Shown: in pieces, positions 1-64,000 of the stretch
Numbering within the stretch: position 1 is the stretch's first letter
Layout of the letters: each line of letters opens with the position of its first letter
Source: Pseudaminobacter soli (ex Zhang et al. 2022)
GTDB taxonomy: Bacteria; Pseudomonadota; Alphaproteobacteria; Rhizobiales; Rhizobiaceae
NCBI RefSeq assembly: GCF_014595955.1
Contig: NZ_JABVCF010000002.1
Location: 248,001-312,000 of the forward strand
DNA: 64,000 bases
Direction: 5' to 3'
The notes under the pieces: model-generated
What the model was told of the DNA's origin: nothing
The model's database searches: none
What the model saw: only the letters and a program-made list of their open reading frames with translations
Made by a program: the position numbers and the translations under genes

Positions 1-2382
1 CGAAACGACCAGATCGCAGCCGAGCACGAGGTCCGCCTTGCCGGCCGCGACGCGGATGGCATGGATCTGCTCTGGCGTCTCGGCGATCCGGACATGGGTG
101 AACACCGCGCCGCCCTTCTGTGCGAGGCCCGCCATGTCGATGATGCCGCAGCCCTTGCCTTCGAGATGGGCGGCCATGCCGAGGATGGCCCCGATCGTGA
201 CGACGCCCGTTCCGCCCACGCCGTCGACGATGGCCGACCAGCCGCCCTGGTCAAGCCGGAAAGGGGCGGGCTCGGGGACGTCGGCAAGCGGATTTTCCGA
301 ACCGGCGAGCCCTTTGGCCCGCTTCAGCTTTGCGCCATGAACCGTCACGAAGGATGGACAGAAGCCGTTGACGCAGGAAAAGTCCTTGTTGCAGCTCGAC
401 TGGTCGATGCGGCGCTTGCGGCCGAATTCGGTCTCGACCGGCTGGACGGACACGCAGTTCGACTTCACGCCGCAGTCGCCGCAGCCCTCGCACACCAGTT
501 CGTTGATGATGACGCGCCGGTCCGGATCGGGATATGCGCCGCGCTTTCGCCGGCGCCGCTTCTCGGATGCGCAGGTCTGGTCATAGATCAGCACCGATAC
601 GCCCTTCACCTCGCGTAGCTCGCGCTGGACGAGATCGAGATCGTCGCGGTGGTGGATCGTGGTGCCGGCGGGGAAGGGGGATGCGTACTTCTCGGGCTCG
701 TCGCTGACGACCGCGATCCGTTCGATCCCCTCGGCTCGGACCTGCTCGGCGATCGCATGCACCGACAGGCCGCCTTCAACCGGTTGGCCGCCGGTCATGG
801 CGACGGCGTCGTTGTAGAGGATCTTGAAGGTGATGTTGGCGCCCGATCCCCTGGCGAAGCGCAGCGCCAGGCTGCCGGAGTGATTGTAGGTGCCGTCGCC
901 GAGGTTCTGGAAGATATGGTCGCGCGTGACGAACGGGGCCTGGCCGACCCACTGAGCGCCTTCGCCGCCCATCTGGGTGAAGCTGTCCGTAGCCCGGTCC
1001 ATCCAGAGCACCATGAAGTGGCAGCCGATGCCGGCCCCCGCGATGGAGCCCTCCGGCACCTTGGTGGAGGTGTTGTGCGGGCAGCCCGAGCAGAAATAGG
1101 GCGTGCGCTGGCCGATGTCCTTGGTGTCGGCAAGCATAGCCTGGAATTGCCTGATCCGGCTCAGCCGAGAAGCAATCTCCTCCGACGCGCCGATCGTGCG
1201 CAGGATGCGCTCGCCGAGCGCTATGGCGATGTCGTTCGGATCGAGGGCTCCACCAGCGGAAAACAGCGAGCCACCGCGCTCGTCGGTCTTGCCGACGATC
1301 AGCGGCCGGTGCGCGGTATTGTAGAGCGCCTCCTTGAGTTGGACCTCGATCAGCGAGCGCTTCTCCTCGACGACGACGACCGTCTCCAGCCCCCTCACGA
1401 AATCCGCGACATGCTGGAGATCTAGGGGCCAGGGTGCTCCGACCTTGAAGAGGCGTATCCCCAGGCGGGCGGCCTCGGCCTCGCCGATCCCGAGTTCATC
1501 GAGTGCCTGCCGCACGTCGAGATAGCTCTTGCCGACCGTGATGATTCCCAGTCGCGGACTTTGGCCGCCCGAATAGACGATGCGGTTGATGCCATTGGCC
1601 CGGATGAAGTCGGAGACTGCGGCGCGCTTGTAGACATGCATGCGCGCTTCCTGGCCGAGCTGGTCCAACTCGCTGCGGATGTTGAGCCCGCCCTGCGGCA
1701 TATCGAACGGAGGAAGGGTGAGGCGCACGCGGTCGAGGGAAGCATCGACCGAGGCTGTCGATTCGATGTTGTCCTTCACGCATTTCAGCGCCGCCCAGGT
1801 GCCGGCAAAGCGCGACAGCGCATAGCCGTAGAGGCCGTAGTCGATCAGTTCCTGGACGCCGGCCGGATGCAGGACCGGGATCATGAAATCGAGGAAGGCA
1901 AACTCGGTGGCATGGGCGGTGGTCGAGGATTCGGCCATGTGGTCGTCGCCCATCAGCGCGAGCACGCCGCCATGTCTTGAACTGCCCGCCAGATTGGCGT
2001 GTCGGAACACGTCGCCGGAACGGTCGACGCCCGGTCCCTTGCCGTACCACAGCGAAAACACGCCGTCGTAGCGGCCATCGCCGCCGAACTCGGTCTGCTG
2101 GCTGCCCCAGCAGGCGGTGGCGGCCAGTTCCTCGTTCAGGCCCGGCTCGAAGACGATGTTGGCCGCGCCGAGCTTCTCGCGCGCCTTCCAGAGCTGGATG
2201 TCGAGGCCGCCAAGCGGGGAACCGCGATAGCCGGAGACGAAGCCGGCGGTGTTAAGCCCCGCTCGTAAGTCGCGCTCCTGCTGCATCAGGAGCATGCGCA
2301 CGATGGCTTGGGCGCCGGTGAGGAAAACCCGCTCCTTCGACAGGTCGAACTTGTCGCCGAGCGCGACGTCGTGGAGGGTCAT
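1..2382 (-). CDS. Indolepyruvate:ferredoxin oxidoreductase, fused IorAB type (3' end beyond the window)
   Basis: An open frame runs from an ATG at 2382 off the left edge, 794 codons without a stop. It reads as a TPP- and iron-sulfur-dependent 2-oxoacid:ferredoxin oxidoreductase that oxidatively decarboxylates arylpyruvates to acyl-CoA. Visible landmarks are an N-terminal AGFVSGYRGSPLGG motif (about residues 46-59), the CSGCPHNTS motif of the TPP module (about residue 430), a ferredoxin-like CEGCGDC...C cluster motif (about residue 627), and the start of the gamma (IorB-like) domain with GVGGTGVVTIG (about residue 718). Fused alphaproteobacterial members are about 1,150 residues, so roughly a third is missing. 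The Shine-Dalgarno before 2382 is weak. The family call is firm; the exact substrate is inferred from the family. Confidence 0.9.
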   Translation of the reverse strand, partial: MTLHDVALGDKFDLSKERVFLTGAQAIVRMLLMQQERDLRAGLNTAGFVSGYRGSPLGGLDIQLWKAREKLGAANIVFEPGLNEELAATACWGSQQTEFGGDGRYDGVFSLWYGKGPGVDRSGDVFRHANLAGSSRHGGVLALMGDDHMAESSTTAHATEFAFLDFMIPVLHPAGVQELIDYGLYGYALSRFAGTWAALKCVKDNIESTASVDASLDRVRLTLPPFDMPQGGLNIRSELDQLGQEARMHVYKRAAVSDFIRANGINRIVYSGGQSPRLGIITVGKSYLDVRQALDELGIGEAEAARLGIRLFKVGAPWPLDLQHVADFVRGLETVVVVEEKRSLIEVQLKEALYNTAHRPLIVGKTDERGGSLFSAGGALDPNDIAIALGERILRTIGASEEIASRLSRIRQFQAMLADTKDIGQRTPYFCSGCPHNTSTKVPEGSIAGAGIGCHFMVLWMDRATDSFTQMGGEGAQWVGQAPFVTRDHIFQNLGDGTYNHSGSLALRFARGSGANITFKILYNDAVAMTGGQPVEGGLSVHAIAEQVRAEGIERIAVVSDEPEKYASPFPAGTTIHHRDDLDLVQRELREVKGVSVLIYDQTCASEKRRRRKRGAYPDPDRRVIINELVCEGCGDCGVKSNCVSVQPVETEFGRKRRIDQSSCNKDFSCVNGFCPSFVTVHGAKLKRAKGLAGSENPLADVPEPAPFRLDQGGWSAIVDGVGGTGVVTIGAILGMAAHLEGKGCGIIDMAGLAQKGGAVFTHVRIAETPEQIHAIRVAAGKADLVLGCDLVVS

Positions 2383-2497
2383 CTCGTCTAGTGCCTGCTC
2401 GCTTGCCGCCCGACTCGGGGGCTCCTCGCGTCCTACGTGTATCGGACTCTTTCGCCCTGAGAGGGTTGCGTCAAACGAAATCGAATCGCAAGCCCGT

Positions 2498-3034
2498 CTA
2501 TGCCTTGGGAATGTCTGGGCACGGTGCGCCGCCCTGATCCGGCAGGTGACCGCCCGGACGTCCGGCCAGTTCCGGGTTCGGCGTATAAAGGGGGCCGACG
2601 ACCAGCGGCTTGTCGGGCAGGATCGACTGGTTCTCTGAGGAGGTCATGGTGGTCTCGATCGTCTGGAGCACCGCGCCATCGGCATTTTCGATGCGGATCG
2701 AAACGGCGTAGGGCCGGTCCTTCACGACACAGCGAAGGGGAGGGCTCTCGATCGTCGTTTTCTCGAGCTTGGGCCAGATCTTTTCCCTCACCACAATGGG
2801 CTCCCCGCCGGCAGGATCCTCGAAGGTGGCGACCGCCGTTTGGCCGTCCCCAAGCGGTTCGACCGGCACAAGATTTACAAGATAGGTCGCCGTCGCCACG
2901 CGATAGTTGAAGACGAAGAGCTTGCCGTCGATGCGGAAATGCTCGCCGGCGGCACCCGAGTCCCGGCAGGATACGAGCGCTAGACAAGCTCCAGCAACCG
3001 CCAGCAGAAGCAGGGCCGGTTTTCTCTCAGACAT
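2498..3034 (-). CDS. Putative lipoprotein of unknown function
   Basis: The product is 178 residues. A short basic N-terminus and hydrophobic stretch end in a lipobox LVSC with Cys23, so it is probably lipid-anchored facing the periplasm. The rest is beta-rich and hydrophilic with no domain I recognise; the tail is Gly/Pro-rich. ATG 3034 is preferred over the in-frame ATG at 3040 because GGAGG sits 6 nt before 3034 and abuts 3040. It overlaps the end of the CGNR gene by 8 nt, so the two are probably co-transcribed and translationally coupled. Confidence 0.7.
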   Translation of the reverse strand: MSERKPALLLLAVAGACLALVSCRDSGAAGEHFRIDGKLFVFNYRVATATYLVNLVPVEPLGDGQTAVATFEDPAGGEPIVVREKIWPKLEKTTIESPPLRCVVKDRPYAVSIRIENADGAVLQTIETTMTSSENQSILPDKPLVVGPLYTPNPELAGRPGGHLPDQGGAPCPDIPKA

Positions 3035-3629
3035 CGTCATCCTCCCCCTTCCGTCGGTGATAATACCTGTGCGCCTTGCGCCGGTTGCCGCACACCGCCA
3101 TGTCGCACCAGATGCGGCTGCGGTTCCGGCTCTCGTCGAGGAACAGCCATCGGCAGTTGGCGCAGATCCTGATCCGATCCATCCTCGAGCTCTGAAGCAG
3201 CGAAAGCGCGGAGAGAGCGACGGCTGCCTCAAACGGGATCGGCGCCTGCGACCCCTGGAACGGGTTTGATGTCTCCGGGAGCCGTAGGGCGCTACCCCTC
3301 AGGGCGGAAGCGCAGGCTGTGAGGAATGGCGGCAGATCGCCCGCCTCCATTTCCCCATCCGAAACGCGCCGGCGGAACAGCCGATCAGTGGTTTCGCGGA
3401 CCGTCAGCACGCTCTGCGATATTGCGGCCGGCCGCGGAGCAGCAAGAGCGCGCCCGGCAAGCTCCTTGGCCCTGTGGCGGGTGGCCGCATCGGCGAAGCG
3501 GGCGATCTCCGCCGGGTCGTCGAAGCGATCAAAGGAGCGCTCAGGATCTCCCCGCAGCACGACCGTGTTGGTGACGTCGAGCGCGAGTGCGCCTCCGGAA
3601 AAGCGGTGCGGGGTCCATTCGACGGCCAT
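3027..3629 (-). CDS. CGNR zinc-finger / ABATE-domain protein
   Basis: The product is 200 residues. The N-terminal two thirds match the ABATE (putative stress-induced transcription regulator) pattern, beginning with FSGGALALDVTNT. The C-terminus holds a four-cysteine zinc finger (C156, C159, C175, C180) with the diagnostic CGNR at 180-183, followed by a basic tail RRKAHRYYHRRKG that could contact nucleic acid. Such proteins are presumed regulators, but their targets are unknown. It is divergent from the orphan permease, with only 89 bp between the start codons, so the permease is a possible target. The downstream lipoprotein overlaps its 3' end. Confidence 0.85.
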   Translation of the reverse strand: MAVEWTPHRFSGGALALDVTNTVVLRGDPERSFDRFDDPAEIARFADAATRHRAKELAGRALAAPRPAAISQSVLTVRETTDRLFRRRVSDGEMEAGDLPPFLTACASALRGSALRLPETSNPFQGSQAPIPFEAAVALSALSLLQSSRMDRIRICANCRWLFLDESRNRSRIWCDMAVCGNRRKAHRYYHRRKGEDDDV

Positions 3630-3718
3630 GGCGATACTCTAACCGCCAAAACGAGTTTGACAAGTTAGACGTGCCGGACCACCATCGGCATGCCATCCTG
3701 GGCGGGGCTGGACCGCGC

Positions 3719-4630
3719 ATGCTGTATTTCGTCCAACAGTTTCTCAACGGGCTGCACATCGGTGCCATCTACGCGCTGCTTGCGTTTGGCTACGCCCTGA
3801 TCAATGGAGTGTTGAAGCGGACTAACCTTGCACACGGCGCGATCTTCGCTTTTGCGGGGCAGGTCATGATCCTCACCGCCGTCTTCGGCTGGCAGGCTTT
3901 GTGGCTGACGCTTTCGGCCACGCTCGTGCTCGGCATCGGTGCAGCCCTGGCCTATGGCGCGCTCGTCTCGGCGATACTTGCGCGCGGCGTGTTTCAGCCG
4001 TTGGCGAGCCGCTCTCCCAATTCGATCGTCGTTGCGACCCTCGGCGTTTCCCTCGCGCTGATGGAACTCGGGCGCATCGCCGCGGAGACCCGCGATTTCT
4101 GGCTGCCACCGCTTCTCCAGGCTCCGGTCGTGTTCGCATCGGAAGGCACGTTCCAGGTCACGCTCACGACGCTGCAGGTGGCGAACTGCATGCTCGTCGC
4201 TGCTGTGCTCTTCGCCTCGTCCCGGGCGATGACCCGCACACGTTTTGGCCGCGAATGGCAGGCTGTAAGCGACGATCCGGGCGCAGCGGCGTTCTGCGGG
4301 GTCGACACTCGCCGTGTCTTCAATCGAACGGTGGTGCTTGGCGGGCTGGCCGCGTCGCTCGCCGGCATATTGGCGGGGCTCTATTACGGCAACATCAGCT
4401 TCGGCACGGGCCTGGTGTTCGGCCTGAAGATCCTGTTCGTCACGGCTGTCGGAGGCTATCTAGCGCCATCGCGGGCCGCGGTGGGCGGCTTTGCCTTCGG
4501 CATCGCCGAGTCGCTCTGGTCCGGCTATTTTCCGATCGAATGGCGCGACGGCTGGATGCTGGGGCTGCTGGTTGCGCTGCTTGTGCTGAGGCGCGAAGCC
4601 GTCGATGCAGGCGAGGCCGAGCGGGCGTAG
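3719..4630 (+). CDS. Branched-chain amino acid ABC transporter permease, LivH-like (orphan)
   Basis: The protein is 303 residues of mostly hydrophobic helices with the LivH-type pattern: FLNGLHIGAIYALLAFGYALING near the N-terminus and a final conserved region with KILFVTAVGGYLAPSRAAVGG. It would form one half of the membrane channel of an ABC importer for branched-chain amino acids, amides or urea. ATG 3719 was chosen because residues before it do not resemble the family. No LivM, LivG, LivF or LivK partner lies in this window, so it is an orphan subunit. It may use partners encoded elsewhere or be a relic. Confidence 0.85.
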   Translation: MLYFVQQFLNGLHIGAIYALLAFGYALINGVLKRTNLAHGAIFAFAGQVMILTAVFGWQALWLTLSATLVLGIGAALAYGALVSAILARGVFQPLASRSPNSIVVATLGVSLALMELGRIAAETRDFWLPPLLQAPVVFASEGTFQVTLTTLQVANCMLVAAVLFASSRAMTRTRFGREWQAVSDDPGAAAFCGVDTRRVFNRTVVLGGLAASLAGILAGLYYGNISFGTGLVFGLKILFVTAVGGYLAPSRAAVGGFAFGIAESLWSGYFPIEWRDGWMLGLLVALLVLRREAVDAGEAERA

Positions 4631-4804
4631 CCGATTGTGCCGGGATGGGCACCAAGAGCGTTCGGCTACCCTTACGTCATTGGCATAACCTTCGCTGAAA
4701 ACTGCACCAGCCGATTGACGCCTGCCCGCGGTTCATCATACCGATGCCGGAGCCGGCGCCGAAGAATACGAGGAACGCGGCCCGCGCCAAATGGGAGGAA
4801 GTGC

Positions 4805-5389
4805 ATGGGAGGGCTGCTCGCTCTTGCCCGAGGAATAGATCGTCTCAACGAGTTCATCGGCAAGTGGGTGGGCTGGCTGATCCTGGTATCGATCCTGGTC
4901 AGCGCGGGCAATGCGGTTATCCGCAAGGCACTGAACACTTCCTCCAATGCCTGGCTCGAACTGCAGTGGTACCTGTTCGGCGCCGCATTCCTGCTCGCCG
5001 CGGCTTACACGCTGAAGCAGAACGAGCACATCCGCATCGACATCGTCTACGGCATGTTCTCGCGACGCCTGCAGCACTGGATCGACCTGCTCGGGCACGT
5101 CTTCTTCCTCATGCCCTTCGTGCTTTTGATGCTCTACTACTTCGTGCCGTATGTCCTGAGATCCTGGCACAGTGGCGAGGTCTCCTCGAGCGCGGGCGGG
5201 CTGATCATCTGGCCGGCCAAGCTGATGCTGCTCATCGGCTTCGCCCTGCTCGCAATCCAGGGCGTATCGGAGATCATCAAGAAGATCGCGGTAATGACGG
5301 GGGCGATGGAGGACCCTAACCCGTTCGTTTCGGTACATGACGCCGCAAAACTCGAAGCCCAGGCTCGGGTCGAGGAGCTCAAGCAATGA
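4805..5389 (+). CDS. takQ: TRAP transporter small membrane subunit (DctQ/TakQ family)
   Basis: The protein is 194 residues with about four membrane helices and the DctQ-type central segment around WYLFGAAFLLAAAYTLKQNEHIRIDI. It is the small membrane component of a tripartite ATP-independent periplasmic transporter. The ATG is preceded by GGGAGG at good spacing. Its stop overlaps the start of the large subunit as ATGA, so the pair is translationally coupled. The Tak-type (2-oxoacid) assignment rests on the TakP-like binding protein encoded nearby at 9999-11108, not on this sequence alone. Confidence 0.85.
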   Translation: MGGLLALARGIDRLNEFIGKWVGWLILVSILVSAGNAVIRKALNTSSNAWLELQWYLFGAAFLLAAAYTLKQNEHIRIDIVYGMFSRRLQHWIDLLGHVFFLMPFVLLMLYYFVPYVLRSWHSGEVSSSAGGLIIWPAKLMLLIGFALLAIQGVSEIIKKIAVMTGAMEDPNPFVSVHDAAKLEAQARVEELKQ

Positions 5390-7236
5390 TCGAGTTCATC
5401 GCGGTGAACATGGCGCCGATCATGTTCGTCTCCCTCATCGTCTTTCTTCTCCTCGGCTACCCCGTCGCCTTCTCCCTCGCAGCCAACGGCCTGCTCTTCT
5501 TCTTCATCGGGGTCGAACTGGCGCCGCTGTCCAACGGCACGATCAATCTCGCCTGGCCTCTGCTCTACGCGCTTCCGGAGCGCTTCTACGGCGGCGTCAT
5601 GGCAAACGAGACGCTGCTCGCGATTCCCTTCTTCACTTTCATGGGCATCGTGCTCGAGCGGTCGGGCATGGCCGAGGACCTGCTCGACACGATCGGCCAG
5701 TTGTTCGGCCCGATCCGTGGCGGTCTTGCCTATGCGGTGATCCTGGTCGGCGCGCTGCTGGCGGCCACCACCGGCGTCGTGGCCGCGTCGGTGATCGCCA
5801 TGGGGCTGATCTCGCTGCCGATCATGCTGCGCTACGGCTACGACCGGCGCATCGCCGCCGGCACGATCGCAGCCTCGGGGACGCTCGCGCAGATCATCCC
5901 CCCGTCGCTGGTGCTGATCGTGCTGGCCGACCAGCTCGGCCGCTCGGTCGGCGACATGTACAAGGGCGCGCTGATCCCCGGCCTCGTGCTGACCGGGCTC
6001 TACATGGCCTACATCCTGGTCATGTCGATCCTGCGCCCGAACTCGATGCCGGCGCTGCCCCCGGAAGCCCGCAAGCTCGGCCACGGCGTTACGTCGCTGC
6101 TGGTGGCGTTGGCCGCGGTCTTCGTCATCGGCTACGTCGCGCACGTGCTGCTTTCGCCCTCGCAGGGGGCTAATGCGGATATCCTCGGCGCGACGGTCGG
6201 CGTGATCGTGATCTATGTCGCGGCCATCCTCGACAAGTCGATGAAGCTCAACGTCATGTCGCGGCTAGCCCAGCAGGTGATCATCGTCTTGATCCCGCCG
6301 CTGGCGCTCGTGTTCCTCGTCCTCGGCACCATCTTCCTCGGCATCGCCACGCCTACGGAGGGCGGCGCAATGGGTGCCGTGGGCGCGCTGGTCCTCGCCG
6401 CGGCCAAAAGCCGGCTCACGCTGGATGTGGTGAAGCAGGCACTCGCCTCGACCACGCGGCTGTCAGCCTTCGTGATGTTCATCCTGATCGGCGCCCGCGT
6501 GTTCTCGCTGACCTTCTACGGGGTCAATGGGCATCTCTGGGTCGAGCATCTCCTGACCTCGCTGCCGGGCGGCGAGCTCGGCTTCCTGATCGCGGTCAAC
6601 ATCCTCGTCTTCGTGCTCGCCTTTTTCCTCGACTTCTTCGAGCTGGCGTTTATCATCGTGCCGCTGTTGGCGCCGGCCGCGGAGAAGCTTGGCATCGACC
6701 TCATCTGGTTTGGCGTGCTGCTCGGCGTGAACATGCAGACAAGCTTCATGCATCCGCCATTCGGTTTCGCGCTGTTCTATCTGCGGTCGGTGGCGGCTCG
6801 GGTACCCTATCTCGACCGCATCACCGGCAAGACCATCCAGCCGGTCACGACAGGCCAGATCTACTGGGGTGCCGTCCCCTACGTCTGCATCCAGATCCTC
6901 ATGGTAGGGCTGGTGATCGCCTTCCCGCAGATGGTGATGCACTACAAGGGTCCGGCAGTGAATCCGGCCGACGTGAAGATCGAGCTGCCGCCCCTTGGCG
7001 GTCAGCCAGGGCTTCCCGGACTTGGCCTGCCGCCGGTTCAAACGTCCCCTGGGGGTGGAACTTCGGCGCCCGGGGTGGACCTGTCGAAGCCACCCAGCTT
7101 CGGCACGGCGCCCGCGGCACAGCCTGCTCCCGCTCCGGCGATCGATCTATCGAAACCGCCCAGCTTCGGCGAGACGCCGCCGGCCCAGCAGCCGGCTCCG
7201 GCCACGGATCTGTCGAAGCCGCCAAGCTTCAACTGA
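5386..7236 (+). CDS. takM: TRAP transporter large membrane subunit (DctM/TakM family) with repetitive C-terminal tail
   Basis: The protein is 616 residues. The first ~520 are DctM-type multi-helix membrane sequence with family motifs such as FPQMVMHYKG near the end and a central insertion (about residues 245-310) typical of the large 2-oxoacid class. It is the sodium-coupled transport channel of the complex. After about residue 528 the sequence becomes a Pro/Ala/Gly-rich tail carrying three copies of D-LSKPPSF at regular spacing, the last ending the protein. That tail is not part of the usual DctM fold. The start overlaps takQ by 4 nt. Confidence 0.9.
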   Translation: MIEFIAVNMAPIMFVSLIVFLLLGYPVAFSLAANGLLFFFIGVELAPLSNGTINLAWPLLYALPERFYGGVMANETLLAIPFFTFMGIVLERSGMAEDLLDTIGQLFGPIRGGLAYAVILVGALLAATTGVVAASVIAMGLISLPIMLRYGYDRRIAAGTIAASGTLAQIIPPSLVLIVLADQLGRSVGDMYKGALIPGLVLTGLYMAYILVMSILRPNSMPALPPEARKLGHGVTSLLVALAAVFVIGYVAHVLLSPSQGANADILGATVGVIVIYVAAILDKSMKLNVMSRLAQQVIIVLIPPLALVFLVLGTIFLGIATPTEGGAMGAVGALVLAAAKSRLTLDVVKQALASTTRLSAFVMFILIGARVFSLTFYGVNGHLWVEHLLTSLPGGELGFLIAVNILVFVLAFFLDFFELAFIIVPLLAPAAEKLGIDLIWFGVLLGVNMQTSFMHPPFGFALFYLRSVAARVPYLDRITGKTIQPVTTGQIYWGAVPYVCIQILMVGLVIAFPQMVMHYKGPAVNPADVKIELPPLGGQPGLPGLGLPPVQTSPGGGTSAPGVDLSKPPSFGTAPAAQPAPAPAIDLSKPPSFGETPPAQQPAPATDLSKPPSFN

Positions 7237-7249
7237 GCAGGAGGCAAAG

Positions 7250-8269
7250 ATGCGCGCGGTCCGCTTCGAAGGAGTCGGGCGCATCGCCGTCCAGGAGTTG
7301 GAGAAACCGGCGCCAGGCTCGGGCGATCTGGTGGTGCGGGTGGAGGCAAGCGGCATCTGCGGCACTGATCGGCACATCCTGCGCGGGGAATTCTCCTCGC
7401 GGCCGCCGGTCACGCTCGGCCATGAATTCAGCGGCATTGTCGAGGCGATCGGCCCCGGCGTGACACGCTTCAAGGTCGGCCACCGCGTCACCGGCGATCC
7501 AAACATCGCCTGTGGCCTCTGTCCGTCCTGCCGCGCCGGGCATGTGAACCTCTGCGAAAGCCTGGAGGCCATCGGTGTGACCCGCGACGGCGGGCTCGCC
7601 GAATACGTGCTGGTTCCGGAGAAGCAGGCCCTTTCGCTGCCCGCCGACCTGCCGCCTTTGTATGGCGCATTTTGCGAGCCGCTCGCCTGCTCGATCCACG
7701 GGGTTGACATTGCGGGCCTTCGCCCCGGCATGTCGGCAATCGTCTTGGGCGGAGGCGTGATCGGTATGCTGGTGGTGCAACTCGCACGGCTCGCCGGAGC
7801 GACGCGGACGGTGATGATCACCCGCCAGGCGGCCAAGCGGCAGCTTGCGGAACAACTCGGGGCGACCGCGAGCGCCGATCCGTCAGCGGGCGACGCGGTT
7901 TTCGATATCTGCGGGCCGGGCGGCCTGCTTTCGGGCGGAGCGGACGTGGTCTTCGAATGCGCCGGCGTTCCCGACACGGTCGCGCTGGCGCCAAAACTTG
8001 CCCGGCGCGGCGGTGCGGCCGTCATCCTCGGCGTGTTGAGGCCACAGGACAGGGTCGAGATCGCGCCGCTAGAACTTCTCTTGCGCGAGGTGAGGCTGCT
8101 GACCTCCTTCCTCAATCCGTTTACGCATGCCCGCGCGGCCGACCTGATCGCCACCGGCGCCATCGACGTCGCGCCGCTGGTGACGCGGCAGATCGGGCTC
8201 GAGGAAGCGCCGGGAGTCATCTCGGAACCTCCGCCGGCCGGCGAGATCCGGGCTATCGTCGTTCCGTAG
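7250..8269 (+). CDS. Zinc-dependent medium-chain alcohol/polyol dehydrogenase
   Basis: The protein is 339 residues. The catalytic zinc site is visible (C37 in GICGTD, H58-E59 in GHE), as are the four structural-zinc cysteines (C88, C91, C94, C102). The Rossmann fold has the nucleotide motif VLGGGVIGM near residue 167. It should oxidise a secondary alcohol, polyol or related substrate with NAD(P); the substrate cannot be told. The ATG follows AGGAGG by 6-7 nt and lies 13 nt after takM, so it is probably in the takQM transcript. Confidence 0.88.
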   Translation: MRAVRFEGVGRIAVQELEKPAPGSGDLVVRVEASGICGTDRHILRGEFSSRPPVTLGHEFSGIVEAIGPGVTRFKVGHRVTGDPNIACGLCPSCRAGHVNLCESLEAIGVTRDGGLAEYVLVPEKQALSLPADLPPLYGAFCEPLACSIHGVDIAGLRPGMSAIVLGGGVIGMLVVQLARLAGATRTVMITRQAAKRQLAEQLGATASADPSAGDAVFDICGPGGLLSGGADVVFECAGVPDTVALAPKLARRGGAAVILGVLRPQDRVEIAPLELLLREVRLLTSFLNPFTHARAADLIATGAIDVAPLVTRQIGLEEAPGVISEPPPAGEIRAIVVP

Positions 8270-8270
8270 T

Positions 8271-8301
8271 GACCTGCCTGGAGGGGCAGCCTCGGCAGGT
8301 C
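8271..8301 (+). other. Hairpin after the dehydrogenase gene
   Basis: Arms GACCTGCC (8271-8278) and GGCAGGTC (8294-8301) are perfectly complementary around a 15-nt loop. There is no U-tract after it, so it may protect a 3' end or attenuate rather than terminate. Confidence 0.4.
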
Positions 8302-8402
8302 GGACAGGATGGTATAGGCTGCACTCGCCGCTGGACGGGCGCAGGGCCAGAGATTGCCGCCTTCAGCGGTTCGCCTAGTCGATACTGCAGGGGAGGCCTG
8401 GA

Positions 8403-9920
8403 ATGTCGAAGCCTGACGTGCTTATCGTCGGCGCTGGCCCGACGGGACTGGTTCTGGCGCTCTGGCTGACGGCTCAGGGGATTCCCGTTCGCATCATCGA
8501 CAAGAAGAGCGAACCCGGCTCGACCTCGCGTGCCCTCGCGGTCCAGGCGCGCACGCTAGAACTCTACAGGCAACTCGACCTCGCCGACGCGGTCGTCGCG
8601 GCGGGCACACGCAATCCAGCCGTCAATCTCTGGATCGGCGGCAAGCGCCGGGTGCATGTGACGTTCGGCCAGATAGGCGGCGAACTGACGCCCTATCCCT
8701 ATGTGCTGATCTATCCGCAGGACATGCACGAGCGGCTCCTTGCCGAGAGGCTCGCAACCATGGGCGTGAGCGTCGAGCGCGAGACGGAACTGACCAGCTT
8801 CACGCAGGAAGGCGACCACATCATCGCGCAACTCAGGCGCGCCAATGGTGACGAGAAGACCTGCGAGGCTTGCTTCCTGGCGGGGTGCGACGGTGCCGGC
8901 TCGCTTGTGCGCCACCTGCTGGGCACCGGGTTCGAGGGCGGCACATACGACCAGACCTTCTATGTCGCGGATGTCGCGGCGCACGGCCGGGCGGTGAACG
9001 GCGAGGTCCATGTCGCGTTCGAAAGGTCTGACTTCGTCGCGCTGTTCTCCTATGGCGAAGGCGGGCGGGCACGGCTTGTCGGGGCGATCCGGGACGAGCG
9101 CGAGAGCGCAGAGACTCTGACCTTCGAGGATATCGGGCATCGTGCGATCGAAAGCCTGGGCCTCACCATCGACAAGGTGAACTGGTTTTCCACCTACCGC
9201 GTCCACCACCGTGTCGCGAGCCACTATCGAACAGGACGCGCTTTCCTCGTCGGCGACGCAGCGCACGTGCACAGCCCGGTCGGCGGGCAGGGCATGAACA
9301 CCGGCATCGGCGATGCGATAAACCTCGCCTGGAAACTTGCGGCAGTCCTGAAACGGAAGGCGCCGGAAAGCCTGCTGGACAGCTACGAAGCCGAGCGTCT
9401 ACCTTTTGCGCGGAGACTGGTCGCCACGACAGACCGGGTCTTCTCCTTCGTTACTACGGAGGGGCCGATCGCCGATTTCATCCGCATGAACATCGTGCCC
9501 GCGATTGCCGGGTTGGGTTCCGAGGTCGGTGGAGTGCGGCGTTTCCTGTTCCGGACCGTGTCACAACTCGGCATCAGCTACCCGCATAGCCCGCTGAGTG
9601 CAGGCAGAGCGGGCGATATCAAGGGCGGCGACCGCATGCCATGGGTGCGATGGGCTGGCGGCGACAATTTCGCCGCGCTCGGCGCAATTGCATGGCAGGT
9701 TCACGTCTACGGGGAGGCGCGCGGCGAGTTGTCGGATTGGTGCAGGAAATCCAAAGTGCCGCTGAACGACTACCCCTGGCGTCCGGAGCATGCGGACGCG
9801 GGTCTTGAACGCGATGCCGCCTATCTCGTTCGGCCGGACGGCTATGTCGGGCTGGCGGACTCCGGAGGACGGGCCAGTTCGATTTCAGGCTATTTCGCCG
9901 AACGGGGACTTTCGGCCTGA
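8403..9920 (+). CDS. FAD-dependent aromatic-ring monooxygenase (PheA/TfdB/UbiH-like)
   Basis: The product is 505 residues. It has the N-terminal FAD-binding GAGPTG fingerprint (G10, G12, G15), the mid-protein DG motif (LAGCDGAGSLVR) and the second FAD/ribityl motif GDAAHVHSPVGGQGMNTG. These define class A flavoprotein hydroxylases that use NAD(P)H and oxygen on phenolic or other aromatic substrates. A C-terminal thioredoxin-like region follows, as in the phenol hydroxylase group. It has an AGGGGAGG-like Shine-Dalgarno. Standing between the takQM and takP genes, it may act on the imported or derived compound, but this is inference. Confidence 0.88.
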   Translation: MSKPDVLIVGAGPTGLVLALWLTAQGIPVRIIDKKSEPGSTSRALAVQARTLELYRQLDLADAVVAAGTRNPAVNLWIGGKRRVHVTFGQIGGELTPYPYVLIYPQDMHERLLAERLATMGVSVERETELTSFTQEGDHIIAQLRRANGDEKTCEACFLAGCDGAGSLVRHLLGTGFEGGTYDQTFYVADVAAHGRAVNGEVHVAFERSDFVALFSYGEGGRARLVGAIRDERESAETLTFEDIGHRAIESLGLTIDKVNWFSTYRVHHRVASHYRTGRAFLVGDAAHVHSPVGGQGMNTGIGDAINLAWKLAAVLKRKAPESLLDSYEAERLPFARRLVATTDRVFSFVTTEGPIADFIRMNIVPAIAGLGSEVGGVRRFLFRTVSQLGISYPHSPLSAGRAGDIKGGDRMPWVRWAGGDNFAALGAIAWQVHVYGEARGELSDWCRKSKVPLNDYPWRPEHADAGLERDAAYLVRPDGYVGLADSGGRASSISGYFAERGLSA

Positions 9921-9945
9921 TCATGCAACTCACCAGCGGTGCAAA

Positions 9946-9978
9946 AGAAAAGGGTCCCGTGCTTGCGCATGGGACCCT
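9946..9978 (-). terminator. Rho-independent terminator of takP
   Basis: On the minus strand a 12-bp stem (AGGGTCCC plus ATGC, one G-U pair) closes a GCAA loop and is followed by TTTCTTTT. It starts 21 nt after the takP stop. The T-tract exists only on the minus strand, so it serves takP rather than the monooxygenase. Confidence 0.85.
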
Positions 9979-9998
9979 CTCGCCGAAGGCTGGGATGA

Positions 9999-11123
<1,125 letters not shown>

Positions 11124-11181
11124 CTATCCAAATGGAGCCACGATGACGCCGAGGAACCATAGAATTCCCCAAACACCGTTG

Positions 11182-11192
11182 TGCAATTTGCA
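11182..11192. promoter_or_regulatory. Small palindrome between takP and the PuuD-like gene
   Basis: TGCAA-T-TTGCA is a perfect 5-bp-arm palindrome about 75 bp upstream of takP in the 245-bp divergent intergenic region. Such dyads can be repressor sites; nothing else supports this one. Confidence 0.3.
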
Positions 11193-11353
11193 TGGCGCTT
11201 CGCGCAAGTCCAGCATTTACAATACTTTCGGAGGGGGCTTTCGCGCAGGTCCGTCTGCGAGGAAGGTGGGGCCGTAGGCCGGACCGGCGCACAGCCCATT
11301 GGCAATGGAAGCTGATCTCGCCTATTTACAACTGAAGGGTGATTTCACGAAGT

Positions 11354-12133
11354 ATGGACATGTTTCAGCCGCTCGTTGCCGTTTCCACGGACGTCCGCCA
11401 GTTCGACAACTACACCTGGCACGCCGTGCCAAAACAGTATCTCGAGGCCGCAATCGCGGGTGCCGGCGTGCTTCCGGTGCTGGTGCCGTCCTTCGGCGAA
11501 CGGCTCGACCTCGACAGCCTGCTCGCCTCGGTCGACGGCGTGATGCTCACCGGCTCCAAGTCGAACGTGCATCCATCGCTTTATGGCGAGGAGGCGACGG
11601 AGGCCAACGGCCCCTATGACGAGGCGCGCGACGCTACGACCCTGCCGCTCATCCGCAAGGCAATCGAACGGGGCGTGCCGCTGCTCGCCATCTGCCGCGG
11701 CATCCAGGAACTCAACGTCGCGCTGGGCGGCACGCTGGCCAGCGAGATCCAGGAGCGGGAAGGCGCGCTAGACCATCGCGCGCCCGTCAGCGACAAGCAG
11801 GACGAGCGCTTCGCCATCAGGCAGAAGGTCTCGATCAAGCCGGGCAGTTGCCTCGCCGGTGTCTTCGGCGCGGGCGAGATCATGGTGAATTCCGTGCACC
11901 GGCAAGCGATCGATCGCCCGGCCCGCCGGCTGGTGATCGAAGCGGTGGCGGAGGACGGGACGGTCGAGGCGGTTTCGGTCGAAGGGGCGCCGGCCTTCGC
12001 GGTCGGCGTGCAGTGGCATCCCGAATATTGGGTGCATGCGGATTCGAACTCGGCGAAGATTTTTGGGGCCTTTGGGGACGCTGTGCGCGCGCATGCCGAA
12101 ACGAGGCTGGGACTAAGGCCAGCGGCGGAGTAG
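11354..12133 (+). CDS. Class I glutamine amidotransferase-like hydrolase (PuuD/gamma-glutamyl-GABA hydrolase family)
   Basis: The protein is 259 residues. The nucleophile elbow LAICRGIQELNVALGG places the catalytic Cys at 114, and the partner His-Glu pair is seen in QWHPEY near residue 224. These are the peptidase C26 features of PuuD, which cleaves gamma-glutamyl-GABA in putrescine breakdown; other C26 members have different gamma-glutamyl substrates. ATG 11354 was chosen; a GTG 15 nt upstream is an alternative. No other putrescine genes are adjacent. Confidence 0.85.
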   Translation: MDMFQPLVAVSTDVRQFDNYTWHAVPKQYLEAAIAGAGVLPVLVPSFGERLDLDSLLASVDGVMLTGSKSNVHPSLYGEEATEANGPYDEARDATTLPLIRKAIERGVPLLAICRGIQELNVALGGTLASEIQEREGALDHRAPVSDKQDERFAIRQKVSIKPGSCLAGVFGAGEIMVNSVHRQAIDRPARRLVIEAVAEDGTVEAVSVEGAPAFAVGVQWHPEYWVHADSNSAKIFGAFGDAVRAHAETRLGLRPAAE

Positions 12134-12201
12134 GGCGTCTTCGTCTCGGCGTTATAGGGCGCGTGGCTGGACATCGGGTCATTCCGGCCGACCAGGGCAA
12201 A

Positions 12202-12294
12202 GCGGAGGAAGACCCGGAATCCATTCCGTGACGCCTCCAATTGACAGCGGCGCGGCAAGTCGCAGAGGCTCCGGAATGGATCCCGGGTCTTCGC
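12202..12294. repeat. Long imperfect palindrome (rhizobial intergenic repeat)
   Basis: The left arm around GAAGACCCGGAATCCATTCC (12208-12227) is matched by the right arm around GGAATGGATCCCGGGTCTTC (12273-12292) in inverse orientation, and flanking sequence continues the similarity. It fills most of the 256 bp between the PuuD-like gene and terC. The transcribed form would be a long hairpin. It resembles mosaic palindromes common in Mesorhizobium-type genomes. Confidence 0.8.
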
Positions 12295-12389
12295 AGTCGC
12301 TACGCTCCTGCTTCGCCCGGGACGACGATTAGTACGGCCTCCGCCGTTGCGGCTCGGAACGCGGGCATTTACCGGCGCGCATCGCAGCC

Positions 12390-13157
12390 TCAGTGAACGG
12401 TGTCGCCGCCCTTGGCCTTCTCCCTTCGCCGCCGCGCCAGCATGTTGAGGCCCTCGACCAATGCCGAGAAGCCCATGGCTGCATAGATATAGCCCTTGGG
12501 AACGTGAAAACCCATGCCGTCGGCAATCAGCGTCGTGCCGATCATCAGCAGGAAGCCGAGCGCCAGCATCACGATCGTCGGGTTCTTCTCGATGAAGTTG
12601 GCGAGCGGCGTGGCGGCGAGCATCATCACCGAAACCGCCACGATAACAGCGATGTACATGATCGCGATCTCGTCGGTCATGCCGACCGCCGTGATGATTG
12701 AATCTATCGAGAACACCAGATCGAGCAGCAGGATCTGGAAGATCGCGCCGCCGAGGGAAAGCTGCAGCGTGCGCCCGAGCATTTCGTCCTTATGATCGCC
12801 GGGGTCGACGCTGTGGTGGATCTCCTTTGTCGCCTTCCACACCAGGAAGAAGCCGCCGGCGATCAGGATCAGGTCGCGCCATGAGAAGCCGTGGCCGAAC
12901 AGGCTGAAGACCGGCTGCGTAAGCTGGACGATGATCGATATGGTCGCGAGCAGCAGCAACCGCATGATCAGCGCTGCGCCGATCCCGAGCCTGCGCGCCG
13001 GCTTTCGCTGAGCTTCGGGGAGCTTGTTGGTGAGGATCGAGATGAAGATCAGATTGTCGATGCCGAGGACGACCTCAAGGACGATCAGCGTCAGCAGCGC
13101 CACCCAGGCAGTTGGGTCGGCTATCCATTCGGTGTGCGCCGCAAGGAAATCTGGCAT
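12390..13157 (-). CDS. TerC family integral membrane protein
   Basis: The protein is 255 residues with about seven membrane helices and the family landmarks [15 protein letters not shown] near residue 28 and [15 protein letters not shown] near residue 145, whose acidic residues lie within helices. TerC-family proteins are linked to metal ion (manganese, tellurite) handling during secretion or stress. The C-terminus is basic and cytoplasmic ([10 protein letters not shown]). No tellurite cluster is nearby, so a housekeeping metal-efflux role is more likely than tellurite resistance. Confidence 0.9.
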
Positions 13158-13232
13158 CGGCTTCTCGCAGATGGAAGGTTGGCAGGAACGTATGTAAAGT
13201 AGCGGCAGAGGTAGGTAGGCCTCCTGCGCGCG

Positions 13233-14063
13233 TCAACGCCCCTGCCAGAAAGAGGGCACCGTTTCTTCCAGTCGCGGCCCAAGTCGCAGCGGTGCAATGC
13301 GTTCCGCAAGGCCGGTCCGGTCGGAGATGTCCACGCCCACGCCGCAGATCGTCGCTGGTCCGCCGGCCGCCTCGAAGCGGCCCTTCGGCACCTTTGAGAG
13401 GAAGCGGTTAAGCGGTTCCTCCTTGTCCATTCCGAGCGAGGAATCGTAATCGCCGCACATGCCGGCATCCGTGAGATAAGCGGTGCCGCCGTTGAGGATC
13501 TGGTGATCGGCCGTCGGCTGGTGCGTGTGAGTGCCGACCACAAGGCTGGCGCGCCCGTCGACGAAATGTGCGAAGCACATCTTCTCGGAAGTCGCCTCGG
13601 CGTGGAAATCGATCACGACGGCGTCCGCCTGCTCGCCGAGCGGACAGGCGGCGAGTTCCCGCTCGACGGCCTGGAAGGGGTCGTCGAGATCGGGATTCAT
13701 GAATACTCGGCCCATGATGTTGGAGACGAGCACGCGTGCGCCGTTGCGGGCGAGATAGACGCCGGAGCCGCGCCCGGGCGTGCCGCGCGGGAAATTGGCG
13801 GGCCGTAGGAAGCGCTCTTCCCTCATCGAGAATTCGAGGGCTTCGCGCTGATCCCAGACGTGATTGCCGGTCGTGACGACGTCCGCTCCTGCCGCCAGCG
13901 TCAGCTTGAAGATCTCTTCAGTGATGCCGAAGCCGCCGGCGGCGTTCTCGCCGTTGACGATGACGAAATCCAGCCGGAAATCGGAAATCAGGCCCGGGAG
14001 CCGCTCCCATACCGCGGTGCGCCCCGAGCGTCCCACCATATCGCCGAGAAAGAGGAGTCTCAT
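13233..14063 (-). CDS. YmdB-type metallophosphoesterase (TIGR00282 family)
   Basis: The protein is 276 residues, the usual length. Metal-binding motifs are GDMVGRSGR at the N-terminus, VNGENAAGGFG, and TTGNHVWDQRE, then HAEATSEK and VGTHTHQPTAD. The family hydrolyses 2',3'-cyclic nucleotides or related phosphodiesters and affects RNA turnover and biofilm decisions in Bacillus. Its ATG overlaps the stop of the upstream HTH gene as ATGA, so the two are translationally coupled. Confidence 0.92.
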   Translation of the reverse strand: MRLLFLGDMVGRSGRTAVWERLPGLISDFRLDFVIVNGENAAGGFGITEEIFKLTLAAGADVVTTGNHVWDQREALEFSMREERFLRPANFPRGTPGRGSGVYLARNGARVLVSNIMGRVFMNPDLDDPFQAVERELAACPLGEQADAVVIDFHAEATSEKMCFAHFVDGRASLVVGTHTHQPTADHQILNGGTAYLTDAGMCGDYDSSLGMDKEEPLNRFLSKVPKGRFEAAGGPATICGVGVDISDRTGLAERIAPLRLGPRLEETVPSFWQGR

Positions 14064-14401
14064 GCGGCGCTACGCGTCCCCAGGGCGCGCGCGACGGTCT
14101 CCGGCTCCTGCGCAATGACATGAAGATAGGCCTGCGCCGCCTGATCCGGCTCCGTCCTGCCCTGTTCCCAGTCGCGCAAAGTTCCAAGCGGGATCATGTA
14201 GCGGCTCGCAAATTCTTCTTGGGTAAGATGTAGTACGCGGCGAATGATTTTCACTCTGGGACTGCGGCGGGCCGTCGCCAGGAACTCCTTGCTCAATGGC
14301 AATGCATCGGGATCGGTAAGCGCATTGGCAACGACGGTTTCGTCGTCCAATTTGCGCACTTCTTCGAGCTTGTGCTGCCTATTCTGGCCGTTCTCGATCA
14401 T
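14060..14401 (-). CDS. XRE/YiaG-type helix-turn-helix protein (orphan antitoxin-like)
   Basis: The protein is 113 residues. An N-terminal linker is followed by a Cro/C1-type HTH at about residues 50-100 with the pattern LTQEEFASRYMIPLGTLRDWEQGRTEPD. This architecture is typical of YiaG-like regulators and of antitoxins encoded after small toxins. Only 96 bp separate it from the 5-formyl-THF cyclo-ligase gene upstream, too little for a toxin gene. It overlaps the phosphodiesterase gene by 4 nt, an unusual partner. Confidence 0.85.
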   Translation of the reverse strand: MIENGQNRQHKLEEVRKLDDETVVANALTDPDALPLSKEFLATARRSPRVKIIRRVLHLTQEEFASRYMIPLGTLRDWEQGRTEPDQAAQAYLHVIAQEPETVARALGTRSAA

Positions 14402-14497
14402 GATGTGCTTTTCAAGGCTGCTCGCAGCCCTTTGTCATACTATCCAAACTCCACTGCCCCTCTACGGAGCTTCCGTAGTGTGATGCGGAGGACCTGG

Positions 14498-15088
14498 TCA
14501 GTCAAGCTGTCGAAATCCACGCAATCCGCTCTCGGTGAGGATGGCCGAAAGAACCACGTCGTGCGGCTCGTCGGGCACCTGCGGCACCTCCTGGCAGTCG
14601 AACGCAATACCGATCAGCCGCGGCGACATGCCCTTTTCGTGCAGACGCTCGATGGAGCGGTCGTAATAGCCGGCCCCGTAGCCGATGCGATGCCCGCGCG
14701 GGTCAAACGCCGCAAGCGGCACAAGCATGATGTTCGGATCGAGCACTTCGGCTTCCGGCCCGGGTCCGAAGGTGCCGAAGCCCATGTCGACCAGATCCGC
14801 GCCCCGCACCAGTTCCCGGAAGATCATCGTCGACTTGTCGAGGATCGCAGGCAGGCAAATGCGCGCGCCCTTCTCGCGCATGGCGGCCATCAGGGGGCGG
14901 GTGTCCACCTCGGACCGCATCGTCCAGAAGGCCGAGACCACGTCACCCGGTCCCGCGTCGATTTCACGCCCCGCGACCTCGGCGATCCCAAGCGAGGCTT
15001 CTATGCGCCATTGCGGATCGAGCGCATCGCGGCGGGCGAGCGCCTCCTGCCTCAGTCGCTTTTTGAGTTCTCGGTAAGACATGTCCAT
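14498..15088 (-). CDS. 5-formyltetrahydrofolate cyclo-ligase
   Basis: The protein is 196 residues. It carries the family ATP/folate signature PLAAFDPRGHRIGYGAGYYDRS and the N-terminal KKRLRQEALARRDAL helix. It converts 5-formyl-THF to 5,10-methenyl-THF using ATP in the cytoplasm. In many proteobacteria this gene follows the 6S RNA gene, and a 6S-like sequence lies just upstream here. ATG 15088 is used; an ATG two codons later is equally possible. Confidence 0.92.
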   Translation of the reverse strand: MDMSYRELKKRLRQEALARRDALDPQWRIEASLGIAEVAGREIDAGPGDVVSAFWTMRSEVDTRPLMAAMREKGARICLPAILDKSTMIFRELVRGADLVDMGFGTFGPGPEAEVLDPNIMLVPLAAFDPRGHRIGYGAGYYDRSIERLHEKGMSPRLIGIAFDCQEVPQVPDEPHDVVLSAILTESGLRGFRQLD

Positions 15089-15159
15089 CGGTCCGAAATG
15101 TCACGGACCGGCGCTTCAGGCAATGTCGAGCTTACGATTGAATGGAGAAGCGACGATCC

Positions 15160-15308
15160 AGGCAGCCGGTGAAGAAGTCGATCCCGGGAACCTACAAAGT
15201 AGGTGGGCGCCGTGTGACCAGACCCACGGGTCCAGTCAGGGACAACTCCCTTCGAGATCGATAAGGCCCCGGGGAAATGTCTCTCCTGCCGAGATGCCCA
15301 GACCGTCG
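15160..15308 (-). ncRNA. ssrS: 6S RNA candidate upstream of 5-formyl-THF cyclo-ligase
   Basis: The minus strand has features of an alphaproteobacterial 6S RNA. The 5' part (GGAGAGACATTTCCCCGGG) can pair with the 3' part (CCCGGGATCGACTTCTTCACC) to close a long stem. A perfect small hairpin ACCTAC-TTT-GTAGGT lies on the 3' side of the presumed central bubble, and GGGAGTTGTCCCTGACTGG lies on the 5' side. Position (immediately upstream and co-oriented with the cyclo-ligase) and length (about 150 nt) fit. Ends are approximate. 6S RNA would sequester the housekeeping sigma-factor RNA polymerase. Confidence 0.65.
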
Positions 15309-15314
15309 AGGGCG

Positions 15315-15344
15315 AATATAAGCCGAGCGCAAGCCTGCTGCCAG
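15315..15344 (-). promoter_or_regulatory. Promoter candidate for the 6S RNA
   Basis: On the minus strand a -10 TATATT (15315-15320) and a -35 CTGGCA (15339-15344) are separated by 18 bp. The expected start site, about 15308, is at the 5' edge of the 6S-like structure. Confidence 0.5.
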
Positions 15345-15405
15345 TGGGCGCTTGGTGAAACGATGATATCAATCACAGTCGTTTCTCGGTCGGTCCCACA
15401 AAAAC

Positions 15406-15892
15406 ATGAACTCTGATCAGCCAAGGCATGACTGGGAAAAATCAGGGGGCCGGATCCGGCCCTCCACCAAAGCGGATCATGACGCGATTGCAGAGGTCTG
15501 GCACAGCAGTGCAAGCCTGCCCCGGGGTCGGGCCCCCCGTCATGCCAACCCTCCAGGAACTCCGGCAAAAGGTTGACCTGGAACTCGCCGGGGGTTGGAG
15601 GGTGACGGTCGCGGTCCGCGAGAACGATGTTGTTGGTTTTGTCGCAATGAAGCCGAACGAGGCGGTTCTCAATGAATTGTTCGTTCGGCCCGAGGCGATA
15701 GGGAGTGGCGTGGGCCAAGCGCTCCTGGCGCATGCAAAGGCGGTCATGCCAGCCGGTTTCACGCTGTTCACACGTTCAGCGAATGCGAGGGCACGGCGCT
15801 TCTATGAGAATGCCGGTCTGATCGTCCTTCGTCAGGCTGCGCATCCACGAACCGGCGAACCCGTAACCTACTATCGCTGGAATGCTCCTTAA
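15406..15892 (+). pseudogene. GNAT N-acetyltransferase gene broken by a frameshift near 15525
   Basis: From ATG 15406 the first frame encodes a normal GNAT beginning with RIRPSTKADHDAIAEVWHSS. It leaves register in the CCCCGGGG run around 15520-15526 and would stop about 50 nt later. The rest of the domain continues in the next frame, with VGPPVMPTL, the acetyl-CoA motif VRPEAIGSGVGQALL and the C-terminal ARRFYENAG, to a stop at 15892. Removing one base in the run joins them. Either the gene is inactive or there is an indel error in a GC homopolymer. Confidence 0.8.
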
Positions 15893-16010
15893 GCGACTAC
15901 TGCCGTGCCGGCGGGGGCCTTCATTGACTATTCATGCGAAGCGCGTAAAGAGACGCGCGGGCGAATTGCCGGCGGACTCCGCTCATGGGAGCCGCGAAGG
16001 AAGACGGATC

Positions 16011-16130
16011 ATGCGCGGCCACTCGATGGCGCTCTTTTCATTGGAAGCCCCTGGCCAAGTAGCCGGGCGACCGTGCGCGTGCGCCGACTTCACCAAAACC
16101 AAGGCCAAAAAAGCGACCACTACGGTCTGA
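16011..16130 (+). CDS. Putative Thr/Lys-rich leader peptide upstream of asd
   Basis: This small ORF of 39 codons has AAGGAAG about 8 nt before its ATG. Its last 12 residues are TKTKAKKATTTV, unusually rich in threonine and lysine, both end products of the pathway that Asd serves. The stop is followed by three possible hairpins and then asd. This resembles attenuation leader peptides. I do not recognise the sequence itself; it could be a chance ORF. Confidence 0.4.
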   Translation: MRGHSMALFSLEAPGQVAGRPCACADFTKTKAKKATTTV

Positions 16131-16206
16131 TTTCCCTTGGCCTGCTCACCCTCTCCCGGGTCTGGCCCGGGGGTGAAGAGCCCGCAACGGCCGGCGGGCT
16201 TTCTCC
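16099..16206 (+). promoter_or_regulatory. Hairpin series before asd (candidate attenuator)
   Basis: AGGCCAA (16102-16108) can pair with TTGGCCT (16137-16143), spanning the Thr codons and stop of the leader ORF. CCCGGG-TCTGG-CCCGGG (16155-16171) is a second hairpin. AGCCCGC (16179-16185) and GCGGGCT (16194-16200), followed by TTCTCC, form a terminator-like third hairpin 40 nt before asd. The U-tract is short. Confidence 0.4.
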
Positions 16207-16242
16207 AAGAAGCGAGCGGAGAGGGACAGGAGTAAGCTGAAG

Positions 16243-17277
16243 ATGGGTTTCAAGGTTGCGATCGCTGGCGCCACGGGCAATGTGGGCCGGGAAATGCTCA
16301 ATATCCTCGAAGAGCGCGGCTTTCCGGCCGATGAGGTGGTGCCGCTGGCCTCGCGCAGGAGCCAGGGCACGGAAGTGTCCTATGGCGACAAGACGCTGAA
16401 GGTGAAGGCGCTCGACACCTACGACTTCTCCGACACCGACATCTGCCTGATGTCGGCCGGCGGCAACGTCTCCAAGGAATGGTCGCCCAAGATCGGCAAG
16501 CAGGGCTGCGTCGTCATCGACAACTCGTCGGCTTGGCGCTACGACGCCGACGTGCCGCTGATCGTCCCGGAAGTGAACCCGGACGCGATCGACGGCTTTT
16601 CCAAGCGCAACATCATCGCCAATCCGAACTGCTCGACGGCGCAGCTACTGGTCGCGCTGAAGCCGCTCCATGACGCCGCCACCATCAAGCGCGTCGTCGT
16701 CGCGACCTACCAGTCAGTCTCGGGCGCCGGCAAGGAAGGCATGGACGAGCTCTTCCAGCAGACGCGCGCCGTTTTCGTCGCCGATCCGGTCGAAGCGAAG
16801 AAGTTCACCAAGCGCATCGCCTTCAACATCATCCCGCACATCGACGTCTTCATGGAGGACGGCTACACCAAGGAAGAGTGGAAGATGGTGGCCGAGACCA
16901 AGAAGATGCTCGACCCCAAGATCAAGCTGACGGCCACTGCCGTGCGCGTGCCGGTCTTCATCGGCCATTCCGAGGCGGTCAACATCGAGTTCGAAAAGCC
17001 GATCACGGCCGACGAGGCACGCGAGATCCTGCGCGACGCGCCGGGCTGTCTCGTCGTCGACAAGCGGGAGAACGGCGGCTACATCACGCCGATCGAGTCG
17101 GCCGGCGAGGATGCCACCTACATCTCCCGCATCCGCGAGGATTCGACCGTTGAGAACGGGCTTTCGATGTGGGTCGTTTCGGACAACCTGCGGAAGGGCG
17201 CGGCGCTGAACACTGTGCAGATTGCCGAACTGCTGCTCGCCAGGGGCCTGATCGAGCCTAAGAAGAAGGCGGTCTAG
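16243..17277 (+). CDS. asd: Aspartate-semialdehyde dehydrogenase
   Basis: The protein is 344 residues. It shows the NADP-binding GATGNVG near the N-terminus, the catalytic cysteine C130 in ANPNCSTAQL and the GHSEAVNIEF histidine motif. It reduces aspartyl phosphate to the semialdehyde, the branch point to lysine, threonine, methionine and peptidoglycan diaminopimelate. The Shine-Dalgarno AGGAG lies 9-10 nt before the ATG. The leader region upstream suggests amino-acid-responsive control. A palindromic repeat follows the stop immediately. Confidence 0.96.
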   Translation: MGFKVAIAGATGNVGREMLNILEERGFPADEVVPLASRRSQGTEVSYGDKTLKVKALDTYDFSDTDICLMSAGGNVSKEWSPKIGKQGCVVIDNSSAWRYDADVPLIVPEVNPDAIDGFSKRNIIANPNCSTAQLLVALKPLHDAATIKRVVVATYQSVSGAGKEGMDELFQQTRAVFVADPVEAKKFTKRIAFNIIPHIDVFMEDGYTKEEWKMVAETKKMLDPKIKLTATAVRVPVFIGHSEAVNIEFEKPITADEAREILRDAPGCLVVDKRENGGYITPIESAGEDATYISRIREDSTVENGLSMWVVSDNLRKGAALNTVQIAELLLARGLIEPKKKAV

Positions 17278-17286
17278 CGCCGGCTT

Positions 17287-17441
17287 CCCTCCCCCTTGAG
17301 GGGAGGTGGTCAGCCGTAGGCGAGCCGGGAGGGGTCGCCTCTGAGGGCGCGCTAGCCTGATGTCCTTTATGAGGCCGGCGCACTGCCGCTTACACCCCTC
17401 CCGGCCGCATCGCGGCCACCCTCCCTCAAGGGGGAGGGAGG
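17287..17441. repeat. Intergenic palindromic element between asd and usg
   Basis: CCCTCCCCCTTGAGGGGAGG at 17287-17306 is repeated inversely as CCTCCCTCAAGGGGGAGGG near 17419-17437, each arm being itself nearly palindromic. Additional complementarity (CCGGGAGGGG against CCCCTCCCGG) lies inside. The form is that of a mobile palindromic repeat of rhizobial genomes. It may also act as a two-way transcription end between the convergent genes. Confidence 0.8.
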
Positions 17442-17457
17442 GCAGCGCCCCTTATCC

Positions 17458-17730
17458 TCAATTCAGCAGAAGCTCGCCATCGACCTTGCGCCACTCGCGC
17501 GCCGCGATCAGGCGGCGGTGCGTGTATGCGACAGAGTGAAGCGGTCCTTCCAGCGTCTTCTTCCAGAAGTCGAGGAACTTGAAGAGGACCGGGAAGTCCG
17601 GGGCGAGGTCGAAATCCTGCCAGACATAGGTCTGCAGAAGGTGCGGATGATCGGGAAGGTGATAGAGGATCTTGGCCGTGGTCAGCCCGTAGCCCTTCAG
17701 CATCAGTTCCATTTCCGAAGTGGTTGTCAT
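17458..17730 (-). CDS. usg: Usg family protein
   Basis: The protein is 90 residues and matches the small alphaproteobacterial Usg family from memory: SEMELMLKGYGLTTAKILYHLPDHPHLLQTYVWQ, followed by DLAPDFPVLFKFLDFW. Its biochemical function is unknown. The Shine-Dalgarno AAGGGGG is 6 nt before ATG 17730; the codon just upstream in frame is TTG. It is convergent with asd. Confidence 0.88.
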   Translation of the reverse strand: MTTTSEMELMLKGYGLTTAKILYHLPDHPHLLQTYVWQDFDLAPDFPVLFKFLDFWKKTLEGPLHSVAYTHRRLIAAREWRKVDGELLLN

Positions 17731-17873
17731 CAACGGCCCCCTTCGATTCGCGCCGAACCGTCCTCCCGGAAGAACAGTCTGGCGCTCCGGTTACTTCTGC
17801 ACTAACAACTTTCCTCCGCTGGCAGGGTTCCGTCAACAAAAACAGCATGTTGGCAGCATATCGACGCGGCTGC

Positions 17874-17949
17874 TATCAGATCGGCAGCGTTGATGCTATG
17901 CCGCCACGCGCACCGTTGGTCTAGCTTTGCGCTTTCAGCCGATCTGATA
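17874..17949. promoter_or_regulatory. 12-bp perfect inverted repeat upstream of acs
   Basis: TATCAGATCGGC (17874-17885) and GCCGATCTGATA (17938-17949) are exact inverse complements separated by 52 bp, about 80-155 bp before the acs ATG and between the divergent usg and acs genes. It could be a paired operator or looping site. Confidence 0.45.
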
Positions 17950-18029
17950 ATAATGCGATCACCAGCGGGCCGGCTATGGCTGCAAGCGTCCGCGCGCACT
18001 GTTGCGTGAGCAGGTTTCGGGAGGAGTGG

Positions 18030-19985
18030 ATGTCCGAGGTTCAGACACACAGGGTTCAGCCGGCGTGGAAGAAGCGCGCCCTGATCGACGACAAGACCTA
18101 CCAGCAGTGGTACGCCGAGAGCGTCGAGAGCCCCGAGGCCTTCTGGGGCGAGCACGGCAAGCGCATCGACTGGTTCCGGCCCTACACCAAGGTGAAGAAC
18201 ACGACATTCTCCGGCGACGTCTCGATCAAGTGGTTCGAGGACGGGCTCACCAACGTCTCCTACAACTGCGTCGACCGGCATCTCGAAAAGCGGGGCGACC
18301 AGGTCGCCATCATCTGGGAAGGCGACAATCCGTACGACGACAAAAAGATCACCTATCGCGAGCTTCACGACCATGTCTGCCGGTTCGCCAACGTGCTGAA
18401 GAAGCATGGCGTCAAGAAAGGTGACCGCGTCACCATCTACATGCCGATGATCCCCGAAGCCGCCTATGCGATGCTCGCCTGCACGCGCATCGGGGCAGTC
18501 CACTCCATCGTCTTCGGCGGCTTTTCGCCGGACTCGCTGGCCGGCCGCATCGTCGATGCGGAGTCGACCTTCGTGATCACCGCCGACGAGGGCCTGCGCG
18601 GCGGCAGGACGATCCCGCTCAAGGAGAACACCGACAGGGCGATCGACATTGCCGCGAAGAACTTCGTTATGGTGAAGAACGTGCTGGTGGTGCGCCGCAC
18701 GGGCGGCAAGGTCGGCTGGGCGAATGGCCGCGACCTCTGGTATCACGACGAAGTCGCCTCGGTTCCGGCCGAATGCGCTCCTGAGCAAATGAACGCGGAG
18801 GATCCGCTGTTCATCCTCTACACCTCCGGCTCGACCGGCAAGCCGAAGGGCGTCCTTCACACGACGGGCGGCTATCTCGTCTTCGCCTCGATGACCCACC
18901 AGTACGTCTTCGACTATCATGACGGGGACATCTACTGGTGCACCGCCGATGTGGGCTGGGTCACCGGGCACAGCTATATCGTTTACGGACCTCTCTCCAA
19001 CGGCGCGACCACCCTGATGTTCGAGGGCGTGCCGAACTACCCGTCGCCGTCCCGCTTCTGGGAGGTGATCGACAAGCATCAGGTGAACATCTTCTACACG
19101 GCGCCGACGGCAATCCGCGCCCTGATGGGCGCCGGCGATCAGCATGTGAAGAAGTCCTCGCGCCAGTCGCTGCGCACGCTGGGCACGGTTGGCGAGCCGA
19201 TCAATCCGGAAGCCTGGAACTGGTACTTCAACGTAGTGGGCGAGGGCCGCTGCCCGGTCGTCGACACCTGGTGGCAGACCGAGACGGGCGGCATCATGAT
19301 CTCGCCGCTTCCCGGAGCGATGGACCTGAAGCCCGGTTCCGCGACGCGTCCCTTCTTCGGTGTGCAGCCACAGTTGGTCGACAATGAAGGCAATGTGCTA
19401 GAAGGCGCGGCCGACGGCAATCTCTGCATCGTCGATTCCTGGCCCGGTCAGATGCGTACCGTCTATGGCGACCACGAGCGCTTCATCCAGACCTACTTCT
19501 CCACCTACACGGGCAAGTACTTCACCGGCGATGGCTGCCGGCGCGACGAGGACGGCTACTACTGGATCACTGGCCGCGTCGACGACGTCATCAACGTCTC
19601 CGGCCATCGCATGGGAACGGCCGAGGTCGAATCGGCGCTGGTCAGCCATCCGACCGTGTCCGAGGCGGCGGTTGTGGGCTATCCACACGACATCAAGGGG
19701 CAAGGCATCTACTGCTACGTCAGTCTGATGGCTGGCGAGGTGCCGTCGGAGGACTTGCGCAAGGAACTGGTCGCCCATGTTCGCCGGGAGATCGGCGCGA
19801 TCGCCTCGCCCGACAAGATCCAGTTCTCGCCCAGCCTGCCGAAGACGCGTTCGGGCAAGATCATGCGCCGCATTTTGCGCAAGATCGCAGAGGACGATTT
19901 CGGAACGCTGGGCGATACCTCGACCTTGGCCGATCCGGCGGTGGTGGACGACCTGATCTCCAACCGTCAAAACAAAAAGGGCTGA
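18030..19985 (+). CDS. acs: Acetyl-CoA synthetase
   Basis: The protein is 651 residues, matching the family length of about 650. The adenylation P-loop [20 protein letters not shown] and the C-terminal [12 protein letters not shown] with the catalytic, acetylation-sensitive lysine are present. It converts acetate, ATP and CoA to acetyl-CoA in two steps. The ATG at 18030 follows GGGAGGAG by 5-6 nt. The N-terminus begins [19 protein letters not shown] as in rhizobial Acs. A perfect inverted repeat upstream could mediate control. Confidence 0.96.
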
Positions 19986-20028
19986 TCTGGCCTGGACGGG
20001 CCCGGTTGTTCAAATCAAGGAGGCGCTG

Positions 20029-21267
20029 ATGCCGACGGAAACGGCCGAGCCCTATTCTTCGCTGGACGTTCTGATCGCTGGGGCCGGCTATGTCGGCCTG
20101 GCGGTTGCTGTCGCTATCAAGCAGGCACGGCCAAGCCTCTCGGTCGCGATCGTGGACGCCGCACCGGAAGGCGCCTGGCAGCGCGACACGCGCGCTTCTG
20201 CCGTCGCCACGGCGGCATCCCGAATGCTGCGCCATCTCGGCTGCTGGGCCGAGATCGAGCCGGAGGCGCAGCCGATCAACGAAATGATCATCACCGATTC
20301 GCGCTCCAGCGACCCGGTTCGCCCGGTCTTCCTGACCTTCGGCGGCGACGTGGGGGCAGGCGAGCCGTTTGCGCACATGGTTGCGAACGTCGTGCTGAAC
20401 GGAAGCCTGCGCCGGCGAGCGCGGGAACTCGGCATCGACCTCATTGAGGGTGTGGCGGTCGCGAGCTTCCAGACCGGTTCGGGCAGATCCGTCGTGCATC
20501 TCGCCGATGGCGTTATCATACGGACATCGCTGCTCGTCGCCGCGGACGGCGTGAGATCGCGCCTGCGCGAGATGGCCGGCATCAGAACAGTGCATTGGGA
20601 GTACGGCCAGTCCGGCATCGTCTGCACGGTGGCGCATGAGCGGCCGCATCACGGCCGGGCCGAGGAGCATTTCCTGCCCGCCGGCCCGTTCGCCATCCTG
20701 CCGCTCAAGGGCAACCGCTCGTCCATCGTCTGGACGGAGAGCACGGCGGATGCCGAACGGCTGGTTGCCGACGAACTGGTCTTCGAGGTGGAGTTGGAGC
20801 AGCGCTTCGGCTTGAAGCTCGGTGAGATCCACGTCGAGGGCACGCCCCGCGCCTGGCCGCTCGGCCTGACCCTGGCGCGCGACTTCGTCAAACCACGCTT
20901 CGCGCTTGCCGGCGACGCCGCCCACGGCATCCATCCGATCGCCGGGCAGGGGCTCAATCTCGGCTTCAAGGACGCGGCCGCGCTTGCCGAGACCATCGTG
21001 GAGGCCGACCGGCTCGGCCGCGACATCGGTGCGCTCGACGTTTTGCAGCGCTACGAGCGCTGGCGCCGCTTCGACACGCTGCAGATGGGCATCACCACCG
21101 ATGTCCTGAACCGACTGTTCTCAAACGATTTTGCCCCGCTGCGCACGATTCGGGACATCGGACTGGGCATGGTCGACCGCATGCCGCGGCTCAAGGATTA
21201 TTTCATCCGCCAGGCAGCGGGAATGGCCAGTGGCACACCGCGATTGCTGAGGGGGGAGGGGATCTAG
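20029..21267 (+). CDS. UbiH/UbiF/Coq6 family ubiquinone-biosynthesis hydroxylase
   Basis: The protein is 412 residues. It has an N-terminal FAD motif (VLIAGAGYVGLAVA), the DG motif (LLVAADGVRSRLR) and the second flavin motif GDAAHGIHPIAGQGLNLGFKD that typifies the UbiH/Coq6 branch. It should hydroxylate the quinone ring during ubiquinone biosynthesis at the membrane. Which ring carbon is modified cannot be told, as alphaproteobacterial members vary in position. An AAGGAGG Shine-Dalgarno lies upstream, 43 nt after acs. Confidence 0.9.
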   Translation: MPTETAEPYSSLDVLIAGAGYVGLAVAVAIKQARPSLSVAIVDAAPEGAWQRDTRASAVATAASRMLRHLGCWAEIEPEAQPINEMIITDSRSSDPVRPVFLTFGGDVGAGEPFAHMVANVVLNGSLRRRARELGIDLIEGVAVASFQTGSGRSVVHLADGVIIRTSLLVAADGVRSRLREMAGIRTVHWEYGQSGIVCTVAHERPHHGRAEEHFLPAGPFAILPLKGNRSSIVWTESTADAERLVADELVFEVELEQRFGLKLGEIHVEGTPRAWPLGLTLARDFVKPRFALAGDAAHGIHPIAGQGLNLGFKDAAALAETIVEADRLGRDIGALDVLQRYERWRRFDTLQMGITTDVLNRLFSNDFAPLRTIRDIGLGMVDRMPRLKDYFIRQAAGMASGTPRLLRGEGI

Positions 21268-21280
21268 GTCGGTATTTGGT

Positions 21281-21526
21281 GTGTCCTTCGAGGCTCGCCC
21301 GCCTAGGTCAGTGAATTCAGATCAACGCCGTGTGGGCTCGCACCTCAGGATGAGGAAGGTTGTGCGCCTTTAATCGCTCCCCCGCTCTCCCCCCTATTCA
21401 CCCGGCGCGTCCGCGTTGCTCGCCTCGGCCACCTTGTGCCACGGCGGGGGGAAGTCCTGAGGTGCGAGCCCGCACGTCGCAGAAGGTGGATCTTCTTCGT
21501 ACGCGGGCGAGCCTCGAAGGACGCAC
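21281..21526. repeat. Mosaic palindromic repeat, copy 1
   Basis: The outer arms are GTCCTTCGAGGCTCGCC (21283-21299) and its inverse GGCGAGCCTCGAAGGAC (21506-21522). The inner arms are GGGCTCGCACCTCAGGA (21334-21350) and its inverse TCCTGAGGTGCGAGCCC (21455-21471). The non-paired core of about 100 bp is C-rich. A second, shorter copy of the same element lies at 23348-23563. Confidence 0.85.
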
Positions 21527-21575
21527 TACAATCCCTCCCCGTTGCTTCGTAGGGTTTGCCCGCCTACAAGACCTC

Positions 21576-22058
21576 ATGTCCCTCGAATCCGTTCGCGCCT
21601 TTTTCGTCCAAAACGCCCCCGACATCGACGTCATCATCACCGAGAAAAGCTCGGCGACGGTGCCGCTTGCGGCCGAGGCGCATGGCGTCGAGCCGGCGCA
21701 GATCGCCAAGACGATTTGCCTGTGCGTCGGCGAACAGGTCATGCTGGTGGTCGCCGCCGGAACGGCGCGACTCGACAACAGGAAGTTCAAGGACATGTTT
21801 GGCGCCAAGCCGCGCATGCTAGGGGCGGAGGAAGTGGTGGAGTTGACCAGCCATCCGGTCGGCGGGGTCTGCCCCTTCGGCCTTCCTGCACCCCTGCCGG
21901 TCTTTTGCGATGCCTCATTGAGGCAGTTCGACGAGGTGGTGCCGGCGGCCGGCGCCATCAACGCCGCCGTTCGTTTGAGCCCAGAGCGGCTCGCCGAACT
22001 GACGGACGCCAAGTGGGTCGACGTCTGCCAGGCGGCGCCTGCCGAAGCGATGGGGTGA
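21576..22058 (+). CDS. YbaK/EbsC-family aminoacyl-tRNA deacylase
   Basis: The protein is 160 residues of the YbaK domain: SSATVPLAAEAHGVEPAQIAKTICLCVGEQVMLVVAAG, then HPVGGVCPFGLPAPLPVFCDASL. Such free-standing deacylases remove misacylated amino acids (for example Cys or Ala) from tRNAPro or related tRNAs. The exact specificity is not determinable here. ATG 21576 begins the recognisable domain (MSLESVRAFF); the frame stays open upstream into the repeat, which is not family sequence. Confidence 0.85.
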   Translation: MSLESVRAFFVQNAPDIDVIITEKSSATVPLAAEAHGVEPAQIAKTICLCVGEQVMLVVAAGTARLDNRKFKDMFGAKPRMLGAEEVVELTSHPVGGVCPFGLPAPLPVFCDASLRQFDEVVPAAGAINAAVRLSPERLAELTDAKWVDVCQAAPAEAMG

Positions 22059-22230
22059 GCTAGGACGGGCAGCCGCGGGCATGCAGGTTTCTGCTCGCCT
22101 CTCCGTTCTTCTCTCGCGCCGGCAAAGCGAGCGCCGTGGCTTTCATCTTCGAGAGTGGCCCTGGCGTTTCTCCGCGCTATAGTTGACGGGCTCGCACCGG
22201 GCGGCAGCCATTCAACCAGGGAGTTCGATC

Positions 22231-22656
22231 ATGGACCGTAACGCTACCGCAGTCTGGAAAGGCAATCTGAAGGATGGCACCGGAACGTTGGACACCCAGA
22301 GCGGCGCGCTCAAGGGCCTTGCCTATTCGTTCAAGTCGCGCTTCGAAGACGCATCCGGCCAGTCCGGCACTAATCCTGAAGAACTGATCGCGGCCGCTCA
22401 CGCCGGCTGCTTCGCCATGCAGCTCTCGCATTTCCTGGCCGAGAACGGTACGCCGGCCGACAAGCTCGACGCGAAGGCCGTGGTGACGCTGGTGCCCGGC
22501 ACCGGCATCACGGGCAGCGCGATCACGTTGGTCGGCACTGTGCCGGGCATCGATGACGCGAAGTTCAGGGAACTGGCCGAAAAGGCCAAGGCCGAGTGCC
22601 CGGTCTCTCGCGCACTGGGCGCGATCAAGGTCTCGCTCGACGCAAGGCTGGCATAA
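22231..22656 (+). CDS. OsmC-family peroxiredoxin
   Basis: The protein is 141 residues. It has the two redox-active cysteines of the OsmC subfamily in AAHAGCFAM (about 53) and KAECPVSRAL (about 120). It reduces organic hydroperoxides in the cytoplasm. The ATG at 22231 follows CAGGGAG by about 7 nt. The upstream sequence has no regulator gene, so it is more OsmC-like (stress-induced) than Ohr-like (OhrR-paired). Confidence 0.9.
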   Translation: MDRNATAVWKGNLKDGTGTLDTQSGALKGLAYSFKSRFEDASGQSGTNPEELIAAAHAGCFAMQLSHFLAENGTPADKLDAKAVVTLVPGTGITGSAITLVGTVPGIDDAKFRELAEKAKAECPVSRALGAIKVSLDARLA

Positions 22657-22680
22657 GGCCAGACGCTCGGAGCGAGCGCC

Positions 22681-23319
22681 CTAGCGGCTCTCGCCCGTAA
22701 GCTCTTCGAGGCGCGCCCGAAGCTCGGACACCTGTTCTTCGAGTGCTCTGACGCGCGCCTCCAATTCGGGCGACCCATCGAAGGCGGCCGGCCGCGGAGT
22801 TGCGGCAGGGACAACCTGCACCTCCCCCGCAAGCAGATGCGCATAGCGGTCCTCGCGCTGCCCCGGGCCGCGCTCGATGTGCTTGATCAGCGCGGGCCGG
22901 CGGCCGCTCAGGAGATCGAGATTATCCCTCAACTCCTCGATTGAGGCCATGCGAGCCATGCGCTCGCTGCGCGAGAAGAGCTCGTAGGCTGTCTGCGGGC
23001 CACGCAGCAGCAGCAGGCCTATGATGGCGACCTGCTGCTGGGTTAGCGAGAACCGCTGCGCAATCTGGTGCTCGTAGCGGTCGACGCGGGAGGCGAAGCT
23101 CTGACGAACAAGCCCCTTCTCGGCCAGCGACTTTAGCGCGCGGTGGATCTCCGCCGGCTCCAGCGACATGACCGGATCGCGCGAGGTCTTCTGGTTGGCC
23201 GCCGACTGCAGCGCATTCAGCGTCATCGGATAGATGTCGGGCGTCAGTTCCTTCTTCTCGATCAGGCAGCCGAGTACGCGCGCTTCGGCGGGGGAGAGGA
23301 GGGGGAGGTCGTCTGCCAT
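22681..23319 (-). CDS. YceH family protein (DUF480)
   Basis: The protein is 212 residues. The N-terminal two winged-helix-like units have the family hallmark LSPAEARVLGCLIEKKELTPDIYPMTLNAL, and the C-terminus is a coiled coil with heptad-like LEARVRALEEQVSELRARLEEL. The function is unknown; the fold suggests nucleic-acid or protein interaction. It faces the osmC-like gene convergently, only 24 bp from its stop. Confidence 0.9.
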   Translation of the reverse strand: MADDLPLLSPAEARVLGCLIEKKELTPDIYPMTLNALQSAANQKTSRDPVMSLEPAEIHRALKSLAEKGLVRQSFASRVDRYEHQIAQRFSLTQQQVAIIGLLLLRGPQTAYELFSRSERMARMASIEELRDNLDLLSGRRPALIKHIERGPGQREDRYAHLLAGEVQVVPAATPRPAAFDGSPELEARVRALEEQVSELRARLEELTGESR

Positions 23320-23347
23320 GTTCTAGTACCGTCGTTGAGATGTGGTT

Positions 23348-23563
23348 GCGTCCTTCGAGGCTCGCTTCGCGAGCACCTCAGGATGAGGCTTGTCGGCACC
23401 GCCTCTCAACCCGCCGGGACCGTCCTCCCGGTCAATGGGACAAGGGGCCCCCCACGATGGTGCCGATCGCCCTCTCTCCGCGTGCGGGGAGGGAAAAAGG
23501 TGAGGGGTGGCGAAAGGGTCCCCCAGCCTCAGGTGCGAGCGCAGCGAGTGTCGAAGGACGCAC
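23348..23563. repeat. Mosaic palindromic repeat, copy 2
   Basis: GCGTCCTTCGAGGCTCGC (23348-23365) continues to CACCTCAGGATGAGG, and the inverse copy CCTCAGGTGCGAGC (23527-23540) continues to TCGAAGGACGCAC at 23563. It is the same family as 21281-21526 but with different internal sequence (a CTCTCTCCGCGTGCGGGGAG block). It fills the gap between yceH and sdhB. Confidence 0.85.
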
Positions 23564-23577
23564 CCGAATAAGAAACC

Positions 23578-24357
23578 TCAGACCCTTCTCTCCACCATCA
23601 TCTTCTTGATCTCGGCGATCGCCTTGGCAGGGTTGAGCCCCTTCGGGCAGGTCTGCGTGCAGTTCATGATGGTGTGGCAGCGGTAGAGCCGGAACGGATC
23701 CTCGAGATTGTCTAGCCGTTCGCCGGTCGCTTCATCGCGAGAGTCGATCAGCCAGCGGTAGGCCTGCAGCAGCACGGCCGGGCCAAGATAGCGCTCGCCA
23801 TTCCACCAGTAGCTCGGGCACGAGGTCTGGCAGCAGAAGCACAGGATGCACTCGTAGAGCCCGTCCAGCTTCTGGCGATCCTCATGGCTCTGCAGCCATT
23901 CCTTCGCCGGCTCGGGCGAGACGGTCTTGAGATAGGGGTCGATCGAGGCGAGCTGCGCGTATGGCACCGTTAGGTCGGGCACGAGGTCCTTGACCACCGG
24001 CATATGCGGCAACGGGTAGACCTTTACGGCGCCTTCGATCGAGTCCATGCCCTTGGTGCAGGCGAGCGTGTTGCCGCCGTCGATGTTCATGGCGCAGGAG
24101 CCGCAGATGCCCTCGCGGCAGGAGCGGCGTAGCGTCAGCGTCGGGTCGATCTTGTTCTTGATCCACAGCAGCGCGTCGAGAACCATCGGCCCGCAGTCAT
24201 CGAGATCGACATAGTAGGTGTCGACGCGCGGGTTCTCGCCGTCGTCCGGCGACCAGCGGTAGATGCGGTACTCGCGCAGCCGCGTCGCACCCCCGGGCTT
24301 CGGCCACACCTTTCCGGGGCGGATCTGCGAGTGTTTCGGAAGGGTTAGTTCAACCAT
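23578..24357 (-). CDS. sdhB: Succinate dehydrogenase iron-sulfur subunit
   Basis: The protein is 259 residues with all three cluster sites visible: [2Fe-2S] at C80, C85, C88 and C100 (CREGICGSC...C), then C170/C173/C176/C180 and C227/C233/C237 for the [4Fe-4S] and [3Fe-4S] clusters. It passes electrons from SdhA to ubiquinone at the inner membrane. ATG 24357 starts the recognised N-terminus ([16 protein letters not shown]). A gap of 171 bp plus a sulfotransferase gene separate it from sdhA, where sdhA and sdhB are usually adjacent. Confidence 0.96.
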
Positions 24358-24528
24358 GCGAGATCCCTGAATTAAACCGGCACATAAAGCGCGTTTCAAT
24401 CTGGCCACGGCCGGCGGCGGGTTCCGAGTAACGTCCGCTACCATATCGGCCGGCCATCTCAAGCCGGGGCGCGGGAGCTTCGAGACAAATGATCGCGCTC
24501 GCGATGAGCGTGGAGTGGCCGCTGTTCG

Positions 24529-25275
24529 TCATGGCGGATATCCCAGGGCCTCGAAATCAGGCCTGTAGAGCTGTGCTACCTTCGGCCGCTCGGTGAGAGA
24601 ATAAACGTCCGGTCCGGAACGGCGTCCCGAATTTAGCTTCCGCATTGTGCGAGCGCAGTCGACGACCTGCTGGGGCATGCCGCGCGTCTCCAGGAAATCT
24701 ACGAGGGAGTCCCGGAGGTTCTCGAGCCTGAGGACGGCGTCGTACTGCACTTTGCCCTGCTGCACAAAGCTGATCTGAAGACGATAGTGCGGATCCCAGT
24801 CGATGCCATGCTTCATCAGCGATTCCAAGAACTCTGAAAAGGCGACGTGAGACTGGTAGAAATCATCGACCGAATTGCTGTCCTTCCAGGCCTTCGGCCC
24901 GCGGACGAATTGAACCAGCTTGGCCCGGACATAGATGGGACGCCGGAAACGCCGGCAGAACCGGTTGAGCTTGTCTGCGTAGTTCGAGACGATGCGTTCG
25001 TGTGGGTCGCGGACAACTGTGAACCACAGATAATCATTGAGCTCCTCTCGCAACCGCGGGAGATCCGAATTATCGAGGCGGATCACGACCGGTTCTTCGG
25101 CCCTCACCGGAGGTTGATAAGGAACGAAGTGCAGGTCGTGCCTGTCCTTTCCCTTCATTGGGCGCTCATGGATCCGCGCGAAAAGGTCGATCAACGTCGT
25201 CGTTGCGCATTTGGGCACAAGCACGCAGGCGAGCTTGTATTTTGGTGCCACGATGACCCCGGTCCTTAGCGCCAT
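24529..25275 (-). CDS. Sulfotransferase-family protein inserted in the sdh operon
   Basis: The protein is 248 residues. PKCATTTLID (21-30) is the 5'-phosphosulfate loop variant of carbohydrate sulfotransferases (PKCGST-like), and TVVRDPHERIVSNY (86-99) is the 3'-phosphate-binding segment with the conserved Arg and Ser. It would transfer sulfate from PAPS to a saccharide or other acceptor; the acceptor is unknown. It starts 18 nt after sdhA stops and lies between sdhA and sdhB on the same strand, an unexpected place. Its base composition looks less GC-rich than the flanking genes. Confidence 0.85.
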   Translation of the reverse strand: MALRTGVIVAPKYKLACVLVPKCATTTLIDLFARIHERPMKGKDRHDLHFVPYQPPVRAEEPVVIRLDNSDLPRLREELNDYLWFTVVRDPHERIVSNYADKLNRFCRRFRRPIYVRAKLVQFVRGPKAWKDSNSVDDFYQSHVAFSEFLESLMKHGIDWDPHYRLQISFVQQGKVQYDAVLRLENLRDSLVDFLETRGMPQQVVDCARTMRKLNSGRRSGPDVYSLTERPKVAQLYRPDFEALGYPP

Positions 25276-25293
25276 GTCAGGTGGCCTGCCTCC

Positions 25294-27126
25294 TCAATAC
25301 ACCCTCGCCTTTGGTGCGATCTTGGCCGGGTCGATGCCCCCCTCCGAGACCGGCAGCATCGTCTCTGTGTGCACCGGCCGGTAGCTGAGCGAAACCGTCC
25401 CGTCCGGCGCGAGCCGCGCCAGCGTGTGTTTGCGCCAGTTCACGTCGTCGCGCGCGGAGAAATCCTCGCGCGCGTGGGCGCCGCGGCTCTCCTTGCGCGC
25501 CTCGGCGCTGTAGACAGTGGTGATGGCGTTCGCCATCAGGTTCTCGAGTTCAAGCGTCTCCACCAGATCGGAGTTCCAGATCATCGAGCGGTCGAAGACC
25601 TTCAGGTCAGGCAATTCGCTCCAGATCTCGGAGACGCGCCGACAGCCTTTCTCCAGCGTCTCCTGGGTGCGGAACACGGCGGCGTCCTCCTGCATGGCGC
25701 GCTGCATCTTCTCGCGCAGGAAGGCGGTGGGGGTAGAGCCGTTGGCATGACGCAGCCGGTCGAAGCGGTCCATGATCTTCTCGACCGACTGCTCGTTGAC
25801 GGAGGGCACCGGGGCGTTGCGGTCCACCACCTTGCCGGCGCGGATCGCGGCGGCGCGGCCGAATACCACGAGATCGATGAGCGAATTCGAGCCGAGCCGG
25901 TTGGCGCCGTGCACGGAGGCGCAGCCCGCTTCGCCGACCGCCATCAGGCCTGGTGTGACGCGATCGGGATTGTCGGCCGTCGGGTTGAGCGCCTCGCCCC
26001 AATAGTTCGTGGGGATGCCGCCCATGTTGTAGTGCACGGTCGGCAGCACCGGGATCGGCTCGCGGGTGACGTCGACGCCCGCGAAGATCTTGGCGCTCTC
26101 GGAGATCCCCGGCAGACGCTCATGCAGAACGGCCGGATCGAGATGGTCGAGGTGCAGGTAGATGTGGTCCTTGAACTTGCCCACACCGCGCCCCTCGCGG
26201 ATCTCCATCGTCATGCAGCGCGAGACCACGTCGCGGCTGGCGAGATCCTTGGCGGAGGGCGCATAGCGCTCCATGAAGCGCTCGCCCTCGGAGTTGACGA
26301 GATAGCCGCCTTCGCCGCGAGCCCCTTCGGTGATCAGGCAACCGGCACCGTAGATGCCGGTCGGGTGGAACTGCACGAACTCCATATCCTGTAGCGGCAG
26401 GCCGGCGCGCGCCACCATGCCGCCGCCGTCGCCGGTGCAGGTGTGGGCCGACGTGGCGGAGAAATAGGCGCGGCCGTAGCCGCCCGTCGCCAGTACCACC
26501 ATCTTGGCCGAGAAGCGGTGGATCGTGCCGTCGTCCAGATTCCAGGCAACCACGCCGGTGCAGGTGCCGCTCGGCTCCATGATCAGGTCGAGCGCGAAAT
26601 ATTCGACGAAGAACTGGGCACTGTGCCGCACCGCCTGGCCGTAGAGCGTGTGCAGGATTGCATGGCCGGTGCGGTCTGCCGCCGCGCAGGTGCGCTGCAC
26701 CGGCGGGCCATCCCCAAAATTCATCATGTGGCCGCCGAAGGGACGCTGGTAGATCTTGCCTTCCTCGGTCCGGCTGAAGGGCACGCCGTAGTGCTCGAGT
26801 TCGTAGACCGCGGCCGGCGCCTCGCGCGCCAGATACTCCATCGCGTCGACGTCGCCGAGCCAGTCCGAACCCTTTACGGTGTCGTACATGTGCCACTGCC
26901 AACTGTCGGGGCCCATGTTCTGCAGCGAGGCGGCAATGCCGCCCTGCGCGGCGACTGTGTGCGAGCGGGTCGGGAAGACTTTTGTGATGCAGGCGGTCTT
27001 CAGGCCCTGCTCGGCCATGCCAAGGGTGGCCCGAAGCCCGGCCCCGCCGGCACCAACCACCACCACGTCGTATTTGTGGTCGACATAGGTATAGGCGCTG
27101 CCCGCCTTCTTGTGCGCGTCAGCCAA
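25294..27126 (-). CDS. sdhA: Succinate dehydrogenase flavoprotein subunit
   Basis: The protein is 610 residues. It has FAD-binding GAGGAG (25-30), the flavin-linked His56 in SHTVAAQGG, the substrate-site [21 protein letters not shown] and the C-terminal RPVHTETM. The start is TTG at 27126, placed by GGAGG 6 nt upstream and beginning 2 nt after the sdhD stop; the frame remains open further upstream through sdhD but that part is not family sequence. It oxidises succinate to fumarate in complex II. Confidence 0.96.
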
Positions 27127-27128
27127 GC

Positions 27129-27512
27129 TCAGCCTCCGAATGCCAATTTGAGCAACGCGAAGATCGACACTACGCCGACCGCAACCGCGAAGAAGGTGTT
27201 CAGGATCAGGAGCACCAGCTTGCCGCCCTCGCCATGAACATAGTCCTCGATGATAACCTGCATGCCGAGCCGCATGTGGTCGAGGCTGATCACTATGAAC
27301 AGTGCCGCCGCCAGGGCGATGAGCGGCTGCGAGAGCGAGGCGCGCACTTCCGCGTAGCCGGCGCCGCGCAGCGAGAGCATCCAGCCGACCATGAACAGCG
27401 CCAGCGGGATCAGCGCGATCGAGGTGATGCGTATGCGCCAGAAATGGTCGGTGCCTTCCTTGGCGGAGCCGAGGCCACGGACTCTTTTGAGAGGTGTCAG
27501 CATGTCGCTCAT
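27129..27512 (-). CDS. sdhD: Succinate dehydrogenase membrane anchor subunit D
   Basis: The protein is 127 residues with three membrane helices. The sequence begins with a cytoplasmic [30 protein letters not shown] and carries the heme/quinone-region segment [19 protein letters not shown]. It anchors SdhAB and, with SdhC, forms the ubiquinone site. ATG 27512 is 5 nt after the sdhC stop. Confidence 0.93.
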
Positions 27513-27517
27513 TGCAA

Positions 27518-27928
27518 TCACCCGACCATGAAGAAGACGGCCCACACGACGATGGTGAGCAGCACCGCGCCAACGAGCGTTGCCCAGGCGAGCATGGAAG
27601 CGTTGTGCTTCTCGAGCCCGGTGCCCGTGTCCCAGATCAGATGCCGGACCCCGCCCAGCATGTGGACGAACAGCGCCAGGGTGAAGCCGAACAGTACGAG
27701 CAGGCCAAACCAAGAGCCGACGATGCGGTCGACGAAGGCGAAATACCGCTCCGAAGTCGCCGCCGCGATCAACCACCAGGCGACCAGCAGCGCGCCGACA
27801 TAGAGCGTGCCCCCGGTGACGCGATGCAGGATCGACATCGTCATGGTGATGGGCCAGCGATAGACCGTCAGGTGCGGCGACAGAGGCCGTGGGTTGGGCG
27901 AAGGGCGGGTGGCTGGTGATTGGCTCAT
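27518..27928 (-). CDS. sdhC: Succinate dehydrogenase cytochrome b556 subunit
   Basis: The protein is 136 residues. [26 protein letters not shown] is the SdhC N-terminal signature with the quinone-site Ser and Arg, and [12 protein letters not shown] contains the heme-ligand His89. Three membrane helices follow. It is the first gene of sdhCDA-sulfotransferase-sdhB. GGGGGAG sits close before ATG 27928. Confidence 0.95.
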
Positions 27929-28001
27929 GGCTCCCCCGAGTTCGTCGCCGGCTCCCGTCACGGGATGCCAGAAGCTTCTAAGATCGCGACCGAGCAACGC
28001 G

Positions 28002-28030
28002 TACTTAGAGCGGTTTTTGCAGCGCGTCAA
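28002..28030 (-). promoter_or_regulatory. Weak promoter candidate for sdhC
   Basis: On the minus strand TTGACG (28025-28030) and TAAGTA (28002-28007) are 17 bp apart, 74 bp before sdhC. The -35 is good, the -10 poor. The rest of 27929-28220 holds no gene I can support. Confidence 0.3.
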
Positions 28031-28226
28031 AGGCAAAAAGCGGCGATTTTGTGCGCCTTTTATCAAGAAGAATGAGCAACTTAGGTCGACGTCGCCGTTG
28101 AGCCGGGTGAACTCTGCGGTGCCCGATGGTTAGCGGCATTGGAAAGGGGCGCCCGACCACACAGCATCTGCCCCCGCCCGTTGGATGTATTTTGCCAAAC
28201 CCAGCGCCGGATCCACACGGCTGCGC

Positions 28227-28296
28227 ATTAACCATGATCATGGATTTTCGGCAGAGAAGAGAGTGACTCTGTTAACTTTGGTTAAGAAATGGTTAA
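28227..28296 (+). promoter_or_regulatory. CtrA-like binding motifs upstream of the secreted-protein gene
   Basis: A full TTAA-N7-TTAA motif (28282-28296), a TTAA-N6-TTAA at 28272-28285 overlapping it, and a TTAACCAT half-site at 28227-28234 lie within 115 bp of the next start codon. CtrA is the cell-cycle response regulator of alphaproteobacteria and its consensus is TTAA-N7-TTAA. Motif match only. Confidence 0.6.
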
Positions 28297-28340
28297 TTTC
28301 GCAATCGAGGCAGGATTCGGCCTCGAACGGAGGAGCGCAG

Positions 28341-28688
28341 ATGCGTCTCGTGGAAACGGTTCTTTCGGCATCGTTCATCGGCGCGCTACTTGCGGCTGCA
28401 GCCCTGTCCCCTGCGTCGGCACAGAGCCGCGACTATGTCTATGCGGACACCTTCGGAAACCTGATCATCGAGAGTGCGGCGGGCTACAAGCGCATCCTCG
28501 TTGGCCGGGCAGAGGATGCCGAGCGTGCGTTCGGCCATATGCCAGACAGAGGAGCCGATCCCGCTCCTGGTGCATCGATGGCACCGCCTGCGGATTGCTT
28601 TCGCCCCGCTTTTCTCGTGAAGGGCCGCGGCTACATGTACGGTTTCGACCAGGGTGTAATTCCGCCTCTGGGCGCTCCCTGCCTCTAA
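28341..28688 (+). CDS. Small secreted protein of unknown function
   Basis: The protein is 115 residues. A typical signal peptide (MRLVETVLSASFIGALLAAAALSPASAQ, cleavage after about residue 28) precedes a mature region with two cysteines, C86 and C114, possibly a disulfide. I do not recognise a domain. GGAGGAG is 6-7 nt before the ATG. It follows the CtrA-like motifs and may start a transcript with the next two genes, the gap being 105 bp. Confidence 0.75.
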   Translation: MRLVETVLSASFIGALLAAAALSPASAQSRDYVYADTFGNLIIESAAGYKRILVGRAEDAERAFGHMPDRGADPAPGASMAPPADCFRPAFLVKGRGYMYGFDQGVIPPLGAPCL

Positions 28689-28793
28689 GAAGCCCTCCCA
28701 CTCGTACGCCATGATGGAGGCCGTCCGGCCCTCTTTCCGTCATCTTTGTCCGGCCATCTCGACAGGGTGGGCGAGAGGAGCGGTCAATCACGC

Positions 28794-30143
28794 ATGAGTC
28801 ACGCGGCCCAGTCACGCCGGCTGAAGGAACACCTCGCCGGCCTCGAGACCATGACGCGCTTCGTTCTGGCGACCCTGGCGCTGGCGAGCGGCGTCTATAC
28901 CTATCTCGGCGTGCGCAGCCTGCTCGACGGCTCGGCGTCCATCGTGTTCTTCGCCGCGATCATCTATTCGGCGTCCGTTTCCGTCGCAATGTATGGCTTC
29001 TGGACCTACCTGATCCGGTTCCTTCCGGAGATGCGCGACGGCGGCTCCCGATTGGCGCTGGTCGGCATCATGGGTGTCGGCTGCGCGATGATCATCGCCA
29101 TGTCGTCCTGGCTGAATGCGGCGGCGCTGGCCGGGTCGGCCGCGGTCGAGCAGCATCTGGCCATTACGCTGGAGGACTACACCGCCGATCTCGATCAGGC
29201 GCACGGTAACGCATTGGGCGCGCTCTCGCTGCTGCCCGACATCCAGCGGGCGGGCGAGCGCTTTGCAAGGCTCGCCGCTGACGAGCAGAAGTCCGGAGCG
29301 CTGACGGGAACGTCCGGTTCGGGCAGCGTCGTCCAACTCCTCAGCCAGATGTCGGCCCAGATGAAGGAACTGGAGGCGACCATCCAGGCTTCGCGCGAGC
29401 CGATCCAGAAGGCGTTCGAGGAAGGCCAGAAGCACCTTGCGACCATGCGCGGGCTCGTGTCCGCGCCGGGCGCGATCGAGCAGCGATCGGACCAGTTCGC
29501 AGCCGAGTCGGTGGCGCTGTCGGGGGTCATTGCTTCCCTCGAACAGACCTCGATCGCTGCATCCGTGAATCGCGCGGCGGCCGACCTCTCGCTGGGCTTC
29601 ATCGCGCCGGTGGCCGATGCCGGCACGGCGGATCTGGCTGGCCGCCAGGATCAGGTGATGGCGACTATCCGCGGGTCGGTCGCGGCGCAATCCAAGGCTT
29701 TGGCCGACGCCGCCGCGGAGATCCTTGAACAGCCCAAGGTCGCCGAGCGTCGATACGTGCCCTTAACCTCCGCGGAAGCGGTGCTGCGCTATGCCGGCGA
29801 CTTCATTCCAAGCTGGGCAGGCGCCATCTCGATCGACCTCCTTCCTGCCGTACTCGTCGGGATCATGGCGGTCGTCCATGCAGCCATGCGCCGGGGCGAG
29901 GACGAGATGGAGGAAGCCGACCGGATCACCGCGGGCGACATGCTGCGCTCCATGAAGTACAACGAACTGATCGCAGCGCGCCGGGCCGGCTTTGATGCGG
30001 CGCCCGCGCCGGCTGATGGTTTGGTTGAAGTGCCGGCGCCGCCGGTCCCGGCCTCGCCGGCGCGTCCGGAGGTCGCGAAGCCCGCCGGGGCGGAGAACGT
30101 GACGCCGCTTTCGCTTTCGGAGCGCAAACGGGCCGACCCATGA
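28794..30143 (+). CDS. Membrane protein with long helical domain, partner of the ClpP-like protease
   Basis: The protein is 449 residues and I do not recognise it. Predicted layout by eye: membrane helices at about 21-40, 50-74 and 87-115, a long Ala/Glu/Gln-rich helical region (about 117-330) that could form coiled coils, a fourth helix at 347-366, then a charged and Pro-rich C-terminal tail. ATG 28794 is assumed; a longer in-frame start at 28746 exists. The stop overlaps the protease gene start as ATGA, so the two products are made together and may act as a complex. Confidence 0.7.
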   Translation: MSHAAQSRRLKEHLAGLETMTRFVLATLALASGVYTYLGVRSLLDGSASIVFFAAIIYSASVSVAMYGFWTYLIRFLPEMRDGGSRLALVGIMGVGCAMIIAMSSWLNAAALAGSAAVEQHLAITLEDYTADLDQAHGNALGALSLLPDIQRAGERFARLAADEQKSGALTGTSGSGSVVQLLSQMSAQMKELEATIQASREPIQKAFEEGQKHLATMRGLVSAPGAIEQRSDQFAAESVALSGVIASLEQTSIAASVNRAAADLSLGFIAPVADAGTADLAGRQDQVMATIRGSVAAQSKALADAAAEILEQPKVAERRYVPLTSAEAVLRYAGDFIPSWAGAISIDLLPAVLVGIMAVVHAAMRRGEDEMEEADRITAGDMLRSMKYNELIAARRAGFDAAPAPADGLVEVPAPPVPASPARPEVAKPAGAENVTPLSLSERKRADP

Positions 30144-31003
30144 CCCTGCCGGGCGAAGATCCCCGTGCCGGAGGGCAGCGAAGGTCCGCCGGAGTGGCCG
30201 GCGGGCTTGTGCGGTATCTATCAAGGTTCGACGACGGCCAGGTGATCCGCTGGGCGTTTCGCGGCCTGCTGATCGGCGCAATCGGCGTCGTCGCTCTCGA
30301 TCTGCGCGATCTTATGCAGCACGATGACTGGGACCCTGCCGGAGTGATGTCGCCATCCGACCCGCAGCCGGTGCTCCCGCCCGCGGTGGAAATCAGTACT
30401 CCGACGCAATCGAGCAACGATCCCCGTCCCTATGTGACGACCGACGAGGGCGAGCTTGCAAGGCCCATGGTCTTCATGCTGCAGCCCGGCGGACGGCTTC
30501 AGGCCCAGGGCACGATCGTTCCGGGAACGGCTGAGCGGTTCGGCGCCGAACTCTCGCAGCGCGGCGAGTATGTCCGCGTCGTCTCGCTGAACTCGCCGGG
30601 CGGGTCTCTGGAAGACGCAATGGCCATGGCGCGCCTTGTCCGCGAACGCGGTCTTGGTACCGAGGTAGCCGACGGCGCGCTCTGCGCCTCCTCCTGTCCT
30701 CTGGTGATGGCCGGCGGCAAACAGCGAACGGCGGGGCCAAAGGCAGCCATCGGCGTCCATCAGTTCTATGCCGCCAGCCCGACCGAAACAGGTCCCGCAC
30801 AGGTCATGGCGGACGCGCAGGCGACCACGGCTCGCATCTCCCGGCATCTCCAGGCAATGGGGGTGGATCCGGCTCTGTGGCTGCATGCGCTCGATACGCC
30901 GCCGCGGGCCCTCTACTACCTGTCCGCGGCGGAGCTCTCCGAATACCGCATGGTCACCGACGGGCATAAGTCGGCTTCCAAGAAGTCGGCCAAGGTCGAT
31001 TAG
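30140..31003 (+). CDS. Membrane-anchored ClpP/SppA-like serine protease
   Basis: The protein is 287 residues. One membrane helix at about 41-56 is followed by a Pro-rich linker and a ClpP/crotonase-type domain: RVVSLNSPGGSLEDAMAMA (oxyanion loop, NSPGGS at 151-156), GALCASSCPLVMAGGKQR (nucleophile Ser184 or Ser185) and AAIGVHQFY (His207). This matches periplasmic ClpP-like proteins of alphaproteobacteria. Substrate unknown. It overlaps the upstream membrane-protein gene by 4 nt and the convergent GGDEF gene by 4 nt. Confidence 0.8.
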   Translation: MTLPGEDPRAGGQRRSAGVAGGLVRYLSRFDDGQVIRWAFRGLLIGAIGVVALDLRDLMQHDDWDPAGVMSPSDPQPVLPPAVEISTPTQSSNDPRPYVTTDEGELARPMVFMLQPGGRLQAQGTIVPGTAERFGAELSQRGEYVRVVSLNSPGGSLEDAMAMARLVRERGLGTEVADGALCASSCPLVMAGGKQRTAGPKAAIGVHQFYAASPTETGPAQVMADAQATTARISRHLQAMGVDPALWLHALDTPPRALYYLSAAELSEYRMVTDGHKSASKKSAKVD

Positions 31004-32205
31004 GCGATGTCCTTGCCAAGGAACGGCACGGCTGCCACTTCGTCCGCTACATAGAGCTTAGCCATGCGCACGCAATCGCGGCCGGCTCTCTTGGCGGCAT
31101 AAAGCGCCATATCGGCACGCGAGCTCAACGCCGCCAGATCCTCAGAGCCGATCAGTTCCGCAACGCCGAAGCTAGCCGTGAATCGGACGTTCTCGGGAAG
31201 ACCTTTCACCGAGAGGGCCGAGAAGGCGCTTCGGAGACCCTCTGCATAAAGGCGGGCCGTGGCGAGGTTGGAGCCGGGGAGCAGGATGGCGAACTCCTCG
31301 CCCCCGAGCCGGGCCGCCACCTGGCTGCTGCTCGCCGTCTTTAGCAATCCTGCGAGTGCCTCGATGACCCGGTCGCCTACAGCATGGCCGTAGGTGTCGT
31401 TGACCGACTTGAAATGATCGAGATCGACTACGACGAGCGAACTCGGAAGGCCTCTCGCCAGGCATCTCTCCAGTGCCGCTGCGCCATGACGCTCAAAACC
31501 GCCACGATTCAGCAGACCAGAAAGCGTGTCCATTTCGGAACGCTTCGTCGCCTCCAGGACAATGTCGCGCACCAGCATCAGCAGCGTCAGCAGTGCGACC
31601 GCAAGGCCGAACACCGTTCCGAGCGTCTGGGAAATCAGGGCGTAATTTGTATCGAGGTAATCCCGGATCGTTGCGCCTGTCCCCCCGGCAAGGGTGAGGA
31701 AAAAGGCCTTGGAAAGGAAATGCAGGGCGCTCGCGGCAAGGACGGATTGAAGGATGATGTCCAGGCGCGTCTGATATCGGGCCCTTCCGATGATCACGAC
31801 GCCGATGCCCTGCATAACGAAGTAGGGACTCTGATAGGCCAGCATGCGCCAGACTGAGGTGCGCGGCAGGTCCTGAATGGCTGCGCACAAGATCACAGAG
31901 GCAATGAACACCACACCCATCTGCGTCCAAGGGACATTGACGTGGTGTTTCAGCGCCAGTCCAACGTTGAAGGCCGCCAGGGCAGCGAGAAAGACGGAGA
32001 ATGAGAACACCGCCATCGCCGGCCCGCCCACGAATGCGTAGATGACGAACTCGACGATGAAGTAGGCAACAGCGGTCAGGTAGGCGGTGGCGAACCAGCG
32101 CGGCGCCTCGTTCCTCGAATCGAAAACGGCAGCCGTGACGAAGGCAGAGGCGAGAAGGCCGGCCACTGCAATATTGATCGCAAGGATGAAGCCTGCTCCG
32201 CTCAT
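31000..32205 (-). CDS. Membrane diguanylate cyclase (GGDEF)
   Basis: The protein is 401 residues. About six membrane helices (roughly 1-215) replace a sensor domain and are followed by a GGDEF domain with DLDHFKSVNDTYGHAVGDR and the active-site RLGGEEF, so it should make cyclic di-GMP from GTP. No RxxD inhibitory site is visible before the active site (sequence ASSSQVAARLGGEEF). Convergent with the protease gene. Confidence 0.88.
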   Translation of the reverse strand: MSGAGFILAINIAVAGLLASAFVTAAVFDSRNEAPRWFATAYLTAVAYFIVEFVIYAFVGGPAMAVFSFSVFLAALAAFNVGLALKHHVNVPWTQMGVVFIASVILCAAIQDLPRTSVWRMLAYQSPYFVMQGIGVVIIGRARYQTRLDIILQSVLAASALHFLSKAFFLTLAGGTGATIRDYLDTNYALISQTLGTVFGLAVALLTLLMLVRDIVLEATKRSEMDTLSGLLNRGGFERHGAAALERCLARGLPSSLVVVDLDHFKSVNDTYGHAVGDRVIEALAGLLKTASSSQVAARLGGEEFAILLPGSNLATARLYAEGLRSAFSALSVKGLPENVRFTASFGVAELIGSEDLAALSSRADMALYAAKRAGRDCVRMAKLYVADEVAAVPFLGKDIA

Positions 32206-32367
32206 TCGGTAATCTCAAATCATCCTGTGGATGAGCTTGGCTCATACCCGAGTAATACGCCGGAAGCGTAAATCAGGTTCGGTTTTCCACCACTCGCGCC
32301 GAGTATTAGGGCAACAGCGTAACCGAAGTCTTTAGACCGAGGCGAAGGAAGACCGCGAACTGGACAG

Positions 32368-33561
32368 CTATGCCGCGGCGTGCAGCAGCATGCCCGCAGC
32401 AGGCCGCAGGTAGGTAACGCGGACCCTGTCGCGGCCCGCACGCTTGGCCTGCATCAGCGCCTCGTCGGCACGCTCGATCAAGGCGTTGAGATCTTCGCCA
32501 TTCACCCTTTCGGCCACGCCGAAACTGCAGGTCAGGGGAACTTGGTGATCAGCGAACGCCTCCGGGGCCACAGCCGAGAGGCCGGTACGGACACTTTCGG
32601 CAAACAGGCGCGCTCCTGCGAGGTCGCAGTTCGGCAGGAGCACAGCGAACTCTTCGCCGCCGATGCGGGCGACGAGCGATTCCTTGTCCGCTCCATGCTG
32701 CCTGAGAAGACGAGCAAAGGCCACGATCGCGGCATCGCCTGCCGCGTGGCCATAGGTATCGTTTATCCGTTTGAAATGATCGAGGTCGGCCAGCACGAGA
32801 CCGATGGCCGACGGACTCCGCTTGGATGGTGAGAAAAAGGGTGGGGCCTTTTCGGCGAGGCCCCGGCGGTTGAGGAGCCCCGAAAGAGGATCGGTCCGGG
32901 AGTCGGCCTGCAGCGACCGAACCACATCGAGCGTAGCCGATCCGAACAGGCAGAATGCTAGAACGATGGCAACCAGCGCCTGGGACAGTAGCGCGCTGGT
33001 CCAATATACGGACTGATGGAAGCCGGAGTAGCTCACATCAGGACCGTCGATCCACAATGCGAGGAGGGTGCGGGCGAGGAAGTTGAGGCCGGATAGCAGC
33101 GCCAGCACGAAGACGATCGTCTCGATTGTTCCGTTGCGGCTCACCGGGCGCAGCTCTGCCGCCGCGACGAGACTGATCCCGCCCAGCGCAACATTGAGCG
33201 CATAGACGCGCCAGATGAGATTGGGCTCTATGAACATGAACCAGAAGAACGAGGCGATTCCTGCTGCAGACAAAAGGCCGAGAACGACGAAGGGAACCCT
33301 TCGCCCGTAGCCCGCTATGATCGCGCCGGATATGCAGCAGCAGCCGACCAGGAAAGCTGTGCATGAAAGCATCCGGCTCAGCGCGAAGCCGAACGGGCTG
33401 ATGATCTGCATCAGGAAGCCAAGGGCGGTGCAGGCATAGCCGAGCGCCAGGAACGCCAGATAGCGGCGCTGACGCTGGTAGAGCCACAGCGCCAGGAATG
33501 CCGCCGACAAGGCGAGCGCAATCCCGTGATTGAGCAGCGCGATGAAATGCCCGGACTGCAA
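32368..33561 (-). CDS. Second membrane diguanylate cyclase (GGDEF)
   Basis: The protein is 397 residues, with about six to seven membrane helices in the first 220 residues, then GGDEF motifs DLDHFKRINDTYGHAAGD and RIGGEEFAVLLP. It lacks a recognisable RxxD I-site. It is in tandem with the neighbour at 31000-32205, and the two have similar architecture, suggesting an old duplication. The 162-bp gap between them has no gene I can support. Confidence 0.88.
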   Translation of the reverse strand: MQSGHFIALLNHGIALALSAAFLALWLYQRQRRYLAFLALGYACTALGFLMQIISPFGFALSRMLSCTAFLVGCCCISGAIIAGYGRRVPFVVLGLLSAAGIASFFWFMFIEPNLIWRVYALNVALGGISLVAAAELRPVSRNGTIETIVFVLALLSGLNFLARTLLALWIDGPDVSYSGFHQSVYWTSALLSQALVAIVLAFCLFGSATLDVVRSLQADSRTDPLSGLLNRRGLAEKAPPFFSPSKRSPSAIGLVLADLDHFKRINDTYGHAAGDAAIVAFARLLRQHGADKESLVARIGGEEFAVLLPNCDLAGARLFAESVRTGLSAVAPEAFADHQVPLTCSFGVAERVNGEDLNALIERADEALMQAKRAGRDRVRVTYLRPAAGMLLHAAA

Positions 33562-33644
33562 ATCGTGTTCCGCTTTGGATTCCCCCTACGGGATATCGTT
33601 AGGCGGCAAGCACCAACAAGCGGTTAAAAGACAACCGTAAATTG

Positions 33645-33672
33645 AAAACAGGCCCGGCGGAGCCAGGCCTGT
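33645..33672 (-). terminator. Rho-independent terminator of leuC
   Basis: On the minus strand ACAGGCC and GGCCTGT form a 7-bp stem with an 11-nt loop, followed by TTTTCAATTT. It is 26 nt after the leuC stop. Confidence 0.8.
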
Positions 33673-33697
33673 GCTCAGGACGATTGCTGACTGGAGG

Positions 33698-35107
<1,410 letters not shown>

Positions 35108-35169
35108 GGGTCCGGTCCGTGGAAATCGAGGAAAAGAAGAAATGCGCGGCTAAGCCGGGGGTCGCCGGC

Positions 35170-35298
35170 TCAGGAAAGTCGCGTGAGCAGCGCGCCCGAG
35201 ATGCGGGCATAAAAACGCGCAGGCAGGCGTTTCTTGTCCTGCAGCACGAAGCCCTTGTAGCTCGGATCTCCGAACAGCTCTTCCATGGGCAAGCACAT
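35170..35298 (-). CDS. Possible 42-residue ORF upstream of leuC
   Basis: Begins MCLPMEELFGDPSYKGFVLQ and ends LLTRLS; the composition looks protein-like (charged, Leu/Arg-rich). No clear Shine-Dalgarno. It could be a small conserved protein, a leader peptide or chance. The remainder of the purH-leuC gap has no other feature I can support. Confidence 0.3.
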   Translation of the reverse strand: MCLPMEELFGDPSYKGFVLQDKKRLPARFYARISGALLTRLS

Positions 35299-35353
35299 AA
35301 CAATCTTTGCCGTTTTCGGCAATGAGCGAGGGGTTGCCGAAGGCCGCAGTAGT

Positions 35354-36970
35354 TCAGTGCCGAAAATGCCGCACCCCGGTGAACACCATGGCAATGCCGT
35401 GTTCATCAGCGGCGGCGATCACCTCGTCGTCGCGCATGGATCCGCCCGGCTGGATGACGGCGGTGGCGCCTGCCTCCACGGCGGCCATAAGGCCGTCGGC
35501 GAAGGGGAAGAAGGCATCCGAGGCGACGACGCTGCCTTTGGTCAGCGGCTCGGGGAAGCCGGCCGCTTGCGCCGCATCGCGCGCCTTGCTGGCGGCGATG
35601 CGGGAGGAATCCACCCGGCTCATCTGCCCGGCACCGATGCCCACCGTGGCGCCATCCCTGGCATAGACGATGGCGTTCGACTTCACGTGTTTGGCGACCC
35701 GGAAGGCGAAACGCAGATCCGATAGCTCCTTCTCGGTCGGAGCCCGCCTGGTGACGACCTGCAAGTCCATCGCGTCGACGACGGCATTGTCGCGCGACTG
35801 GACGAGCAATCCGCCCGAGACCGATTTGACGGTCGTGCCCGGTGCGCTCGGATCGGGCAGGCCGCCGGCAAGAAGCAATCTCAGGTTCTTCTTCGAGGCG
35901 ATGATCTCCGCTGCTTCCGGGCTGGCGTCCGGGGCAATGATCACCTCGGTGAAAATCTTGACGATCTCCTCTGCCGCCTCGGCGTCGATCGGCCGGTTAA
36001 GGGCGACGATGCCTCCAAAGGCGGAAACCGGATCGCAGGCCAGCGCCTTCAGATAGGCCTCGCGGAGCGACGCTGCTTGCGCCACGCCGCATGGATTGGC
36101 GTGCTTGATGATGGCGACTGCGGCCGAACGGGACGGGTCGAACTCGCCGACGAGTTCATAGGCCGCGTCGGTATCGTTGATGTTGTTGTAGGAGAGCGCC
36201 TTGCCTTGGACCTGATGTGCGGTCGCGACGCCCGGGCGCGGGTCGCCTGTGAGATAGAAGCCTGCCGACTGATGCGGGTTCTCGCCATAGCGCATGACGC
36301 TCTGCAGCCTGCCGCCGAAGGCGCGCCAGGTCGGATGCTCGATCTCGAGGGCGGCGGCGAACCAGTTGGAGATCGCCGCGTCGTAAGCCGCCGTGCGGGA
36401 AAATGCCTTGGCCGCAAGCTTCTTGCGGAATTCCAGTGTCAGGCTGCCGGTATTGAGCTCCAGCGCGTTGAGCACGGCGGCATAGTCGTCCGGCTCGGTG
36501 ACGATCGCCACATAGGCGTGGTTCTTCGCCGCCGCTCGCACCATCGCCGGTCCGCCGATGTCGATGTTCTCCACGATCGCCGCGTAGTCGGCGCCGGATC
36601 GCGCCACCTCCTCGAACGGGTATAGGTTGACCACGACCAGATCGATCGGCTCGATGCCGTTTGCACGCATCGCCTCGGCATGCTCCGGGTCGTCCCGAAC
36701 ACCGAGCAGCCCGCCATGCACGGCGGGGTGCAGGGTCTTCACCCTCCCGTCCATGATCTCCGGAAAGCCGGTCAGGTCCGAGACGTCGCGCACCGCGATG
36801 CCGGCCTCGGCGATCGCCTTGGCAGTGCCGCCGGTGGAGACCAACTCGATGCCGAGATGCGCGAGCGACCGGGCGAAATCGACAAGGCCGGCCTTGTCGG
36901 AGACGGAAAGGAGCGCGCGCCGCACCGGCATGAGATCGGGTCCGGGAATGTTCTTGGAGACGACGGCCAT
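35354..36970 (-). CDS. purH: Bifunctional AICAR formyltransferase / IMP cyclohydrolase
   Basis: The protein is 538 residues. The N-terminal MGS-like cyclohydrolase domain starts [22 protein letters not shown], and the formyltransferase half includes the Lys-His pair in IIKHANPCG and the C-terminal [15 protein letters not shown]. It performs the last two steps of purine biosynthesis. ATG 36970 has GGAGGG upstream and begins the family N-terminus; the frame is open for 21 codons further. Confidence 0.96.
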
Positions 36971-37081
36971 GCGAGGGCCCTCCGGTCGGTCAGACGTTGC
37001 CTGCGGCCTAAACAGAGGGTGAGCGGAAATCAAGCAAGAAGGTTCACCCCTTTCACCCTCAAGGATGAGAGGAACCGGAGG

Positions 37082-37588
37082 CTAGAGCGTGAGGCTGTCA
37101 TAGGCCCATTGCAAGAGCGCCTGGCGTTGTCGGGGCCGGCAGTTCCAGTCGCCCGCCTCGCAGTGGCCGCGGACCTGGGCGGCATGGCGCTCGATCGCCT
37201 TCCAGCGCCTGATCTGCCTATCATCCTCGCCCGCAAGTCGCCGGCCCATGAAGTAGCGACAGTACCACTGGAACCATCCCCTCGGATCGTCAGGATGGAT
37301 CCATCCCTTGCTACGCCAGACGCTCAGCGGCTGGCTGGCATCGACGCCGAAGAAATTCAGCGACGCATCACGATTCGCCGAAAGCTTCGCGTCGGCGAAC
37401 CACTCGGCCGGGAATTCGCCCCTGCAGTCGGTCATGTATTTTCCGCCGAAAACGCCCAGGGAAAGCATTTTGGCGGGTGTGAATGCCGGGCGAAAGCCTT
37501 CGTGGAAATCGCGCCCGATCGGCGCTGTCAGGCGATAGCGATAGCCCTGCTGCATCCGATCGTTCACCTCGATCCACCGTTCCGGCAT
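37082..37588 (-). CDS. Conserved protein of unknown function, aromatic-rich
   Basis: The protein is 168 residues with a highly conserved-looking core I recall from bacterial and plant hypotheticals: GGKYMTDCRGEFPAEWF, FFGVDASQPLSVWRSKGW, HPDDPRGWFQWYCRYFMGRR and a C-terminal CRPRQRQALLQWAYDS. No signal peptide or membrane helix. Function unknown. It precedes purH by 111 bp on the same strand. Confidence 0.8.
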   Translation of the reverse strand: MPERWIEVNDRMQQGYRYRLTAPIGRDFHEGFRPAFTPAKMLSLGVFGGKYMTDCRGEFPAEWFADAKLSANRDASLNFFGVDASQPLSVWRSKGWIHPDDPRGWFQWYCRYFMGRRLAGEDDRQIRRWKAIERHAAQVRGHCEAGDWNCRPRQRQALLQWAYDSLTL

Positions 37589-37647
37589 TCATGCTCCTGC
37601 CAACAAGGGTGGAAGGCGGCCCGTCGTAGACGAGAGCCGCCTGTCCG

Positions 37648-37878
37648 TCAGTGGTGAAGCGCGCGCTCCGCCGTCACCTCGCCGGTGCTGAAGGCCGAAA
37701 CGAGTGGCACGATCTGCCAGAGGGCCGACAGGCCAAACAGGATGTAGATGAGCCGTGTAAGAGCCGAGCCGCCGTGGAAGATCAAGGCGATCACGTCGAC
37801 GTTGAACAAGCCAAGCATGCCCCAGTTCAGGCCGCCGATGATGACCAGGATGAGGGTAATCAGGTTCAAGGGTTTCAT
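37648..37878 (-). CDS. DUF378 small membrane protein
   Basis: The protein is 76 residues with two membrane helices; ITLILVIIGGLNWGMLGLFNVDVIALIFHG is the DUF378 signature, followed by LTRLIYILFGLSALWQI. Function unknown. A perfect 19-bp palindrome lies 78 bp upstream. Confidence 0.88.
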   Translation of the reverse strand: MKPLNLITLILVIIGGLNWGMLGLFNVDVIALIFHGGSALTRLIYILFGLSALWQIVPLVSAFSTGEVTAERALHH

Positions 37879-37955
37879 TTGCAGGCTCCACGCATACGCC
37901 GCAGGCTCGTCGCGGCGCGCCAGCGCGCCTGATGGGCCGGCGGCAAGCTGGGTTC

Positions 37956-37974
37956 ATCCTTCCGACGGAAGGAT
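37956..37974. promoter_or_regulatory. Perfect palindrome upstream of the DUF378 gene
   Basis: ATCCTTCCG-A-CGGAAGGAT is a perfect 9-bp-arm palindrome 78-96 bp before the DUF378 start codon, in a 331-bp gap between divergent genes that otherwise holds only short hairpins (for example GCCAAC...GTTGGC at 38071-38088). It may be a regulator site. Confidence 0.45.
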
Positions 37975-38209
37975 AGTCCCATCAAATAGATGGATAACGC
38001 CTGCCGTTGCGGCAATGTCGGTAGCGGTCACAGTCGCGTTCTCAACGTTTGAGCGACCAAGATGCCGCATGCCAACCCGGGAGTTGGCGCAGCCGCACCC
38101 CCACGGGCGTCGGGGGCGTGGCGATTGTTGTCGCGGCGGCGTAAGCTTTGATGACCAATCCGCTAGATCGGCACCACCTCGGCACGCCTACCAGGAGCAA
38201 ACGATACCC

Positions 38210-38908
38210 ATGCAAGGCACTTCCCCAGACTATGTCTTCCCGCCCGCGCCCGTCCCGGTGCTGCCGGTGAAGGGCACGGACAGATTTTTTGCCGTGCATC
38301 GGGTCTATTGCGTCGGCCGCAACTACGCAGCCCATGCCGTCGAGATGGGCGGCGATCCGGACAAGGAGCCGCCCTTCTTCTTCCAGAAGAACCCGGACAA
38401 TCTGGTTACCATTGGCGAGTTTCCTTATCCGCCGGCCTCGAGCGACGTGCATCACGAGATCGAGATGGCGGTGGCCCTGAAGGGCGGCGGCAGGGACATA
38501 CCGGTCGAGCGAGCGCTGGAATGCGTGTTCGGCTATGGCGTCGCGCTGGACATGACACGCCGCGACCTGCAGGCGAGTGCAAAAGAGATGCGCCGGCCCT
38601 GGGAAGTCGGCAAGGCATTCGAGGCGTCGGCGCCGTGCTCAGCCCTGGTGGCGGCCAGCGAAATCGGCCATCCATCGCAGGGGGCGATCTGGCTCGACGT
38701 CAATGGCGAGCGCAGGCAGACGGGTGACCTCAACCAGATGATCTGGAAAGTGTCTGAGATGATCAGCTATCTGTCCGGCCTGTTCACACTCCAGCCGGGC
38801 GACGTCATCCTGTCCGGCACGCCTGCGGGAGTCGGAGCGGTGAAACGCGGCGATCTGCTCTGCGGGAGTATCGACGGGGTCGGCGACCTCGAAGTGCGCG
38901 TCATTTGA
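38210..38908 (+). CDS. Fumarylacetoacetate hydrolase family protein
   Basis: The protein is 232 residues, the single-domain size. FAH motifs are visible: VGRNYAAHAVEMG, FFFQKNPDNLV, the metal-binding segment VHHEIEMAVAL (Glu-x-Glu) and LSGTPAGVGAVKRGD. The family includes acylpyruvase, oxaloacetate decarboxylase and hydratase/isomerases acting on oxo acids; the closest is acylpyruvate hydrolase or oxaloacetate decarboxylase by length. The ATG follows AGGAG with a long 11-12 nt spacing. Confidence 0.88.
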   Translation: MQGTSPDYVFPPAPVPVLPVKGTDRFFAVHRVYCVGRNYAAHAVEMGGDPDKEPPFFFQKNPDNLVTIGEFPYPPASSDVHHEIEMAVALKGGGRDIPVERALECVFGYGVALDMTRRDLQASAKEMRRPWEVGKAFEASAPCSALVAASEIGHPSQGAIWLDVNGERRQTGDLNQMIWKVSEMISYLSGLFTLQPGDVILSGTPAGVGAVKRGDLLCGSIDGVGDLEVRVI

Positions 38909-38967
38909 AGCAGGACGATCCGACCGACGGAAGACGAGCGCAGGCGCCCCCGGCAAAGCCGCCCGCT

Positions 38968-40671
38968 TTACTCGGCGGCTTCCCTCCGCCGCTTCTCCAG
39001 TCGCCATGCCACCTGCGACGCCTCCGAGGCGTTGCAGTAGAGCACGACCTGGCGGCTGCGGCGCGGTCCGCCGACCGCGGCGAAGAAGATCGATTCCTCG
39101 ACGCGCGGCGCGACGTCCGAGGAGAAGAACCAGCGGTCCGCTTGCGGCGGCGCCAGCACCAGCCGACCCTTGTTATCGCGAAAGAGTTCCACGTCGGGAT
39201 GGAGGTGGAAGCGGATGGCCACCGCATCGGCTTCCGGAAATCGGCCGCTGCGGGAGATGAATCGGTCGGTCCCTGAAAGCAGGTCGCCCTCATCCGAGAG
39301 CCTCAGCGAGCGCTCGTGCCAGAGGCCGAAACGGGCCAGATAAGCGTCGTGGGCCGCCACGAAGCCTTGGCTGCCGGGCTGGTCGAGGCGGTCGCAGCGC
39401 ACGTTGCGGGGGCCGTCCGTCAAAGGCGCGCCGAGCATGCCGCTGACGCGCGCGGAATGCGTGAAGCGGGCCGACGAGGTGTCGTTCAGACAAGCGGTCG
39501 AGTGTGCTGCGGTCGCACGTGCTAGCGGCCGAACCTCGTCGCCGCCAAAGGCGTCAATGCCGGCATTCACCACGAACTGGTGACGTCCCGAGGAGAGCTC
39601 GAAGGACAGGCAGCCGGCGTGGGCAGCCTCGGCGATCTCCAGCGGCGGCGGCACTCCGGTATCGGCGATGACCGTGGTGCCGCCGAGCGAAAGCCGCTCG
39701 TAGCCCGAGTGAGGCGCGTGCAGGAGCGGCGCTCCGCCAGTCTCGTCATGGCGCAGGATGGCGGCCACGCGCTCATGGATCGTCACCCCCATGCCGTTGA
39801 AATGGGCAAGGCTGCCGTCGGCATGGCGGAAGAAGCGAAGCGCCGGAAGCATGCGGTCGACCGCGCCGATGAGCTCGGCCGGCGGTGTCTCGGCCTGGTT
39901 GGCATAGGTCTGGCGCAGCGGCAGCAGGTCGGCGAGAAGCTCTATGAGCGCCATCGGATTGCGGGAGACGTGCCCGCCATCCGGAAGGATCTGACGGTCA
40001 AGTTCTTCAGCCAAATAACGCGTCGCGCCGCGCAGCGCCGAAGCAGGGGCGGGCAGGGAGAGGGCGGCGTAGGCCAGCGCGATGCGGGCTCGTAGCCGCG
40101 CTTCGCCTGCCGGCATTTCGCGGACCACCGAACGCAGATAGCGGATCTGCAGCGCGAGCGACTTCAGGAAGGAGCGGTAGAAGCCGAACTCTGCCCCTTG
40201 CAGCACCACTGAGGAATGCTGCAGCCAAGCGATCACGCGCTTGGCAGTGGTGCCCGGGTCCCATGCCGGATCCGAGATGCGGCTGCCGTGGGCGGCGATC
40301 CAGTCGGCCAGGAGCGCCCGCGCATTCGCTGCAGCCAGGTCCGTTCCTGCCGCTCGCATGTGGCGTAGCCAGCGGAACCCGTGAAGCGCTCTCAGCCAGC
40401 CGCGGTTCCCGACCTCGATGACGAAGGGCGAGCGGCCTGCCGTCTCCACCAGATGACCGGCGAGCGGGAAACGGCCGTGATAGATCTCGATCGCGATCTG
40501 GGGGTCTGCCAGACGCAGGTCCGGCGGGGCGATCAGCACGCGCTCCGGCGTGCGGCCGGTATAGCGCCAGCTATAGAACGGTCCGGTGCGCAGGCGGCGG
40601 CGTGCCTGGCGCCAGTATTCTCTGGCGACCAGGGCCCAGAGATGCCTGCCGTCGGCTGTCGCTGCCCCCAA
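38968..40671 (-). CDS. Heparinase II/III family protein
   Basis: The protein is 567 residues. The N-terminal all-helical part resembles the toroid of this family (YHGRFPLAGHLVE, GFRWLRHMRAAG). The C-terminal beta-sheet domain (from about residue 320) contains YERLSLGGTTVIADTG, AAHAGCLSFELSSGRHQFVVN and the final FFAAVGGPRRSRQVVLYC. No signal peptide is evident. The start codon TTG has a GGAGGG at 10 nt. The substrate in rhizobia is not established. It is next to rsmB and htpX, the usual rhizobial neighbourhood. Confidence 0.85.
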   Translation of the reverse strand: MGAATADGRHLWALVAREYWRQARRRLRTGPFYSWRYTGRTPERVLIAPPDLRLADPQIAIEIYHGRFPLAGHLVETAGRSPFVIEVGNRGWLRALHGFRWLRHMRAAGTDLAAANARALLADWIAAHGSRISDPAWDPGTTAKRVIAWLQHSSVVLQGAEFGFYRSFLKSLALQIRYLRSVVREMPAGEARLRARIALAYAALSLPAPASALRGATRYLAEELDRQILPDGGHVSRNPMALIELLADLLPLRQTYANQAETPPAELIGAVDRMLPALRFFRHADGSLAHFNGMGVTIHERVAAILRHDETGGAPLLHAPHSGYERLSLGGTTVIADTGVPPPLEIAEAAHAGCLSFELSSGRHQFVVNAGIDAFGGDEVRPLARATAAHSTACLNDTSSARFTHSARVSGMLGAPLTDGPRNVRCDRLDQPGSQGFVAAHDAYLARFGLWHERSLRLSDEGDLLSGTDRFISRSGRFPEADAVAIRFHLHPDVELFRDNKGRLVLAPPQADRWFFSSDVAPRVEESIFFAAVGGPRRSRQVVLYCNASEASQVAWRLEKRRREAAE

Positions 40672-40734
40672 AACAATACCCTCCGGTCACGCCGAAGGCT
40701 TGTAGATGATTCACGAGTCTCTGCGAAGCGTAGT

Positions 40735-42138
40735 TCAGCCCCGCCGACGAAGCCGCACCGCGAAGAAGCCGTCCATTCCCGAGAGCGCTGGATCGTCGGA
40801 AGCGAAATCGGCCGGCGTCGTGCGCAGCAAACCTTCCGGACTGACGAACTCTGCCGTACCGGGAATCTCGCCTGGCGCGATCCGCTCCAGCTCCATTTCG
40901 GGGTGATCGGCGAGGAAGTGCCGGACCAGGTCCTCACCCTCGGCAGGATCGAGCGAGCAGTTCGAGAAGACGATCCGGCCGCCCGGCCGAAGCAGCGCGA
41001 CCGCGCTGTCGAGAAGCCGGCGCTGCAGGGCGGCGAGTTTTTCGACGTCGGCCGGCGACTTGGTCCACAACACATCCGGGTGGCGTCGTACGGTGCCGGT
41101 GGACGAGCAGGGCGCGTCGAGCAGGATCGCATCGAAGTTTTCGGCCGGCCGCCACGCGAGGACGTCCGCCTGAACAACCTCTGCCTCGAGTTGCAGCCGC
41201 GCAAGATTCGCCGTGAGCCGTTCGAGACGGCTGCGTGACGTGTCGACCGCCGTCACCTTTGCACCGGCGAAGGCAAGCTGCGCCGTTTTGCCGCCGGGCG
41301 CGGCGCAGAGATCGGCCACGCGCACGCCGCTGACCGCGCCGAGCAGGCGGGCCGGCAATGCTGCAGCGGCATCCTGCACCCACCACTCGCCTTCGGCATA
41401 ACCAGGAAGCTCGGGGACCGCGGAGGGCAGGCGTGCCACCCGCACCGAGCCGGTCGGAAGGACGATGCCGCCAAAGGCTGCGGCCCAGCGCTGCGGGTCG
41501 GATTTGACTGTGAAGTCGGTCGGCGGCTCGACCCGATGCGCCGCCAGGATCTGTTCGGTGCGCTCGACATCGTAGGCCTCGCGCAGGCGAGAGACGAACC
41601 AGTCGGGCGCATCGGTCACCTTGCCGAGGACGCGCGGCACCGCCTGTTCCTTCTCGCGCGCCAGTCCGCGCAGGACCGCGTTCACCAGCGCCGCGAAACG
41701 CGCCGTGCGCGGATCGGATTTGGCGTGGGTGACCGCCAGATCAACGGCGGCGCTGTCCGGCACGTCGAGGAAAAGGATCTGTGCCGCCCCGACATGCAGG
41801 ATCTGAGACAGCGTCGTCGCGTTTGCAGGAAGAGGCGAATGAAGGCGCTCGGCGATTAGCGCTTCGATGGTGCGGCGATGGCGCAGCGCGCTGGCCAGGA
41901 TGGCCCGGACCAGGCCGCGGTCACGTACATCGAGGGCGAGAAACTGCGGATGCCCGTGCTCGGCATCGGTCAGCCCGTCGAGCGGCGTCTTGGCGTCGAC
42001 CACGGCAGCAAGCAGCCGTGCGGCAGTTTTGCGCGAGGCCAGCCCGGCGACCTCAGATGCCGGCGCCTCGCGGGAGTCCGCCCTGTCCGCGCGACGCTTT
42101 TCGCCGCGATGGCCATGACGGCCGCTCCCCGACCTCAC
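40735..42138 (-). CDS. rsmB: 16S rRNA m5C967 methyltransferase RsmB-like
   Basis: The protein is 467 residues from GTG 42138. An N-terminal NusB-like RNA-binding region ([17 protein letters not shown]...[12 protein letters not shown]) precedes the SAM-dependent domain, with [15 protein letters not shown], the [18 protein letters not shown] catalytic Cys motif and the [11 protein letters not shown] second Cys motif. The start is chosen as a GTG that overlaps the htpX stop (GTGA); residues further upstream are not family sequence but the frame is open. Confidence 0.88.
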
Positions 42139-43163
42139 GACCAGGGACCGCGGCGCGTGCTCGGCCCCGTCGGGTTGCGTCCCCACCGATTGGTCTTCGG
42201 GGCCTGCTCTTGCGGCGTCTCGCGCGCAGGCGTGCGGCTGCCCCACGGGCCTTCATTCGGGGTTGCAGAGCCGGTCGCCTGCGTGCGCGGAGCCGCCTGC
42301 CCGCCACCGCCAGCAGATGAGAACTCCGGCTCCATGGCCATGAGGGCGGCGATCCGGTTCTCTGTGGCCGGATGGGTGGAGAAAAGATTGTCCATGCGCT
42401 CGCCGGAGAGGGGATTGATGATGAAGAGCGGGGCCGTCGCCGGATTGCGTTCGGCATCCGGATTGTGGATCTGCTCGACATTGCGGGCGATCTTGTCAAG
42501 GGCGGAGGCGAGCCATCTCGGGTTACCGCAGATTTCGGCGCCGCGCCGGTCGGCCGAATATTCGCGGGTGCGGCTGATCGCCATCTGCACGATCATGGCC
42601 GCGATCGGCGCCACGATCACGGCGACCAGCACGCCGACGATGCCCAACGGGTTGTTGTTCTCGCGGTTGCCGCCGAAAAAGAATGCGAAGTTGCCGAGCA
42701 TGGAAATCGCGCCGGCGATCGTCGCGGTGATCGTCATCGTTAGCGTGTCGCGGTTCTGGACATGGGCCAGTTCGTGCGCCATCACACCGGCAACCTCCTC
42801 GTAGCTGAGGCGGTTGAGTAGGCCGGTCGTCGCCGCGACGGCGGCGTTCTGGGGGTTGCGGCCGGTGGCGAAGGCGTTGGGCTGGGGATTGTCGATCAGG
42901 TACACCTTCGGCATAGGCAGTTCGGCGCGCTGCGCGAGTTCGCGCACAATGCCATAGAACTCCGGCGCGGCGCGCTCGTCCACCTCCACCGCATGGTTCA
43001 TCGAGAGCACCATCTTGTCGGCGTTCCAGTAGCTGAAGAGGTTCATGGCGGCGGCGATGAAGAAGGCGATGATCATGCCGCTGGAGCCGCCGATCAGATA
43101 GCCGACCCCCATGAACAGCGCCGTCATCACCGCCAGAAGCATTGCGGTCCGCATGATGTTCAT
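42135..43163 (-). CDS. htpX: Zinc metalloprotease HtpX
   Basis: The protein is 342 residues. Two N-terminal membrane helices lead to the zinc-binding HELAH ([12 protein letters not shown]) and a third ligand Glu in [11 protein letters not shown]. It is an inner-membrane quality-control protease. The C-terminal 60 residues are an extra Pro/Gly/Gln-rich tail. ATG 43163 follows GAGG with about 9 nt. The 3' end overlaps the rsmB start by 4 nt, coupling a membrane protease to an rRNA methyltransferase. Confidence 0.93.
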
Positions 43164-43263
43164 CGCATTCAACCTCATACCGGCCAGCGGTCGCATGCCG
43201 CCGAAACCTCGCTATATGTTGGAAACATAGAGCCCTCTTTCAATGTTTCTGCAGGAGTCACGG

Positions 43264-43494
43264 ATGCCCGTCAAACCCGAAAAACCGCCGGCGGACGACG
43301 CTTCCGACAGCGACGACGCCGCGCGCAAGGAGCTTGCGCCGGCTGCCCGCCGGGCGCTCGAGGAGGCGGCGGCGCGGCGTGTGGAAAGGGAAGCGCGGGT
43401 CGGCGCCATGCCACGTGAAGTCGGGGGCCGCGGCGGCGAGGAGCCGGTCCGCTACGGCGACTGGGAAGTGAAGGGGCTCGCGACGGATTTTTAG
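43264..43494 (+). CDS. DUF1674 protein, succinate dehydrogenase assembly factor 4-like
   Basis: The protein is 76 residues. The C-terminal motif GGRGGEEPVRYGDWEVKGLATDF is the conserved DUF1674/SDHAF4 end; the N-terminus is charged and disordered. In mitochondria SDHAF4 binds flavinylated SdhA during complex II assembly, so the same role is inferred here. ATG 43264 follows GCAGGAG by 7 nt. It is about 15 kb from the sdh operon. Confidence 0.85.
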   Translation: MPVKPEKPPADDASDSDDAARKELAPAARRALEEAAARRVEREARVGAMPREVGGRGGEEPVRYGDWEVKGLATDF

Positions 43495-43567
43495 CCCCAT
43501 AAACATCGCTCCCTGACGCCGCAGGGGCAGTTGCGGGTTTCATGAGAAAGGAATAAATTCCTTTTCC

Positions 43568-44026
43568 ATGATTCGCTCCCTCTCGATCGCTGGTCTTTGC
43601 ATCTGGGCCGCATTCAGCCTGTCGCTTTGTGCGTCAGACACGGCTGTAGCAGGGGAGCGCGTGTTCAAGGGGCCGGTCGAGGCGCGGGTGCTCGATGTGC
43701 TCGATGGCGACACCTTCGTGGCCGAAGCGCATGTCTGGCCCGATCAGTTCGTCCGCGTCAACGTCCGCATAAGAGGTATCGACACGCCAGAGATGAAAGC
43801 GCGCTGCGATGTGGAGCGGGTGGCTGCGCGGCGTGCGCGGGAAGTCCTTGCGCAGTTGCTCGAGCCCGGAACGGTCGCGATCTCCAACATCGGCAGCGCG
43901 AAATATTATGGGCGGGTGCTTGCGGACGTGATCACTCCGGACGGGGAACTGCTGGCCGACATTCTCGTCGCGGAGGGGCTGGCCAGACCCTATCAGGGTG
44001 GGCATCGAGCCGGCTGGTGCGGATAG
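43568..44026 (+). CDS. Secreted thermonuclease-family (SNase-like) protein
   Basis: The protein is 152 residues. A signal peptide (about residues 1-28) precedes an OB-fold nuclease domain with VLDVLDGDTFVAEA and RIRGIDTPEMKARC, including the conserved Asp and Arg of staphylococcal nuclease. Calcium-dependent nucleic acid cleavage is inferred; a partial set of catalytic residues in such small rhizobial proteins means activity is not certain. Confidence 0.8.
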   Translation: MIRSLSIAGLCIWAAFSLSLCASDTAVAGERVFKGPVEARVLDVLDGDTFVAEAHVWPDQFVRVNVRIRGIDTPEMKARCDVERVAARRAREVLAQLLEPGTVAISNIGSAKYYGRVLADVITPDGELLADILVAEGLARPYQGGHRAGWCG

Positions 44027-44066
44027 CGCGGGACGGGACGCGCCCAATCAAACCGGCCCGGACATG

Positions 44067-44102
44067 GAAAAGGGCCGCTGCCTCGATGAGACAACGGCCC
44101 TT
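44067..44102 (-). terminator. Terminator of the small minus-strand transcript
   Basis: On the minus strand AAGGGCCG and CGGCCCTT form an 8-bp stem with a 17-nt loop, followed by TTTTCC. It lies 67 nt after the small ORF at 44169-44240. On the plus strand the stem is followed only by a weak T-tract, but it also follows the nuclease gene and might serve both. Confidence 0.6.
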
Positions 44103-44168
44103 CCGTGCTTTTCGTCCAGCGCGGCCCGTAGCGGCGACCCCTCAGGCCGCCGGCCGCGCGTCATGCGC

Positions 44169-44240
44169 TTAACGGGAAGGCTGCTCCCCGAAAAGGCAAT
44201 CCGCCGAGACCAGGCGCTGGGAAACGAAACCACTCGACAT
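44169..44240 (-). CDS. Tiny ORF (23 codons) with near-perfect Shine-Dalgarno
   Basis: ATG 44240 is preceded by AAAGGAGGTGATCCG (44241-44255), which is exactly complementary to the 3' end of 16S rRNA. The peptide begins MSSGFVSQRL and ends GEQPSR. A separate terminator hairpin follows 67 nt downstream. I do not recognise the peptide. Strong initiation signals on such a short ORF suggest a real small protein or a regulatory RNA with a translated head. Confidence 0.5.
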   Translation of the reverse strand: MSSGFVSQRLVSADCLFGEQPSR

Positions 44241-44357
44241 CGGATCACCTCCTTTCAATTCGTTGAACACGAGCCATAGAATGGTGGCTCCCCGTGGCGG
44301 TTACAAGGCGTGCCGTGAATTCTGCTCCAACGGCAGCGAGCATGCCGTTGGAGACGC

Positions 44358-45083
44358 CTAGATGATCAGCAACTCGTCGCCCACGAAAACCCGGCCCGGC
44401 CTGTCGACGGTGCAGTACACTCCCATGTTGTGGCTGTTGTGACGGACGAGCGTGCGCAGGATCTCGGGATCTTTCTCAAATCCGTCCTGCGCGATGATGG
44501 TAAAGCCGCAGCGGCGGCAAGGCTCCGAGACGGTCAGTTCGAGGTCGCCGATGGTCAGTCGCCGGCCGATCCATTCCGTTTCGGGGAACGAGCCCTCTAC
44601 TGCCGGCAGGCCGACGACAATGTTCGGGCGGAAGCGCCGCGGATCCGCGACGCCCGTCGGATGCAACTGCTTCAGTCGATCCAGGGATGCGGTCGTGAGC
44701 AGATGGATCGGAGCCTTTTCGTAGCGCGGCGACAGGGTCTTGCCGGACTCATCGGCACCGAAAGGACGAACCGCAGCAGCAAGGCCGAGAAAGTCGGAAA
44801 TGACTGCGTCCGCCTCGGCGCCTGGCGCCGAAACCCACGCGCCTCCAGGGACGGCGATCTGGAGGAGCCCAGCCGCGGTGAGCCTCGCCTTGATGCTTGA
44901 GACACCCTCCCACTTGGGAACTCCGTAGGGACGGGCCACCTCGTCGCTGCCGGCGTCGACAATACCGAACAGCCTGTCGCCGACGACGCCCTGGGGATCG
45001 ACCCAGATCTCATCCTGCCTCTCGCCCCCGAACGAACTCACCGGATAGCGCCAGAGCTCGGTCACGCGATGCGGGGCAGTCAT
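44358..45083 (-). CDS. MOSC domain protein with N-terminal beta-barrel
   Basis: The protein is 241 residues: MOSC N-terminal barrel (VTELWRYPVSSFGGERQ, GVVGDRLFGIVD) followed by the MOSC domain (PRRFRPNIVV, LTVSEPCRRCGFT, GVYCTVDRPGRVFVGDEL). The conserved Cys in the CRRC segment probably binds the molybdenum cofactor or carries sulfur. Such proteins may have mARC-like reductase or sulfur-carrier roles. Substrate unknown. Its end is 117 bp from the tiny ORF upstream of which it lies. Confidence 0.88.
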   Translation of the reverse strand: MTAPHRVTELWRYPVSSFGGERQDEIWVDPQGVVGDRLFGIVDAGSDEVARPYGVPKWEGVSSIKARLTAAGLLQIAVPGGAWVSAPGAEADAVISDFLGLAAAVRPFGADESGKTLSPRYEKAPIHLLTTASLDRLKQLHPTGVADPRRFRPNIVVGLPAVEGSFPETEWIGRRLTIGDLELTVSEPCRRCGFTIIAQDGFEKDPEILRTLVRHNSHNMGVYCTVDRPGRVFVGDELLII

Positions 45084-45302
45084 CGGCTCTGCGCTTTCTG
45101 CAGATGATTGCGTGCCAACTTGGTCGTTCCTCCGTCATGTGGGCGCAAGGTTTGCCTGGCCGACCCCATATTGCCAAGGGGCGGATCCGCGATGGCCATC
45201 GTCCAAAGCTTGACAGGGAGGGATGCCCGTTGCACCCCGGCCACCATAAGCGGATGGACGTCTCTGCTGCGGAGCCCGTCGGCTGAAGGAGAGCTGATCA
45301 AA

Positions 45303-46175
45303 ATGTCTGCGCTGCGAGAGCTTCTTTCCATCCTCGATCTCGAGATGATCGAGCACAATCTCTACCGCGGCCGCAGTCCGAAGGAGAGCTGGCAGCGCGT
45401 GTTCGGCGGCCAGACCATCGCCCAGGCGCTCGTGGCCGCCCAGCGCACGGTGGAGCCCGACCGCCACGTCCATTCCCTCCACGGCTACTTCATGCGCCCC
45501 GGCGACACGGCTGCGCCGGTCGTCTACGAGGTCGACCGGATCCGCGACGGCAGCAGCTTCACGACGCGCCGCGTCGTCGCGATCCAGCACGGCCATGCCA
45601 TCTTCTCGCTGGAAGCCTCTTTCCAGGTCGAGGAGACCGGGCTCGAGCACCAGATCGCGATGCCCTCCGGAGTGCCCGACCCGGATACGCTGAAAGGTCC
45701 GGCCGAGATCCTGCGCGACTATGGCGATGCGGTCCCGGAAGGAATCCGCCTCTATTGGTCGCGCGAGCGGCCGCTTGAAATCCGTCCGGTGTTTCTCGAC
45801 CACTATACCAGCCGGGAGAAGCTGCCGCCGGTCCAGCATGTCTGGATCAGGATTGTTGGACCGGCGCCGGCCGACAGGGCCATGCGAGCGGCCGTGCTTG
45901 CCTATCTTTCCGACATGACGCTGCTGGACACTTCGACCTTCGCCCATGGTCGGGCGGTGTTCGACCGCGATATCCAGGCGGCCAGCCTCGATCATGCGAT
46001 GTGGTTCCATCGCGACGCCGGGCTGGACGACTGGATTCTTTACACGCAGGACAGCCCCTCCGCCCAAGGCGCGCGCGGTTTTACGCGCGGCAGCCTCTAT
46101 TCCCGACAAGGCCTCCTGATCGCTTCGGTGGCACAGGAAGGACTGATCCGCCTGAAGCGTCCGCCTGCAGAATAG
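45303..46175 (+). CDS. tesB: Acyl-CoA thioesterase II
   Basis: The protein is 290 residues, the TesB size. Double hotdog features: NLYRGRSPKESWQRVFGGQTIAQALVAA, LHGYFMRPGDTAAPVVYEVDRIRDG, YLSDMTLLDTS and a C-terminal HRDAGLDDWILYTQDSPSAQGARGF. It hydrolyses medium- and long-chain acyl-CoA. ATG 45303 follows AAGGAGAG with about 9 nt. Confidence 0.93.
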   Translation: MSALRELLSILDLEMIEHNLYRGRSPKESWQRVFGGQTIAQALVAAQRTVEPDRHVHSLHGYFMRPGDTAAPVVYEVDRIRDGSSFTTRRVVAIQHGHAIFSLEASFQVEETGLEHQIAMPSGVPDPDTLKGPAEILRDYGDAVPEGIRLYWSRERPLEIRPVFLDHYTSREKLPPVQHVWIRIVGPAPADRAMRAAVLAYLSDMTLLDTSTFAHGRAVFDRDIQAASLDHAMWFHRDAGLDDWILYTQDSPSAQGARGFTRGSLYSRQGLLIASVAQEGLIRLKRPPAE

Positions 46176-46217
46176 GCAGTTTTCTCAAACAGCCTAACAA
46201 TTGTGCAAGTGCAATGC

Positions 46218-46235
46218 TGCGCCTGCTAAGGCGTA
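46218..46235 (+). promoter_or_regulatory. NtrC-like dyad upstream of glnK
   Basis: TGCGCC-TGCTAA-GGCGTA is an imperfect dyad resembling the NtrC activator site and lies about 60 bp upstream of the sigma-54-like promoter. Weak match. Confidence 0.35.
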
Positions 46236-46293
46236 GGTCCGCTTGCGCTCAAATTCTCTTTGTTTCCAGACAGTTGATGCTGCAGTGCCGCAA

Positions 46294-46310
46294 CTGGCAC
46301 GGAGCTTGAA
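46294..46310 (+). promoter_or_regulatory. Sigma-54-like promoter of glnK-amtB
   Basis: TGGCAC-GGAGC-TTGAA (46295-46310) has the -24 GG box and N5 spacing of RpoN promoters; the -12 element reads TTGAA instead of TTGCA. It lies about 85 bp before glnK, which is nitrogen-regulated in rhizobia. Confidence 0.6.
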
Positions 46311-46395
46311 TTACCCTTTGCATGCACCGGCTGCCGGAAACGGAAGCCGTCGAGGCATGAAGCGCGGAACACCGCAAGGCGAAGGGTGAAACCTC

Positions 46396-46734
46396 ATGAA
46401 GATCGTGATGGCCGTCATCAAGCCATTCAAGCTTGACGAGGTGCGCGAGGCGCTCACCACGGTCGGGGTGCACGGCCTGACCGTCACCGAGGTCAAGGGT
46501 TATGGGCGCCAGAAGGGCCACACCGAGATCTACCGTGGCGCCGAATACGCGGTGAGCTTCCTGCCGAAGATCAAGATCGAAGTCGCCATTCCCTCGGACC
46601 TCGCCGACAGGGCGGTCGAGGCCATCACGTCTGCAGCCAAGACGGGCCAGATCGGCGACGGCAAGGTGTTCGTCTTCCCGCTCGATCAGGCCGTGAGAAT
46701 CCGCACCGGCGAAACCGACGCCGACGCCCTTTGA
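46396..46734 (+). CDS. glnK: Nitrogen regulatory protein P-II (GlnK)
   Basis: The protein is 112 residues, the P-II size. The T-loop Tyr51 (uridylylation site) is present in IYRGAEYAVSFLPKIKIE, and the C-terminal VRIRTGETDADAL is typical. It senses 2-oxoglutarate, ATP and ADP and blocks AmtB when nitrogen is sufficient. It lies 30 nt upstream of amtB in the classical order. Expression is probably NtrC/RpoN-dependent (see promoter). Confidence 0.96.
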   Translation: MKIVMAVIKPFKLDEVREALTTVGVHGLTVTEVKGYGRQKGHTEIYRGAEYAVSFLPKIKIEVAIPSDLADRAVEAITSAAKTGQIGDGKVFVFPLDQAVRIRTGETDADAL

Positions 46735-46764
46735 CGCGTGCCACCAAATATCATGGAGACCTCA

Positions 46765-48135
46765 ATGACCTTACTTGGAAGACTTGCGCCGGTGGCGCGC
46801 ACCTCGCTGGGGAGCGCTCTTGCGCTCTGCGCGCTAGGCACTCTCGCGGCGTTGGCCCAGGAAGTCGCGCCCGCGGCCGCGGCTCCCGCCGCCGCTCCCG
46901 TCATGGACAAGGGCGACACCGCCTGGATGATGGCATCCAGCGCGCTGGTGCTGTTCATGCTCCTGCCGGGCGTTGCCCTGTTCTATGGCGGCCTGGTGCG
47001 CGCCAAGAACGTGCTCTCCGTGCTCATGCAATGCACGACCATCGCCGCCCTCGTCATGGTGATCTGGGTGTTCTGGGGCTACTCCTTCGCCTTTGGCGGC
47101 GGCACCAGCCCCTACTGGGGCGGCCTCGGCAAGATCTTCCTGGCGGGGGTGCATAAGGACACCACGGCGGCTACCTTCACGCAGGGCGTGGTCCTCCCGG
47201 AATACGTCTTCATCGCCTTCCAGATGACCTTCGCCTGCATCACGCCGGCCCTGATCATCGGCGCTTTCGCCGAGCGCATCAAGTTCACGTCGGTGATCCT
47301 GTTCGTGGCGCTCTGGGTGACTTTCGTCTACTTCCCGATCGCGCACATGGTGTGGGATTCGCACGGTCTGCTCTTCGGCTGGGGCGCGCTCGATTTCGCT
47401 GGCGGCACCGTCGTCCACATCAACGCCGGCATCGCGGCGCTGGTGGGCGCGCTGATCATCGGCAGGCGCGCCGGCTACGGCAAGGACAACATGGCCCCGC
47501 ATTCGATGACGCTCACAATGGTGGGCGCCTCGATCCTGTGGGTCGGCTGGTTCGGCTTCAATGCCGGCTCCAACCTTGAGGCCAATGCCGGCGCGGCGCT
47601 CGCCATGATCAACACTTTCACCGCCACGGCGGGCGCCATCCTCGCCTGGGTCCTCATCGAGGGTGTGCTCCGCGGCAAGGCATCGATGCTTGGCGCGGCG
47701 TCCGGCATGGTCGCCGGCCTGGTCGCCGTCACCCCGGCTGCAGGCTTTGTCGGCCCGGTCGCTGCCATCGTGCTCGGCGCCATCGCCAGTGCGGCGTGCT
47801 ACTACTTCGTGGCGGTGGTGAAGGTCAAAATGGGTTACGACGACTCGCTGGACGTGTTCGGCGTCCACGGCATCGGCGGCATCATCGGCGCGATCGGCAC
47901 CGGCATCTTCGCCTCTTCGTCGCTGGGTGGCGTCGGCTACGCAGAGGGTGTCACCATGGGTGGGCAGGTGACGACGCAGATCCTCGCCGTGCTGGTGACC
48001 ATTGCATGGTGCGGCATCGGCTCCGCGATCCTCTACAAGATCGTCGACGCGCTCATCGGCCTTCGCCCGGCCGAGGAAGCCGAGCGGCAGGGGCTCGACC
48101 TCACCTCGCACGGCGAAGTCGCCTATCACGGCTGA
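46765..48135 (+). CDS. amtB: Ammonium transporter AmtB
   Basis: The protein is 456 residues from ATG 46765, which has GGAG 6 nt upstream; earlier ATG and GTG codons in frame exist. A cleavable N-terminus (LALCALGTLAALAQ) with an Ala-rich linker is followed by about eleven membrane helices; landmarks are FYGGLVRAKNVLSVLMQ, DFAGGTVVHINAGIAALVGALI (first pore His) and DSLDVFGVHGIGGIIG (second pore His). It conducts ammonium and is gated by GlnK. Confidence 0.95.
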   Translation: MTLLGRLAPVARTSLGSALALCALGTLAALAQEVAPAAAAPAAAPVMDKGDTAWMMASSALVLFMLLPGVALFYGGLVRAKNVLSVLMQCTTIAALVMVIWVFWGYSFAFGGGTSPYWGGLGKIFLAGVHKDTTAATFTQGVVLPEYVFIAFQMTFACITPALIIGAFAERIKFTSVILFVALWVTFVYFPIAHMVWDSHGLLFGWGALDFAGGTVVHINAGIAALVGALIIGRRAGYGKDNMAPHSMTLTMVGASILWVGWFGFNAGSNLEANAGAALAMINTFTATAGAILAWVLIEGVLRGKASMLGAASGMVAGLVAVTPAAGFVGPVAAIVLGAIASAACYYFVAVVKVKMGYDDSLDVFGVHGIGGIIGAIGTGIFASSSLGGVGYAEGVTMGGQVTTQILAVLVTIAWCGIGSAILYKIVDALIGLRPAEEAERQGLDLTSHGEVAYHG

Positions 48136-48160
48136 TATAGCAGCCGCCGCCCGACCATGT

Positions 48161-48186
48161 CGGGGAGGCCTCTTCTCCCGATTTTT
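48161..48186 (+). terminator. Terminator of glnK-amtB
   Basis: CGGGGAG (48161-48167) and CTCCCG (48175-48180) pair with a one-base bulge around a GCCTCTT loop and are followed by ATTTTT. A second GC hairpin follows (48187-48209). The rest of 48210-48480 has no gene I can support. Confidence 0.8.
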
Positions 48187-48495
48187 GGCCCGGCCTTTGC
48201 GCCGGGTCGATCCTTTGCCCGAAGCACAGGCACCGCCGACATGGCTTTCCACGTGATCGCGGCACGGGTCGACCAAATGTCCTGTTGCCCAAGATCAAAG
48301 CCGCTCCGCCCATTCTCCTCTACAATTAAGCAAGCACGCGCCGGCCACTGCCTTCCGAGTGTGACGGCGTGCTTGGCGCTCCTATCGTACGAGGCCATCG
48401 CGCGACCTCGTGGTGCAACCGGCACTCGCCTGTTCTTCGGAGCCCGCCAGCATCGACGTCGGCTCCTGCAGGCTTCGTCAGAGGAGGAAACGACC

Positions 48496-49017
48496 ATGAA
48501 CCTCAAGCGAGCTATTGCCGCTCTCTGGGCCGCCCTTTGCTTCGTTGGTGCACTGACGCTTCTGCCCGGCAATGGCCAGGCTCAGGATATCCAGGTCAAG
48601 GGGGCGATGGAGATCCTGCGCTCTATGACGGACGAACTGGGTCCGCCGAAGATAGAGGGGACGGATATGGTGGCGGGCAAGAAGGTGCCCGTCCTGTATT
48701 TCGGCTCCACCAAGATGAACAACAACTTCGATGTCGTCGACAAGGTCGTCGAGCAGGCTGGCGGGACTGCCACGATCTTTGTGAAGAGCGGCAACGACTA
48801 TGTCCGCATCGCCACCAATGTGAAAGCGGCCGACGGTACGCGGGCGATCGGGACCATCCTCGATCCGAAGGGCAAGGCGATCCAGTCCATCAACAAGAAC
48901 GAAGCTTTCTACGGAGACGTGGTCATCCTCGATAACCCTTACACGGCCGGGTATGAGCCGATACGGGATGGCTCTAACCAGGTGATCGGGATCCTTTATG
49001 TGGGCTATATGAAGTAG
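48496..49017 (+). CDS. Secreted Cache-like (single-domain) protein
   Basis: The protein is 173 residues. A signal peptide (about residues 1-29, LLPGNGQA-QD) is followed by a Cache_3/Cache_2-type sensing domain: KKVPVLYFGSTKMNNNFDVVDKVVEQAGGTATIFVKSGNDYVRIATNVKAADGTRAIGTILDPKGKA and a closing YEPIRDGSNQVIGILYVGYMK. Unlike sensor proteins it has no output domain, so it may be a periplasmic ligand-binding partner. GAGGAGG gives a strong Shine-Dalgarno. Confidence 0.78.
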   Translation: MNLKRAIAALWAALCFVGALTLLPGNGQAQDIQVKGAMEILRSMTDELGPPKIEGTDMVAGKKVPVLYFGSTKMNNNFDVVDKVVEQAGGTATIFVKSGNDYVRIATNVKAADGTRAIGTILDPKGKAIQSINKNEAFYGDVVILDNPYTAGYEPIRDGSNQVIGILYVGYMK

Positions 49018-49160
49018 CGCGCAGACGCCCGCCGCCGCGGGCAAGCGCTAGTGTCCGCCGAGGCATGTTCGGTGCGGACAGCGAAGGACGCCTGCCTGTG
49101 CCATAGCCGCCGCGGCGCTCTGACGTATAACCTCATGATACAAACTTCGTGAGGTGCGCC

Positions 49161-49607
49161 ATGCCGTCTGTCGTCGTTCGTCCGCTGCAACAGGCCGATC
49201 ATGCCGATTGGCGGCGGCTGTGGACCGCCTATCTCGCCTTCTACAACACGGTCCTGCCGGAGGAGGTCTATGCCTCAACCTGGCAGCGGCTGTTCACGGA
49301 CGGTGAATTTGAGCCAAAGGGGTTTATCGCCATGCTGGAGGGCAGGGCAGTCGGGCTCACCCATTATCTCTACCACCGCTCCTGCTGGGCCAAGGAGGAC
49401 AACTGCTACCTGCAGGACCTCTTTGCCGATCCGGAGGTGCGGGGCAGGGGCGTGGGCGCGGCACTGATCAAGGCGGTGCAGGATGCCGCCGCGGAGAAAG
49501 GCGTCACCAACGTCTATTGGATGACGCACGAGACGAACGAGACGGCACGGAAGCTTTATGATCGCGTCGCGCGGCGCACGGGATTCATTGAGTATGATCT
49601 GCTCTGA
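49161..49607 (+). CDS. GNAT family N-acetyltransferase
   Basis: The protein is 148 residues with the acetyl-CoA-binding motif [22 protein letters not shown] and the C-terminal [19 protein letters not shown]. It transfers an acetyl group from acetyl-CoA to an unknown amine. ATG 49161 has GTGAGGTG upstream. It is intact, in contrast to the frameshifted GNAT gene at 15.4 kb. Confidence 0.88.
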
Positions 49608-49705
49608 TTGACGACCATTCATGCGTCGAGTTCCCTGAGGTGGGACACCACTTAGCAAGTGCCTATATTGCGGTCAGGCGAGAGGTCGCGCAGGAGAAGC
49701 AAAGC

Positions 49706-50107
49706 ATGGACAGCAAGGTCTATCCCGTCACCCGAACCGACGCCGAGTGGCGCGCCATGCTCACGCCTGAGCAGTACCAGGTTATGCGCCACCACGGTAC
49801 GGAGCGCCCGGGCAGTTGCGCGCTGCTCCACGAGAGGCGGGCCGGCACCTTCAGATGCGCGGGCTGCGACCAGCCGCTGTTCGAATCGAAGCTGAAGTTC
49901 GAGAGCGGCACCGGCTGGCCGAGCTTCAACGATCCGGTTCCGGGCTCGGTCGAGACGACCGTGGATCGGAGTTACGGCATGGTGCGGACCGAGGTGCATT
50001 GTTCGCGCTGCGGCAGCCATCTTGGCCATGTCTTCGAGGACGGCCCGCCGCCGACCCACCTGCGCTACTGCATTAACGGCGTGGCGCTGAATTTCGAGCC
50101 GGCCTGA
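49706..50107 (+). CDS. msrB: Peptide methionine-R-sulfoxide reductase
   Basis: The protein is 133 residues. Zinc-binding cysteines C51, C54, C99 and C102 (CAGC and CSRC), the catalytic C122 in [11 protein letters not shown], and the [10 protein letters not shown] motif are present. It reduces methionine-R-sulfoxide in proteins. AGGAG lies 8-9 nt before ATG 49706. Confidence 0.95.
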
Positions 50108-50116
50108 CGGCCTGTT

Positions 50117-50479
50117 TCAGAGCAGCAGCGCAGCCAAGAGCCACAGCAGGGCGGCCGCCTGATAAGCGACGGCGGTCGCCCAGGGCTTTTGCTCGGCCGT
50201 GCGCCAGACGGCGAAGGCAAGGAACAGATTGTAGGGCACGGGCGCGAAGTGCACGATAAGTGTCGCCCAAAGCGGTGCTTGCGCGGCGAGGAGCGCCAGG
50301 GCTGCAAGCGTGGTCGCTGCGTTAAGCGCGGTGCCGACCAGAAGCAGGTCGCGCCAGAACAGACGCTCGATCGGCACCCGACCATTCCAGCGCGAGGCGA
50401 AGAAGCCGTGGCGGCTGCGCTCGGAAGAATCGTGATCATCATCGGCGCGGCGCTGCATCTCCCGATCCGCCGCGCCCAT
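50117..50479 (-). CDS. Small membrane protein of unknown function
   Basis: The protein is up to 120 residues, with a charged N-terminus and three hydrophobic helices (about 44-66, 72-92, 100-120). The start is uncertain (50479 or 50458). It follows the next membrane-protein gene on the same strand by 12 nt or less, so they are likely co-transcribed. No family recognised. Confidence 0.6.
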   Translation of the reverse strand: MGAADREMQRRADDDHDSSERSRHGFFASRWNGRVPIERLFWRDLLLVGTALNAATTLAALALLAAQAPLWATLIVHFAPVPYNLFLAFAVWRTAEQKPWATAVAYQAAALLWLLAALLL

Positions 50480-50490
50480 CCTTCGGGCTA

Positions 50491-50895
50491 TCAGCCGACG
50501 TTCACGTCGCGGCCCACCGAGCGGATCGTCACAGAGAATCCGGCCAGCAGATCGACCAGAGCGGCCACCATCAGCGTGAAGAAGACAGGATGGGCGGCCC
50601 CGCGCACCAGTAGGAACTCGACCAGAAAGGCGACGAACACGAAGGTCGAAAGCAGATGGTCGACGATCGACGCATTGGACGACCGGGTCGACTTCAACAT
50701 CTCGGCAAACAGAAGCACCAGGGAAAGCACGATCAGGAGATCGCCGACCGACATGGTCCAGACGCCGCCAGACATCATGTAGACCGAGAAAAGTTCGGCC
50801 GAGAAGGGGTCTTCCGCCGTTCCGCCGAACAGGCCGGCAAGACCCAGATTAAAGAGCAGGAATGGAACGATCAGCAGGGGAAACATGCCGAGCAT
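50491..50895 (-). CDS. Small membrane protein of unknown function
   Basis: The protein is 134 residues of about four hydrophobic helices. It begins MLGMFPLLIVPFLLFNLGLAGLF and includes VWTMSVGDLLIVLSLVLLFAEMLKSTR and NASIVDHLLSTFVFVAFLVEFLLVRGAAHPVFF. I recall similar rhizobial hypothetical proteins but no function. It pairs with the gene at 50117-50479. Confidence 0.65.
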   Translation of the reverse strand: MLGMFPLLIVPFLLFNLGLAGLFGGTAEDPFSAELFSVYMMSGGVWTMSVGDLLIVLSLVLLFAEMLKSTRSSNASIVDHLLSTFVFVAFLVEFLLVRGAAHPVFFTLMVAALVDLLAGFSVTIRSVGRDVNVG

Positions 50896-51075
50896 GTGCA
50901 GTCTCCGGAACGAGTGGCGCCGGTCTTTACATTCAGGGTGTGTTGAGATTCAGGTCAGGCCGAGGCGAAAATGGTGATGGTACGTGAGCATCGGAAGCGA
51001 CGCAGAAAAGCACCAGTTGCGGCCGTCCCCACCTCAAACTCAACCGCAGTCAGGCGCTGATGGCGCGAGTCTGAC

Positions 51076-51102
51076 GCAAAAAGACCGGCGCGAGGCCGGT
51101 CT
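51076..51102 (-). terminator. Rho-independent terminator of rpmF
   Basis: On the minus strand AGACCGGC and GCCGGTCT form an 8-bp stem with a 5-nt loop, followed by TTTTGCG. It is 26 nt after the rpmF stop. Confidence 0.85.
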
Positions 51103-51128
51103 CAAGTCATGTGAAAGCCGGGCGAGCC

Positions 51129-51311
51129 TCAGCTCTCCTTGGGCTCCAGCACCTGCCGGCCGCGATACATACCGGTCTTCAGGTCGATGTGGTGCGGGCG
51201 GCGCATTTCGCCGGAGTTCTTGTCCTCGACATAGGTCGGGGCCTTGATCGCGTCGGCGGACCGGCGCATGCCGCGTCTGGACGGCGAGGTCTTTCGTTTT
51301 GGCACAGCCAT
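51129..51311 (-). CDS. rpmF: 50S ribosomal protein L32
   Basis: The protein is 60 residues and matches L32 of alphaproteobacteria: [32 protein letters not shown]. It is a structural component of the large ribosomal subunit. The cysteine-free type implies no zinc site. It has its own terminator. Confidence 0.97.
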
Positions 51312-51453
51312 GGAAGTGCTCCATTCCTTCGGTCAATGGACCCGGCTGCTCAGGCAAGGGAGCCACGCGGTTCGGGCCTGTATCGTGAAATTCGGCGAGC
51401 CTATACACGCGCGGGGCGGGTTTGGCCAGACTCGGGCTGAAACTTTTTCGGCT

Positions 51454-52161
51454 CTACCTGACGCATTGCACATAGTCGCCGGCGCCTGCTGCACGGCGCT
51501 GGATGAGACTTGCCAGCCTGCGCATGCCGGGTCCCGGCTTCGCAGGGTTGCGCGTTATCGGGTTCGGCAGGGTGACGGCCATCAGCGCCGCCTGGCGAGG
51601 GCTGAGCCTTTTGGCCGAAACGCCGAAATGGTGCTGCGCGCCGGCCTCGATGCCGTAGATCCCCGGGCCCCACTGGGCGATGTTGAGATAGATCTCCATG
51701 ATCCGGCGCTTCGGCATGACCAGGTCGAAATAGGCGGCGTAGGGGAGTTCGATCACCTTGCGCACGAACGAGCGACCGTTCCAGAGGAAGAGGTTCTTCA
51801 CCGTCTGCATGGTGATGGTCGAGGCGCCGCGCGTTTGCTCGCCGGCAAGCGCATCGTTCACCACGCCCTTGAGTTCGCCGAAGTCGATGCCGTAGTGGCG
51901 GCAGAACTGCCCGTCCTCCGACATGATCACGGAGTTCACCAGCACCGGGGAGATATCCTCGAGAGCAACCCAGCGCCGGTCGTAGCCCCGGAGTGACGCA
52001 AGGTCGGAGACCATCAACGTCGAGACAGGATGGACAAAGGGTGGCAGGTAAAGGAGCGTCAGGCCGACCGGGATCAGGAGCACCGCAATGGCGGCTGTCA
52101 CGGCTCTGCGGACCCACACGCCCAGGCCGAGGCGTCGTGACCGGCCCCTCTCTCTTGCCAT
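51454..52161 (-). CDS. mtgA: Monofunctional biosynthetic peptidoglycan transglycosylase
   Basis: The protein is 235 residues. A short cytoplasmic basic segment and one membrane helix (about residues 18-38) precede a GT51 domain with the catalytic Glu in [17 protein letters not shown], then [15 protein letters not shown] and [28 protein letters not shown]. It polymerises lipid II glycan strands at the inner membrane. ATG 52161 follows GAGGGA at short spacing; the frame is open upstream. Confidence 0.94.
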
Positions 52162-52308
52162 TCCCTCGGTGTCCGTTTGAACGGTTTCGTCCAAGCCCAC
52201 TCGCCATCCCGCTCGTTGTGTCCCGGCATAAAGGTCCAAGGCTGCGAGCGCAACGCTTGCCTTCGTCGGCCGGCTTGACCGCGGCCCGGTTTCGCCTAAA
52301 CGGGCCGC

Positions 52309-53241
52309 ATGGTGACACCGACCCCACCTTCCTTCGAAGATTTGCTCGCTCGCCGCGCGGCCGAGATCGAGGATGAACTCGCCCGCTTGCTTGGCGAAAT
52401 CCCGGCCGACCGCGAGATCGTGAGGCCGAAACAGCTCCTGGCCGCCATGCGGCACGGGGTGTTCAACGGCGGAAAGCGAATTCGTCCGTTCCTGGTGCTG
52501 GAGAGCGCGGCCCTGTTCGGCCATGCCGGGCCCGAGGCTTTGCGGGTGGCGGCGGCGCTCGAATGCGTCCACTGCTATTCACTCATCCACGACGACCTGC
52601 CGGCGATGGACGATGACGACATGCGCCGTGGCCAGCCGACCGTGCATCGCGCCTTCGACGAAGCCACCGCGATCCTCGCGGGCGACAGCCTGCTGACTTT
52701 GGCTTTCGATGTGGTCGCCGAGCCGCCGCCGGCCGGGCGCGATGCCGCGGGTGCGGCACGGCGGCAGTTGGAACTCACCCGCGGCCTCGCCCGCGCGGCA
52801 GGGCTTGGCGGCATGGCCGGCGGCCAGGCGCTCGACCTCGCTGCGGAAAGGGAGACGCCGGACGAGGCCGGCATCATCACCCTGCAGGCGATGAAGACCG
52901 GCGCGCTGATCCGCTTCGCCTGCGAGGCGGGAGCGATCGTCGCCGATGCGGCGCGCGATGACCGGGAGCGGCTGGCCGAGTTCGGCTCTGCGATCGGCCT
53001 TGCCTTCCAACTGGCCGACGACCTGCTCGACGTCACGGCGAGCGCCGAAGCGATGGGCAAGGCGACGGGCAAGGACGCGGCGGCCGGCAAGGCGACGCTG
53101 GTCGCGCTGCATGGCGCCGACTGGGCGCGCCGGCAGCTTTCCGGCCTGGTCGATCAGGCTCATGCGCTGCTCGAGCCTTATGGCGACCGCGCCGCGACAC
53201 TGAAGGCCGCCGCGTCGTTCATCGCGGAAAGGCGGAGCTAG
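52309..53241 (+). CDS. ispA: Farnesyl diphosphate synthase
   Basis: The protein is 310 residues. The first Asp-rich motif is [10 protein letters not shown] with the bacterial FPPS-type CVHCYSLIH preceding it, the second is DDLLD, and FNGGKRIRP is the IPP-binding loop. It condenses IPP with DMAPP and GPP to make FPP. It is divergent from mtgA with 147 bp between the starts. The 3' gap has a weak GTTCAG/CTGAAC hairpin with TTT at 53279-53304. Confidence 0.9.
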
Positions 53242-53408
53242 AATCTCGTTCCGGGCGAGGGCTCCGTCCCCCGCGGCGGTTCAGGATCGATCGTTCTGAA
53301 CTTTCCCTGTGTGGCGCCTCTTCGCTCGGCGCATTCCCGCCCGCCATTGACAAGGCAGGCCTCATCCGCCACCTCAAGGCCATCCCTTCAACAGAGGCGC
53401 ACCGGGCC

Positions 53409-54662
53409 ATGACCGGATATCAATCCTCTCCCTTGCCGCGGAGGCGCTCGGTTGCCGTCAATGTCGGCGGCGTGATCGTTGGCGGCGATGCGCCGGTGGT
53501 CGTGCAGTCCATGACTAACACCGATACGGCCGATATCGACTCCACCGTCGCGCAGGTGGCGGCGCTGTGGGAGGCGGGCTCCGAAATCGTGCGCATCACG
53601 GTCGACCGCGACGAGAGCGCGGCGGGGGTCGCCGGCATCCGCGAGAGGCTGGACCGGCTCGGCATCCCCGTGCCGCTGGTGGGGGACTTCCACTATATCG
53701 GCCACAAGCTGCTCGCCGATCATCCCGAGTGCGCCCAGGCCTTGGCGAAGTACCGGATCAATCCCGGCAATGTCGGCTTCAAGGACAAGAAGGACCGGCA
53801 GTTCGCGGCGATCGTCGAGATGGCGATCCGCTACGACAAGCCGGTGCGGATCGGCGTGAACTGGGGGTCGCTCGACCAGGAACTGCTCACCAGGCTCATG
53901 GACGAGAACCAGAGGAACGGCGCGCCGCTGACGGCCGACGAGGTGACGCGCGAGGCGATCGTGCAGTCCGCGCTGCTTTCGGCCGAGATGGCCGAGGAGA
54001 TCGGGCTCCCGCGCGACAAGATCATCCTATCGGCCAAGGTGAGCCGGGTGCAGGACCTGATCGCCGTCTATATCGAGCTGGCCCGCCGCTCGGACCACGC
54101 GCTGCATCTCGGCCTCACCGAGGCGGGGATGGGGACGAAGGGCATCGTGGCCTCGTCCGCGGCCATGGGGATCCTGCTGCAGCAGGGCATTGGCGACACG
54201 ATCCGCGTCTCGCTGACGCCCGAACCCGGCGGAGACCGCACCCGCGAGGTGCAGGTGGCGCAGGAACTTCTGCAGACGATGGGGTTCCGTCAGTTCACGC
54301 CGGTGGTGGCTGCGTGCCCCGGCTGCGGCCGCACCACCTCCACCGTGTTCCAGGAACTGGCGCAGACGATCCAAGAGGATCTCCGCCGCAACATGCCGGT
54401 ATGGCGGGAAAAATATCCCGGCGTCGAGGAGCTCAAAGTCGCCGTCATGGGCTGCATCGTCAACGGCCCGGGCGAGTCCAAGCATGCCGACATCGGCATC
54501 TCGCTGCCGGGTACCGGCGAGACGCCCGCCGCACCGGTCTTCATCGATGGCCGCAAGGCCGCGACGCTGCGCGGCCCAGATATCGCCCAGGATTTCCAGA
54601 AGATGGTGGCGGATTATATCGAGGCGCGGTTCGGACAAGGTGGAAGGGCTGCGGCGGAGTAA
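53409..54662 (+). CDS. ispG: 4-hydroxy-3-methylbut-2-enyl diphosphate synthase (IspG)
   Basis: The protein is 417 residues. It has the [19 protein letters not shown]-terminal motif, the TIM-barrel [12 protein letters not shown]-like segment, and the [4Fe-4S] ligand cysteines in CPGCGRTT and [21 protein letters not shown]. It makes HMBPP in the non-mevalonate isoprenoid pathway and would supply the IspA step next door. The stop overlaps the possible start of the transglycosylase by 23 nt. Confidence 0.96.
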
Positions 54663-55596
54663 TTTCGCGTCTTTGCGCACCGCACGTTGGTGGCCGCTGC
54701 GCGCCTTTGCCTGCTGGCGTGCGAAGGGGCACAATCAACTAACACAAGTGGGCTTCTGCCTCGCGACACTTTTCCCGTCGTTGATCGCATCCAGCGCCCT
54801 CGCTGAACCCTCCACTCCGCGGCCCGATCCGCCCATCACCACGGCGCGCATCTGCGACCTGATCGACGTGCATGCCACGAAGAACGGGCTGCCGCGTGAC
54901 TTCTTCGCCCGCCTGATCTGGAAGGAGAGCCGCTTCGATCCGAACGCGGTGAGCCCGGTGGGAGCCGAGGGGATCGCACAGTTCATGCCCGGCACGGCCA
55001 AGCTGCGCGGACTGGCAAACTCATTCGACATCGAGCAGGCGCTACCGGCGTCGGCGCGCTATCTCGCCGAACTGAAGACCGATTTCGGCAATCTCGGCCT
55101 CGCGGCCGCCGCCTACAACGCCGGCGAGGCGCGGGTGACGAACTGGCTCGCCTCCGGCGGCTTTCTGCCGCTCGAGACCGAAGGTTACGTCCTCGACATC
55201 ATGGGCGAGCCAGCCGACAATTTTAGCGACAAGAGCCACGCAGGAACGATACGCCCGCTGGATCCAAAACGGTCGTTCGGTGAGGCCTGCCGCGACATGC
55301 GTACCATCCGCTCGCACACCATCGCCATGGCGACGATCCATATTAAGCCGTGGGGCATCCAGGTCGCCGGCAATTTTAACCGTGCCGCGGCGATCCGGCA
55401 GTGGCAGCGGGTATCCGGGCAGTTCAAGGGAATGTTGAAGGGCGAGGAGCCGGTGGTCAGCAGGATCCGAACGCCACGCGGCCGACGTGGCATCTATGCC
55501 GTCCGCATCGGTGCGGATGACCGCAAGAAGGCAGACGACATATGCCAGCGGCTGCGGCAGGCGGGTGGCTCCTGCCTCGTGATGAGGAACCGCTGA
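54640..55596 (+). CDS. Lytic transglycosylase (SLT) with C-terminal SPOR-like domain
   Basis: The product is up to 318 residues. After a hydrophobic signal-like segment ([17 protein letters not shown]) an SLT domain has the catalytic Glu in [29 protein letters not shown] and [15 protein letters not shown]. The last ~60 residues ([32 protein letters not shown]) resemble a SPOR peptidoglycan-binding domain. It would cleave glycan strands. The start is uncertain; GTG 54640 overlaps ispG, and GTG 54748 is an alternative that gives a short signal peptide. Confidence 0.83.
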
Positions 55597-55666
55597 GCCG
55601 TCGGAGCCCTGTCCGCGCCCGCACCAAAGAAAAAAGATAAAAAAGCCTTACTTCGGAAACCTGTTG

Positions 55667-55683
55667 TTAGGGATATTCCCTAA
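55667..55683. promoter_or_regulatory. Palindromic site upstream of a small secreted protein
   Basis: TTAGGGA-TAT-TCCCTAA is a 7-bp-arm perfect palindrome 57 bp before the start codon at 55741, in an AT-rich patch. Its form suits a dimeric repressor. Confidence 0.5.
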
Positions 55684-55740
55684 TTGATTGAGCTGCGCCG
55701 TCGTGATGGAACGAACGGCGATCGCGGCTGTTTCAGAGAC

Positions 55741-56076
55741 ATGGCGACCTCGAAGATGTTCGGCAATAAGAGATGGCGGCTCCTGGCGGGCGTTGCGGCG
55801 CTCGTGATTTCCGGTGCCGCGGTGGCGGCCGAAATCGCCTATCCCCTCGAGGGAGAGCGCCTCGCGCTGGTGGCTCCGCAGATCGGCGCCGCTGTTTCGA
55901 GCATCAATCCTGCGCAGCCTTCCCAGGATGAAACGGAGCGCTTCGCCGACGCCCCGTATGGCGTCGACGCAATGGTGACCGGACCGGTCAGCGCCGCCTT
56001 CAAGCAGCAGCAGGAGCGGCTGGGCTGCGCCGAGGCCGAGTGGCCCAACATCCCCACCGGCTGCTATCCAGACTGA
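55741..56076 (+). CDS. Small secreted protein of unknown function
   Basis: The protein is 111 residues. A basic N-terminus and hydrophobic helix (about 13-30, ending AVAAE) form a signal peptide or anchor. The mature part has two cysteines (C96 and C108) near the end in GCAEAEWPNIPTGCYPD. No domain recognised. ATG 55741 is used; an in-frame ATG five codons on is possible. The palindrome upstream suggests regulated expression. Confidence 0.65.
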   Translation: MATSKMFGNKRWRLLAGVAALVISGAAVAAEIAYPLEGERLALVAPQIGAAVSSINPAQPSQDETERFADAPYGVDAMVTGPVSAAFKQQQERLGCAEAEWPNIPTGCYPD

Positions 56077-56097
56077 GCCGGCGCCTGACGGCCTGGA

Positions 56098-58158
56098 TTA
56101 AGCCAGGCCGCGCTTGACCATCATCGCCTCCGGGCTCGGCATCTTGCCGCGGAACGCCTTGTAAAGCTCTTCCGGATCTTGTGAGCCGCCTGCCGCGTAG
56201 ATGTGCGTGTTGAGCTTGCGGGCGAGCTCCGGATGGAAAGGATCGCCGGTCTCCTCGAAGGCCGAGAAGGCGTCCGCGTCGAGCACCTCCGACCACATGT
56301 AGGAATAGTAGCCGGCCGAGTAGCCGTCGCCGGCGAAGGCGTGCTGGAACTGCGGCGTGCGGTGGCGCATCGCGATCGCCTGCGGCATCTCGATCCTCTT
56401 CAAGGTCTCGGCCTCGAAATCCATCGGATCGACTGGGGAATCAGGCCGCGCGTGGTATGCCATGTCGACCAGCGCGGAGGAGGTGAACTCCACGGTCGCG
56501 AAGCCTGCGCCGAAAGTGCGGGCAGCCAGCATCTTTTCCAGCAGCGCCTTCGGCATCGGCTCGCCGGTCTCGTAATGGCGCGCGTGCTTCTCCAGGATCT
56601 CCGGCACGGTCAGCCAATGCTCGTAGAGTTGGGAGGGAAGCTCGACGAAGTCGCGGCTCACCGACGTGCCGGAGATGGAGGGCCAGGTCACGTCGGTCAG
56701 CATCCCGTGCAGCGCGTGGCCGAATTCGTGGAACAGCGTCTTCGCCTCGTCGAGCGACAGGAGCGCTGGCTCGCCCTCCGGCGCCTTGGCGAAGTTCATG
56801 ATGTTGTAGATGATCGGCTCCGAGCCCTGGCCCAGCTTGTAGCCGGAGCGCAGCGCGCTCATCCAGGCGCCGGAGCGCTTCGACGGCCTAGCGAAATAGT
56901 CGGCGAGGAAGACGGCGACGCGACGATCGCCCTGCATGACCTCGAAGGCGCGGACGTCCGGGTGCCAGGCGGGAATGCCTTTCCGCTCTACGAAGGTGAG
57001 CCCGAACAGCCGGCCGGCGACGTCGAAGCAGGCCTCGATGATCCGCTCGAGTTGGAGGTACGGCTTGAGTTCCGCCTCGTCGAAGGCGTAGCGCTCGGCC
57101 CGCAGCTTCTCCTGATAGTAGCGCCAGTCCCAGCCGGCGATCTCCTCGTTCGCGCCGGAGGCGGCGGCGATGCGCTGAAGCTCCGCTTGGTCGGCGGACG
57201 CCTTGGCCTTCGCCCGGTCCCATACCGGCTCGAGTAGGCCCCAGACATTCTCCGGCGTCTTGGCCATGGTGTCGTCGAGCTTCAGGGCGGCATAGCTCCC
57301 GTAGCCGAGCAGCTTTGCCTTTTCGGCGCGCAGGGCCAGCGTCCGGGCGACGACCTCGCGATTGTCGGTCGAGCCGCCGTTCTCGCCGCGCTTCGTGAAC
57401 GCTTTCCAGGCCGCCTCCCGCAGGTCGCGGCGGGTGGAGAAGGTCGTGAACGGCTCGTAGATCGAACGCGACAGAGTCAACGCGTACATGCCCTTGCGGC
57501 CGCGCGACTCCGCAGCCTGGGCCATGGCGTCGCGCAGGAACTCGGGCAGGCCGTCCAGGTCGCCTTGTTCGAGGAAGAGCACCCACTCCTTCTCGTCGGC
57601 CAGAAGATTCTGGCCGAAGCGGGCACCGAGCGAGGCAAGTTCCTCGTTGATCGCCGCCAGCCGCTTCTTGCCCTCCGGATCGAGTTTTACACCGGCGCGG
57701 ACGAAATTCTTCCAGCTTTTTTCCAGGACGCGCAGGGTCTCCGCATCGAGACCGAGCGTATCGCGCCTCTGATAGAGCGCGTCGATCCGGCCGAAGAGTG
57801 CTTCGTTCATCGAGATCGCGGAATAGTGGCGCGCCAGCTTCGGCGCCATGTTGCGTTCGACGGCCTGGATGGTGTCGTTCGTGTTCGCGCCGGCGACGCA
57901 CCAGAAAATGGCGGCGACGCGGCTCAGCGCATCGCCGGACAATTGCAGCGCCGCCAGCGTGTTCTCGATCGAGGGCTCCTCACCATTCGAGGCAATCGCA
58001 TCGATTTCGGCATCGTGCGCGGCCAGCGCCGCATCGAAGACCGGCCCGAAATCCCCGTCGCTGATTTGCGCGAAATCCGGCAGGCCGAGCTGTCCTGTCC
58101 ATCGCGTCAGCGGTTGGCGTTCGAGGTCGATGGCGGGAGTGGCTTCGGTCATCTGCAT
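56098..58158 (-). CDS. M3 family oligopeptidase
   Basis: The protein is 686 residues, the Dcp/PrlC size. The zinc site is FHEFGHALHGMLTDV with HExxH, and a downstream Glu lies in TSVSRDFVELPSQLYEHWL. It degrades short peptides in the cytoplasm. Oligopeptidase A and peptidyl-dipeptidase Dcp are of the same length and I cannot separate them here. No signal peptide is present. Confidence 0.92.
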   Translation of the reverse strand: MQMTEATPAIDLERQPLTRWTGQLGLPDFAQISDGDFGPVFDAALAAHDAEIDAIASNGEEPSIENTLAALQLSGDALSRVAAIFWCVAGANTNDTIQAVERNMAPKLARHYSAISMNEALFGRIDALYQRRDTLGLDAETLRVLEKSWKNFVRAGVKLDPEGKKRLAAINEELASLGARFGQNLLADEKEWVLFLEQGDLDGLPEFLRDAMAQAAESRGRKGMYALTLSRSIYEPFTTFSTRRDLREAAWKAFTKRGENGGSTDNREVVARTLALRAEKAKLLGYGSYAALKLDDTMAKTPENVWGLLEPVWDRAKAKASADQAELQRIAAASGANEEIAGWDWRYYQEKLRAERYAFDEAELKPYLQLERIIEACFDVAGRLFGLTFVERKGIPAWHPDVRAFEVMQGDRRVAVFLADYFARPSKRSGAWMSALRSGYKLGQGSEPIIYNIMNFAKAPEGEPALLSLDEAKTLFHEFGHALHGMLTDVTWPSISGTSVSRDFVELPSQLYEHWLTVPEILEKHARHYETGEPMPKALLEKMLAARTFGAGFATVEFTSSALVDMAYHARPDSPVDPMDFEAETLKRIEMPQAIAMRHRTPQFQHAFAGDGYSAGYYSYMWSEVLDADAFSAFEETGDPFHPELARKLNTHIYAAGGSQDPEELYKAFRGKMPSPEAMMVKRGLA

Positions 58159-58256
58159 CGCTCTTCAGGGGAGGGGTAGCTTCCATTTAGGAGGGGGAGG
58201 AATGCGGCGCAACGATGTTGACCGGCTGCCTCTCCCTTGCTAGGTGCGGCAAAATA

Positions 58257-58272
58257 GTAAGGGAAACTTATC
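58257..58272. promoter_or_regulatory. Possible MarR operator
   Basis: GTAAG-GGAAA-CTTAT is a short imperfect dyad immediately before the MarR start codon, where autoregulation is usual. Weak evidence. Confidence 0.3.
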
Positions 58273-58274
58273 AA

Positions 58275-58748
58275 ATGCCGGCGGTCTTGGATTCTGACAG
58301 CTTCGGCTTCCTCATCACTGACGCGACGCGCCTATATCGCGCCGAGTTTGACCGGCGGATCGCCGCCGCAGGGCTCGGCATCAGCCCCGCGGACGCGCGC
58401 ACGCTCAGCCACGCCACTCGCTGCGGCCCGATCCGGCAGAACCTGCTGGCCGGACGGATCGGGGTGGAGGCGATGACGGTCAGCGAGTCCCTCGACCGGC
58501 TGGAAGGGCAGGGGCTGGTGGAGCGCGGCATCGATCCTTCCGATCGTCGAGCGAAGCTGGTGCACGTGACGGACGCGGGTGCGGCCATGCTGGGCAGAAT
58601 CCACGAGATCGCCCAGAGTCTCTGGGCCGATGCATCGGCGGGTGTGACCGGGTCGGACTGGGAGCGTTTCCTTCAAACCCTGAAATCGGCGCGCGACAAT
58701 CTCGCCTCCTTGCGCGAGCAGTCCCGGAGCGGAGGCGTCGTGGCATGA
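58275..58748 (+). CDS. MarR family transcriptional regulator
   Basis: The protein is 157 residues with a winged-helix MarR fold: NLLAGRIGVEAMTVSESLDRLEGQGLVERGIDPSDRRAKLVHVTDAG includes the wing. It is coupled to the efflux gene by a 4-nt ATGA overlap, so it is probably its repressor. ATG 58275 follows AAGGGAAAC. Confidence 0.9.
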   Translation: MPAVLDSDSFGFLITDATRLYRAEFDRRIAAAGLGISPADARTLSHATRCGPIRQNLLAGRIGVEAMTVSESLDRLEGQGLVERGIDPSDRRAKLVHVTDAGAAMLGRIHEIAQSLWADASAGVTGSDWERFLQTLKSARDNLASLREQSRSGGVVA

Positions 58749-60001
58749 ACGTGCAGTCCAGGCCGGCAGCGCGACCGGTGATGAGTGAGCGCCGCGTCAG
58801 CCTGCTCGGCGGCCTGCTGGTGGCGATCGGGCCGGTCTCCATGGCGCTCTACACACCGGCCATGCCGGAGATCGTGCACGCCTTCGGGACGACCGAGGCG
58901 GCGGTCAAGCTTACGCTCTCGGTATATTTCGCCGGCTTCGCGCTGGCCCAACTCGTCTGCGGCCCGTTGTCGGACGGGCTCGGGCGCAAACCCGTCACCT
59001 ATGGCTTCCTCGCGATCTATCTCGTCGCTTCGCTGCTGGCGATGATCGCACCGAACGTGCATGTGCTGATCGTAGCGAGGTTGCTGCAGGGCGTCGGCGC
59101 CGCCGTGGGCTGGGCGATCGCCAGAGCCATCGTCCGCGATCTCTTCACGCATGAGCGCTCCGCCCGCATCATGAACCTGATCGGCCTGATCCTGGCGGTC
59201 GGACCGGCGGTGTCGCCGACGCTCGGCGGGCTTACGATGGAACTCGCAGGCTGGCATGCGATCTTCGTGCTGATGTTCGTGGCGGCACTCGGCATCATCC
59301 TGGCCGTGCGGCTGATCATGGTGGAGACGGTGCAGCGCGACATCTCGCGTATCCGGCCGCGCGCGCTGATCGGGTCGTACCGCCAGGTCCTCGCCTCGCC
59401 CTATTTCGTGCTGTCGAGCCTGGTGCTGTCCGGCTCGGTGGGAGCCCTCTACACACAGGCGACGGTCCTGCCCTTCATCCTGATGGACAGGGTGGGGTTC
59501 ACGCCCAGCCAGTTCGGCGCGGGGATGCTGATGCAGTCGGGGATGTATTTCGCGGGCTCGCTTGCCGTGCGCCAACTGCTCGGCCGCTTTGGCGCTTTCC
59601 GGCTCGTGCCGGTCGGGCTTGCCTTCATTGGCCTCGGCAGCGTCGCCGTTGCCGTCACGTTGCGGGTCTATGAGCCCTGCTTCCTCGGGGTCATGGGACC
59701 GGTCGCGCTGTTCTCGTTCGGCATCGCGTTCGTCATACCGGCGACTGCGACCGCAACGCTGGCACCTTTTCCGCACATCGCCGGAGCGGCCTCCTCGATG
59801 AGCGGCTTCTTCCAGATGGGGGGCGGCCTGCTCGGAGGCCTGATCTGCGCGGCGATGGGCGATCCCGTGGTGGCGATGGCGACGGTCATCCCCGCCATGG
59901 GGCTGCTTGCCATCCTAAGCTGGGCATTGTGGACGAGGCTTCCGACGCCGAAGGCCGCCTCGGTCGTTCAGGCCCCTCCGGTCAGTTCCCCGTCGGAGTA
60001 G
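58745..60001 (+). CDS. Bcr/CflA-type MFS drug efflux transporter
   Basis: The protein is 418 residues with about twelve membrane helices. Motif A (GPLSDGLGRKPV) and the Bcr/CflA-type LYTPAMPEIVHAFGTTEAAVKLTLSVYFAGFALAQL are visible. It should export drugs such as sulfonamides or bicyclomycin by proton antiport; the substrate is unproven. The upstream MarR gene overlaps its start. Confidence 0.9.
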   Translation: MNVQSRPAARPVMSERRVSLLGGLLVAIGPVSMALYTPAMPEIVHAFGTTEAAVKLTLSVYFAGFALAQLVCGPLSDGLGRKPVTYGFLAIYLVASLLAMIAPNVHVLIVARLLQGVGAAVGWAIARAIVRDLFTHERSARIMNLIGLILAVGPAVSPTLGGLTMELAGWHAIFVLMFVAALGIILAVRLIMVETVQRDISRIRPRALIGSYRQVLASPYFVLSSLVLSGSVGALYTQATVLPFILMDRVGFTPSQFGAGMLMQSGMYFAGSLAVRQLLGRFGAFRLVPVGLAFIGLGSVAVAVTLRVYEPCFLGVMGPVALFSFGIAFVIPATATATLAPFPHIAGAASSMSGFFQMGGGLLGGLICAAMGDPVVAMATVIPAMGLLAILSWALWTRLPTPKAASVVQAPPVSSPSE

Positions 60002-60031
60002 ACCGGGGCAAATCGCGCCAACTGTACTGGT

Positions 60032-60676
60032 TCAGTCGATCTCGGGGCGCCTGAAGTCGCCGGTCTCGCGGTCCATCACCCACAGCTCGCCGGTCGATAT
60101 GTCGAACCAGGCGCCGGAAAGTGTGAGCTGGCCCTCGTCCTCCAGAGCCTTGATGTAGGGGAAGGTGCGGAGGTTCGCGATCGAATAGCGGATCGAAATG
60201 CGTTCGAGTGCGGTCTGCCGCTCGCCCTCGGTGAGCAAGGTGTTCCCGGACACGGCATCGGCCGAAGGCGCGAGCAGGCTCATCCATTTCCCGATGAAAT
60301 CGCCGGGCGAAGCCGGCCCGGAGCCGGGCGCCAGCGCGGCGCGGATGCCGCCGCAGCGACCGTGACCCATGACCACGATGTTCTTGACCTTAAGGCTCTG
60401 AACCGCGAATTCGAGGGCAGCCGAGGTCGAGTGGAATTCGCCGTCCGGTGCATAGGGCGGCACGAGGTTGGCGACGTTGCGCAGCACGAAGAGTTCGCCC
60501 GGCCCTGCGTCGAAGATGACCTCGGGGGCAGATCGGGAGTCGCAACAGGCGACCACCATCGTTGCGGGCGCCTGCCCCCCGCGCGCAAGCTCGCGATAGC
60601 GATCCGTCTCGGCGGCGTAGCGCCCCTGCATGAAATTGCGGTAGCCGGAAAGCAACTGGTCGGGGAGATCGGTCAT
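60032..60676 (-). CDS. Beta-type carbonic anhydrase
   Basis: The protein is 214 residues. Zinc ligands are C44 (in CCDSR, with the Asp46-Arg48 pair), H105 and C108 in MGHGRCGG. It converts carbon dioxide and bicarbonate and supplies bicarbonate to carboxylases. Confidence 0.95.
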   Translation of the reverse strand: MTDLPDQLLSGYRNFMQGRYAAETDRYRELARGGQAPATMVVACCDSRSAPEVIFDAGPGELFVLRNVANLVPPYAPDGEFHSTSAALEFAVQSLKVKNIVVMGHGRCGGIRAALAPGSGPASPGDFIGKWMSLLAPSADAVSGNTLLTEGERQTALERISIRYSIANLRTFPYIKALEDEGQLTLSGAWFDISTGELWVMDRETGDFRRPEID

Positions 60677-60741
60677 GGATTTCCTCCTAAAGGCAAGTGC
60701 CCCGGCGGATCAATGGGCGACTTGCTGCGCCGCAGCATTTT

Positions 60742-61515
60742 TCAAGCCCAGATCGCGACCGGAATTCCGTGCCCGTCGCGCCCGGGAGGATCGGGGAAGG
60801 GCAAGGCCTCGCCTCGCGCATGCCGCGCCGCGATCATGAGTACGGCGCAGGCGTCGAGGAAATCGTCGTCGCCAGCACCGCGCGGGGTAGGACCATCCAG
60901 GAAATCTCGCTCGATCCCGCATCTGGCGAGGAGTTCGCGCCGCTCCTCCATGCCCTCCGGATTGATGCGGCCCTTCACCTTCTTCGGCTTTCCCATAGGG
61001 CGGCCACCGTTCAGTCGCCAGAACGCGACCTCGGGATGCGACTCCAGGATGCGCTCCCGGAGGTCGGGGCGGGCGATGAGAAGTTGGTCCAGCTCGCGGA
61101 TTTTCGAGAAGATCCCGAACGCCTGAATGGAGACGCCGCGCGGCGGATCGGAGGTCGCGCGGGCAATCCCGCTCGCCTGCCGGTGCAATTCGTACCAGCG
61201 GTCGAGCGTGCTGAAGGGCTCGTCGGCGGCATAGACGGCCGCCCGCGAGGGTATCGAGAAGACGCTCGACTGGCGCTCGCCCAGAAATTTGCGCACGATG
61301 GCCTCGGGTCCGCGGCCTCCCTTCGTGCTGAAGGAAGGAAGACCGATCGGCATGTCGACCGCGACGACCGCATCGTCGGGAAGCGCATCGACCAGGTCGC
61401 AGAAGCGCCGCGCGATCAGCGCCTCGGGTGCCTGCCCGCGCCGGCGGACGACGGCGATCCAGCCGGCCTTGCAGCCATCCACGCCGGCGATATCGACCGG
61501 TGCGTCAAGGCTCAT
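60742..61515 (-). CDS. DUF429 protein coupled to pdxY
   Basis: The protein is 257 residues. DUF429 hallmarks: AGVDGCKAGWIAV with an RNase-H-like first strand, VAVDMPIGLPS, ESHPEVAFWRLNGG and GAGDDDFLDACAVLMIA, which offers an acidic cluster reminiscent of nuclease or phosphotransfer folds. Function unknown. Its ATG overlaps the pdxY stop (ATGA), so it is translated together with pyridoxal kinase. Confidence 0.87.
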   Translation of the reverse strand: MSLDAPVDIAGVDGCKAGWIAVVRRRGQAPEALIARRFCDLVDALPDDAVVAVDMPIGLPSFSTKGGRGPEAIVRKFLGERQSSVFSIPSRAAVYAADEPFSTLDRWYELHRQASGIARATSDPPRGVSIQAFGIFSKIRELDQLLIARPDLRERILESHPEVAFWRLNGGRPMGKPKKVKGRINPEGMEERRELLARCGIERDFLDGPTPRGAGDDDFLDACAVLMIAARHARGEALPFPDPPGRDGHGIPVAIWA

Positions 61516-62396
61516 GCGCGGCGGTCGGGTCCGGGATGCATCAGATGCCGCAGATGGACCATCGCCATCGGATGAGAGAGGCTCTGCGCGTCGGTTTCGA
61601 TCTGGAGTTCGTCGCCGCCTCGCTTGGCTGTACGAGCGAGGATCTCGAAGACAGAGGCTGTCGCCGACTGCAGTGCCTTGCCAGCCGGCTGGCCCTCCAG
61701 GAATCTCGCCAGTAGTAGAGCCGAGGTCAGGTCGCCAAGCCCGTTCGGAGGCTTGTCGATCATGCGGTGCTCGGCGAGCAACGCCTCGGAGGGGGTTAGC
61801 AGCAGGTTGCCGATGCCGCCCGCCATCAGAGCGGGGGAGGACGTGACCAGCATCGTGGGCGGACCTGCCGTCAGCGCCGCCGACATGACGTTGCGCAGTT
61901 CGTCGAGGCGTTCGCCCATCATCCATTCGAGTTCGTAGCGGTTGGGCGTCGCAATGTCGGCGATCGGCATCAGCACGTCACGCATGGCCTCGGCCACCGG
62001 CTGCGGAACATAGAGGCCGCGCATGTCGCCCATCACCGGGTCGCAGAGATAGATGGCGCGCGGGTTCCTCGCCTTCACGGCGCCGACCAGCGAGGCGACG
62101 GCCTCGGCCTGCGTGGCGTCGCCGAGATAGCCCGACAGGACGCCGGCGACCTCGCCCAGCCATGGCGCGTTCTCCAGGTCCTTCATCAGGGCGGCGAACT
62201 CGCGCGGATCGGGAACGATGCGCGTGGCGCGGCCATGGCCGGGATGCCAGGGCAGGATGACGGTCGGCACGGCCCAGACGGGGATGCCCAGGCTCTCCAG
62301 GGCCAGCACGACGGCCCGGTTTCCGACCGAGCCACGGGCGACGTGGCTGGACACCACGATCACGGCGCGGGGATTTTCCTCAGGCGGGGCGTTCAT
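61512..62396 (-). CDS. pdxY: Pyridoxal kinase
   Basis: The protein is 294 residues of the ribokinase-like PdxY family: VSSHVARGSVGNRAVVLALE, YLCDPVMGDMRGLYVPQPVAEA, TPNRYELEWMMGE and the GNGLGDLTSALLLARFL-like Gly-Asp anion hole with the catalytic Asp. It phosphorylates pyridoxal to PLP in the salvage pathway. It overlaps the DUF429 gene at its 3' end. Confidence 0.93.
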   Translation of the reverse strand: MNAPPEENPRAVIVVSSHVARGSVGNRAVVLALESLGIPVWAVPTVILPWHPGHGRATRIVPDPREFAALMKDLENAPWLGEVAGVLSGYLGDATQAEAVASLVGAVKARNPRAIYLCDPVMGDMRGLYVPQPVAEAMRDVLMPIADIATPNRYELEWMMGERLDELRNVMSAALTAGPPTMLVTSSPALMAGGIGNLLLTPSEALLAEHRMIDKPPNGLGDLTSALLLARFLEGQPAGKALQSATASVFEILARTAKRGGDELQIETDAQSLSHPMAMVHLRHLMHPGPDRRA

Positions 62397-62402
62397 TGCA
62401 GA

Positions 62403-62654
62403 TCAGAGTCCGCGCAGCAGGTAGGAGGCAAACCAGAGGACCAGGCCAATTGTCAGCACGAAGCCGAGCGTGCGGCCGATCCGGGTTCCCCAGGTCTCGA
62501 TCGGATCGTCGTCCTGCCGGATGCCGGCCGCGTCCCTGTCTGGTCGATCGCCGGTCGGGAGGCCGGAGAACAGCCCGCCATCTGCTTCGCGGCCCACTCG
62601 TCCAATGATGCGCCGCGATTCATCGGTCCGATCCGCGTCGTTGCCGCTACGCAC
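62403..62654 (-). CDS. Small protein with one C-terminal membrane helix
   Basis: The protein is 83 residues from GTG 62654, chosen because GAGGAG lies 6 nt upstream (an in-frame TTG upstream is also possible). A charged Arg/Asp-rich soluble part is followed by a helix LGFVLTIGLVLWFASYLLRGL. Tail-anchored-like. It ends 6 nt before the pdxY start, so it may head that operon. Confidence 0.6.
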   Translation of the reverse strand: MRSGNDADRTDESRRIIGRVGREADGGLFSGLPTGDRPDRDAAGIRQDDDPIETWGTRIGRTLGFVLTIGLVLWFASYLLRGL

Positions 62655-62786
62655 GCGATCCTCCTCAGTCAACCGAAAGAATCGCTATCACACCCTTCGC
62701 TGCGCGTCCAAGGCTGTTCGGGCCAACCCGTTTCATTGTGGCCGGAGTGTGATAAGTCTTCGCCTCTATTGATTGCGAGGGGTTTC

Positions 62787-63425
62787 ATGTCGATCAACAG
62801 CCTAGCCGCCGCTTCGCCCCAGCGTCGGACGCTGGCCCTCATGGTGCTTGCCGCGCTGCTGCCGCTGTTGTCGGCCTGCGGCTACAATACGATCCCGACG
62901 GCGGAGGAAAAGGCCAAGGCGGCCTGGAGCGAGGTGCTCAACCAGTACCAGCGCCGCGCTGACCTCATCCCGAACCTGGTGGAGACCGTGAAGGGCTATG
63001 CCACGCATGAGCGCGAAACGCTAGAAGCCGTGGTCGAAGCCCGCGCAAAGGCCACCCAGGTAAGGGTCACACCGGAGACGCTGACCGATCCCAATGCCTT
63101 CAAGGCGTTCCAGGAGAACCAGGCCGGCCTGACCAGCGCGCTCTCCCGCCTGCTTGCCGTGGTGGAGAACTATCCGGACCTCAAGGCCAACCAGAACTTC
63201 CTCTCGCTGCAGGCGCAACTGGAGGGCACAGAGAACCGTATCGCGGTCGCCCGCCGTGACTACATCGAGGCGGTAAGGGAGTATAATCTCACGTTGCGCA
63301 CCTTCCCGTCCGTGCTGTGGGCGAAGCTCTGGTTCACCGATGCTGAGCCGTTCCAGAATTTCACAATCGCCGAGGACAAGATGCAGGCGCCGACGGTCAA
63401 TTTTGGCACCAAGCAGGGCGGTTAA
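62787..63425 (+). CDS. LemA family lipoprotein
   Basis: The protein is 212 residues. A signal peptide ending LSAC (lipobox) precedes an alpha-helical LemA domain: QYQRRADLIPNLVETVKGYATHERETLEAVVEAR and ENYPDLKANQNFLSLQAQLEGTENRIAVARRDY. LemA proteins sit in the membrane and pair with TPM-domain proteins. The TPM gene follows after 30 nt. Confidence 0.92.
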   Translation: MSINSLAAASPQRRTLALMVLAALLPLLSACGYNTIPTAEEKAKAAWSEVLNQYQRRADLIPNLVETVKGYATHERETLEAVVEARAKATQVRVTPETLTDPNAFKAFQENQAGLTSALSRLLAVVENYPDLKANQNFLSLQAQLEGTENRIAVARRDYIEAVREYNLTLRTFPSVLWAKLWFTDAEPFQNFTIAEDKMQAPTVNFGTKQGG

Positions 63426-63455
63426 GGGGCGTTCGAGCACTCGGGTCGACCTCAT

Positions 63456-64000
63456 ATGGTCATACTCACGTCCGGCCGAGAGCCGTTGAAGGCGGCTATT
63501 GCCTTCCTGGCGCTGTTCACGGCCCTGCTGCTGTCGAGCCTCGCGCTCGCTGCCGAACTGCCGAAACTCACCGGCCGGGTGGTCGACAATGCCGGGATGA
63601 TCGACCCCGCGGACGATACGGCGCTCACCCAGAAGCTCGAAGACTTCGAGAAGAAGTCCACCGACCAGATCGTGGTGGCGACCATCGACAGCCTCAATGG
63701 CGAGGCGATCGAGTCCTATGCCAACCGGCTCTTTCGCGAATGGCACCTCGGCCAGGCGGGCGAGAACAACGGCATCCTGCTCCTAGTCGCAAAGGTCGAC
63801 CGCAAGATGCGCATCGAGGTCGGCTACGGCCTGGAGGGCACGCTGACCGACCTCCATTCCAAGCTGATCATCGAGAACACGATGCTGCCGGCCTTCCGCG
63901 CCGGCGACTTCTCGGGCGGGATCTCTCGCGCCGTCGACGATATCATAATGGTTCTGGAGGGCAATGCGGCCGAGTTGGAAGCCCGCTACAAGCGCAATCA
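63456..64000 (+). CDS. TPM domain protein, YgcG family (3' end beyond the window)
   Basis: The visible 181 residues start with a signal peptide (KAAIAFLALFTALLLSSLALAAE) and a TPM domain: LTGRVVDNAGMIDPADDTALTQKLEDFEKKSTDQIVVATIDSLNG, GENNGILLLVAKVDRKMRIEVGYGLEGTLTD. This family has a possible phosphatase or thylakoid-type membrane role. The reading frame continues off the right edge. It follows the LemA gene and is probably co-transcribed. Confidence 0.9.
   Translation, partial: MVILTSGREPLKAAIAFLALFTALLLSSLALAAELPKLTGRVVDNAGMIDPADDTALTQKLEDFEKKSTDQIVVATIDSLNGEAIESYANRLFREWHLGQAGENNGILLLVAKVDRKMRIEVGYGLEGTLTDLHSKLIIENTMLPAFRAGDFSGGISRAVDDIIMVLEGNAAELEARYKRN

Follow-up and report, generated by a model that had tools for sequence, protein, structure and literature searches.

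A CtrA-type promoter preceding a putative envelope module of a membrane protein and a ClpP-fold protease in Hyphomicrobiales

Membrane-anchored ClpP-class proteases encoded beside a partner in the membrane are familiar. Modules of the NfeD/stomatin type combine a ClpP-class membrane protease with an SPFH scaffold, and NfeD uses a Ser-Lys dyad. In alphaproteobacteria the cell cycle is directed by the regulator CtrA, which presumably declines in bacteroids and whose known link to proteolysis is the cytoplasmic ClpXP route. The CtrA full site, its TTAACCAT variant and a functional N6 spacing have been published (PMC6180460), and the same paper places CtrA-activated transcription starts of R. sphaeroides 23-24 nt after the site. 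In S. meliloti, CtrA controls envelope and hypothetical genes, with minCD as a direct target (PMC4433202).

One relative of the protease treated here has already been described. Judging from gene order and the family assigned to it, SMb20360 is the putative S. meliloti ortholog, presented as a member of the Clp-protease superfamily in a report on a nodule-expression screen (PMC3462710, BMC Microbiol 2012). Its GUS fusion was on in nodules and off in free-living cells, its disruption was symbiotically normal, and under stress by salt and detergent a signature-tagged mutant, as cited in the same report, proved highly competitive, which fits a role in the envelope. The lengths given for the protein differ, namely 243 aa in that report and 261 aa as annotated in strain Ak57. 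Around the tag, the available text mentions neither the adjacent membrane protein nor CtrA. The tag SMb20359, which we derived for the membrane protein of S. meliloti, was not found among the literature matches listed, and the locus-tag string 'SMb2' is absent from the main text of Pini et al. 2015 (PMC4433202). The earlier note had regarded the system as one not recognised; this does not wholly apply to the protease, whose ortholog is in print, and on the operon and the membrane protein there is no paper among the matches listed. SMb20360 aside, these matches likewise contain no account of the partner family, the change in the active site or the CtrA-type promoter.

The locus and its proteins

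The window, i.e. the whole 64,000-nt stretch of DNA analysed, comes from a genome of 6.1 Mb in 51 contigs. Among the matches listed, its closest relatives with a name are Mesorhizobium ephedrae, M. camelthorni and M. alhagi (very near records may be left out). Re-reading of the sequence and its ORFs bore out both the ORF positions and the motifs reported previously. A promoter region with three ORFs on the same strand is flanked by a divergent sdhC on one side and by two GGDEF genes on the other. The sdhC gene (27518..27928, minus strand), which lies outside the cluster but shares its intergenic region, was seen as an ORF with a start codon that we infer, and its name is our reading of the sequence and of the neighbouring sdh genes; relatives of it are present in all 15 genomes searched. 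No sigma-70 consensus promoters and no intrinsic terminators were found in 27900-31200.

The first ORF (28341..28688, plus strand) encodes a small secreted protein of 115 aa with a signal-peptide-like start and a conserved C-terminal Cys, assigned to no Pfam or NCBIfam family. In the alignment of the window protein with 22 of its 32 counterparts, 22 of the 23 members have no Pfam match and the remaining one has a match at chance level (E 0.023).

The second ORF (28794..30143, plus strand) specifies an inner-membrane protein of 449 aa with about three N-terminal transmembrane (TM) segments, a helical domain of about 230 aa, a further segment (TM4) and a cytoplasmic tail. It is strongly conserved, the mean column identity being 62% in 24 sequences (from 24 of 25 loci, the incomplete L029 being left out); a further alignment combined the window protein with those of 48 of the 80 named loci introduced below. 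Three hydrophobic segments exceed the hydropathy threshold, TM4 corresponding to residues 343-361, and a fourth (TM1, approximately residues 22-42) falls below it and is proposed from the predicted helix and its conservation. Three Lys/Arg residues occur among the 15 residues before TM3 and none among the 15 after it, and by the positive-inside rule the domain of about 230 residues is thus predicted to be periplasmic; the tail, predicted to be cytoplasmic, has a conserved NVTPL-type motif at its end. The description of the protein as unrecognised and endowed with a long helical domain proved apt, as no Pfam or NCBIfam family scores above the cut-off and the predicted model consists of long helices, with moderate confidence (pLDDT 72); the protein may belong to an unlisted family. 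Foldseek with this model yielded no clear fold match (best E 0.012), and the profile searched against PDB sequences gave a best E of 0.099. In VIA, designed four-helix bundles rank first (Z 13.2-13.6), ahead of sensor, axonemal and F-BAR/BAR domains (Z about 9-12); all these scores are at or below the level common for helical models, and we accordingly assign no fold.

The third ORF (30140..31003, plus strand), overlapping the second by 4 nt, encodes a membrane-anchored protease-like protein of 287 aa with a hydrophobic segment at residues 35-53 and a ClpP fold at 113-279. Its predicted model is good (pLDDT 83.5) and adopts the ClpP fold, as judged by VIA (Z 15.8, rmsd 3.7, 159 aligned to 9r2s) and by Foldseek (E 2.2e-7 to 6iw7). 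ClpP is also the best sequence match among solved structures (E 5e-7), and the window protein stays under the Pfam gathering score (18.3 vs 20.2). In 78 protease sequences (the window protein and 77 of 79 homologs, those longer than 200 aa), S152, G154, G155, C182, S184, S185, C186 and H207 are invariant, with P153 found in 77 and A183 in 76, which defines the conserved motifs S152PGG, C182ASSC186 and H207. S184 and H207 align to the catalytic Ser and His of ClpP. The position of the Asp that we take to be catalytic in ClpP is occupied by Leu258 in all 78 sequences, as aligned to two ClpP chains, and residue 252, acidic in 77 of the 78, may replace it. Given the invariance of Ser184, His207, Cys182 and Cys186, the Leu at the Asp position and the acidic residue 252, protease activity seems likely but not certain.

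In comparison with the ClpP peptidase (PF00574), the protein thus shares the fold of the model, the S-P-G-G loop and the nucleophilic Ser and catalytic His in their expected places. It differs in being membrane-anchored, with a protease domain predicted to face the periplasm, in having Leu for Asp and a conserved pair of Cys around the Ser, and in having a membrane protein rather than a Clp ATPase as its genetic partner. The NfeD/SPFH modules resemble the locus in that an operon joins a scaffold-like membrane protein to a ClpP-class protease, and NfeD1b_N is weakly matched by 14 of 60 protease homologs (best E 0.00045). Unlike in those modules, the partner has no SPFH match in Pfam or NCBIfam and the protease has no invariant Lys for a Ser-Lys dyad: none of the Lys residues is invariant or nearly so in the 60 aligned sequences (the window protein and 59 of the 79 homologs). 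For this reason membership in SppA/NfeD was not adopted.

CtrA-type motifs and their conservation

Three elements precede the first ORF, all on the plus strand and all confirmed where they had been noticed before: TTAACCAT, an ungapped or half-site variant of the CtrA motif (28228..28235), located 54 bp upstream of a full CtrA-type site, TTAA-N7-TTAA (28282..28296), and a variant pair, TTAA-N6-TTAA (28272..28285), which overlaps the latter. All three match consensus elements of CtrA given in PMC6180460. The N7 pair occurs once in the 64 kb against 0.04 expected (at least once in 4 of 100 shuffles), and TTAACCAT occurs twice against 0.19 expected, both times at this promoter, the second copy being read on the opposite strand across the last TTAA of the N7 pair. 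In the whole 6.1-Mb genome the N6+N7 triple is found only here, and the full N7 site is found 31 times, compared with 12 for a control with the reversed pattern, so that the full site by itself is only moderately informative.

The other full sites fall outside ORFs in 28 of 30 cases (ORFs called by a simple GC3 rule). The Pfam scan of adjoining ORFs covered 30 of 34 (omitting L162:1102-1656:-, L168:2369-2749:+, L168:2783-3022:+ and L168:3125-3334:-) and returned MinC, FtsK, DUF1465 (the RcdA family), RcpC/CpaB, two L,D-transpeptidases and a penicillin-binding protein, several beta-barrel outer-membrane proteins, curli genes and a BTLCP protease, along with genes that are not obvious CtrA targets, namely MarR-type and LacI-type regulators, ABC transporters, a phasin and a short-chain dehydrogenase. 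The genome encodes a CtrA ortholog, 98% identical to the CtrA query sequence. The position of minC next to an N7 site recalls the S. meliloti regulon, in which minCD is directly targeted (PMC4433202).

Conservation was followed in 80 named loci, the best 80 of at least 562 confirmed, which are related to each other; the controls were 543 other genes of the same loci (ORFs of at least 80 aa called by GC3, operon-internal genes included). In 48 of the 80 loci an exact N7 pair is found no more than 150 bp from the first gene of the cluster, as against none of the 543 controls; control upstream regions are often coding, and a comparison restricted to true promoters would show less contrast. With one mismatch allowed, the figures are 70/80 and 19/543. 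The exact pair is absent from 32 loci, ten of which lack it even at one mismatch. The N6 pair is found in 17 loci and no control, any TTAA in 77 target promoters and 82 controls. N9 pairs occur in three cluster promoters, spacings of N3-5, N8 and N10-12 in none, and N11 and N12 pairs are each present in two control regions. A Fisher value of 1e-50 for the enrichment overstates it, since the loci are related and some controls lie inside operons. The comparison shows that the promoter motif is conserved beyond chance.

The half-site is part of this pattern. Among 52 promoters (60 loci less 8 without an exact N7 pair), a TTAA half-site precedes the N7 pair by 54-57 bp in 43 and by 44-45 bp in four, and its sequence is nearly always TTAACCAT or TTAACCAC. 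These distances amount to about five or four helical turns. GANTC (CcrM) sites are not a consistent feature, being present within 75 nt of the N7 start in 16 of the 52. With the conserved full site, the N6 variant and the half-site at a fixed distance, and with division and envelope genes beside several other full sites of the genome, the suggestion of a CtrA-type promoter finds computational support.

The sign of the control may vary with the gene that follows. The box ends 44 nt before the start codon in the window; across the 25 named loci that combine an N7 pair with the small gene this distance is 32-67 nt, at which activation is possible. By the R. sphaeroides spacing (PMC6180460), transcription would start at about 28320 and yield a 21-nt leader containing GGAGG, consistent with activation. 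Where an N7 pair is present and the small gene is not (23 named loci), 23-30 nt separate the end of the box from the start of the membrane-protein gene, which is little space for a transcription start so placed; in the 12 of these loci inspected, a Shine-Dalgarno-like stretch falls within this interval. Such spacing fits repression better. Repression there would match the expression of SMb20360 in nodules and its silence in free-living cells (PMC3462710), a connection that is weak because the S. meliloti promoter has one exact TTAA half only.

Gene line-ups across relatives

The membrane protein and the protease are a tight pair. The protease gene follows directly downstream in 79 of the 80 named loci, the contig of the 80th ending before that point, and the 4-nt overlap recurs in 47 of the 79 (starts chosen by script). 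In 151 genomes of the family, the protease accompanies the membrane protein in 58 of 59 cases, and it is found without the membrane protein in 7 of 65; the counts are thus both in 58 genomes, membrane protein only in one, protease only in seven and neither in 85. The pair is dispensable, as 93 of the 151 genomes do without it. Specified for all three genes, the same genomes comprise 22 with the full set, 36 with membrane protein and protease, six with small gene and protease (adjacent in five; in G679 a weak protease match is on another contig than the small gene), 22 with the small gene alone, one with the protease alone, one with the membrane protein alone and 63 with none.

The small gene is more loosely attached. 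It is present in 32 of the 80 named loci, and it co-occurs only weakly with the protease (28 of 49, Fisher p 0.02; 49 of 50 genomes with the small gene). The reading of the locus as a three-gene cluster is hence valid for the window and those 32 relatives, the first gene not being obligate, and the proposed check of joint conservation came out in favour of the membrane protein with the protease (79 of 79 testable loci, 58 of 59 genomes) and in part against the small gene, which often stands alone. The N7 pair precedes it in 20 of the 21 small-alone loci read (of 22 genomes, G101 being left out) and in the five small-protease loci; the pair is also upstream of the lone protease, and the lone membrane protein of G623, followed by ORFs that read as rimM and trmD, is without it. 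One and the same box consequently precedes small-membrane-protease, small-protease, membrane-protease, protease alone or small alone, and, as read from these line-ups, the conserved unit is a promoter with envelope genes, comprising the tight membrane protein-protease pair and the small gene as a co-regulated neighbour.

In a sample of 297 genomes from the order, the membrane protein is matched in 56, strongly in 54, and a sample of 289 genomes from the class adds eight matches besides the window's own, four of them strong. All four strong matches outside the order have the protease adjacent. At these four loci outside Hyphomicrobiales that keep the pair of genes, no TTAA pair lies within 400 bp, which indicates that the module is not inherently tied to control by CtrA. 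Plasmid records carrying the membrane protein number 139, mostly from Sinorhizobium and Phaeobacter.

Competing explanations and the proposed role

The explanation we favour, with moderate confidence as a whole, is that the locus belongs to the predicted CtrA regulon of Hyphomicrobiales and that its CtrA-type promoter drives an envelope module with the membrane protein and the protease as its core and the small secreted protein as an accessory, co-regulated and not required envelope protein. It builds on the observed conservation of the motifs and of the gene pair, the ClpP fold of the predicted model and the invariant Ser and His, from which we infer CtrA binding and its timing, the periplasmic facing, a physical interaction, catalysis and a substrate. 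An unlikely variant, still deserving consideration, retains CtrA regulation and makes the ClpP-fold protein dead or non-proteolytic, the pair being a structural or signalling envelope complex. The Leu at the ClpP Asp position in all 78 sequences, the subthreshold Pfam score and a best solved-structure sequence match that is only ClpP at the E-value given above all suit it, but in a dead enzyme some of the active-site residues should have been lost, and here S152-G155, C182-C186 and H207 are invariant or nearly so.

It is improbable that the CtrA sites, though real, act chiefly on the small gene or on the sdhC operon opposite and that the membrane protein-protease pair is carried along without cell-cycle regulation. 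Such a view would account for the divergent position of sdhC in the window, for an N7 pair in two of 14 other sdhC upstream regions examined and for the site retained by the solitary small gene. Against it speak the 23 of 48 named loci that lack the small gene and have the box close to the membrane-protein start, and also G035, where sdhC lies some 50 kb from the cluster and has no TTAA in its 500 bp of upstream sequence, the cluster itself retaining both the half-site and the N7 pair. On the same ground, we rejected the assignment of the half-site to sdhC only. That a TTAA-reading regulator other than CtrA uses the sites is very improbable: TTAA is admittedly a low-complexity word, yet the spacing in the 80 cluster promoters is specific (N7 in 48, N6 in 17, N9 in three), all three elements agree with the full site, TTAACCAT variant and functional N6 spacing published for CtrA (PMC6180460), and several neighbours of N7 sites in the same genome are division and envelope genes.

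In the CtrA-driven module that we prefer, the core pair would consist of an inner-membrane protein with four TM segments and a helical periplasmic domain and of a membrane-anchored periplasmic ClpP-fold protein, the protease being made when CtrA acts on the promoter. The membrane protein would most likely serve as scaffold, adaptor or regulator, positioning or assembling the protease and delivering its substrate. In the periplasm, where ATP is lacking, it would take the place of a Clp unfoldase, and envelope proteins would be trimmed or cleared by the complex at a phase defined by CtrA. A bolder version, which we put forward tentatively and consider doubtful, envisages a cell-cycle-timed, ATP-independent periplasmic ClpP machine in which a dedicated non-SPFH membrane scaffold with its periplasmic helical domain recruits and gates a membrane-anchored ClpP-fold protease having a non-canonical Ser-His(-Asp/Glu252) site, with CtrA switching it on in Mesorhizobium-type bacteria and keeping it off in those of the Rhizobium type until CtrA falls, e.g. 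in nodules.

Taken together, the sequences point to a little-studied envelope clean-up system linked to the cell cycle. If this is true, the cell-cycle programme would be tied to envelope proteolysis in the polar-growing Hyphomicrobiales, legume symbionts included, and a strongly conserved membrane protein without a Pfam or NCBIfam match would gain a candidate function.

A second TTAA at the membrane-protein start

Among the 80 named loci, the 32 that carry the small gene often have a second TTAA no more than 60 bp from where the membrane-protein gene starts (17/32, versus 30 of the 543 other ORFs of the 80 loci serving as controls), and the form TTAACC recurs near this start at six of the 32 as against five of the 543 controls. 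At one small-gene locus the second TTAA lies in a stretch spanning the start codon itself, GTTAACCATG. The window has no second TTAA within 60 bp of its membrane-protein start (28794).

Two further words, judged by eye, are common to many cluster promoters. GTGACA is found about 10 bp 5' of the N7 pair's first TTAA, where it replaces the N6 half, and TGTCAAT stands 3' of the half-site, reading on the opposite strand as a putative TTGACA-like -35 element.

Neighbours and distant relatives

Convergent with the cluster are two adjacent genes for membrane diguanylate cyclases with GGDEF domains (31003-32205, minus strand, E = 2.5e-35; 32371-33561, minus strand, E = 1.3e-38), which look like tandem paralogs.

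Distant relatives of the membrane protein occur at L030 (contig C12 of genome G023) and L148-L151; those aligned by tblastn show 23-29% identity, and L151 is a relative by profile only. No protease relative was found in the stretches read around these five loci. The 256-kb plasmid pP11_a of Phaeobacter gallaeciensis (L180) carries a membrane-protein/Clp-protease pair, adjoining a lytic murein transglycosylase gene and a block of genes for STAS and ATP-binding proteins.

TTAA-N7-TTAA sites elsewhere

In the window's own genome, one stretch of about 1.7 kb (L168; G000, contig C34, 179164-180820) contains four TTAA-N7-TTAA sites, surrounded by small or uncertain ORFs only. The motif also lies upstream of sdhC, the cluster's divergent neighbour in the window, in two of the 14 other genomes examined (L219 in G006 and L221 in G014), a hint that in some lineages the influence of CtrA may extend to the TCA cycle.
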